Of a DNA stretch of 34,435 nt, positions 1 to 34,435 are shown in pieces. Position numbers and translations under genes: made by a program. This stretch comes from Candidatus Sabulitectum sp. (GTDB taxonomy: Bacteria > Fermentibacterota > Fermentibacteria > Fermentibacterales > JCC-6). Location: the NCBI GenBank assembly GCA_023145375.1, contig JAGLDY010000034.1, forward strand, positions 1-34,435. Reading direction: 5' to 3'. The notes under the pieces were generated by a model. The model was given only the letters and a program-made list of their open reading frames with translations. It did not search any database and was not told the origin of the DNA. Positions within the stretch are counted from its first letter, which is position 1; every line of letters begins with the position of its first letter.

Positions 1-44
1 GTGGGATCCTCCCTGCCTCTATCGTTCAGAGACCGGAGATCATT

Positions 45-299
45 CTAGGTGATGTGAACACCTTCATGGTCAATAGAGAGAATCCAGTAAGTTATAGAAT
101 CTCCTGCGATAGAGTACCCGAAGCAGTTGGTAATGGAATCTGTTTCTGAATAGAGAACCTCCACAAGATATTCATGCCCCAGGCGCATAAGTCTCAGGTA
201 GGAACATGAATCTGAATTCAGAGTATTGTCCGGAATGTCTGCAAATGCAGAAGGGAGCAGGAAAAGGAAAACGAGAAATGCAGAAATAATGAAGTTCAT
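45..299 (-). CDS. Small secreted protein of unknown function
   Basis: An 84-residue product. The ATG at 299 is preferred over an in-frame ATG at 338 because it starts a clean Sec signal peptide (MNFIISAFLVFLFLLPSAFA, probable cleavage before DIPDN) and has a GGA-containing ribosome site about 8 bases upstream. The mature part of about 64 residues contains two cysteines (SCSYL and TNCFG) that could form a disulfide in the periplasm. It is divergent from the hybrid kinase gene starting at 444, so the roughly 145 bases between them must hold both promoters. I do not recognise the family. Confidence 0.55.
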   Translation of the reverse strand: MNFIISAFLVFLFLLPSAFADIPDNTLNSDSCSYLRLMRLGHEYLVEVLYSETDSITNCFGYSIAGDSITYWILSIDHEGVHIT

Positions 300-443
300 G
301 TTTTTCCAATCGCGATTCAATAGGGGAAAGGGGTACATTCCAGAGGTACTCCCTATTACAGGAGCAGAAAGCGTTTCAAGGTAAGACCTATTGTTCTACA
401 GGAAATAATAACACATACTTACTCTTGAACCACTGGAGGTTTT

Positions 444-3266
444 ATGCGTTTTCTTACATTGGGCCTGCTTCTCTTCTTTTTTGTGGTAGTAGCTTTTGCG
501 GATATTTCAACTGTTTCCAGCGAGGAAGAGCAGTATCTCCAGTCCAACCGATCAATCCTCTTTGTCAGTCAGGCTGCTTACCCCCCCTTTGAGTACAGAG
601 ATATAAGTGGGGAGCGCCAGGGAATGAGCATTGAGCTGATAAGGTGGATGTCCACCGAATTCGGGTTCCAGGCTGTCTTCACCGATATGACCTCTCAAGA
701 GGCCAGGGAGGCTCTAGTCAACGGCGAAGCAGATGTTATTGCCAGTTTCTTTTACAGTCAGTCCGGTGACAGTCTTTTTGATCTTACGGAACCCATCTTT
801 GAGGTTCCAGCCAGAATTTTTGTTCAGCCTGGAACAGTTGATATTCATGCGGTTGCAGATCTTGAAGGAAGAAAAGTAGCAGTTCAAACCGGAAGTTGCA
901 CCATAGAGTTCCTTGATGAAGAAGGAGTGAACTGCACGCTCGTTCAAACGGACAATCTGAACAATGCTCTTCATCTTCTGCTCAATGGTGAAGTTGATGC
1001 CCTGGTTGGGGATGAGCAGATAATTGAATTTTACCTGCTGATACACCATTCGTCGGGTGACCTTGTTGCTGTGGGGGATACTCTCTATTCGGGAATGATC
1101 TGCATGGCCGTAGCTCAGGGAGACAGCCTTCTCTGCTCAGTGCTTAACAGGGGAATAGAGCATGCTCTTGATAAAGGTATTATTGAGGCAATAGCGAACA
1201 AGTGGCAGGGCAGCCCTTTCACTATCTCTGATGAATTCCGTCACGGAACTCGGTTTCTGGTCATATCCGGCATCGTTCTGATAATTACCGTACTGGTTTT
1301 TCTATGGAACCTGAGGCTGAGGCATGTGGTTGAGCAGAAGACCAGATCCCTGCACGACAGCGAGAGACGACTTGATCAGGCTCTGGATCAGGCTAACCTG
1401 GGGTCATGGGATTTCAATATTCAGACAGGAGAAACGATCAATAATGACCGCTATTCGATCATGTTGGGATATTCTCCAGGTGAAGTGGATTTTTCACAAA
1501 AAGTCTGGCTTGATCAGATTCATCCAGATGACAGAAGCGATCTGGAAGCTTACATTGAAGAGTATCTTGCGGACAGTGAAGGCAGGTTTGAGACCGAATA
1601 TCGCCTGAGAACCAAAGAAGGCGGATGGCTATCAATTCATTCGTACGGTGGGATCGTAGAAAGAGACTTGAACGGGAAACCACTGAGAATAGCAGGGATT
1701 CATCAGGATGTAACCAGAAGAAAGATATCAGAAGCTCTAGCCAGAAGGGCTGTTGATGACTGGGAGAACACCTTTGATGCTCTTCCCGAGCTTATTGCAG
1801 TACTTGATTCCCAGGGTGCGATAGTAAGAGTAAACAGAGCACAGGCTCTTGTCCTGGGCAAGACCAGAGTAGAGTGTACAGGGCTGAACTTAAGTTCTTT
1901 GATCTACGGGGATGGGGACAAAGAAGCATTAGATATTCCCTTTATACTGGCCGGAGAGAAGAGCCCACCACTTCAGGAAAGGCATATTGAGAAGCTCGGT
2001 GGTGATTTTGAGATAAGTCTTCTGATCTCTGAGGACCCTCGGGACGGGTCAACCAGGATAATACATGTGGCTAGGGATGTAACCAAGAGGAAACTCGCTG
2101 AAAAAAAGCAGAAAGAACTGCAGGGTAGAATTCAGCACTCACAAAAACTTGAGAGTCTGGGTGTTCTTGCAGGAGGTATTGCTCACGATTTTAACAATAT
2201 TCTTATGGCTGTTCGGGGATACACAGACCTTGCCATATCCTCAGCTAATCAGGGAGATCAGATATATGAGTATCTGAAGGAGATAAGCAAATCTGTCAAT
2301 CAGGCAAGTGAGCTCACAGGTCAGATGCTTGCGTATTCAGGTAGAGGTAACTTTGTTGTAGAAACAGTGTATATAGATGAGATCATTGATAAGATGAAGC
2401 CAATGTTTAAGCTGTCAGTTTCCAGAAAAGCAGAGCTTAAGATTCATTCTGAGGGCTCCATTCCCCCTGTAGAAGTGGATAGTACTCAGATGGAACAGGT
2501 AATAATGAATCTTGTAACCAACGCTTCAGAAGCTATAGGGTCTTCCAGTGGAGTAATTACTATCACCACGGGGCTTGAGGAAACCCAGCCTCCAGGACCT
2601 GTCTTTTCAGAAGAAGCACGGCGTCCATATGTATTCATTCAGGTTGAAGATACAGGGTGTGGCATGTCCAGGGAGACAATAGAAAAACTGTTTGAGCCCT
2701 TTTTCTCCACAAAATTCGCAGGAAGGGGCCTTGGGATGGCTGTTGTTCAGGGAATAGTGGAAGGGCACAAGGGATTTATTACAGTGAAGAGTAAGGAGGG
2801 CTCTGGCTCCTCTATTAAAGCCTTCATTCCTGCACTGGACCGGATGAGCGGGCAAACAGTACAGAACCCGTCCAGGAAGACCGGTGTTTCTGATGACGGG
2901 AAAAAGGTCGTTCTTTTTGTTGACGACGAAGCAAACATCATGTTCATTGGTAAACATGTTCTTGAGAAAGAAGGATACGCTGTTCTTTCCGCAAGCGACG
3001 GAGAAGAGGCATTAAAGGCATACAGGGAGAACTCCGACACAATTCAGTGTGTAATTCTTGACCTGACCATGCCTGTAATGGACGGTGCTGAGTGTTTGAG
3101 AGAACTGAGAGCATTTGATTCGCAGGTCAGAGTGATTCTCTCCAGTGGATACAACCGTCAGGATGCAGAAAGTAGAATTCCAGCTGATCATATTGCCGGA
3201 TACCTGAAGAAGCCATATTCACTGCAGGCACTTGCCACAGAGGTCAGAAGGGTTTTAGCAGACTAG
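444..3266 (+). CDS. Hybrid sensor histidine kinase with periplasmic SBP_bac_3 domain
   Basis: A 940-residue one-protein phosphorelay. Domains in order: signal peptide (1-19), solute-binding family 3 sensor domain in the periplasm (about 36-258), one membrane helix (about 269-288), two PAS domains (about 305-425 and 440-553), a dimerisation/phosphoacceptor helix with His581 in the GGIAHDFNN motif, an HATPase domain with N box (NLVTNASEAI), G1 (DTGCGMS) and G2 (GRGLGMAVV), and a C-terminal receiver with phosphoacceptor Asp873 (ILDLTMP). The H-box type and the receiver are typical of hybrid kinases that pass phosphate to an Hpt or separate regulator, which is not encoded here. The binding domain suggests sensing of an amino-acid-like ligand, but the ligand cannot be read from sequence. 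A GGAGG site lies 7 bases before the ATG. The stop is 15 bases from the convergent PAS gene. Confidence 0.93.
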   Translation: MRFLTLGLLLFFFVVVAFADISTVSSEEEQYLQSNRSILFVSQAAYPPFEYRDISGERQGMSIELIRWMSTEFGFQAVFTDMTSQEAREALVNGEADVIASFFYSQSGDSLFDLTEPIFEVPARIFVQPGTVDIHAVADLEGRKVAVQTGSCTIEFLDEEGVNCTLVQTDNLNNALHLLLNGEVDALVGDEQIIEFYLLIHHSSGDLVAVGDTLYSGMICMAVAQGDSLLCSVLNRGIEHALDKGIIEAIANKWQGSPFTISDEFRHGTRFLVISGIVLIITVLVFLWNLRLRHVVEQKTRSLHDSERRLDQALDQANLGSWDFNIQTGETINNDRYSIMLGYSPGEVDFSQKVWLDQIHPDDRSDLEAYIEEYLADSEGRFETEYRLRTKEGGWLSIHSYGGIVERDLNGKPLRIAGIHQDVTRRKISEALARRAVDDWENTFDALPELIAVLDSQGAIVRVNRAQALVLGKTRVECTGLNLSSLIYGDGDKEALDIPFILAGEKSPPLQERHIEKLGGDFEISLLISEDPRDGSTRIIHVARDVTKRKLAEKKQKELQGRIQHSQKLESLGVLAGGIAHDFNNILMAVRGYTDLAISSANQGDQIYEYLKEISKSVNQASELTGQMLAYSGRGNFVVETVYIDEIIDKMKPMFKLSVSRKAELKIHSEGSIPPVEVDSTQMEQVIMNLVTNASEAIGSSSGVITITTGLEETQPPGPVFSEEARRPYVFIQVEDTGCGMSRETIEKLFEPFFSTKFAGRGLGMAVVQGIVEGHKGFITVKSKEGSGSSIKAFIPALDRMSGQTVQNPSRKTGVSDDGKKVVLFVDDEANIMFIGKHVLEKEGYAVLSASDGEEALKAYRENSDTIQCVILDLTMPVMDGAECLRELRAFDSQVRVILSSGYNRQDAESRIPADHIAGYLKKPYSLQALATEVRRVLAD

Positions 3267-3281
3267 CCGGCTAAATACTAT

Positions 3282-5003
3282 CTATTCGAGAAGGGGTTCA
3301 ACCTCTTCAATTACATCAAATAGACCTATTGTTCCTATGAACAGATCCTCTTCTTCAAATCTTGGAATACCGCTGACAGTAACAAGGATCTTCTCTGAAT
3401 CCGGTCTGATCAGTTTGAGCTGATAGGAGCTTCCTTTACCTATGCTGCGCATTTCCCGAACACCGGTTGTTTTGCCTGCGTCTTCCGGTGAGATAAGAGA
3501 TCCAAAGGTCATGCCCTTCAGCTTATCTGCAGGGATCCCAATAATGCTGGAAAAAGCCTCATTGGCGAATAGGATCTTATCCACGGGATCACACATGATG
3601 ACCCCCTGGTGAAGATTATCTACAACTGTGTTGTGGAGAGACTCAACTCTTTTTCGTTTCTCTTCAGTGCGGTATCGATCTATAGCCATGGATATGCTCT
3701 CTGCAAGACCTGCAAAAAGAATGAGGTCTGTTTGGGAGAAAACATTTTTCATTGAGTAGCTTTGAACAACCAGCACGCCCCACACCCCTTCGGATCCTCT
3801 GAGTGGGACGCCCATCCACTGTTCACTTGGATTTCCCAGGAAGACAACCAGCTTTTCCAAAAGCATTTTGTTGTAAGCTTCCTGGTCCACAAGAAGCGGT
3901 TTGCCGGTAGTTCTGACATATTCTGTGAGACTTCCTTTTAAAGACTCTGAACCGATGTAGTCCTCAATACCATCTTGTCTGTCAACAGAATAAGGGAAAG
4001 AGTATGTTTCGGTAAGCTCGTTGTAGAAAGCAAAATACAGGTTAGGTGTATGTATTACTCGGGAAAGCTGACCATGGATATGCTCAAGCAGTTCTTTCAG
4101 AGATTCTGTTATGACAGTTTCCTCGGCAATGGAATGAAGAATAGCGTAAACGGATTCAGCTCTTTGTCTCACGGCAACTTCTTTCAAAAGGAGATCATTG
4201 GCTCTTTTCAGTTCGGCAGTTTTTGAATCGATTATGCTGCGAAGTCTGTTCTGAAGCTGCTTCAGGTCATTTTCCGCCCGCTTCTTGGTGTTTATATCCA
4301 TGACAACAACTTCAATGTAAGTGATGTTGCCATTCTGATCTTGTTGACAGGTAGCAGTAAGGGAAACCCAGAAAAGGGAGCCGTCTTTGTGACGCCAGCG
4401 GGTTTCAAATCCGTTGACAGGTTCTCCATTTTTCAAAGTGCTGAGAAGTTTATCCCGGTCTTTTGCATTTCCCCATACTTTGGCCAGTTCAACATTGTAC
4501 AGCTGGTGTACATTATCATAGCCCATCATGGAGACAAGGCCGTTGTTAACATAGATTACGTTACCTGTCACTGACGATTTGAAGACACCAACCGGAGAAC
4601 CCTGATCCAGATTCTCCAGGCTGTCAGAGCGGTTCATTAATACTTTCTGAACAAAAAGAAATTCTGTTACATCCGTGAAAGAACAGATGTATTTTCTCTT
4701 TTCTCCGTTTCCGGCACCAATCAATTTTACATCGAATTCCCACCGGTTCCCATCGGAATGATAGGCGATACTGCATGCCCCTATAGCATTTTCCATCTCG
4801 ACATACATCATCATTTGAGAAAGAAAGTCTTCTCCGCTTACCATTTGTGCCATAAGGTTCGAAAGGGAATAGTCTTTACACGAGCCGAAGAATTTATTGA
4901 AAGCACTGTTACTGTCAATATAGTTCAGCTGATAGTCGTAAACAGCTAAACCGGTATCATCGTATTCTCTTGCAAAAATCTCGAAAAGGCTCTGGTCCTT
5001 CAT
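3282..5003 (-). CDS. PAS-PAS-GAF-PAS sensory protein without output domain
   Basis: A 573-residue soluble protein with no signal peptide or membrane helix. A PAS domain covers about 1-118 and a second PAS with PAC segment about 130-240 (ETRWRHKDGSLFWVSL, then EVVVMDINTKKRAE). A charged coiled coil (about 243-285) is followed by a GAF domain (about 290-440, MGVPLRGSEGVWGVLVV) and a third PAS (about 450-565, MCDPVDKILFANEAFSSIIGIPADKL). The chain ends right after the last PAS, so there is no kinase, GGDEF, EAL or HTH module. Such proteins usually act through a partner. The convergent hybrid kinase, 15 bases away, is the obvious candidate by proximity, although convergent genes are not co-transcribed. 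The ATG has a strong GGAGG site (GTTGGAGGAAGAAACAG) upstream. Confidence 0.85.
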   Translation of the reverse strand: MKDQSLFEIFAREYDDTGLAVYDYQLNYIDSNSAFNKFFGSCKDYSLSNLMAQMVSGEDFLSQMMMYVEMENAIGACSIAYHSDGNRWEFDVKLIGAGNGEKRKYICSFTDVTEFLFVQKVLMNRSDSLENLDQGSPVGVFKSSVTGNVIYVNNGLVSMMGYDNVHQLYNVELAKVWGNAKDRDKLLSTLKNGEPVNGFETRWRHKDGSLFWVSLTATCQQDQNGNITYIEVVVMDINTKKRAENDLKQLQNRLRSIIDSKTAELKRANDLLLKEVAVRQRAESVYAILHSIAEETVITESLKELLEHIHGQLSRVIHTPNLYFAFYNELTETYSFPYSVDRQDGIEDYIGSESLKGSLTEYVRTTGKPLLVDQEAYNKMLLEKLVVFLGNPSEQWMGVPLRGSEGVWGVLVVQSYSMKNVFSQTDLILFAGLAESISMAIDRYRTEEKRKRVESLHNTVVDNLHQGVIMCDPVDKILFANEAFSSIIGIPADKLKGMTFGSLISPEDAGKTTGVREMRSIGKGSSYQLKLIRPDSEKILVTVSGIPRFEEEDLFIGTIGLFDVIEEVEPLLE

Positions 5004-5044
5004 CTGTTTCTTCCTCCAACATCTAATGTACCAATGAGACAGGG

Positions 5045-5077
5045 AAGAAGAAAGCCCCTGCCGAACAAGGCAGGGGC
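5045..5077 (-). terminator. Terminator of the efflux operon
   Basis: A perfect 9-bp GC-rich stem (GCCCCTGCC / GGCAGGGGC, loop GAACAA, 5054-5077) lies just beyond the RND gene stop. Read on the minus strand it is followed by a T-rich tail (TTTCTTCTTCC). It separates the efflux operon from the PAS gene downstream on the same strand. Confidence 0.8.
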
Positions 5078-5097
5078 AGAAGAGGTGCTTTTAAGAG

Positions 5098-8000
5098 TTA
5101 CTCCAAGTTACCTGATGACATTTTTTTTGCAATGCGTTTACCCATAACAACATAAATGCATGGTTCCACTATCAGGGTTAGTATGGTGGCTGCAGCAAGC
5201 CCGAAGATAACAGTAACAGCCATTGGTGCCCATGTCTCTGCACCTTCCCCAATGCCCATGGCAAGAGGGGCCATGGCCAGCATGGTGGTAAGTGCTGTCA
5301 TAAGGATAGGACGGAGCCTGGTTGTGGCTGCTTCTGCGATTGCGTCTTCCAGACCAACTCTCTTTTTGTGGAGCACCTGGTTGGCATAGTCTATCATTAC
5401 TATGCCGTTGTTCACCACGATACCCGCCAGCATGAGAACCCCGATAAGAGACATTACCGACAGTGGAGTACCTGTAATAAATAAGCCGAGAATGACTCCG
5501 ATTATGGCCATGGGTACGGTAAAAATAATGATGAAAGGTTCAAGAAGGGACTCAAACTGACTGGCCATAACCATGTACACAAGCAGAGCTGCGACAATGA
5601 TAGCTATACCCAGGTAGAGGAAAGTTTCTTTCTGATCCTTCATTTCCCCGCCGTATTCGATCCGGAGGTTGTAATCGTTGCTTTCCTCCACAGCCATCTT
5701 GACATCGGCGGCCACATCATCAAGGCTTCTGCCGGATACATCACAGGTTATAGTAACACACCTCTGCTGGTTTGTACGGCGAATACTGGTTGAAATGAGT
5801 CTTTCCTCAAAAGATCCATAATTGGCTGCCGGAGAGCCGAAGACTGAAAGATAATCCAGTTCTTCCCGGGAGTCTCTCATGAACTCAGGGTACTTCACAA
5901 TAACACTGTATTCATCACCACCCTCTCTGAAGATCGTGGCTGGAGAGTTGCCGAATGCATTACTTATCTCCCCGGCAACGCCTGCAGGGTGTATACCGCT
6001 GAGAGCAAGCCTGGTGTAGTCCTGTCTGAAGGTCAGTTCAGGGATCATGTTCTCCATTGTGGTCTTGGGCTCTCTGACTCCCTCAACAGTAGAGATAGCT
6101 TCTCTCATTCTTTCGCTTTCGGCTGAAAGGATACCAAGATCGTCCCCAAAGACTTTCACCTCTATGGCGCTTCCTCCCAGAAAATTACCTCCGGAAATGT
6201 CGTATTCAAAACCGACAACGTTGTCCAGCAGCTCTCTTATCTTTTCCTCATACTCCTGTTGTCCGGTGGTTCTCCGGGTTACCGGAACAAGTCTAAGGAT
6301 CATCTCAACAGAGTAGCTACCCTTGTCTCCCCCAAAAATGGCATCCATACCTCCGGCAGTTCCCACCTGTGAGTACAGAGTTATGAGATCACCTTCATCA
6401 AAGAGAGCAGTTATGCTGTCCTCAAGAGCAACAGCCATAGCGCTTGTAGTTTCAAGATCAGTTCCAATGGCTGCTTCAAGGGTGATCTTGATCATGCCGT
6501 CATCATTTGCGGGAAGAAACTCGGTTTTGATCACAGAGATCAGAGCAAGGCTTGAAAGGAAGACAACAGCTGTTGCGATAAGTGTGGCTTTCTTTCTTGC
6601 TACCATTTTTCTTACCAGTTTGTTGTACTTTTTTTCCAGACCTTCAAACCCCATCTTTATTTTCTCTCCCAGTGAGCCCTTCCTGTGCTGTGGAATCAGC
6701 TTTTCTGCAAACGAACTTAGTAGGGGGACAAGGCTCAGGGCTACAAAAAGAGAAACAATAAGGCTGAATACAATTGTAAGAACCATCTCTCTGAACATCT
6801 GGCCTGCAAGACCCGGGACAAAGAGAATAGGAACAAAAACGGCCAGGGTAGTCAGTGTTGAAGCGGTTATTGCCATTCCAACTTCCTGTGAACCGCTTAC
6901 GGCTGATTCAATGGCTGAATTACCCAGTCCTCTGTGTCTGTATATGTTCTCAAGAACGACTATGGAGTTATCCACCAGCATCCCAACGGCAAGAGCAAGA
7001 CCAGCCAGAGAGATCATGTTGAGGTCCACATCGAAGAAATGCATGGCCGCAAAAGTTACCACGATCGAGATCGGTATGGCGGAGCCTGCTATTGCAGCGC
7101 CTCTGGGAGAACGAAGGAAAAAGAGAAGAACAAGGAAGGCAAGAATAGTTGCAGTTACCGCCGTTGTTGCCAGGTTACCTATTGACTGTGTAATGAATGT
7201 CGACTGATCGTACATCACATAGGGAACAACCTGGCCTTCATACTCCACAGCTATCCTGTCAAGCTCATCCTGAACAGCCTGGCAGACATTTACGGTGTTT
7301 GCATCACTTCGTCTCTGAATATAGACGAAGAGAGAAGGTGTCTGATTCATTCTGATGAGCTCATAGACCTCTGCTTCACCGTCAATGATCTCAGCAATAT
7401 CCCGGAGAAGAACCGGACCATTCATGGTGTTTCCCACAACCAGTTGCTCAAGGTCTGCAAGGGAGGTTACACTTGCTTCGACTCTTATGTTTATCCGCTC
7501 CCCTCCAGAATCGAGATTACCTGCAGGTTTGTCGTTTCTCACCCGTGCAAGTGCACCCACAACCTGACTGATATTGAGCCCTGAGCTCTCAAGTTTAGCC
7601 GGGTCAACTTCCACCTGGATTTCCCTGATGAGTCCCCCTGCTACGTTTACCGAACCAACACCCTCCTGTCTTGCAAGCCTGGGCTCTATTTCATCCTCGA
7701 TCAGTTTTCTCAGGGCGAAATCATCAAGAACAGGGCTGGACAGACCGATGAACAAAATGGGTTGCATTGAAGGGTCCAGCGCAAGCACCATGGGGTCAGA
7801 GCAATCCTCCGGAAGAGCACTTCCGTATAGATCAAGTTGCCGTCTGATATCTGTTTCTGCAGCCTCAAGGCTGTGCCCCCACTGGAATTCTGCCATGATA
7901 ACACTTGAGCCGTTGGAAGAGATCGAACTGACCTCTTTGACATTTTCGACCCTGGACACAGCTTCTTCAAGGTATTTCGTTACAAGGTTTTCCATCTCTT

Positions 8001-8169
8001 CGGGGCCGGCCCCCTGCATTGTGCTGGCTACGATAACCATTGGAAATTCCAGTTTCGGGAACAGGTCGATCCCAAGTTTGGATAGACCAAAGAAACCAAC
8101 TCCGATGATAAAGATGAACACCATCATGAATGTAATTCGTCTTCTTACTGACAGACTGGAGAGGCTCAT
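5098..8169 (-). CDS. RND efflux transporter, HAE1/AcrB-like inner-membrane pump
   Basis: A 1023-residue proton-driven exporter of hydrophobic or amphiphilic compounds, at the normal length for the family. The N-terminal helix (MVFIFIIGVGFFGLSKLGIDLFPKLEFP) is typical. TM4 carries the proton-relay region as GMLVDNSIVVLENIYRH with Asp400 followed by Asn, the variant seen in SwrC-like pumps rather than the Asp-Asp pair of AcrB. The second half repeats the fold, with a helix run from LGIAIIVAALLVYMVMASQ and a late GVLMLAGIVVNNGIVMIDY motif. Two large periplasmic loops provide porter and docking domains. The start overlaps the adaptor stop by one base (TGATG), indicating translational coupling. 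It is the last gene of a tetR-tolC-adaptor-pump operon; substrate unknown. Confidence 0.96.
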   Translation of the reverse strand: MSLSSLSVRRRITFMMVFIFIIGVGFFGLSKLGIDLFPKLEFPMVIVASTMQGAGPEEMENLVTKYLEEAVSRVENVKEVSSISSNGSSVIMAEFQWGHSLEAAETDIRRQLDLYGSALPEDCSDPMVLALDPSMQPILFIGLSSPVLDDFALRKLIEDEIEPRLARQEGVGSVNVAGGLIREIQVEVDPAKLESSGLNISQVVGALARVRNDKPAGNLDSGGERINIRVEASVTSLADLEQLVVGNTMNGPVLLRDIAEIIDGEAEVYELIRMNQTPSLFVYIQRRSDANTVNVCQAVQDELDRIAVEYEGQVVPYVMYDQSTFITQSIGNLATTAVTATILAFLVLLFFLRSPRGAAIAGSAIPISIVVTFAAMHFFDVDLNMISLAGLALAVGMLVDNSIVVLENIYRHRGLGNSAIESAVSGSQEVGMAITASTLTTLAVFVPILFVPGLAGQMFREMVLTIVFSLIVSLFVALSLVPLLSSFAEKLIPQHRKGSLGEKIKMGFEGLEKKYNKLVRKMVARKKATLIATAVVFLSSLALISVIKTEFLPANDDGMIKITLEAAIGTDLETTSAMAVALEDSITALFDEGDLITLYSQVGTAGGMDAIFGGDKGSYSVEMILRLVPVTRRTTGQQEYEEKIRELLDNVVGFEYDISGGNFLGGSAIEVKVFGDDLGILSAESERMREAISTVEGVREPKTTMENMIPELTFRQDYTRLALSGIHPAGVAGEISNAFGNSPATIFREGGDEYSVIVKYPEFMRDSREELDYLSVFGSPAANYGSFEERLISTSIRRTNQQRCVTITCDVSGRSLDDVAADVKMAVEESNDYNLRIEYGGEMKDQKETFLYLGIAIIVAALLVYMVMASQFESLLEPFIIIFTVPMAIIGVILGLFITGTPLSVMSLIGVLMLAGIVVNNGIVMIDYANQVLHKKRVGLEDAIAEAATTRLRPILMTALTTMLAMAPLAMGIGEGAETWAPMAVTVIFGLAAATILTLIVEPCIYVVMGKRIAKKMSSGNLE

Positions 8170-9230
8170 CAGCGGATCACCTCCACAGAACCATCCTGGA
8201 TCACGCTGTTCTGCCCAAGGACGATTACCTGGTCTCCAGGTTCAACACCGTAAAGGATCTGTACATTGCCTTGACTTATGAGTCCAGTTGTGATTTCACG
8301 AAGTACTGCCCTGTTGTCTACCACAAGGGCAACCTGATAACCGTTCCTTGTTCTTCTGAGAACGCTTACAGGTAGAACCATTGCATCAGTTATAGACTCG
8401 GTTATGATGGAGATTCGACCGGAGAGCCCCGGGCACAGCTGGTTCTCGGGGTCATCAAAGTGTACTTCCGCTGAAACCTGCCCGCTTACGGGATCCACTG
8501 ATGGAGATACTGCGGTGACCACTCCGGGTATTGATGTATTTCCTATGGCAGATACAGTAACATACGCAGGCTGACCAACTTCCAGTTTGAAGATGTCAGA
8601 CTCCGGTAGCAGTACCCTGGCAACAACACCTCCGTTGCCTGAAATGGAGAGAAGTGGAGTTGAGCCACTCATGTTTCCTTCTCTCGCCCACACCCGGCCC
8701 ACTCTTCCCGGGAAAGGTGCAGAGATCCAGGCATTGTCTCTTGTTGCTCTTGCCTGGGTGTAACCTGCATAAGCCTGATTCAGCTGGGCTTTTGCAGCCT
8801 CAAGTGCCACTCCCGCACCATCGAGTTCCTGTGAACTCAATGCACCTGCCTCGTAAAGGGTCTGCATTCTCTCATGGTTGGCTCTTGCATTTTCTGCGTT
8901 GGCTCTGGCGGCGCTTACAGAAGCTATGGCTGCAGATGTTCCTGCATTTACCTGCTGATCAGTATTCATCTTCACAAGTCTCTCGCCAGCTTCCACCTCA
9001 TCTCCTTCGGAAACAAGAACCTCCTCAACGGTACCTGGTATTGAAGAAAAGATCAGGGCTTCCTGTGCTCCTTCAAGGCGGGTATTGGCATAAACTTCAG
9101 AGGATATGGTGGAGGGTTCCATGGTCTGGATACGTACTCTGACCACTCTTTCCGCGTCCTGGTCTCCCCCTGGTCCGCAGGCCACCGCAAGAAGAATAAG
9201 TATCGATATAAGTGCTACCGGATTCTTCAT
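8169..9230 (-). CDS. RND periplasmic adaptor (membrane fusion protein), lipoprotein
   Basis: A 353-residue adaptor that joins the RND pump to the TolC-type channel. The N-terminus is a lipoprotein signal ending LLAVAC with lipidated Cys18. A biotinyl/lipoyl-like half (IFSSIPGTVEEVLVSEGDEVEAGERLVKM, about 60-90) is followed by an alpha-hairpin (about 95-150) and the returning lipoyl half (TRDNAWISAPFPGRVGRVWA). The beta-barrel and membrane-proximal domains come after that (SVLRRTRNGYQVALVVDNRAV). The gene order outer channel, adaptor, pump matches a complete tripartite system. The start shares one base with the upstream TolC-family stop (TAATG) and the stop shares one base with the pump start. 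Confidence 0.95.
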   Translation of the reverse strand: MKNPVALISILILLAVACGPGGDQDAERVVRVRIQTMEPSTISSEVYANTRLEGAQEALIFSSIPGTVEEVLVSEGDEVEAGERLVKMNTDQQVNAGTSAAIASVSAARANAENARANHERMQTLYEAGALSSQELDGAGVALEAAKAQLNQAYAGYTQARATRDNAWISAPFPGRVGRVWAREGNMSGSTPLLSISGNGGVVARVLLPESDIFKLEVGQPAYVTVSAIGNTSIPGVVTAVSPSVDPVSGQVSAEVHFDDPENQLCPGLSGRISIITESITDAMVLPVSVLRRTRNGYQVALVVDNRAVLREITTGLISQGNVQILYGVEPGDQVIVLGQNSVIQDGSVEVIR

Positions 9231-10546
9231 TAGTTTATCTCCCTCGGATAGATACTTAGTATTCCCAGTAATCTGGCCAGGGTGGCCTCGGCAGTTTTCA
9301 GCGAAAAGAGGGCAGAGGCATAGTTTGTTCTGGCTTGGGTCAGGGCCAGGAATGCACCATCCATGTCCAGTCGAGTAATTATTCCAGCTTCGTAGGATAC
9401 CCTTGCTATCTCCGATCCTTCAATGGCCTGTTGTACAGTGGATTCTGCGGCAAGGACAGTTTCCCGGGCCTGATTCAGGGAGTTCCAAGATGCTGTAAAT
9501 TGTAGAAAAGCATAATTCTCCATGTCATCAGCGTTAGCATAAGAGGCAAGCATCTCTGATCTCGCAGTTCTGTAGCCACTGAAATCATTGATACCGTGGA
9601 AAATTGGGATCTGCAGAGATGCAGAAGTTGTCCAGTTCCTGGAATAGTCATCTCTGTGTATATCCTGGATATGATCGATGCCGGCCTGAAAATTGTAGCT
9701 GGTCTGGAAAACAAGTTTAGGGGCAAAGCCGGTTGCAGAAAGGGTAACCTGCGCCTCTCCCATACTTCTCATTTCCTTGGCGGTGGCAAGCACAGTACTG
9801 TTGGCCTCCATTATCGTCTGAGCCTCTTCAAATGTATCCGGCAGTTTCACAGGGAACGGGTCTGTCAGCTCTCCTTCAACCTCAGCAGGATGATCATGGT
9901 TAAACCCCATGCTTACAGAGAAGGCAGCTCTTGCGTTTTCAACTCCGGTTACCGCTGCGATGGAATCAGGTCTGCGGTTTTCATAGGCAACCTGGCTCTG
10001 AAGCAGCTCAAACCTGCTGATGGTTCCGGCACTGAATCTCTGCTCGGCAAGATAGAATCCTTCACGGGCAATATTCATTGCCTCCGAAGTGACATCAGAC
10101 ATCATCTCAGCCATGAGAACACTGTAAAAGGATAGGATTACATCAGCCACTGCGTCCTGCTCTGTCCCGATCAGAGAGATCTCAGAGAGGTTCAGTGCAC
10201 TGGAAGAGATAGAGGCCCCCGCCGGAGCCTGAAGAGTTATGGGCAGAGTCGCCGTAACTCCGTACATTGAAGACCATTCGGTGCCCATGGGTATGGTGCC
10301 CATGCCGGGAATTGTCATTTCCTGAATGTCATGGTTCCTCATGTATGACAGAGAGAAATCCACCTGCGGCAGGAACCAGGTATGCGCTGCATTCCTGCTC
10401 CACCGGCTGCTTTCCACTTTGTTTTCCGCAACGTTTATGTCTCCTCTTAGTTCCAAAGCTGTTTGCACTGCTTCATCTAGAGTAAAGGCAGATGCTTGCA
10501 CTCCCAGAAGAATAACCGGCATAAACACCATTACTTTTCGTATCAT
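9230..10546 (-). CDS. TolC-family outer-membrane efflux channel
   Basis: A 438-residue outer membrane factor. A signal peptide (MIRKVMVFMPVILLGVQASA) precedes the start typical of the family (FTLDEAVQTALELRGDINVAENKVESSRW). The two structural repeats of long alternating helices and beta strands are visible, the second starting near PDTFEEAQTIMEANSTVLATAKEMRS and ending with QARTNYASALFSLKTAEATLARLLG. It provides the exit duct for the RND pump encoded two genes on. The ATG overlaps the tetR stop by four bases (ATGA), so all four genes of the operon are translationally coupled. Confidence 0.94.
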   Translation of the reverse strand: MIRKVMVFMPVILLGVQASAFTLDEAVQTALELRGDINVAENKVESSRWSRNAAHTWFLPQVDFSLSYMRNHDIQEMTIPGMGTIPMGTEWSSMYGVTATLPITLQAPAGASISSSALNLSEISLIGTEQDAVADVILSFYSVLMAEMMSDVTSEAMNIAREGFYLAEQRFSAGTISRFELLQSQVAYENRRPDSIAAVTGVENARAAFSVSMGFNHDHPAEVEGELTDPFPVKLPDTFEEAQTIMEANSTVLATAKEMRSMGEAQVTLSATGFAPKLVFQTSYNFQAGIDHIQDIHRDDYSRNWTTSASLQIPIFHGINDFSGYRTARSEMLASYANADDMENYAFLQFTASWNSLNQARETVLAAESTVQQAIEGSEIARVSYEAGIITRLDMDGAFLALTQARTNYASALFSLKTAEATLARLLGILSIYPREIN

Positions 10547-11142
10547 TTTGTGTGCCTCTTTTCTGTCCCAACACCATCAAAAACCAGCCGAACCAGCATT
10601 TCTGCAAAGGAGGTTGGATCTGTGGCTGTTAAAAATTCCTTTCCGTGTATCCGAAGAGCCCCATCAAGAAGCGAGTTAGTCATGGCCATTATCAGATGCA
10701 GGTCAGCATCCTCTCTGATCTCGCCTCGGATCTTTGCATTGTCAAATGCAGGCTGAAGTCGGTTGAACATTGTGATGATCTTTGGACGGGACTCTGCTCC
10801 TCCAATTGTTTTGCTGGTGGCCATGATCCTCACGGCGTTGGATATCTCAGGGTGCCGGGTCATAAGCTCAATTCTGCCTCTGATTATCCGGATAAGGATA
10901 TCCCTGAACGGGGAGTCCGGCTGAATGCAGTCGGTCAGGATCACCTGCAGAGTTTGTTCAATATGTGTGACCAGGTGGTTGTAATAACCGACCTTGCTTC
11001 CAAAATAGTAGTAGATCATTGGTTTTGTCACACCAGCTTCAAAAGCCACATCATCCATGGATATCTTATCAGGAGTTTTTTGTGCGAGTAGCAGGAGACC
11101 TGCATGCAGTAATTTTTCCCTGTTATCTTTGTTTTTCGGCAT
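10543..11142 (-). CDS. TetR-family repressor of the efflux operon
   Basis: A 199-residue regulator. The TetR helix-turn-helix is at about 22-52 (ISMDDVAFEAGVTKPMIYYYFGSK), followed by a variable ligand-binding half. The ATG at 11142 is chosen over one at 11184 because it has an AGGG site 7 bases upstream and because the upper ATG lies inside the predicted -10 box. It is the first gene of the operon, with an ATGA overlap into the tolC homologue. A perfect palindrome sits 20 bases upstream next to the promoter. Autorepression relieved by a pump substrate is the usual arrangement; here it is inferred from position. Confidence 0.92.
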   Translation of the reverse strand: MPKNKDNREKLLHAGLLLLAQKTPDKISMDDVAFEAGVTKPMIYYYFGSKVGYYNHLVTHIEQTLQVILTDCIQPDSPFRDILIRIIRGRIELMTRHPEISNAVRIMATSKTIGGAESRPKIITMFNRLQPAFDNAKIRGEIREDADLHLIMAMTNSLLDGALRIHGKEFLTATDPTSFAEMLVRLVFDGVGTEKRHTK

Positions 11143-11161
11143 TGCTATTTCCCTTTGTTTC

Positions 11162-11179
11162 TTACTTACGGGTAAGTAA
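11162..11179. promoter_or_regulatory. Palindromic operator for the TetR-family repressor
   Basis: TTACTTAC-gg-GTAAGTAA, a perfect 8+8 inverted repeat with a 2-base centre, directly downstream of the predicted -10 of the tetR operon and upstream of its start codon. Size, symmetry and position match TetR-family operators that block initiation or clearance. Confidence 0.75.
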
Positions 11180-11207
11180 AACATATTGTGGAAACGGAGA
11201 TCGTCAA
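11180..11207 (-). promoter_or_regulatory. Predicted sigma70-type promoter of the efflux operon
   Basis: On the minus strand, TTGACG (11207-11202), a 16-base spacer, then TATGTT (11185-11180). The transcription start would fall inside the palindromic operator immediately downstream, consistent with autorepression. Recognised by consensus only. Confidence 0.55.
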
Positions 11208-11360
11208 TACCTGTCGGTTTATTGATTCCCCACAGCTTCCGGTTTGGGAATGAAACTTTACTGCCCCTTTTGTGTTACTCCTTTTGTGGTTAGATTCGCA
11301 CTTCGTTTGTTAGTGCAGGATTTTTTATGAAGTTTGTCTACATTAGAAGAAAGGTTAAGT

Positions 11361-13373
11361 ATGACGCTTTTTCTGCAAGTTGCAATGATTCTGATGTCTG
11401 TTCAGGCAGCAGATGTTACATTTACCCTTGACCCTGCCGCGGTTCAGTTCACCGCTTTCCGCGGGGAAGAGGTTGTCTACATACCTGGAGGAGCCTCCCC
11501 GTTTGTAGATGGAGAACCGGGTCTTCCCGGAATGGGTTACTCAATGGTAATTCCACAGGGAACATACCTTGAGAGTGTTGAGGTTGAGGTGCTGTCAACG
11601 GTAGCTCTTCCTGGAATTCACAGGATAGCTCCTGTTCTTTCAGTTGCCTTTGATGAGCAAATTCCAGCAGTTATACCTCATTCCAGTAGTTATACAAGAG
11701 GTGCATTCCCAACGGCGTCCATTTTTGATGTCAACACAGGCAACAAGACCGGATTCAGGGTAGCTTCTTTTGTTTATGTCCCTTTCACATGGGATCCTTC
11801 AACTGGAACCCTTTCTGTTGTAACCAGCGCAGTTCTTACACCGGTAACTGCACCGGCAACAGATGCTCCTCAGCTCAGACTTTCCGACTATCAGGTAAGT
11901 ACAGCCATCTCGGCTCTTCAGTCGGTGGTTCGGAATCCTGAGATGCTTGAAGCCTATGCCCCTGAGATCGTCGGAGGCGTTGATGGTGCTCCCTGGGTTC
12001 TTATCTCAGATGAATCTCACGAGACAACTCTTCAGCCACTTCTTGACCTCAGAGCTACCACTCATGGTTCTCAGTTCGTTTCCACCCAGTGGATCTACGC
12101 GAACTATACCGGCTACGATACACAGGAGCAGATCAGAAACTATCTTATCGATGCTTACGAAAATCAGGGGCTGGTTTACGCCCTGATCGTTGGCGATTTC
12201 GGAGAGACTACAAGAATTTCCAGCCTGAAAATTGGTTCTACAGGTCCCATGAATTCAACTGCCGACCTCTACTACAGTGATCTGGATGGTACCTGGGACG
12301 CGGACAACGACCACAAATACGGTGAGCTTGGCGATGGTCTTGACTACTATTCAGATATCTACACAGGAAGATTCAGTACAAATGTGACCAGTCGTCTCAC
12401 CACAATGATGAACAGAACAGTGGCTTACGAGACCACATCCCCTGCCGGTGACTGGCAGACTACAGCAGCTCTTGCAGGTGCTCTTCTCTGGCCCCCTTAC
12501 TCTGGAGCCAAGGTTTGTGATTCCATTTCAGTAAGAATTCCTTCTTCCTGGACAGAGCACAAGCTGTATGAAACATCAGCGGGTCACCCGAACAATCTGA
12601 TTACTCTGATCAACCAGGGCGTGTCCTACTGTAGCTCCAACGGGCATGGTTACTATGCAGGTATCTACTGGTACTCGAATCCTCCCACAGACCTCATTTC
12701 CGCCGGTAACTACACTGGTCTTACAAACAATGACATGCCTACAGTATTCCACTCCATTGCCTGTCTTTCTGGAAACATCCAGAATGTTGCTTCCATTGCG
12801 GAGAGGCTGATGTTCTGGCCTTCGGGTGGCGGTATTGCAGTAATGTTCAACTCAAATAACGGATGGGGTCAACCGCCCAATTTCGGAGCCAGTGAATGGC
12901 TTGAGCTCTATTTTGCTGAAGTTTTATTTGTGGGAGAGCAGTATGAGATCGGTGTTACCCACTCAATTTCAAAGGATGAGTTCAAGGCAAATGTCAGTAT
13001 CGGCATGCAGACATGGGTTCTTCAGGAGAACAACCTTCTCGGTGACCCTGCACTCAGATTCATTGCGGGTCAGACGGGAATAGAAGAGGGAGAAGGCAAC
13101 CCCGGCGTTGTTTCACCTCTTATCTCTGCTCCCAGTCCTAATCCTGTAAGTGGAACATGTGCTGTGAACTTCACAATGCCTTCCGCCGGAACTGCAACAG
13201 TAGCAGTTTATGACCTTTCCGGCAGGATTGCCGCAACTGTTCATGACGGCCTCCTCAGTGAAGGACAGGGAAGCCTCAGCTTTGATGCCTCCAGCCTTCC
13301 TTCAGGATGTTACACCATTGTAATCAGTTCTCAGACTGGATCAGCTTCCACACAGATGCTGGTTCTCCGCTGA
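11361..13373 (+). CDS. Gingipain-like C25 family cysteine peptidase, copy 1
   Basis: A 670-residue secreted protease. The ATG at 11361 is preferred to an upstream TTG at 11334: it has an AAAGG site and begins the signal peptide (MTLFLQVAMILMSVQAA). About 20-200 is a propeptide-like region, then the C25 catalytic domain with His429 (NGHGYYAG) and Cys468 (SIACLSGN), the order expected of the gingipain His-Cys dyad. The last 80 residues form a sorting-type beta-sandwich (SPNPVSGTCAVNF, VYDLSGR, LPSGCYTIVI), which in FCB bacteria directs export through the type IX system and surface attachment. It is followed by a strong terminator, so it is probably transcribed separately from the near-identical copy 2. 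Confidence 0.9.
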   Translation: MTLFLQVAMILMSVQAADVTFTLDPAAVQFTAFRGEEVVYIPGGASPFVDGEPGLPGMGYSMVIPQGTYLESVEVEVLSTVALPGIHRIAPVLSVAFDEQIPAVIPHSSSYTRGAFPTASIFDVNTGNKTGFRVASFVYVPFTWDPSTGTLSVVTSAVLTPVTAPATDAPQLRLSDYQVSTAISALQSVVRNPEMLEAYAPEIVGGVDGAPWVLISDESHETTLQPLLDLRATTHGSQFVSTQWIYANYTGYDTQEQIRNYLIDAYENQGLVYALIVGDFGETTRISSLKIGSTGPMNSTADLYYSDLDGTWDADNDHKYGELGDGLDYYSDIYTGRFSTNVTSRLTTMMNRTVAYETTSPAGDWQTTAALAGALLWPPYSGAKVCDSISVRIPSSWTEHKLYETSAGHPNNLITLINQGVSYCSSNGHGYYAGIYWYSNPPTDLISAGNYTGLTNNDMPTVFHSIACLSGNIQNVASIAERLMFWPSGGGIAVMFNSNNGWGQPPNFGASEWLELYFAEVLFVGEQYEIGVTHSISKDEFKANVSIGMQTWVLQENNLLGDPALRFIAGQTGIEEGEGNPGVVSPLISAPSPNPVSGTCAVNFTMPSAGTATVAVYDLSGRIAATVHDGLLSEGQGSLSFDASSLPSGCYTIVISSQTGSASTQMLVLR

Positions 13374-13392
13374 GGCACCGTTAATAAGTAAG

Positions 13393-13426
13393 AAAAGGGC
13401 CATCCGGGAAATCGGATGGCCTTTTT
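13393..13426 (+). terminator. Rho-independent terminator after C25 copy 1
   Basis: A 9-bp stem GGCCATCCG / CGGATGGCC (loop GGAAAT) flanked by AAAAG and TTTTT, 20 bases after the stop. A related but altered hairpin follows copy 2, as expected if the duplication included the terminator. Confidence 0.88.
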
Positions 13427-13450
13427 CCGTAGACTGATTTGAGGTTTGAT

Positions 13451-15475
13451 ATGACGCTTTTTCTGCAGGCTGCAATGATTCTGATGTCTGTTCAGGCAGC
13501 AGATGTTACATTTACCCTTGACCCTGCTGCGGTTCAGTTCACCGCCTTCCGCGGGGAAGAGGCTGTCTACATACCTGGAGGATCCTCCCCGTTTGTAGAT
13601 GGAGAACCGGGTCTTCCCGGAATGGGTTACTCAATGGTAATTCCACAGGGAACATACCTTGAGAGTGTTGAGGTCGAGGTGCTGTCAACGGCAGCTCTTC
13701 CTGGAATTCACAGGATAGCTCCTGTTCTTTCAGTTGCTTTCAGTGAGCAGATCCCAGCAGTTATTCCTCATTCCAGTAGTTATATGAGGGGTACATTTCC
13801 AACAGCCTCCATTTTTGATGTCAACACAGGCAACAAGACCGGATTCAGGGTTGCTTCCTTTGTTTATGTCCCTTTCACATGGGACCCTTCAACAGGAACC
13901 CTTTCCGTGGTAACCAGTGCTGTTCTTACACCGGTAACTGCACCGGCAACAGATGCCCCTCAGCTCAGACTTTCCGACTATCAGGTGAGTACAGCCATCT
14001 CGGCTCTTCAGTCGGTGGTTCGGAATCCTGAGATGCTTGAAGCCTATGCCCCAGAGATCGTCGGCGGTGTTGATGGTGCTCCATGGGTACTTATCGCGGA
14101 TGAATCCCACGAGACAACCCTTCAGCCACTTCTGACTCTCAGAGCTACCACTCATGGTTCTGATTTTGTTTCCACCCAGTGGATCTACGCGAACTACACC
14201 GGCTACGATACACCGGAGCAGATTAGAAATTATCTTATCGATGCTTACGAGAATCAGGGTCTTGTATACGCCCTTATCGTTGGTGATTTTGGAGAAACAA
14301 CCCGTGTTTCAGGCCTGAAGATAGGTAGCACAGGCCCGATGAATACAACTGCTGATCTTTACTACAGTGATCTGAATGGAACATGGGACATAGACAACGA
14401 CCACATCTATGGAGAGCTCGGTGATGGTCTTGACTACTACTCAGACATCTATACCGGAAGATTCAGCACAGATGTACCAGCCCGTCTTTCCACCATGGTT
14501 GACAAAACGGTTGCATATGAAACGAACTCCCCTTCGGGTAGCTGGCAGACCACAGCGCTCCTTGCGGGAGCAGGTCTCTGGATCGAAGATCCTCCAGGCT
14601 ACTGGGGATCATTTATCTGTGATTCGATCGACTCCAGAATACCTGAACCCTGGACAGTGCACAAACTGTATGAAGACTATTCCTCACATCCGAACAATCA
14701 GATAGAGCTTTACAACCAGGGCGTTTCTTACAGCAGTCTGAATGGACACGGGGGCTCTGGGGGGGTTTACTGGTATTCTTTTCCCCCTACAGGTATTGTT
14801 ACCAACGCAAACTATTTCGATATGAATAACGATGGAATGCCTGTGGTTTTTCACTCGATGGCTTGCAGTCCCGGTTATCTTCAGAATGTAGCATGTATAG
14901 CTGAAAGACTGATGTTCTGGCACTCAGGTGGTGCTATAGCAGTAATGTTCAATTCACATTATGGGTGGGGCTCCCCACCCAACCTCGGTGCAAGCGAATG
15001 GCTTGAACTGTATTTTGCTGAAGTTCTTTTCGTGGAAGAGCAGTATGAGATCGGTGTTGCCCACTCAATTTCAAAGGATGAGTTCAAAGCAAATATATCC
15101 GTTCCTATGCAAACCTGGGTGCTTCAGGAGAATAACCTTCTCGGCGACCCTGCACTCAGATTCATTGCAGGTCAGACTGGAATAGAAGAGGGAGAGGGCA
15201 ACCCTGGTGTTGTCTCACCTATTCTCTCTGCTCCCAGCCCTAATCCTGTAAGCGGAACATGTGCTGTGAACTTCACAATGCCAGCGGCAGCTACAGCAAC
15301 AGTGGCGGTTTATGACCTTTCCGGCAGAATTGCCGCAACGGTTCATGACGGTCTCCTCAGCGAAGGACAGGGAAGCCTCAGCTTTGATGCTTCCAGCCTT
15401 CCTTCAGGATGCTACACCATTGTTATAAGCTCGCAGACCGGATCAGCTTCCACACAGGTGCTGGTTCTGCGATAA
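13451..15475 (+). CDS. Gingipain-like C25 family cysteine peptidase, copy 2
   Basis: A 674-residue paralogue of the preceding gene. The ATG has a GAGG site 6 bases upstream; an in-frame TTG at 13439 is less likely. The signal peptide, prodomain and C-terminal sorting domain are almost identical to copy 1. The stretch from about residue 350 to 480 differs clearly, including the segment before the catalytic His (LWIEDPPGYWGSFICDSID against LWPPYSGAKVCDSIS). His433 (NGHGGSGG) and Cys472 (SMACSPGY) keep the 39-residue spacing of copy 1, so both copies look active. The pattern suggests a tandem duplication with the specificity region changed and the targeting parts kept uniform. Confidence 0.9.
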   Translation: MTLFLQAAMILMSVQAADVTFTLDPAAVQFTAFRGEEAVYIPGGSSPFVDGEPGLPGMGYSMVIPQGTYLESVEVEVLSTAALPGIHRIAPVLSVAFSEQIPAVIPHSSSYMRGTFPTASIFDVNTGNKTGFRVASFVYVPFTWDPSTGTLSVVTSAVLTPVTAPATDAPQLRLSDYQVSTAISALQSVVRNPEMLEAYAPEIVGGVDGAPWVLIADESHETTLQPLLTLRATTHGSDFVSTQWIYANYTGYDTPEQIRNYLIDAYENQGLVYALIVGDFGETTRVSGLKIGSTGPMNTTADLYYSDLNGTWDIDNDHIYGELGDGLDYYSDIYTGRFSTDVPARLSTMVDKTVAYETNSPSGSWQTTALLAGAGLWIEDPPGYWGSFICDSIDSRIPEPWTVHKLYEDYSSHPNNQIELYNQGVSYSSLNGHGGSGGVYWYSFPPTGIVTNANYFDMNNDGMPVVFHSMACSPGYLQNVACIAERLMFWHSGGAIAVMFNSHYGWGSPPNLGASEWLELYFAEVLFVEEQYEIGVAHSISKDEFKANISVPMQTWVLQENNLLGDPALRFIAGQTGIEEGEGNPGVVSPILSAPSPNPVSGTCAVNFTMPAAATATVAVYDLSGRIAATVHDGLLSEGQGSLSFDASSLPSGCYTIVISSQTGSASTQVLVLR

Positions 15476-15496
15476 AGTACCGTTAAGAATTAAGAA

Positions 15497-15526
15497 GAAG
15501 GCCATCCGGGAAATAGGGTGGCCTTC
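15497..15526. terminator. Hairpin shared by convergent genes after C25 copy 2
   Basis: An 11-bp stem (GAAGGCCATCC / GGGTGGCCTTC, one G-T pair on the plus strand, loop of 8). It lacks a T-run on the plus strand but has a T-rich tail on the minus strand (TTCTTAATT). It overlaps the stop codon of the minus-strand gene, so it could serve both directions. It corresponds to the terminator of copy 1 with a changed right arm. Confidence 0.6.
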
Positions 15527-15758
15527 AAAAACCGTTGGTACTTGTTTTTTCGGGAGGTTCAAGCTCAATTCGTTCTTCCTCAGGTTTTATCATGTCCTCA
15601 ATGAAGAATCCCGCAGGAAGGCCAAATCCCCTTGAGGGAAGAGCAGTGTATTTTTTCTCTTCTCTGGATGGATTGCAGAGTATGTAGAAAGGTATTCCAT
15701 CCCGCTTTGCAGCACGAACAGCAGCTTCTGTTATTTCTGGAAGATCGGCAAAGTACAT
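15525..15758 (-). CDS. Small cytoplasmic protein of unknown function
   Basis: A 77-residue protein (MYFADLPEITEAAVRAAKRD...). It has a near-consensus ribosome site (AAGGAG, 7 bases before ATG), which makes it a real gene despite its size. There is no signal peptide or membrane helix. The N-terminal half looks like an alpha/beta segment, and the C-terminus is acidic and proline-rich (KPEEERIELEPPEK), so probably unstructured. The stop lies inside the hairpin shared with the C25 gene. It lies downstream of the Spy-like gene on the same strand but is separated from it by a terminator. I do not recognise the family. Confidence 0.65.
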   Translation of the reverse strand: MYFADLPEITEAAVRAAKRDGIPFYILCNPSREEKKYTALPSRGFGLPAGFFIEDMIKPEEERIELEPPEKTSTNGF

Positions 15759-15784
15759 TTCAATCTCCTTCTCCCTGAAAATAC

Positions 15785-15811
15785 AAAAAAAAGGAGGCCG
15801 GTGAAACCTCC
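15785..15811 (-). terminator. Terminator of the Spy-like gene
   Basis: On the minus strand a GGAGG / CCTCC stem (loop of 9) is followed by eight T residues. It lies 20 bases past the Spy-like gene stop and 27 bases before the start of the small gene downstream. Confidence 0.75.
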
Positions 15812-15830
15812 CCTTTTCCAGCAGCAGTTC

Positions 15831-16340
15831 TTATCTGTGGGGGTGTACTCCCATGCCGCCATGCTCGCTCGATCTCATTTCCATGGAACCCGGTTCAAAT
15901 TCTGCAAGAGTGGCAAGCTGTTCTGCAGTGAGGAGGTCGTGAATATCAACCAGAGCCCTGGCTATGATCACATTTGCTTCTTCCATTTTGTCCAGTCTTC
16001 CATTAAGAAGAGACTCTACCTGTGAAGTGGTAATGGTGGGGGAGGAGAAGAGCTCAAGAAAATCCTCTCTCTGATCACCGGCTTCCTCGGCGCCTCTCAA
16101 ACTTTCCATTGAGTTCCTGGTTTCTTCCATAATGTCCATTATTGCTTCCCGCTGGTCATCAGTCAGATCAAGCATTCTCATCATTGGTAGCATTCTCTGG
16201 AAGAAATCTCCTCCTGCCTGTCCGCCAGGTCTCTGATGTTCCATTCCCCTGCCGGGCATTCCGCCTGGCTGTGCAATGGCTGCTCCTGTAAGCAGCAGAA
16301 TGGCTGCAGCTGTTGCTATTACTGTTGTTTTTCTCTTCAT
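15831..16340 (-). CDS. Spy/CpxP-like periplasmic LTxxQ protein
   Basis: A 169-residue protein with a Sec signal peptide (cleavage after about residue 23, AIA|QPGG). It has two LTxxQ signatures, LTDDQ (59-63) and LTAEQ (137-141), joined by a helical, Met- and acid-rich core (residues 45-140). This is the hallmark of the Spy/CpxP/ZraP group: ATP-independent periplasmic chaperones or metal-responsive accessory proteins. The tails are rich in Met, His and Gly (GGMPGRGMEHQRPGG; SEHGGMGVHPHR), suggesting metal contact. It is preceded by AAAGGAG and by tandem 10-bp repeats that may bind a response regulator. It is monocistronic by its own terminator. Confidence 0.85.
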   Translation of the reverse strand: MKRKTTVIATAAAILLLTGAAIAQPGGMPGRGMEHQRPGGQAGGDFFQRMLPMMRMLDLTDDQREAIMDIMEETRNSMESLRGAEEAGDQREDFLELFSSPTITTSQVESLLNGRLDKMEEANVIIARALVDIHDLLTAEQLATLAEFEPGSMEMRSSEHGGMGVHPHR

Positions 16341-16410
16341 TTCATTCTCCTTTCGTTGCTGGTTCTTCTCAGTACAAATGAATAATGAAAGATGAATGAC
16401 TCGGGAGAGT

Positions 16411-16437
16411 TAACATTTTGTAACAGATTGTAACAGA
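16411..16437 (-). promoter_or_regulatory. Tandem 10-bp repeats upstream of the Spy-like gene
   Basis: On the minus strand TCTGTTACAA occurs twice in perfect tandem (16437-16418), followed by a weaker third unit (AATGTTAACT). The period equals one helical turn, as in OmpR/PhoB-family sites. A -10-like CATTAT follows at 16387-16382, placing the repeats just upstream of the -35 position. Spy and CpxP are classic targets of the CpxR response regulator, so envelope-stress control is a reasonable inference; no regulator gene is in the window. Confidence 0.5.
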
Positions 16438-16462
16438 GAAGGGGGAGCCGATAAGCCCCCCC
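16438..16462 (-). terminator. Possible terminator of the FadL-type gene
   Basis: On the minus strand an 8-bp stem (GGGGGGGC / GCTCCCCC with one G-U pair) follows the barrel gene stop by about 20 bases. The U tract is weak (TTCTCTGTT). It abuts the repeats upstream of the Spy-like gene. Confidence 0.5.
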
Positions 16463-16483
16463 CTGGTAAATGAACTGAATAGG

Positions 16484-17764
16484 CTAGAAAGAGGCGTTGA
16501 CCCCGGCAGCAACGAAGAACACCTTTTTGTCAAAGGACTCTCCTGTGTAGACCCCTGCGCCCTCACCTTCTTTAAAGAATGTGGTTCCTCCAGCCAGAGT
16601 AAAATCCAGGACCTCATTTGCCTGCCAGTTGATACCTCCGGAGAGAAGACCGGCATTGAGATTGTATTCAAGATCGGTATAGGTGGAGTCGCAGCCGCCA
16701 TAATTCGAGTAGCTGTATCCAAGAGCACCTGCCAGTGCGTCATTGAACTGGTAACGACCGCTTATGCCTGCTTCCCATCCGTCGCCGTAGGCATCAACTA
16801 TTCCGTCATCCTCACCCTGATCAGAGGCTTCAATAAAGTAGAAGTTGGCTGAGCCACCCAAACGGAATTTTTCATTGACCATCATCTCCACACCAATGGC
16901 TGCAACAGCGGGAAGGTCTCTTCTCTGCATTGCGCCATCAGCAAGGTGCGGCATCAGCACATCCCAGCTAGAGGCTACATTTGCAGTGGACTCAAAATCA
17001 AGTGCAGTAGCCGTCTCGTATCTGGCAGCCAGATTGATTCGATTCCCAGGTTTGTAATCCACGCTGAAGACAGCAGATATTCCAGCAGCAGATCTGTCCA
17101 CATCGAGCTCGGCAGAGGCTGTGCCAACAGGCAGACCTGTTGCCATATCAACTACCGTGAAAGAACCTTCGCCCTTGTAGTTTCTATGTCCTGATGTATA
17201 TCTGCCTGAGACACCGCAGCTGAATTTGTCGTCAAAGGCATAGGCCAGACCGGCGATTCCTCTCATGTAAAAGGATGTACCCTCCATGGAGCCTTCGTTG
17301 AGAAGAGCAAAATGAGTGGGTCCGTACTGGGCCTGAACAAGAACGGTTTGAAGCAGGGGCATGATGAAAAGGCCGTCCTCGTAGTCAACACTCCCCCCAC
17401 CTGCTGGAACGGTAAAACCACCAAAAGCAGCAAGCTTCCCGGTTTTGTAGACTGCATAAAAGTTTGGGATGAAAGTAGTAGGAACTGTGGTAGAGAGTTC
17501 GGTCTCTTCGGTGGCTCCCAGTAAAGTACCTGTAATGGTGTATTCTTTGCCAATGTACTGGCCGCTGAAGTTAAGATGAATACCGTCATCCATGAAGGCA
17601 AGACCCGCGGGATTATAAGTGACACCATCCGCACAGTCGGTAACAGCATTTCTGGACAGTTCCATGAGATATTCAGCACTTCTGATCCCGAGGATGTCAA
17701 TATTGCCCGCCAGCGCCAGACCTGTTGTAAGAACAAGCACACAGACCAGTAAAAGATTTCGCAT
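16484..17764 (-). CDS. FadL/OMPP1-family outer-membrane barrel
   Basis: A 426-residue protein. The ATG at 17764 is preferred over 17794 because GAGGGAGGGG precedes it and the signal peptide starts there (MRNLLLVCVLVLTTGLALAG). The mature N-terminus has the plug-region motif of the family (NAVTDCADGVTYNPAGLAFMDDG), where NPAG is characteristic. Many amphipathic strands follow (INLAARYETATALDF, AAIGVEMMVNEKFRLGGSANFYF) and the chain ends in Phe, as barrels do for BAM recognition. Family members move hydrophobic compounds such as fatty acids or aromatics across the outer membrane; FCB relatives include PorV-type proteins. It is probably co-transcribed with the propeller lipoprotein 85 bases upstream. 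Confidence 0.85.
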   Translation of the reverse strand: MRNLLLVCVLVLTTGLALAGNIDILGIRSAEYLMELSRNAVTDCADGVTYNPAGLAFMDDGIHLNFSGQYIGKEYTITGTLLGATEETELSTTVPTTFIPNFYAVYKTGKLAAFGGFTVPAGGGSVDYEDGLFIMPLLQTVLVQAQYGPTHFALLNEGSMEGTSFYMRGIAGLAYAFDDKFSCGVSGRYTSGHRNYKGEGSFTVVDMATGLPVGTASAELDVDRSAAGISAVFSVDYKPGNRINLAARYETATALDFESTANVASSWDVLMPHLADGAMQRRDLPAVAAIGVEMMVNEKFRLGGSANFYFIEASDQGEDDGIVDAYGDGWEAGISGRYQFNDALAGALGYSYSNYGGCDSTYTDLEYNLNAGLLSGGINWQANEVLDFTLAGGTTFFKEGEGAGVYTGESFDKKVFFVAAGVNASF

Positions 17765-17849
17765 TACCCCTCCCTCGTTGATTGTCATACGCAAAACGCT
17801 ACACTCCGGGCAATCTACCCACAGAAGGAAGAGCGGTCAACGGAATCAG

Positions 17850-18974
17850 TTACTCTGTCAGGTGGAGAATAAGCACCTGCGGGTAGTTTTCAGGATTTGG
17901 ATCATATGCCGCAATCCCTCTGTCTGTGATAACAAAAGTGTGGCCTGAAAGGTTAAGCTCTGGGTCAGCAATTACAGTTTCTGCCGGTTCCGTGGCTCCA
18001 GGAGGAAAGAGGTCAAAGGCAGGATTTGATTCCCACCCTCTCTGCACCCAGATGTTTCCTTCTGAATCAACTCCAATAGAACCGGTTGCATAGTAATGGG
18101 AAGGCGGGTTGTATGTGGCACCTGCAAGCCTGCCTCCTCTGCCGGAAGCAGCCATTGCCTGCAATCTGTATTCGTATGCAGTGATGTCCTCCTGAATATC
18201 CTCTTCCGACTTTGCAACCGGTGAATAGTCAGGGAATCCAAGAGTGTATGCTTCAGACCCGTCAAGAGGGAACACGGAAACTGAATATTCTTCACTTACA
18301 GGGGCCGAATAGTAAATGTTCGTTCTGTCGGCTGCCAGCCCAGCCTGAGGCTTCATGAATCTTTCTATCATGTTTTCCGGCGAGAAACTGTCTTCTATCT
18401 CATAAAACACATGCATTGTCGGTCCTTCATAAATATCCTCCCAGAGAGCCACGGATGTTGTGACAACGCCTTCGTTTCTATTGAATCCACCTTGTTCTCC
18501 AGCAAATCCGCTTCCTGCACCGGTGATCACAAAAGGGGCCCTGCCTGTGAAGTCTGATATTGTTTCTAAATGCAGGAGGCTGCCGTCAAATACTTCTACT
18601 TCTCTGCTGAAGGGATCTGTTACGGCTATTCGTCCATCATCGAGACATGCTATTCCCCTGGGGCTGAGGAACTCTCCTGGAGCCTCCCCCTCTCCGCCGA
18701 GATCACCGAGAAAATCTCCTGATGGCGAAAACACTCGCACTATCTTCTTCTGACCATCAAGTATGACAACATCACCGGTGGGAGTGAAGTCCACGCCTTG
18801 TATTACCCCGAAGACAAAATTGGAATCTCCAAGTTCAACACCTATACGGGCTGCGATATGAAGCATTGGAACATCAGTTACCGCAGGAGTAACCACAGAG
18901 TTTGTTGTTGATGGCTCAGCTTTCCCGCAGGCAAGAAGGGAAAGGAGCAGTGCTGTTGTCAATAAGTATTTCAT
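17850..18974 (-). CDS. Six-bladed beta-propeller (NHL-like) lipoprotein
   Basis: A 374-residue lipoprotein with lipobox SLLAC and Cys16. NHL-like blades are visible: GVIQGVDFTPTGDVVILDGQKKIVRVFSPSG, then GEFLSPRGIACLDDGRIAVTDPFSREVEVFDG, and a late blade (YATGSIGVDSEGNIWVQRG). This matches the six-bladed propeller lipoproteins common in FCB genomes. They sit in the outer or inner membrane and probably bind ligands or partners; no enzymatic residues can be assigned. It may form a two-gene unit with the FadL-type barrel. A structured RNA element with terminator lies about 100 bases upstream on the same strand. Confidence 0.8.
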   Translation of the reverse strand: MKYLLTTALLLSLLACGKAEPSTTNSVVTPAVTDVPMLHIAARIGVELGDSNFVFGVIQGVDFTPTGDVVILDGQKKIVRVFSPSGDFLGDLGGEGEAPGEFLSPRGIACLDDGRIAVTDPFSREVEVFDGSLLHLETISDFTGRAPFVITGAGSGFAGEQGGFNRNEGVVTTSVALWEDIYEGPTMHVFYEIEDSFSPENMIERFMKPQAGLAADRTNIYYSAPVSEEYSVSVFPLDGSEAYTLGFPDYSPVAKSEEDIQEDITAYEYRLQAMAASGRGGRLAGATYNPPSHYYATGSIGVDSEGNIWVQRGWESNPAFDLFPPGATEPAETVIADPELNLSGHTFVITDRGIAAYDPNPENYPQVLILHLTE

Positions 18975-19072
18975 TGTGATCTCCCTGATCGATCAATTGT
19001 AACATTATTCGAGCCAAAGCTTCCTGAATCACGGAATATACTTGTGATGGCTGACGGGATTGTACAAAATGT

Positions 19073-19100
19073 AAAACCCGCCCCCGGTGAGAGGGGCGGG
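19073..19100 (-). terminator. Rho-independent terminator of the candidate RNA
   Basis: Stem CCCGCCCC / GGGGCGGG with an 8-base loop, followed on the minus strand by TTTTACATTTT. It is not the tRNA-Asp terminator, which has its own at 19249-19272, so a separate transcript must begin between them or run through. Confidence 0.7.
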
Positions 19101-19157
19101 ACCCGGACAGGCTTGGTAAAGAGGGAGGATACCAACCGTAGAAGTCCGGCAAGTGCT
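19073..19157 (-). ncRNA. Candidate small structured RNA with C-rich loop
   Basis: On the minus strand three nested or adjacent stems fit in about 85 nt. An outer CCGGAC / GUCCGG (19149-19144 with 19108-19103) encloses UUGGUA / UACCAA (19135-19130 with 19118-19113), whose 11-nt loop is UCCUCCCUCUU. An 8-bp GC stem CCCGCCCC / GGGGCGGG (19100-19077) follows, then UUUU (19076-19073). A TAATAT -10-like box lies at 19168-19163, with a poor -35. The loop is complementary to Shine-Dalgarno sequences, a trait of some trans-acting sRNAs. An alternative is a leader or attenuator for the lipoprotein gene starting at 18974. No known riboswitch, SRP or 6S consensus was recognised. Confidence 0.5.
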
Positions 19158-19248
19158 ATTTCATATTATGTTTCTCGAAACAAGTACAGAAATCATAAAC
19201 AATGTAATGCAGAAGTCAACCCCTCTCAATTCTTTCTTATTTGAATAC

Positions 19249-19272
19249 AAAAAAAAGGGGCATTTCTGCCCC
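19249..19272 (-). terminator. Terminator of tRNA-Asp
   Basis: On the minus strand GGGGCA-GAAA-TGCCCC (a GNRA tetraloop) is followed by eight T residues, 15 bases after the tRNA 3' end. Confidence 0.9.
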
Positions 19273-19286
19273 ATGAAAAGATACCT

Positions 19287-19363
19287 TGGCGACCCGAACG
19301 AGACTCGAACTCGTAACTTCCGGCGTGACAGGCCGGTGCTCTAACCAATTGAACTACCGGGCC
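19287..19363 (-). tRNA. tRNA-Asp (anticodon GTC)
   Basis: A 77-nt cloverleaf including an encoded CCA. Acceptor GGCCCGG pairs with TCGGGTC through two G-U pairs. The D arm is TAGTTCAATTGGTTAGAGCA. The anticodon arm CCGGC-CTGTCAC-GCCGG gives anticodon GTC, and the T arm is ACGAG-TTCGAGT-CTCGT. Discriminator G is typical of tRNA-Asp. Confidence 0.97.
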
Positions 19364-19377
19364 ACTCAAGGAGTGCA

Positions 19378-19405
19378 AATATCTCAAATTATTATGTTAT
19401 GTCAA
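19378..19405 (-). promoter_or_regulatory. Promoter of tRNA-Asp
   Basis: On the minus strand a consensus TTGACA (19405-19400), a 16-base spacer, then GATATT (19383-19378), placing the start a few bases before the tRNA 5' end. Confidence 0.65.
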
Positions 19406-19544
19406 GTCCCCATCAGAAAATACACCGTACTTCTTCTTCAAGCAGGATGAAAACAGGGCACTACTGCAGCTGGTCAACATGTAGTATTGTTTCATGAAAC
19501 TATTTTCAGAATGATTTAAGCAGTTTTGACTATTGGACAAAAAA

Positions 19545-20152
19545 ATGAAACATTTCATTTTCGTTCTGATGCTAATGACCACAATTCTTGCGGCTTCCTC
19601 TGTTGAGGTGGGATCTTCACAGTTCGGGGCTACCAAACCATTTTGTGCAAATTGAACGAGTTCACTCCGCTATCAGGTGATAGTTCGGGCAAGTGAATTC
19701 TGTGAAGCTATGATGATCAGCTCAATATCTTTTGTTGAGGCGCCCTCTCAGGGATCAGAAGCAACCTTCTATGAATTCTACCTGGATATGGGATACTGCT
19801 CAAACAACGAACTTGGTGCAAATTTCGAAGACAACTACATCGGCGGCTCAAAACAAGAGTATTTGAGAGAACCGGCAATGCAACCTTCTATGCCTTGGAC
19901 CCAACGATCTACTTCGATTCTCCCTTCTTCTTTGATCCGGCCAATGGAAATCTTATCATTGATGTTTCCTGGCCGGATGGAGAAAATGAATTCTACACAT
20001 ACAACTTCGCAACGGCACATAATTCCAGTGTATCAGGGAGCTTTTATGACTCCGAAGGTTACATTTACACGGATATGTCCCACCTTTTCATTGAGGGATT
20101 CTGGTCTTTGGAGCAGACGACATTTGCCGGAATCAAGAGCTCTTTCCTGTAA
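19545..20152 (+). pseudogene. Secreted protein with in-frame TGA at codon 37, copy A (frameshifted)
   Basis: The ATG at 19545 opens a signal peptide (MKHFIFVLMLMTTILAASS) and VEVGSSQFGATKPFCAN, then TGA at 19653 (codon 37). The same frame continues as TSSLRYQVIVRASEF and stays homologous to copy B up to GGSK near 19853. There an A-run of four (19850-19853) is one base short of what copy B predicts; the homology continues in the -1 frame (DPTIYFDSPFFFDPANGN ... FAGIKSSFL) to TAA at 20150. The product would be about 200 residues. The gene is therefore either decayed, mis-assembled at a homopolymer, or needs -1 slippage of tRNA-Lys on A-AAA-C. The TGA is discussed under copy B. Confidence 0.6.
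19658..19700 (+). promoter_or_regulatory. SECIS-like hairpin after the TGA of copy A
   Basis: GAGTTCACT (19658-19666) pairs with AGTGAATTC (19692-19700, one G-U), CCG with CGG, and CTATC with GATAG, closing the loop AGGT (19675-19678). Bulges UU and GCA lie on the 3' side. The apical loop starts 19 nt after the TGA and has G at its second position, within the usual bacterial SECIS layout as I recall it. Copy B has the same apical stem-loop at the same distance. Confidence 0.45.
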
Positions 20153-20229
20153 TCAGTATGTTCTTAAAAGCTCTGTGGCTATCCTGGTCAGGATTGAACT
20201 TTTCTACCTTTATTCTGTATAGAAGAGAG

Positions 20230-20340
20230 AGGTAGCTTTGTCCGGGTGTGTTAAACGAGGGGCTACCTGTTGTGAGAGGGATTTCGTATAGTTTCGTGAA
20301 ATAGATAGGGCGAGAGTCTCCTGTCTAAAGGCTCGTTTTT
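20230..20340 (+). promoter_or_regulatory. Possible structured leader of copy B
   Basis: A 7-bp stem AGGTAGC / GCTACCT (20230-20236 with 20262-20268) is followed by two mutually exclusive stems: GATAGG / CCTGTC (20304-20309 with 20320-20325), or CGAG...CCT / AGGCTCG (20311-20335) running into TTTTT (20336-20340). That is the form of an antiterminator/terminator choice, ending 14 bases before the ATG of copy B. Copy A has no similar leader. No known riboswitch was recognised. Confidence 0.35.
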
Positions 20341-20354
20341 GAAAGGACAGTTAG

Positions 20355-20957
20355 ATGAAAACCTCAATGCTGTTACTTCTGCTGGCAGTTCCCATGCTTC
20401 TTGCTGCCACGGTGGAAGTCGGTTCCGCTCAATTTGCAAACACTAAACCGTTCTGCGGCAATTGAACAGCCTCTCTACGCTATCAGGTGATAGTACAGGC
20501 AAGTGAGTTTTCCCAGCCTATGTCAATTACCTCCATTACTTTTAACCCATCTCCACCCGGAACAGAAGTAACATTTTTTGAGTACTATGTGGACCTTGGA
20601 TACTGTTCCAGTAATGAGCTGGGGGCAATTTATGAGAGCAACTATGTCAGTGGTTCCAAGACAAGGGTTTTTGAAAAAACAAGCAATGTGACTTTTTTCG
20701 CCGCTGACCCCACCATCTATTTCGATACTCCTTTCGTCTTTGATCCTGCTAATGGAAATCTCATAATCGAGATCGCATGGCCAGATGGTGAAGATGAAAT
20801 TTACACATACAGCTCAGGTACATCCGGTATTACCTGTATTAACGGCGACTACAATTCTCCAATAGGGGATGAGTTCTCAGACATGTCACACATGTTCATC
20901 AATGGCGATTTGGCTCTTGAACAGATGACATTTGCTGGAATAAAAGCATCATTCTAG
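20355..20957 (+). CDS. Secreted protein with in-frame TGA at codon 37, copy B (possible selenoprotein)
   Basis: AAAGGA precedes the ATG at 20355. The frame reads a signal peptide (MKTSMLLLLLAVPMLLAAT), VEVGSAQFANTKPFCGN, TGA at 20463 (codon 37), then TASLRYQVIVQASEF and on without interruption to TAG at 20955: 200 codons in all, counting the TGA. Read through, codons 34-37 form Cys-Gly-Asn-X, a CxxU redox-type motif if X is selenocysteine. The rest looks like an extracellular beta-sandwich (FFEYYVDLGYCSSNELGA, DPANGNLIIEIAWPDGEDE). Copy A has the same TGA at the same codon, and downstream the two proteins are conserved despite many synonymous differences, so translation past the TGA appears to be under selection. 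Alternatives are Trp readthrough, an inherited nonsense mutation, or restart at GTG 20487, which would lack a signal peptide. Confidence 0.6.
20469..20500 (+). promoter_or_regulatory. SECIS-like hairpin after the TGA of copy B
   Basis: CTATC / GATAG (20480-20484 with 20489-20493) closes the loop AGGT, with an outer GCCT / AGGC (20469-20472 with 20497-20500). The 17 bases CGCTATCAGGTGATAGT are identical in both copies including all third codon positions, while flanking synonymous sites differ. The apical loop starts 19 nt after the TGA, as in copy A. Confidence 0.45.
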
Positions 20958-20990
20958 TAAGACGCTGAATTCATACGCACAGGGAGAGCA

Positions 20991-22841
20991 GTGAAGTATC
21001 TGGTGATCCTCTTCTTTTTAGTACCTGCACTCTATGGACAGTGTCCTCTTGGTTTTGCACCAGACGAGGCCTGTGGCGCTGATGCTCCTTCCTGTGCATT
21101 GTTTACCGACAGCAATGGAGACAACCTCTGTGATAATGCGGCACTTCCGGGACAATCCACAGAGGAGGAACCGGAAGAGGCAGTTGAGCCTGAGCTGGAA
21201 CCAGAAGAACCTGAGATCTTTGAGGAAGCAGCAGCAGAGGTAGTAGTAGAGGAGGAGGTCGTTATCGATCCTTTCTGCCCCCTCGACCTATCCCCTCAGG
21301 ATGCCTGTTCTCAGGAAAACGCCCGGTGTACTTTCTATACCGATTCCAATGGAGACAACTTATGCGATAACGCCGGCTCTCAGCCGGCTCCGTCCGCAGA
21401 GGAAATAGTTGAGGAGCCAGAGGTTGAGGAAGAGCAGCCTGAACCCCAAATAGATCCGGTAGAAGAGGAAATAGTTGAGGAACCGGAGGTTGAGGAAGAG
21501 GTTTCTCCTGAAACAGACACTGTGGAAGTTCTGCATACTGACTGCCCTCTTGGGTTCACCGTAGAGGAAGCCTGTCAATCGGACGACCCCTTATGTACTC
21601 TTTTCAGGGACCTGGACGAGAACCAGATCTGCGATAACGGAATTGTGACAGCTGTGGAAGACACTTCTAATGGTGATGAGGTAAGTACATCGCATAGAGA
21701 GGGATGTTGTCCTTTTGGATACACCACAGATCAAGCATGCACCTCCGAGAACGCCGAATGCGCGTGCTATCTGGACTGGGATGAGAACCAGATCTGCGAT
21801 AACGGAATTGTGACAGCTGTGGAAGACACTTCTAATGGTGATGAGGCAAGTACATCGCATAGAGAGAGATGTTGTCCTTTTGGATACACCACAGATCAAG
21901 CATGCACCTTCGAGAACGCCGAATGCGCGTGCTATCTGGACTTGGATGAGAATGGTTTCTGCGATAACCCGGCACAGGGAGGGGATGCTACAGAATACCC
22001 TGCCGTTGTCGGGTGTCCGATGGGGCTTCCACCGGTAGCTGCATGTTCGGATTCCCTTGCCCTTTGCCCCCACTGGTACGGTGTCAGCTCACACACCACA
22101 TGTTCAAATCCCTCCGGTGGACAACGGCGGATCAACATCATTCTCATAACACTGGGTGTTCTTCTTCCCATATCAACATGGCTGTCCAGAAGATTCTATG
22201 GCAGAAGGATGAAAGACAGACTGAGGCGAAATACTGCCCATCATATAGTCAGGGGTGTTTCACTGATGATACTGGGCTTCGGTGTTCAGGGGTGTTTCTG
22301 TCCTCTGGGAACATTTCAATATGCGTTTACAGCTGGAGGCCTTGCATTCCTTGGTCTGACAGGAGTGCTTATCTTTGCGCTTCCCCTTGTGTTCAGCGCT
22401 TTCTTTGGAAGAGTTTTCTGTGGCTGGGTATGTCCGTTCGGAGCCCTGCAGGAATTCCTTTACCGTATTCATGTTCCAGGCAGATTCTCGCCTTCAGGTA
22501 AAGTTCATCACAGGCTGAAGCACCTGAGTAAGGTTATTCTCTTCGCCCTGGTTGCCGCAATACTCTTGAACAGGTTTGGTGTTATTTCTCTCCAGTGGCC
22601 TGCACCTTTTTGCAATATTGATCCTTTCCACACCATCTTCACCCTCTTTCTTTCCGGAAGCCTTGTGGTAGCAGGAGTTACCATTATTCTGGCCATCTTC
22701 ATCAGAAGATTCTTCTGTAAGTACCTCTGTTTTTATGGTGCAGCCCAGGCTATTATGGCAAAGCTGACACTCTGGAACAGGATAAAAGGCATCAAGAGAG
22801 CTGAGCCGGAGCTGGATTCTGACGAAGAATTTGATAAATAG
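20991..22841 (+). CDS. NapH-like membrane 4Fe-4S protein with exported Cys-rich repeat domain
   Basis: A 616-residue protein with a GTG start (AGGGAG site). After a signal sequence (MKYLVILFFLVPALYG) come five modules of the form CPxGxxxxxAC-x7-C-x4-DxxxNxxCDN (near 17, 100, 180, 240 and 295), plus a sixth degenerate one. They are separated by very acidic Glu/Pro linkers. The DSNGDNLCDN segments resemble calcium-binding loops; similar CxxG...DxDxDGxCD modules occur in other membrane 4Fe-4S proteins. From about 380 there are five or so membrane helices with GCFCPLGTFQYAF, Cys477-x3-Cys481-Pro (FCGWVCPFGALQEF) and Cys576-x3-Cys580 (FCKYLCFYGA), the NapH/CcoG-type cluster motifs. It probably carries electrons at the inner membrane. 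It starts 33 bases after copy B and may share its transcript. Confidence 0.85.
   Translation: MKYLVILFFLVPALYGQCPLGFAPDEACGADAPSCALFTDSNGDNLCDNAALPGQSTEEEPEEAVEPELEPEEPEIFEEAAAEVVVEEEVVIDPFCPLDLSPQDACSQENARCTFYTDSNGDNLCDNAGSQPAPSAEEIVEEPEVEEEQPEPQIDPVEEEIVEEPEVEEEVSPETDTVEVLHTDCPLGFTVEEACQSDDPLCTLFRDLDENQICDNGIVTAVEDTSNGDEVSTSHREGCCPFGYTTDQACTSENAECACYLDWDENQICDNGIVTAVEDTSNGDEASTSHRERCCPFGYTTDQACTFENAECACYLDLDENGFCDNPAQGGDATEYPAVVGCPMGLPPVAACSDSLALCPHWYGVSSHTTCSNPSGGQRRINIILITLGVLLPISTWLSRRFYGRRMKDRLRRNTAHHIVRGVSLMILGFGVQGCFCPLGTFQYAFTAGGLAFLGLTGVLIFALPLVFSAFFGRVFCGWVCPFGALQEFLYRIHVPGRFSPSGKVHHRLKHLSKVILFALVAAILLNRFGVISLQWPAPFCNIDPFHTIFTLFLSGSLVVAGVTIILAIFIRRFFCKYLCFYGAAQAIMAKLTLWNRIKGIKRAEPELDSDEEFDK
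21618..21947 (+). repeat. Two near-identical 165-bp tandem units inside the NapH-like gene
   Basis: Units 21618-21782 and 21783-21947 differ at only a few positions and encode 55 residues each (ENQICDNGIVTAVEDTSNGD ... CCPFGYTTDQAC). A third partial unit begins at 21948. Being in frame and nearly identical, they point to recent unequal recombination that changed module number. A shorter direct repeat (GAGGAAATAGTTGAGG) in the acidic linker near 21400 and 21465 shows the same tendency. Confidence 0.9.
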
Positions 22842-22843
22842 GA

Positions 22844-22865
22844 AAGGGGAGCAGAAGCTCCCCTT
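22844..22865. terminator. Bidirectional hairpin between convergent genes
   Basis: A perfect 9-bp stem AAGGGGAGC / GCTCCCCTT with loop AGAA, between the NapH-like gene and the minus-strand secreted protein gene. Read on the minus strand it ends in a short T tract (TTTCC). It probably limits transcription from both sides. Confidence 0.65.
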
Positions 22866-22885
22866 AAAACAGCAAGCTGGAAAAC

Positions 22886-24661
22886 CTATATCTTAATAAG
22901 TTTCAGTGTTGTCTGATCTAACCCCCCCAGTCGAGCAAGATAAACACCCGATGGTATTGTAGTACCTGCGGAATTCTGTCCATTCCATATCACAGTCTGA
23001 ACTGAATTTCCAGAGAAGACATCAATGGTATTAACCAGCCTCCCGGTCACATCAAATACCTCAAGTGAGGAGTTTTCTATTCCAGGTAGTAGATATGAGA
23101 AAGTGACAGAAGAGCTGAAAGGGTTCTCTGAGATGAGCAGCAACGGGTCTGTGAAGAGCACCGCTTCTTCCTCATCTTCTATGGAGGTTGGTATTCCCAT
23201 AAGTATATCATCGATATACCAGCCCTCCCTTGTACCGTTGTCATCTGATCCGAAGATGAACCTGATCTGCCCTGGACCTGCAAGAGAGTCCGGGTAGGTG
23301 ATACTGTACTGACTCCATGTAGACATTCCACTGAAGACATCAGTGCCGTCTGCAAATGGCCCTGAAGAGCCGGAAACTATCTGGTAAGTGCAGCCTGCTG
23401 GAAAGTCAATCCAGTTGCCGCATCTCTGGTACTGGAGGATACCGCCATCCAGAGCATCAGAGCCCTGGGTCTGCGCATCGATCCATGCCCAGAAGTTGAT
23501 CTGGCCGTATAGAGGGAGGTTGATGTACGGAGACATGAGGTAACCGAAATGGTGATTGGAGTAGTCTCCGGCTCCTGCATCACCGCATTTGAAACTGTAC
23601 TCCCCCCCTGCAGAGTAATTCTTCTCCGAGGAAACATGCCAGTCGTTGCCCCAGCCACCCTGTACCGATCCCCATGTCCAATCTTCTGCACCGGACTCAA
23701 CATCACATTCAAGACCATTCCCCACAGGCAGAGCAAAGAGAAGCTGCTCCTGATAACCACCATCGGCCATGAGAGTAAGCCTCACGTCGTAAACTTCGTC
23801 TGCAGGTGTAACAAGCGGAGCCAGAACCATGAAACTGGATGAACCATAGGTGGGGTCACCTGAAGCAATAGTGCCGTAAGTTACATAGTCTTCAATGATC
23901 GTAAGTTCCGGATTCAGAGATTGAAGAATCCCAAAGGCGTTCAAAAGAGGTTCCTCACTGTTGTTGGTCAACTGGATTCCAAGATCAATGGTCTCGCCCG
24001 GCTCAAAGGCGAAGTCTCCATCTCCCAGACTCTGGTCATCGGTTATCAGCCAGGTGATCTCTGCGTCTCCAACTCCGTTGCCATCAACCTCGATCCAGTC
24101 CCAGTAGGCATTGGGTTCATCCCCCATGTGGAACCCGAAAGAGCCGGGATGTGGATTGGGGTCTACTGCATTCAGTATCCAGCTGTCACCGGTGGAAGGA
24201 ACAACAATGGAAAGTGAGACATTTACGTCGTCACAAGTAAGAGTTAGCTCATACATAACTCCTGAAGGAAAGTCGGCATTGATAGAATTAAATATTGTTG
24301 ACTGAACCCCGTTTTCCACCAACCTGATCCTGGCTACATCATGATCAGGAGAGACGTACCCGTAGATTCCTGAATCGTCATCATCCAGTCTGGCACAGAT
24401 GCCAAAAGCATGAACTCCTCCGGTGCTAATGGAGATCTCTCCGTTTTCCAGGAAAGAAGCATCTACTGGTGTGAGGAAGGCTGGCGAGGAAGATGTGTTC
24501 CCATGAACCATTTCCCCAGACACAGACCAGTTTCCAGGTACACAGCGAGCTTCCCAGTCACTTATGTCGTTATCTTCAAAGTTATCATAGAAACTGAAAC
24601 TGTATGCGCTGGGAAGAAAGAGCGTTGAAATCACTACATACAATATAATTCTGTATCTCAT
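22886..24661 (-). CDS. Large secreted protein with C-terminal sorting domain
   Basis: A 591-residue exported protein. The ATG at 24661 starts the signal peptide (MRYRIILYVVISTLFLPSAYS) with AAAGGTGG upstream; ATGs at 24682 and 24721 are less likely. The first domain (FYDNFEDNDISDWEARCVPGNWSV, about 20-190) looks like a LamG-type jelly roll. A CARDB-like Ig segment (FAFEPGETIDLGIQLTNNS, about 205-310) follows, then a MAM/M6-peptidase-C-terminal-like jelly roll (DWTWGSVQGGWGNDWHVS ... GWYIDDILMGIP). The C-terminus is a FlgD/Por-type sorting domain (LEVFDVTGRLVNTI ... IPSGVYLARL). There is no catalytic motif, so adhesion or carbohydrate binding at the surface is likely. It is divergent from the methyltransferase gene. 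Confidence 0.75.
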   Translation of the reverse strand: MRYRIILYVVISTLFLPSAYSFSFYDNFEDNDISDWEARCVPGNWSVSGEMVHGNTSSSPAFLTPVDASFLENGEISISTGGVHAFGICARLDDDDSGIYGYVSPDHDVARIRLVENGVQSTIFNSINADFPSGVMYELTLTCDDVNVSLSIVVPSTGDSWILNAVDPNPHPGSFGFHMGDEPNAYWDWIEVDGNGVGDAEITWLITDDQSLGDGDFAFEPGETIDLGIQLTNNSEEPLLNAFGILQSLNPELTIIEDYVTYGTIASGDPTYGSSSFMVLAPLVTPADEVYDVRLTLMADGGYQEQLLFALPVGNGLECDVESGAEDWTWGSVQGGWGNDWHVSSEKNYSAGGEYSFKCGDAGAGDYSNHHFGYLMSPYINLPLYGQINFWAWIDAQTQGSDALDGGILQYQRCGNWIDFPAGCTYQIVSGSSGPFADGTDVFSGMSTWSQYSITYPDSLAGPGQIRFIFGSDDNGTREGWYIDDILMGIPTSIEDEEEAVLFTDPLLLISENPFSSSVTFSYLLPGIENSSLEVFDVTGRLVNTIDVFSGNSVQTVIWNGQNSAGTTIPSGVYLARLGGLDQTTLKLIKI

Positions 24662-24808
24662 AATAATAAACCCACCTTTCATGCCTAGTAGGAAGAAGAT
24701 GACATCAGTTGTCAAGGGCATTGAGTAAATAGTCGGGTTTGCAAGCTTTCAGGATTATTTCCTTAAGGGTATATTTGGCAGAGCATTATCAACCTGAGAG
24801 GAATATTC

Positions 24809-25537
24809 ATGGCTGATCCCAGAGTAAAGGGAGAAAAAGGACGGAGTGCTTTCCAGGAAGTGTTTGGGGACATGCCTCTGCCGGATAGTATTTCATCCAG
24901 CACACTGAATTATGAGGATTACTGGACAGAGCGGGAAGAGAAGCAGATCGTAACAGAGCCCGCAAAACGGAGAGCAAGAGGTATCCTGCCTTTCATTGAA
25001 AGGGGAGATACGGTTCTTGATATAGGTTGTGGAACAGGAGAAACCCTTCAGGTACTAAGTGAAGAAAAAGAAATTCAGGGAACAGGTCTGGATATTTCTG
25101 CAACTGCTCTTTCTGTTGTAAAGAAAAAAGGATTTGAAGTAATAGATGCCGATCTCTCTCTGCCGGGTAATCAACTTCAGGGTCGGTGGGATCACATTAT
25201 TATGTTTGAGGTAGCTGAGCATGTAATTGATACCGAGATCATGTTAACCAATTTGAAGGGGCACTACAAAAAAGGACTATACATATCAACACCAAATCTT
25301 GGTTATCTGGCTCACAGACTTAGAATGCTTTTCGGTAGATTTCCTGTAACATACATATCAGACCCCAGAGAGCATCTCAGGTACTGGAGTGTAAAAGACT
25401 TTGTCTTCTGGTCGAAAAAACTGGGGTACAGTAAACCTGAGGTTCTGGGTTTAAGGGGAAAGCCTGGTGTCTTTAAGCTCCCTGCCAGATTCCCCTCTCT
25501 ATTTGCAAGTGAAGTCGTCTATCGTTTTCATTCCTGA
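24809..25537 (+). CDS. Class I SAM-dependent methyltransferase
   Basis: A 242-residue cytoplasmic enzyme. Motif I (VLDIGCGTGETLQVL, about 69-83) and the acidic end of strand 2 (GTGLDISATAL) form the SAM site; DADLSLP and WDHIIMFEVAEHV are motifs II-III. The C-terminal part (DPREHLRYWSVKDFVFWSKKLGY) has the H-x-R-x-W/F pattern of Methyltransf_23 and MetW-like enzymes that often modify glycans or lipids. The substrate cannot be predicted. It stands alone: divergent from the secreted protein gene and convergent with the citrate-lyase-like gene 6 bases past its stop. GAGAGG precedes the ATG. Confidence 0.88.
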   Translation: MADPRVKGEKGRSAFQEVFGDMPLPDSISSSTLNYEDYWTEREEKQIVTEPAKRRARGILPFIERGDTVLDIGCGTGETLQVLSEEKEIQGTGLDISATALSVVKKKGFEVIDADLSLPGNQLQGRWDHIIMFEVAEHVIDTEIMLTNLKGHYKKGLYISTPNLGYLAHRLRMLFGRFPVTYISDPREHLRYWSVKDFVFWSKKLGYSKPEVLGLRGKPGVFKLPARFPSLFASEVVYRFHS

Positions 25538-25543
25538 GAAGGA

Positions 25544-26683
25544 CTACTCCCCGATCAGCTTAAGCACCGCCATTGCCTGACGGGCAACAGGCGGATCGAT
25601 CATCTTTGAACCCAGAGCTATAGCTCCAAGACCCTTTGCTTCGGCTTCTTTCATGGCTGCCACGATCTTTCTTGCTTTCTCTATCTGAGCTTCTGAAGGC
25701 ATGAAACCCTCTTCAACTGGCTTTACCTGTGACGGGTGTATGCAACCTTTTCCCACGAATCCCAGTGTTTTTGCCTCTGAAATACTTTTCTGCAACCCCG
25801 CTTCATTCTTCACGTCAGCATAGACTGTATCGATAGGCTGTAGATCTGCTGCTCTTGCAGCAAGAACAACAAGGCTTCTGGCGGTAAAGCTTTCAGTGGC
25901 TTCAGGGGTGGGCATAATACCTATCTCTGCTGTCAGGTCCTGGAGGCCGAGGGTGAGAGCAGCCATCTCGGGAACAGAATCTGCTATGGAAAGAGCATTC
26001 AGGATACCACGGGGAGATTCTATAATGGGCATGAGCCATGGAAAGGAATCTCTTCCGCAGAGATCCATGACGGTTTCAACCATGTCTCGCAGTACAGCGA
26101 CCTCTTCTGCTTTTTCAACTTTTGGCAGAAGAATATGCTGCACAGGCTGGGGTACGATCCAGCTCAGGTCATCAGTTGCCCTTTCTCCCTGGTTGATCCT
26201 TACCATCACCTCCGTGTCACCGAAGTCTGTGTTTGCAAGGGCGTAAGCAACGAGTATTCTGGCCTCATCTTTTCTGTCCGGGGCTACACTGTCCTCCAGA
26301 TCAAGAATGATTCCGTCTGCTCCGGCAGCAGCAGCTTTTTCAATGAAACGGGGTTTGTTTCCCGGTGCATACAGTCTGCTTCTTCTCGGTCTGTCTTTTG
26401 GTTGAACTGTCCATTCCGTAGCAGGAGGCAGGGGAAGGAACATATCATCCAGTTCCTTTCGTACAGCGGCCTCAAATCTGGCGGCAGCTACCCAGGGGAC
26501 TGCGCCGCAATCTTCTCCTGTTGCAGTTCCCTTTGATATTTCAAGTCTCTCTGCAGTGTGCATGATAGCCTTTTCCTGCTCAGGGGAAAATCCGTTGAGG
26601 GAAAGAGTATCTCCGTTGCCTGAGAACTCGATTAGAATGTCTGACTTGACCTTTGGGCCTGAATATCCGGCTTTTGAGGACAT
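25544..26683 (-). CDS. CitD-CitE fusion: acyl-carrier plus citrate lyase beta-like (HpcH/HpaI) protein
   Basis: A 379-residue protein with AGGAGG 7 bases before the ATG at 26683. Residues 1-85 match citrate lyase gamma (acyl carrier) subunit: Ser14-Asp (KVKSDILIEF) lines up with the Ser14 that carries the phosphoribosyl-dephospho-CoA arm in CitD, and the domain ends AAARFEAAVRKE like CitD. From about 110 it is a CitE/HpcH TIM barrel: RSRLYAPGN, DGIILDLEDSVAPDRKDEAR, VMVRINQ, PIIESPRGILNA, LGLQDLTAEIG, CIHPSQV. CitE cleaves citryl-ACP to oxaloacetate and acetyl-ACP. No CitF, CitC, CitG or CitX is visible here. The start is 10 bases past the DsbD-like gene stop, so it may share that transcript. 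Confidence 0.85.
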   Translation of the reverse strand: MSSKAGYSGPKVKSDILIEFSGNGDTLSLNGFSPEQEKAIMHTAERLEISKGTATGEDCGAVPWVAAARFEAAVRKELDDMFLPLPPATEWTVQPKDRPRRSRLYAPGNKPRFIEKAAAAGADGIILDLEDSVAPDRKDEARILVAYALANTDFGDTEVMVRINQGERATDDLSWIVPQPVQHILLPKVEKAEEVAVLRDMVETVMDLCGRDSFPWLMPIIESPRGILNALSIADSVPEMAALTLGLQDLTAEIGIMPTPEATESFTARSLVVLAARAADLQPIDTVYADVKNEAGLQKSISEAKTLGFVGKGCIHPSQVKPVEEGFMPSEAQIEKARKIVAAMKEAEAKGLGAIALGSKMIDPPVARQAMAVLKLIGE

Positions 26684-26693
26684 CCCCAACCTC

Positions 26694-27836
26694 CTAATTC
26701 TGATAGGCTGGACAGGTGTTGCAATCTGCTGATGTGGTGCAGCCTGTCTCACTTGTTAAAAGAAAAGTAAATCCGGAATCAGGGTCACACCTGAAACTGT
26801 ATCTGGCCAGGTATTGATAGACAATACCGGTCCTCTCTAAGTCATAAGGTTCGTATTCGATGGCGAACAGCCTGAATCGTCTGGTTTCTGCAAGGGCATT
26901 TGCATCGACCTGCCACTGGGAAAGCTCTACCTCAGAGCGGAAGTCCATCCACCAGGGAGCAATAACACCCGCCAGCTCCGGAATGGACTCCAGTGCGACA
27001 TCCCAGTCTGTTGTGTTTGACTGTACCAGTACGATCTCGGGGCCTTCTGCCCCCTGCAGATCGTTGTACATATCAACACCTCGATCTCCATTGACTTCAG
27101 GGAAGGTCAGAATGTAGAGAGTATCTTCATTCAGAGCATTGTAGATATTTACGGGGCCACTATTTTCTGTATGGTCATCATGATCATCATCATGCATATC
27201 AATGATCACATCACCTGACTGGAAGAAATATCCCGCCAGCCCTCTTATCCCCATGATGCCAAAATACACTGCAACAAAGATAGCTGCGTACTTTGCAATC
27301 ACATTCAACCACTTCTTTTTACTGAAGAGCCCCACTATGGCAAATGGAAGCATGTACACCGTTGTGCCCAGGAAGAAACCGGTGAACAGCATTGCTCCAT
27401 TCAGAGGACCGCTTGCGTCAAATGCGCTGGTGAGAGCAATAAGGAAAGCAGGACATATGGAGAATCCAGTGAGCATCCCGAGAAGTATCGGGCTCTTTGT
27501 CAGTTTCATCCATTTTGGGATGTTACAGCCATTGCATGTTTTGTTTACTCTGACAACGGAGATGATCATGTACACTGAAAAAAGAATGTAGCCGGAGAAA
27601 GTAAAAGGAATCCTGATAGAAGATGGAATGCTGCCTCCCAGAAGACCCATGATGGCTCCAAAGGCTGCATAAGAGACAAATCTTCCAAGATTCAACATGA
27701 GAATTGTTACCAGAGATTGTCTGCTGGTCCTCCGTTCACTTAGAAGATAAGTAAGATATATGGGGCCACAGGAAGCCAGACATGAAATGCCGGTTGCCAG
27801 GCCAAGTCCGGTTCCCTCTGCCAGTCCAGTGAACAT
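26694..27836 (-). CDS. DsbD/TauE-SafE-like membrane protein with periplasmic C-terminal domain
   Basis: A 380-residue protein. About six helices fill residues 5-205; the first has GISCLASCGPIYLTYLLS, and a later one GMLTGFSICPAFLIALTSAF, the internal repeat and Cys pattern of the DsbD-2/cytochrome c biogenesis transmembrane group. This group moves reducing equivalents or metal/sulfur species across the inner membrane. A loop rich in Asp and His (DMHDDDHDDH) could bind metal. About 150 extracytoplasmic residues follow, ending with CTTSADCNTCPAYQN. I do not recognise that domain. AGGAGGGG precedes the ATG. Its place between the exported ferredoxin operon and the CitDE gene suggests a redox or maturation role for the ferredoxins, which is inference. 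Confidence 0.78.
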   Translation of the reverse strand: MFTGLAEGTGLGLATGISCLASCGPIYLTYLLSERRTSRQSLVTILMLNLGRFVSYAAFGAIMGLLGGSIPSSIRIPFTFSGYILFSVYMIISVVRVNKTCNGCNIPKWMKLTKSPILLGMLTGFSICPAFLIALTSAFDASGPLNGAMLFTGFFLGTTVYMLPFAIVGLFSKKKWLNVIAKYAAIFVAVYFGIMGIRGLAGYFFQSGDVIIDMHDDDHDDHTENSGPVNIYNALNEDTLYILTFPEVNGDRGVDMYNDLQGAEGPEIVLVQSNTTDWDVALESIPELAGVIAPWWMDFRSEVELSQWQVDANALAETRRFRLFAIEYEPYDLERTGIVYQYLARYSFRCDPDSGFTFLLTSETGCTTSADCNTCPAYQN

Positions 27837-27860
27837 TTATTCAGACCCCTCCTTTTTCGT

Positions 27861-27901
27861 AAAAAATACCGCGATTGGTATCTCTAAAATAACAACCGCG
27901 G
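27861..27901 (-). terminator. Terminator or attenuator after the ferredoxin-barrel operon
   Basis: On the minus strand CCGCGGTTG pairs with CAATCGCGG (one G-U, loop of 15), followed by TATTTTTTA. It lies between the barrel gene and the DsbD-like gene, so readthrough rather than full co-transcription is expected. Confidence 0.7.
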
Positions 27902-27922
27902 CAAGTTTTGTTCCCGATCCCG

Positions 27923-29125
27923 TCAGAACTGTGCTGGGTAGAAACCTACTCCTCCTCTGATCCTGCCCCACACGTCGTTGGGGGCAAGGTTTGAAGCTTC
28001 CCGCTCGTAAATACCATAGATATTCAAGCCGTTGTTCATTCTGAACTCAAGGCCTCCTCCTATGATCTCACGGGTACGGTATCCACCGGTGCCTTCAACT
28101 GAACTGGGTCCGTACCAGAGTTTACCTGTTACAAGAGCAGAGAGTCCGCTTACAATACTGATGCGTCCTTCAAGCTCGCCCAGTCTTGTGGTAATTGCAG
28201 ATTCTGTAAGCTGGCCGCCTATCATTATTGATGAAGGTACATTGCCCCAGCCACCGAACTTGTATTGACCTTTGATGGCACTTTGGAACGGGCCGAATCT
28301 GGTCTCTTCATTGTAGAAGTCAGCAGCCTGGCTGAAGGTAATGTTGAACATGACATTTCTTGCAACACTCTGAACAGCTCTGAGTCTTGCTGTGAATCTG
28401 TTGGGAATGGTAAGACCGGTGTAGTCTTCTCCTGTGTAAATAGAGTGCTCCACCTCTGCGGTGACAAAGGTCATTGTGGGGAACTTCAGAGGCTCGTACC
28501 CTGCTGAAATGTCAACACGGGACCAGCTTCTGTCATATTCAAATCCATCCAGCTTTGTCTGGTGGGAAATTCCACCCACTGCCAGATAGCCACCCACAGG
28601 AGTATGCCAGAGCACATCTCCGCCGTAGCACAAGTCTGTCCACTGTGTATCGTCAATATCGGAATCAAGAGCTATGACATCTTTCATCCAGTATTTTCCT
28701 GAACCGCGTATCTCAAAAACACCGGGAATTGAGTAGCCCAGAGAAAGCCCCGGTCTTAATGCAGAGTTTCTGTAACCTTCTCCCAGGGAAAGAGGCAAAA
28801 CAACCATTGCGCTGTCCAAATCTTTGGCTAATTGAATTTCAGGATTTATGGTGAAACCGCCAAAGTGAACTCTGCTCTCAAGGTGGGCCTCAAGATGATT
28901 CCTGTAGAAGCGGGGAATAACAGCATCCTCACCGCTCATAACTCTGTTGGCGTCAAGAACTATGTCCCAGCTGCTGCCATTCATTCTGAACCCGGCCTGT
29001 CCCCAGTTGTGAAGACCCCCGCCGTAGTTGATACTGTCTGAGACTAGATGCATCTGAGCGTATCCCTCGAAATTAACCGCAAAGGAAGCGGCTGCCAGTA
29101 GAAACAATATTGCGATAGCTTTCAT
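27923..29125 (-). CDS. Outer-membrane beta-barrel protein, last gene of the exported ferredoxin operon
   Basis: A 400-residue protein with signal peptide ([16 protein letters not shown]). The mature part is a series of 10-14 residue alternating strands with turns (FEGYAQMHLVSDS, WDIVLDANRVM, SRVHFGGFTINPEIQLAK, LEFRMNNGLNIYGIYERE) and ends RGGVGFYPAQF with the terminal Phe expected of barrels. That length fits a 16-18 strand porin-like pore. There are no cysteines in the Fe-S spacing. The ATG overlaps the upstream ferredoxin stop by one base (TAATG), so expression is tied to the ferredoxins. No named family recognised; function as a porin or as a sheath for an electron conduit is inference. 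Confidence 0.78.
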   Translation of the reverse strand: MKAIAILFLLAAASFAVNFEGYAQMHLVSDSINYGGGLHNWGQAGFRMNGSSWDIVLDANRVMSGEDAVIPRFYRNHLEAHLESRVHFGGFTINPEIQLAKDLDSAMVVLPLSLGEGYRNSALRPGLSLGYSIPGVFEIRGSGKYWMKDVIALDSDIDDTQWTDLCYGGDVLWHTPVGGYLAVGGISHQTKLDGFEYDRSWSRVDISAGYEPLKFPTMTFVTAEVEHSIYTGEDYTGLTIPNRFTARLRAVQSVARNVMFNITFSQAADFYNEETRFGPFQSAIKGQYKFGGWGNVPSSIMIGGQLTESAITTRLGELEGRISIVSGLSALVTGKLWYGPSSVEGTGGYRTREIIGGGLEFRMNNGLNIYGIYEREASNLAPNDVWGRIRGGVGFYPAQF

Positions 29126-29373
29126 TAGAATATTGCTCCTTCCGGACAGATCTCAACACATCTGTTGCACTGGTGGCAGAGCCCTGGATCTATCACTGCA
29201 TCTCCGTCGATAACTTCGATGGCGTCGTAAGGGCAGACATCTTCACACTCTCCACAGCCAACACATCTTGATGTGTCCACGGTAAGAAGAGCATTTGCAA
29301 GAGGCCCGTCGCATGCAGCGAATGTCAGCAGTCCAAGAACTGCAAGAAGCAGAAACTTAGTGGATCGCGTCAT
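29125..29373 (-). CDS. Exported two-cluster ferredoxin, possible lipoprotein
   Basis: An 82-residue protein. The ATG at 29373 has AGGGGG 7 bases upstream and lies inside the end of the preceding gene (17-base overlap); the ATG at 29415 would destroy the signal. The N-terminus [21 protein letters not shown] resembles a lipoprotein signal with Cys21, though Phe at -3 is unusual. The remainder is a 2[4Fe-4S] ferredoxin: [12 protein letters not shown] and [12 protein letters not shown]. Ordinary ferredoxins of this kind are cytoplasmic, so the export signal is the odd feature. The stop overlaps the barrel start. Confidence 0.85.
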
Positions 29374-29590
29374 AGGTGCACACCCCCTGACAGAGACCGC
29401 AGTTGATACAGGCATCAGGATCTATGTGAGAAGTGCCATCCTCAATTGTTATAGCCTCCACAGGACAAACTACCTTGCAGTCTCCGCATCCACTGCATTT
29501 ATCCTGTTCGACCCAGTATCTTGTTCCTCCTGCAGCCACCGCTGCAGCCAGAAGAACAAGCACCAGAATCAACATCCCCTTTTTAAGCAT
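29357..29590 (-). CDS. Exported or membrane-anchored two-cluster ferredoxin
   Basis: A 77-residue protein. The N-terminal hydrophobic stretch ([22 protein letters not shown]) is a signal peptide or anchor. It is followed by a 2[4Fe-4S] ferredoxin with [12 protein letters not shown] and [12 protein letters not shown]; Thr replaces the usual Pro after the last cysteine. The ATG has GAGGAGG upstream and overlaps the preceding stop by one base (TGATG). Its 3' end overlaps the next ferredoxin gene by 17 bases. Confidence 0.87.
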
Positions 29591-30021
29591 CAGTCCTCCT
29601 CTAATTCCTCCTGGATCAGTTCACTGTTCCCGTCGGCGTCTACACCGTAAAGAGCACAGTCATCTGCATCTAGAAGTTCTATGGTGCTTGTTGGACAGCC
29701 ACTGGCGCATATTCCGCAGTTGATACATATCTCAGGATCGATGACAGCCATGTTGTTGTCATCCATGGTAATAGCATTTACAGGACATTGCCCCACACAG
29801 ATCTGACAGCTTATGCATCCTTCAGGAATTACATAGTAGGATTCAATAACTTCAACGCTCTCCGGGAATGCTCCATCCTCTGCCTCGATGGTTTTGACCA
29901 CGGCTCCTTTTGCCTGGATCTCAAGAGTTGCGAACTCCACATCGATGGGTCCCCAGCTAAAACTGAAAACACCTGCAACTGCGGCAAGGGCAAACACAAA
30001 TATCATGATAGTACTTCTCAA
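29590..30021 (-). CDS. Exported two-cluster ferredoxin with N-terminal extension
   Basis: A 143-residue protein. The start is a TTG at 30021 with AAAGGAG 5 bases upstream; the next ATG at 30006 is too far from that site. A signal peptide (MRSTIMIFVFALAAVAGVFSFS) is followed by an acidic segment of about 45 residues (IDVEFATLEIQAKGAVVKTI) and a 2[4Fe-4S] domain with CISCQICVGQCP and CINCGICASGCP. The tail is strongly acidic (DADGNSELIQEELEED). The extra N-terminal segment may dock to a partner. The stop overlaps the next ferredoxin start. Confidence 0.85.
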   Translation of the reverse strand: MRSTIMIFVFALAAVAGVFSFSWGPIDVEFATLEIQAKGAVVKTIEAEDGAFPESVEVIESYYVIPEGCISCQICVGQCPVNAITMDDNNMAVIDPEICINCGICASGCPTSTIELLDADDCALYGVDADGNSELIQEELEED

Positions 30022-30052
30022 AAAAGCTCCTTTCTTTATCTCGAAAGAGATC

Positions 30053-31006
30053 TTAAGGTCGCAGTGGCTGATCTGTCACCCATCCAGCAGGCACAACCCT
30101 GCGCTTAATGGATCGCAGACCTGTATAAGCATAAGGATCAGGGTTAATGATCTGCTGATAATTCCAGCATTCCAGAAGACACTGCCCGCAGCTGATGCAT
30201 TCATCATAGTCAATGTAGATCATGTTAGGGGGGTAGCCTATTGGAAGAGTGTCCTGCCAGATAGCATCAACCGGACAGCCGTAGCCGCAGAAGACTTCCG
30301 TGCCATCCGCGTAATCGGTGATGATGTAGCAGGCGGATGCATCTCCGTCTGTGCAGAGTCCGCAACTGTTTGGTGTTGATGGGTTGTAGGTGTAATAGTT
30401 GTTGTAGTAGATAAGCCTCCATGCACCTTCTGTAACAGAAATGTCAGTTGCAGGGTTTTCCTCGCCGAAGAAAGCTCTGATCCCGAAGAAGTAATCCTTC
30501 GCATATCTGGTGCCTGTGATGGCATCCACAGGGCAGACGTCCATACACTGACCGCAGGCTGTGCAGAGATCGTAATCGATAACAGCAACACCACCCACTA
30601 CAACTATTGCATCCATGGGGCAGACCTGCTCGCACAAACCGCAAGCGATGCATGGCTCTTCCTGAACTTCCACCTGAACAAATACATTGGCCGAATCAGC
30701 GGGAGCCTGAACAATGGTCATATGTGTAGCCTCTTGCCAGTTCTCTGTGGTGATAGGTGCTTCAGATGCCCGGATCTCGTAGTATTGAGCGTTCTCAACC
30801 TCTGTCCACCGCATGGTGAAGGCCGAAAACTCCCCGATCATGTATCCCCAGACAGGGTCAACCGCTCCCACGGTGAAACCCTCATTGACAGTAAGTGTAT
30901 TACTGACCAGGCCAGTGGGGTTAACAGGACCCTCTGCTTCCTTCAGACAGGCCGTAGCAGACGCAAGTATCACAACTGCCAGCAGAACAATAATGCGCTT
31001 CTTCAC
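30053..31006 (-). CDS. Polyferredoxin lipoprotein, first gene of the exported ferredoxin operon
   Basis: A 317-residue lipoprotein. A GTG at 31006 is chosen because GGAGG sits 8 bases upstream and it yields M-KKRIIVLLAVVILASATAC with lipobox Cys20; an ATG at 31021 overlaps that ribosome site. Residues about 25-125 look like a fibronectin-type fold (FTMRWTEVENAQYYEIRASE). Then come two standard 4Fe-4S motifs (CIACGLCEQVCP, CTACGQCMDVCP), a further beta segment (FFGIRAFFGEENPATD), an irregular Cys-rich site (SCGLCTDGDASACY with CGYGCP), and CISCGQCLLECW. That is three to four clusters on one surface-anchored protein. It lies 31 bases ahead of the next ferredoxin and is divergent from the YCF48-like gene. 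Confidence 0.85.
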   Translation of the reverse strand: MKKRIIVLLAVVILASATACLKEAEGPVNPTGLVSNTLTVNEGFTVGAVDPVWGYMIGEFSAFTMRWTEVENAQYYEIRASEAPITTENWQEATHMTIVQAPADSANVFVQVEVQEEPCIACGLCEQVCPMDAIVVVGGVAVIDYDLCTACGQCMDVCPVDAITGTRYAKDYFFGIRAFFGEENPATDISVTEGAWRLIYYNNYYTYNPSTPNSCGLCTDGDASACYIITDYADGTEVFCGYGCPVDAIWQDTLPIGYPPNMIYIDYDECISCGQCLLECWNYQQIINPDPYAYTGLRSIKRRVVPAGWVTDQPLRP

Positions 31007-31058
31007 TACTCTATCCTCCATCGGTTTAGAACGCCTGTAAGCATCATTCCAGCTTTAA

Positions 31059-31071
31059 TACACTAAGTGTA
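31059..31071. promoter_or_regulatory. Palindrome in the divergent promoter region of the ferredoxin operon
   Basis: TACACT-A-AGTGTA, perfect 6-base arms around one base, in the interval between the ferredoxin lipoprotein gene and the YCF48-like gene. It is a candidate operator for a dimeric regulator; the regulator is unknown and no clear -10/-35 pair was identified. Confidence 0.4.
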
Positions 31072-31208
31072 CATCCAATAGCCTACTATTGTTCCTTCCG
31101 GGGAAAGAAACAAGCGTTTCCGGAAACCAAATATTTTACATATTATGGAACTCACATTTTCTTTGCTATGTTTGTGGTGTGATAACTTCTTTTGCAGAGG
31201 AGTCCAGT

Positions 31209-32168
31209 ATCAGAAAGAACATTGTCCTTCTTTTTCTCTTTTCTCTGAGTGCTTTTGCCGGTGCGATCATTCTGTACACATCTGACGGAGGTACAAGCTG
31301 GCTGCAGGAAGAGAGCAATACAGTGTTCAACCTCAATGATGTTGCTCTCAGTATTGTGAACAACACCGCTGTTGCTGTGGGAGACAATGGTACCATTCTC
31401 CGCAGAGGTGAGCATGGGATCTGGGCTGATGTCTCTCCAGAGGGATTGTCAGCGGATCTGTTCTCGGTTGCTGTGGGAGTTTCCAGCATGATGGCCTGCG
31501 GTGCCGACGGTATTCTTCTCTCTTCATTCGATGGCGGTAACAACTGGTGCGTACTCTCAGAGTTTGAATATGGTGGGACAGACCTTTACAGTGTTAACTT
31601 TGACCCTACTCACCCAAACTCGTTTCTTATCACAGGGGAGAACGGCTTTGTTTATTCATCGGTTGACGGGCTTGTACAAACCGGAACAAATTCTGATCTT
31701 GTGGCCTCCTGCGGAATGCTTTGCAGTGGATTTCCGGAGCTTGTCCTGGGGAGAGAAGGTGAATGCTACTTTCTGGGAACCCGGGAGCCTTACAACATTG
31801 AAGATGCTGTGATCAGAGGAGCAACTGAAATTGTCTCCGGTGGCGGCAGGTACATTGCCGTTGGAGAGAACGGGTCTGTCATTAGATATTCAAACCTTGA
31901 TATCTGGGACAGTATTGTTTCTGGTACCGGGGAATACCTGAACGATGTTTCCTATCTGACCTGGGGCATGACGGCTTGCGCCGTGGGAGAGAATGGGACC
32001 GTTCTAGTATCCGGCGACAATGGCTTTACCTGGGAAAGAGTCAATGTGGAAACAACCAGAGACCTTACTGCGGTGGCAGGGAACGGTGCGGGGGTTGCCT
32101 GTATTGTAGGCAGGAATGCACTGTTTGATGTGTTGAACGGTATTCCTTTCATAAAGGTTTCGCCCTGA
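31209..32168 (+). CDS. Secreted YCF48/BNR-type beta-propeller, probable AUC start
   Basis: About 319 residues. Repeating blades are seen as AVGDNGTILRRGEHGIWADVS, ACGADGILLSSFDGGNNWCVLS, ITGENGFVYSSVDG, AVGENGSVIRYSNLD and AVGENGTVLVSGDNGFTWERV, the pattern of YCF48/BNR-like seven-bladed propellers. The signal peptide is [I]RKNIVLLFLFSLSAFAG. No ATG, GTG or TTG fits its beginning: GAGGAG (31197-31202) is followed 6 bases later by ATC at 31209, where Met is expected. The frame is open further up to a TTG or ATG near 31089, but that would put about 40 non-signal residues first. It abuts the downstream glycosylase gene (TGAATG). Confidence 0.72.
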   Translation: MRKNIVLLFLFSLSAFAGAIILYTSDGGTSWLQEESNTVFNLNDVALSIVNNTAVAVGDNGTILRRGEHGIWADVSPEGLSADLFSVAVGVSSMMACGADGILLSSFDGGNNWCVLSEFEYGGTDLYSVNFDPTHPNSFLITGENGFVYSSVDGLVQTGTNSDLVASCGMLCSGFPELVLGREGECYFLGTREPYNIEDAVIRGATEIVSGGGRYIAVGENGSVIRYSNLDIWDSIVSGTGEYLNDVSYLTWGMTACAVGENGTVLVSGDNGFTWERVNVETTRDLTAVAGNGAGVACIVGRNALFDVLNGIPFIKVSP

Positions 32169-32810
32169 ATGGACCTTATCAATATCTACAACAAGTTATT
32201 CAACCGTTTTGGCCCCAGGGGCTGGTGGCCTGGTGAGTCGTCACATGAGCATTTCATCGGTTGTATCCTTGCCCAGAACACAAGGTGGGACAGAGTTGTT
32301 CCTGTAATTGAAAGAATGAAGCAAATGAAAATTCTTGCTCCTGAGAAATTTCTTCAGATGAGCAGGGACGATCTTGCTGAAATATTGAAAGGCTCCGGCA
32401 CCTATCACAGGAAAGCAGAGTATCTACAAATTGCCGGTGAGTACATGCTCTCCAAAGGTTGGAACGGCACCCCGGAGTCGATTTCTGAGACAACTTCAGC
32501 ACTGCGAGATGAGCTTCTGAATCTCAAAGGGATAGGACCTGAAACCTGTGACTGTATCCTTTTGTATGTGCTGGAAAGGCCGGTATTCGTTGTGGATGCC
32601 TACACCATCAGAATACTCAGCAGGCATGGATTCTGCAAAGAAAAGGCAAACTATGCTGAAGTTCAGGAACTCTATCACAGCAGTCTTGCTCTGAATGTGG
32701 AGATGTTCAAGGAATACCATGCGCTGATAGTTGAATGTGCAAAGCAGTTCTGTAAGCCGGGACCTTTATGCACAGATTGCCCTCTGCTCGAAGGAGAAGT
32801 ACATTTATGA
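32169..32810 (+). CDS. Endonuclease III-superfamily DNA glycosylase (HhH-GPD), MagIII-like
   Basis: A 213-residue base-excision repair enzyme. The helix-hairpin-helix LLNLKGIGPETCDCILLYV (about 117-135) is followed by the catalytic Asp143 (FVVDAYTIRI). The Lys that gives Nth its AP-lyase activity is Glu125 here, as in monofunctional 3-methyladenine glycosylases such as MagIII, so simple glycosylase activity on alkylated bases is likely. The C-terminus carries a four-Cys pattern (ECAKQFC, LCTDCPL) for a 4Fe-4S cluster, with first spacing C-x4-C rather than the Nth C-x6-C. The ATG directly follows the propeller stop, suggesting coupled translation. Confidence 0.88.
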   Translation: MDLINIYNKLFNRFGPRGWWPGESSHEHFIGCILAQNTRWDRVVPVIERMKQMKILAPEKFLQMSRDDLAEILKGSGTYHRKAEYLQIAGEYMLSKGWNGTPESISETTSALRDELLNLKGIGPETCDCILLYVLERPVFVVDAYTIRILSRHGFCKEKANYAEVQELYHSSLALNVEMFKEYHALIVECAKQFCKPGPLCTDCPLLEGEVHL

Positions 32811-32946
32811 TCATAAGAAGCAAGGGATTCCAGACTGTCAAGGGCATTCAATTCTCACAAGAAGGGGTGAATTGCATTTCATAGAGAATACCGGTTCCAG
32901 CGATCTTGTGCTGATCGCAGTGATACCACAAGCTCACACTAAGTAG
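32807..32946 (+). pseudogene. Remnant of a cupin-domain gene
   Basis: An ATG overlapping the glycosylase stop (ATGA) begins MIIRSKGFQTVKGI, a typical start for small cupins, but that frame soon ends. In another frame the sequence continues HSILTRRGELHFIENTGSSD and LVLIAVIPQ to TAG at 32944, which resembles the last strands of a cupin (histidine-containing and IENTG motifs). The central barrel strands are missing. This suggests a deletion plus frameshift in a gene once about 110 codons long. Confidence 0.4.
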
Positions 32947-32975
32947 ACAGTTCTCTTTATATTTCTTCTCCCTGC

Positions 32976-33067
32976 GGAGGGGTGCCAGAGCGGTTGAATG
33001 GGGCGGTCTCGAAAACCGTTGTCCTCTTTTTGGGGGACCGTGGGTTCGAATCCCACCTCCTCCGCCA
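32976..33067 (+). tRNA. tRNA-Ser (anticodon CGA)
   Basis: A 92-nt tRNA with encoded CCA. Acceptor GGAGGGG pairs with CTCCTCC. The anticodon arm GCGGT-CTCGAAA-ACCGT gives anticodon CGA. There is a long variable arm TGTCCTC / GGGGGAC, as in class II tRNAs, and the T arm is GTGGG-TTCGAAT-CCCAC with discriminator G. A TATATT -10-like box lies at 32958-32963. It is not tRNA-Sec, whose anticodon would be TCA. Confidence 0.97.
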
Positions 33068-33081
33068 TTTCAGGTTACGGG

Positions 33082-33492
33082 TTACGGTTCAGACACCTGA
33101 TTGACATAAAGCTCTACATGAATGATCCTGCTCCCCTTGAACGTAAAGAAGCCTGCGCATCCGGCATGGATGATATCCCCTTTTTTCCTGGCTCCAAGAA
33201 AAACTGTATCCCTGAAGCAGTTCCACTCCAGGTCTACTTCCACAGCCATTTTTCCTTCTATGCTTATGAATTCTCTCAGCCTGATAGTCTCGCGGACCCC
33301 GTCGTGGCCTTCATTCTTACCTGAGTTCAAGTATCTGACGATCTCCTCTCTGCCCTTGAACACGCCTATGGGCGGGTGGGAGAAAACTGCATCGGGATCG
33401 TAATACCTGTCAAAGAAAGCACCCTTATCCGCGTTGCTGTTGAACTTTGCAAGGTACTCCTGGAACTGTGGTCTTGTCATCTTAAACATCAT
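33082..33492 (-). CDS. SnoaL-like/NTF2-fold protein
   Basis: A 136-residue protein. The ATG at 33492 (or the adjacent one at 33489) overlaps the MmgE/PrpD stop as ATGA with GGCAGGA just upstream; a longer frame from 33561 lies within that gene. Features of the cone-shaped NTF2 fold are present: FNSNADKGAFFDRYYDPDAVFSHPPIGVFKGREEIVRYL, then long curved strands (MAVEVDLEWNCFRD and GCAGFFTFKGSRIIHVELYV). Members are isomerases, hydrolases or simple ligand binders. Translational coupling to an MmgE/PrpD gene suggests a joint catabolic role. Confidence 0.75.
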   Translation of the reverse strand: MMFKMTRPQFQEYLAKFNSNADKGAFFDRYYDPDAVFSHPPIGVFKGREEIVRYLNSGKNEGHDGVRETIRLREFISIEGKMAVEVDLEWNCFRDTVFLGARKKGDIIHAGCAGFFTFKGSRIIHVELYVNQVSEP

Positions 33493-34435
33493 ATCCTGCC
33501 CCGTTTGAGGGGATTCAGCAGTCGATTGAGATTCTTTTCCTGTTCCATGTTCCAGATACAATGGATGATCTCATCCTTTTCCGCATCTGTTCCGTCCGGG
33601 AAATAGTTTTTGCGGAACTTGTCCTCGAGTTCACTGTCGGAAAGAGGATCCAGCGGATCCCCTTTGGGGTAGTCGCGACTGCCATTCAGCGTGGTTCCGT
33701 CTTCTAGTGTTACTTTAATACTGCACTGAGACTTTGAGGGAAAAGCTTTTGTCATTTCCGGGTCTTCGGTTACTTTTACCTTTGGGATTAAACTGCTGAG
33801 TGTTTTGTTTTTGCTGTACAGATCGTTGAAATCATCGTATTCTATTGGCTTAATAAGGGCTGCTGCAACGCAGTAGGGAATCGAGTGAGTTCGACCGGCA
33901 CGTGTTTCGGGATGACTGGATGATGATGTTGCTCCATACTTCAATGCAAGCGAATATGTACAGACATCAATCGATGTTACTGCCCCGGGGTTCGGGATCT
34001 TCTCTGATAACTCCAGCGCCACATCTATGGGCGTTTGACAGAAAGTGAATGCAGGCCAGCGTTTGAAGACAATTCTGCTCAGGTCCGGAGGTGGGTCGAA
34101 CAGCGTCCCCGTATGAGGGAAGAACTTATCCACTCCCTCCTCGCCTTCATATATCTCAGACGGCCCCTGGAATCCCGCCATTGCGAGCCTGACTGCTTGC
34201 AGTCCTTTAACTGCACTTGCCGCATAAGTGCAATGCCTCCAATCTGTCAGTGTACCGCATGCGGACTGGTTAGTGGTCAGACCGAGCATTCCGGCAATAC
34301 GCTGGGCATCCGTCAGTTGGTCCTCTGTTAACCCCATCGCATGTCCTATGGTGGGAGCGATCCAGAAAGGAGCCGCAGCATCATGGTCGAACCCGGCGGA
34401 CTGTGGAGTGTAGTATCCTAAACTCCCGCTGACCC
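33489..34435 (-). CDS. MmgE/PrpD family protein, 5' end outside the window
   Basis: The reading frame is open to the window edge, so the start is missing; about 315 residues are visible. Near the edge the frame reads SAGFDHDAAAPFWIAPTIGHAMGL, the conserved AGFHxTxxxxPxGAA-type helix of the PrpD family. Then come LQAVRLAMAGFQGPSEIYEGEEG and the C-terminal lid domain (VFKRWPAFTFCQTPIDVALEL ... RTHSIPYCVAAALI ... EDGTTLNGSRDYPKGDPLDPLSDSELEDKF). The last motif is typical of 2-methylcitrate, aconitate or iminodisuccinate dehydratases and related enzymes. The substrate is uncertain. The stop overlaps the SnoaL-like gene start. Confidence 0.85.
   Translation of the reverse strand, partial: VSGSLGYYTPQSAGFDHDAAAPFWIAPTIGHAMGLTEDQLTDAQRIAGMLGLTTNQSACGTLTDWRHCTYAASAVKGLQAVRLAMAGFQGPSEIYEGEEGVDKFFPHTGTLFDPPPDLSRIVFKRWPAFTFCQTPIDVALELSEKIPNPGAVTSIDVCTYSLALKYGATSSSSHPETRAGRTHSIPYCVAAALIKPIEYDDFNDLYSKNKTLSSLIPKVKVTEDPEMTKAFPSKSQCSIKVTLEDGTTLNGSRDYPKGDPLDPLSDSELEDKFRKNYFPDGTDAEKDEIIHCIWNMEQEKNLNRLLNPLKRGRI

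Follow-up and report, generated by a model that had tools for sequence, protein, structure and literature searches.

The formate dehydrogenase FdhF of Escherichia coli is the type case of SelB/bSECIS recoding. The published bSECIS model calls for a loop of 3-9 nt, a stem of 4-16 bp, a TGA-to-loop distance of 16-37 nt, and a free energy of -7.5 kcal/mol or lower (PMC13188914), and most characterized selenoproteins have a thioredoxin-like fold (PMC13188914). The prokaryotic selenoprotein families tabulated there include a TonB-dependent receptor of the FCYXU motif type, NF049945 (PMC13188914, Table 1). Going by its family name, NF049945 is an envelope protein, and TonB-dependent receptors are outer-membrane barrels. 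An unnamed domain with the pattern IGTGT..PF..YY..R(S/T)Q.LY..sEl, found mostly in large proteins of other bacterial lineages, is related by profile to the family described here.

The window, meaning the whole 34,435-nt stretch of Candidatus Sabulitectum DNA that was analyzed, carries two tandem genes in which an in-frame TGA is very likely decoded as selenocysteine (Sec) and which would accordingly be selenoprotein genes, an inference from sequence made without protein or mass data. Like known SelB/bSECIS selenoproteins, they combine an in-frame TGA, a G-containing loop 19-22 nt downstream, a genome encoding selA, selB, selD, and tRNA-Sec, and homologs with Cys in place of Sec. Unlike FdhF-type cases, they belong to another protein family with another fold, and the hairpin sequence is strongly conserved across both the family and the order. 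NF049945 shares the Cys-x-x-Sec motif after Phe, but none of the 59 members scanned matched it in NCBIfam, and the family is a small predicted beta-sandwich rather than a barrel. The recoding mechanism is an ordinary one, and the family, its fold, and its lineage-wide spread appear to be new.

Both genes lie on the forward strand. Copy 2 (20355-20957) is intact, encoding 200 amino acids with a hydrophobic, signal-like N-terminus and the motif FCGNU, and its frame stays open up to the TAG stop at 20955-20957. Copy 1 begins at 19545 with a similar signal-like N-terminus, the motif FCANU, and the start of the beta-sandwich domain; this first part, which contains a single in-frame TGA, runs to 19865. 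In both copies the TGA is codon 37, directly after FCAN in copy 1 (19653-19655, in frame from the ATG at 19545) and FCGN in copy 2 (20463-20465, in frame from the ATG at 20355), as had been claimed in an earlier reading of the letters without database searches (hereafter the sequence-only reading). That reading had also described the copies as aligning without gaps, which is true of the first ~100 codons only; it missed a break in copy 1, whose frame is lost near 19850. The in-frame match to copy 2 ends at 19865 and resumes in a second frame from 19847 to 20146, within a remainder (19847-20152) that is 60% identical to copy 2. Copy 1 is therefore damaged or misassembled. Relatives with both tandem copies intact exist, for example at L062, L063, L064, L067, and L068. 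A split similar to that of copy 1 was observed at L158, in a genome (G011) of the same genus as the window. The further claim that TGA is an ordinary stop in neighboring genes held: among the 22 long open reading frames listed in the window, 8 terminate with TGA, which has therefore not been turned into a general sense codon. Another 17 TGA-interrupted frames listed in the window yielded no candidate when judged by position and sequence only, most of them lying opposite or beside long open reading frames.

The machinery for Sec incorporation was found by computation in the window's genome, an assembly of 2.6 Mb in 145 contigs that is 92% complete (G000). It has a single tRNA-Sec above the Rfam cut-off (70.4 bits, C106:57-149), which ARAGORN calls tRNA-SeC with anticodon TCA, and selA (501 bits) adjoins selB (308 bits) on contig C99. 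The genome also has selD twice (343 and 313 bits), with one in-frame TGA in each copy. These genes, L018 (G000:C55:37145-38065) and L019 (G000:C56:6932-7855), are probably selenoprotein genes themselves. Across the order, selA was found in 38 of 42 genomes, above the curated cut-off in 35 and as fragments in the other three. The four genomes without it are 61-77% complete, and three of them (G030, G035, and G041) have family members.

The residue at the TGA position was compared in 120 regions fetched around family matches, a sample biased toward the closer kin of copy 2. Together with the window these gave 142 domain matches, of which 138 span the motif and four are fragments. TGA occupies the motif position in 125 members and Cys in the remaining 13 (TGC in 10 and TGT in three); neither Trp nor any other residue occurs there in the 138. 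Cys-x-x-Sec is the main form of the motif, with variants such as CHU and GCU that place the Cys at other distances, and among the 120 TGA members with 150 residues or more, two have no nearby Cys. Elsewhere in the aligned domain, TGA occurs only at the end of L161 and in L178 (G000:C24:104959-105894), a broken member whose domain carries both an additional TGA and a TAA. A quick tree was built without the motif and hairpin columns; it has several long branches, and support is good for 48 of its 131 inner branches. On this tree the Cys state requires three changes, only one of which is forced by well-supported branches. The exchange of TGA and Cys is shown by computation, and the insertion of Sec at the TGA remains inferred.

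A conserved hairpin lies just downstream of the TGA, its stem starting 13 or 16 nt and its loop 19 or 22 nt 3′ of that codon. It consists of 6 bp and a 4-nt loop, usually AGGT, as in both copies in the window, at 19669-19684 in copy 1 (covariance model R1, E 8.3e-7) and 20479-20494 in copy 2 (E 1.3e-8). The full set of six pairs forms in 121 of the 125 TGA members, five pairs form in three, and three in one, whereas the 13 Cys members keep only two to four of the six. Across 118 different sequences, paired cells make up 99.2% of the total, versus 91.8% after shuffling and 90.0% at most in slid controls, and both sides of a pair have changed in 58 cells versus 18.3 in shuffled data. The pairing also couples codons. 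In 121 of 122 cases, the third base of a Tyr, His, or Cys codon agrees with the opening base of an Ile, Val, or Met codon located three codons further along. The same T-A/C-G agreement at equivalent codon pairs elsewhere in these genes is weaker yet significant (103/155, Fisher p 5e-6), so relatedness inflates such tests, and it may be what produces this background coupling. On the tree, the coupled pair switched nine times; counting well-supported branches only, four joint switches, no opposite ones, and two without a difference remained (sign test p 0.125). When R1 was run against the whole 2.6-Mb genome, with 150 of 472 first-look candidates scored, all five matches at E<1 were family members, and the next match had an E value of 9.9. 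The scan missed the broken member on contig C24.

Judged by the published bSECIS criteria (PMC13188914), the family hairpin satisfies the limits on loop, stem, and TGA-to-loop distance. A G within the first two loop positions is present in all 125 TGA members and all 13 Cys members, a criterion that does not discriminate, since a Gln codon overlaps the loop in almost every member. The -7.5 kcal/mol limit is reached by 102 of the 125 TGA members and two of the 13 Cys members. In the window, the isolated hairpin of copy 1 falls within this limit (-8.4 kcal/mol) and that of copy 2 outside it (-4.8 kcal/mol). In copy 1 the 50 nt from the TGA outperformed their shuffles in folding (z -2.9), and in copy 2 they did not (z -0.07). 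Folding of a single sequence was rejected as proof of the hairpin for copy 2, which folds no better than its shuffles, and the case for the hairpin therefore rests on comparison rather than on single-sequence energy. The family offers one SECIS element that can be compared across more than 100 genes, alongside Cys members that lack the hairpin.

The coding sequence 3′ of the TGA is under purifying selection. Past the TGA, 40 of 64 aligned residues are identical between the two copies, with synonymous differences near saturation (pS 0.84) and nonsynonymous differences few (pN 0.20). Between copy 2 and its nearest relative, L059, dN/dS was 0.11 after the TGA (162 codons) and 0.17 before it (36 codons). 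The sequence-only reading had inferred translation past the TGA since the copies diverged, and the selection after the TGA supports this. Its proposal of either Sec insertion or programmed readthrough is supported, with the evidence favoring Sec: the Sec genes and the tRNA with a TCA anticodon that it suggested looking for are all present, homologs without TGA have Cys and never Trp at codon 37, the SECIS-like hairpin is conserved at the locus and lost in Cys members, and dN/dS past the TGA is low. What goes beyond its description is the extent of the family, its Cys branch, the genes that accompany it, and the broken frame of copy 1.

The family is concentrated in a single little-studied order, Fermentibacterales, to which the window belongs. 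With copy 2 as the query, 40 of 99 genomes were matched, comprising 40 of the 42 in the order and none of the 57 outside it, and profile A2 matched 41 of the 42, with 193 stretches in total and 0 to 9 per genome; broken genes are counted more than once among these stretches, and 17 listed rows have no TGA. A DNA pattern combining motif and hairpin found 49 stretches in genome_contigs, all with titles naming Fermentibacteria, Fermentibacterales, Fermentibacteraceae, Hyd24-12, Aegiribacteria, or Sabulitectum. Protein P0001, used as a single query against the same collection, found no relatives. When the set was widened to 385 genomes, 343 of them outside the order, 13 of these outside genomes were matched, with at most eight candidates scored per genome. 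In twelve of these 13 the unnamed domain occurs, within frames whose lengths span 234 to 4,155 residues (mostly above 600), and it differs from the family in having no internal TGA. No Cys-x-x-Cys/Sec motif was seen in the displayed loops of this domain, where one lone Cys occurs and some matches begin past the loop. The remaining genome, G161, is the only one of the 13 with a TGA-bearing member (L244, a 222-residue frame with the motif CGGU and one TGA), which has a possible hairpin different from that of the family and could reflect either gene transfer or an independent gain. selA is present in G161, and it is above the cut-off in six of the 12 outside genomes with the TGA-free domain, so the absence of TGA there is not simply a matter of missing machinery. 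The family is probably a branch of a wider domain family, of which the Sec form appears to be characteristic of the Fermentibacterales lineage.

Comparison with known families gave no name for the protein. Scans of 59 members against Pfam and NCBIfam returned nothing significant (best E 0.048 and 0.04), and PDB sequences had no match to the family profile at E values up to 10. No matching entry was found in a table from 2026 listing 119 families of prokaryotic selenoproteins (PMC13188914, Table 1), a comparison made via NCBIfam and Pfam in which families lacking a model there were not compared individually. Literature searched at the listing level showed no study of Fermentibacterota selenoproteins. 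The family seems to have gone unlisted, the probable reason being that gene callers end the gene at the TGA, and it gives a handle on the physiology of Fermentibacterota, on which few papers were found. An AF2 model of copy 2 built with 56 sequences is almost all strand (pLDDT 91.3, pTM 0.85) and places the motif in a confidently modeled loop that separates strands 27-29 and 41-47. The best solved neighbors in Foldseek include PHR domains, carbohydrate-binding modules, viral capsids, and phage baseplate parts, at TM-scores of no more than 0.45 by query length (50 rows shown). The predicted fold is not thioredoxin-like, the model being nearly all beta and its best Foldseek matches being beta-sandwich or jelly-roll proteins. 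Export of the protein is likely, as inferred from the hydrophobic N-terminus without a signal prediction. Selenium chemistry would in that case be placed in a probably exported beta-sandwich and not in the usual thioredoxin-like fold.

A membrane polyferredoxin is encoded on the same strand 33 nt after copy 2 (20991-22841), with N-terminal Cys-rich modules and a C-terminus matching PF12801 Fer4_5 (E 2e-18) that is NosR/NapH-like but below the NCBIfam cut-offs. The Cys-rich modules contain repeats resembling CP.G....AC.......D.....CDN, for which no Pfam name was found. The gene is likely to form one operon with copy 2 and to encode its electron partner, although both points are inferred. Neighbor counts, which are computational results, treat tandem copies singly, with duplicate loci (for example L197/L298 and L216/L293) merged. 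For the polyferredoxin, the count took in distinct members that reach 150 residues or more and have no less than 1,500 nt of sequence downstream. A polyferredoxin homolog occurs within the next three same-strand open reading frames in 22 of 56 TGA members, spanning several genera, and in none of the 11 others, one of which (L193) is apparently cut before the motif. Cys members have a different partner: a CxxC thioredoxin/Omp28-like protein, with CGPC in eight of nine cases, is encoded directly upstream of nine of the 13 and nearby in 11, compared with none of the 55 TGA members with room upstream. Three of these proteins were scanned, and two gave weak Omp28 matches below the Pfam cut-off, one of them with a weak thioredoxin match as well. 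Both types of partner suggest redox work outside the cytoplasm, an inference from gene order.

In the proposed mechanism, SelB and Sec-tRNA(UCA) would recognize the short hairpin, with its stem 13 nt and apical loop 19 nt past the TGA, and Sec would be placed at codon 37 of a beta-sandwich protein that is probably exported and contains a Cys-x-x-Sec loop. The most likely role of this protein would be that of an extracytoplasmic thiol/selenol redox protein, and in the window's subfamily electrons may arrive via the NapH/NosR-like polyferredoxin encoded just downstream. Both the redox role and the identity of the redox partner are inferred. The rival that survives best accepts Sec and disputes the role, holding that the CxxU loop binds a metal, forms a structural selenenylsulfide, or captures a substrate at the cell surface, without electron transfer from the polyferredoxin. 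In its favor, the Foldseek neighbors include ligand- and carbohydrate-binding beta-sandwiches, the placement of the Cys varies (CxxU, CHU, GCU) and two of 120 members lack a near one, and the polyferredoxin neighbor is missing in 34 of 56 distinct TGA members with room. Against it, the other 22 retain that neighbor across several genera, and the CxxC thioredoxin/Omp28-like protein immediately precedes nine of the 13 Cys forms; both partners look like redox proteins. The balance tips modestly against this rival, which remains a serious contender.

Programmed readthrough inserting another amino acid, such as Trp, is a much poorer candidate and very improbable. It would equally account for a frame that continues under selection, and sequence data cannot name the inserted residue. 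However, TGA is exchanged for Cys and never for Trp, the genome contains the Sec machinery, a SECIS-like hairpin accompanies TGA and is lost with Cys, and TGA remains an ordinary stop for 8 of the 22 listed long open reading frames. Weakest of all is the suggestion that these are tandem pseudogenes or assembly errors in which the TGA truly terminates or is a mistake, which could cite the frame break in copy 1 and the metagenomic origin of the related public assemblies but is practically eliminated by the recurrence of the TGA in 125 family members from many genomes (an argument that covers the TGA only and not the frame break), by the dN/dS of 0.11 after the TGA, and by a copy 2 that is open to its end.

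Within the preferred reading of Sec insertion, a bolder version is possible though less likely than not, in which the lineage-wide cell-surface selenoproteins, built on a ligand-binding type of beta-sandwich, would act as an outward electron relay, passing electrons from the polyferredoxin through CxxU proteins to extracellular sulfur compounds or other partners. The hairpin would then be a SECIS integral to the domain and would have spread as the genes duplicated. Two other features of the window were observed. A DsbD_2 transmembrane protein is encoded at 26694-27836, about 6 kb from the selenoprotein pair, and may be a further thiol-redox part. At 11334-15475, a tandem pair of genes encodes Peptidase_C25 proteins that bear Por secretion tails, hinting at a possible T9SS-like export system.
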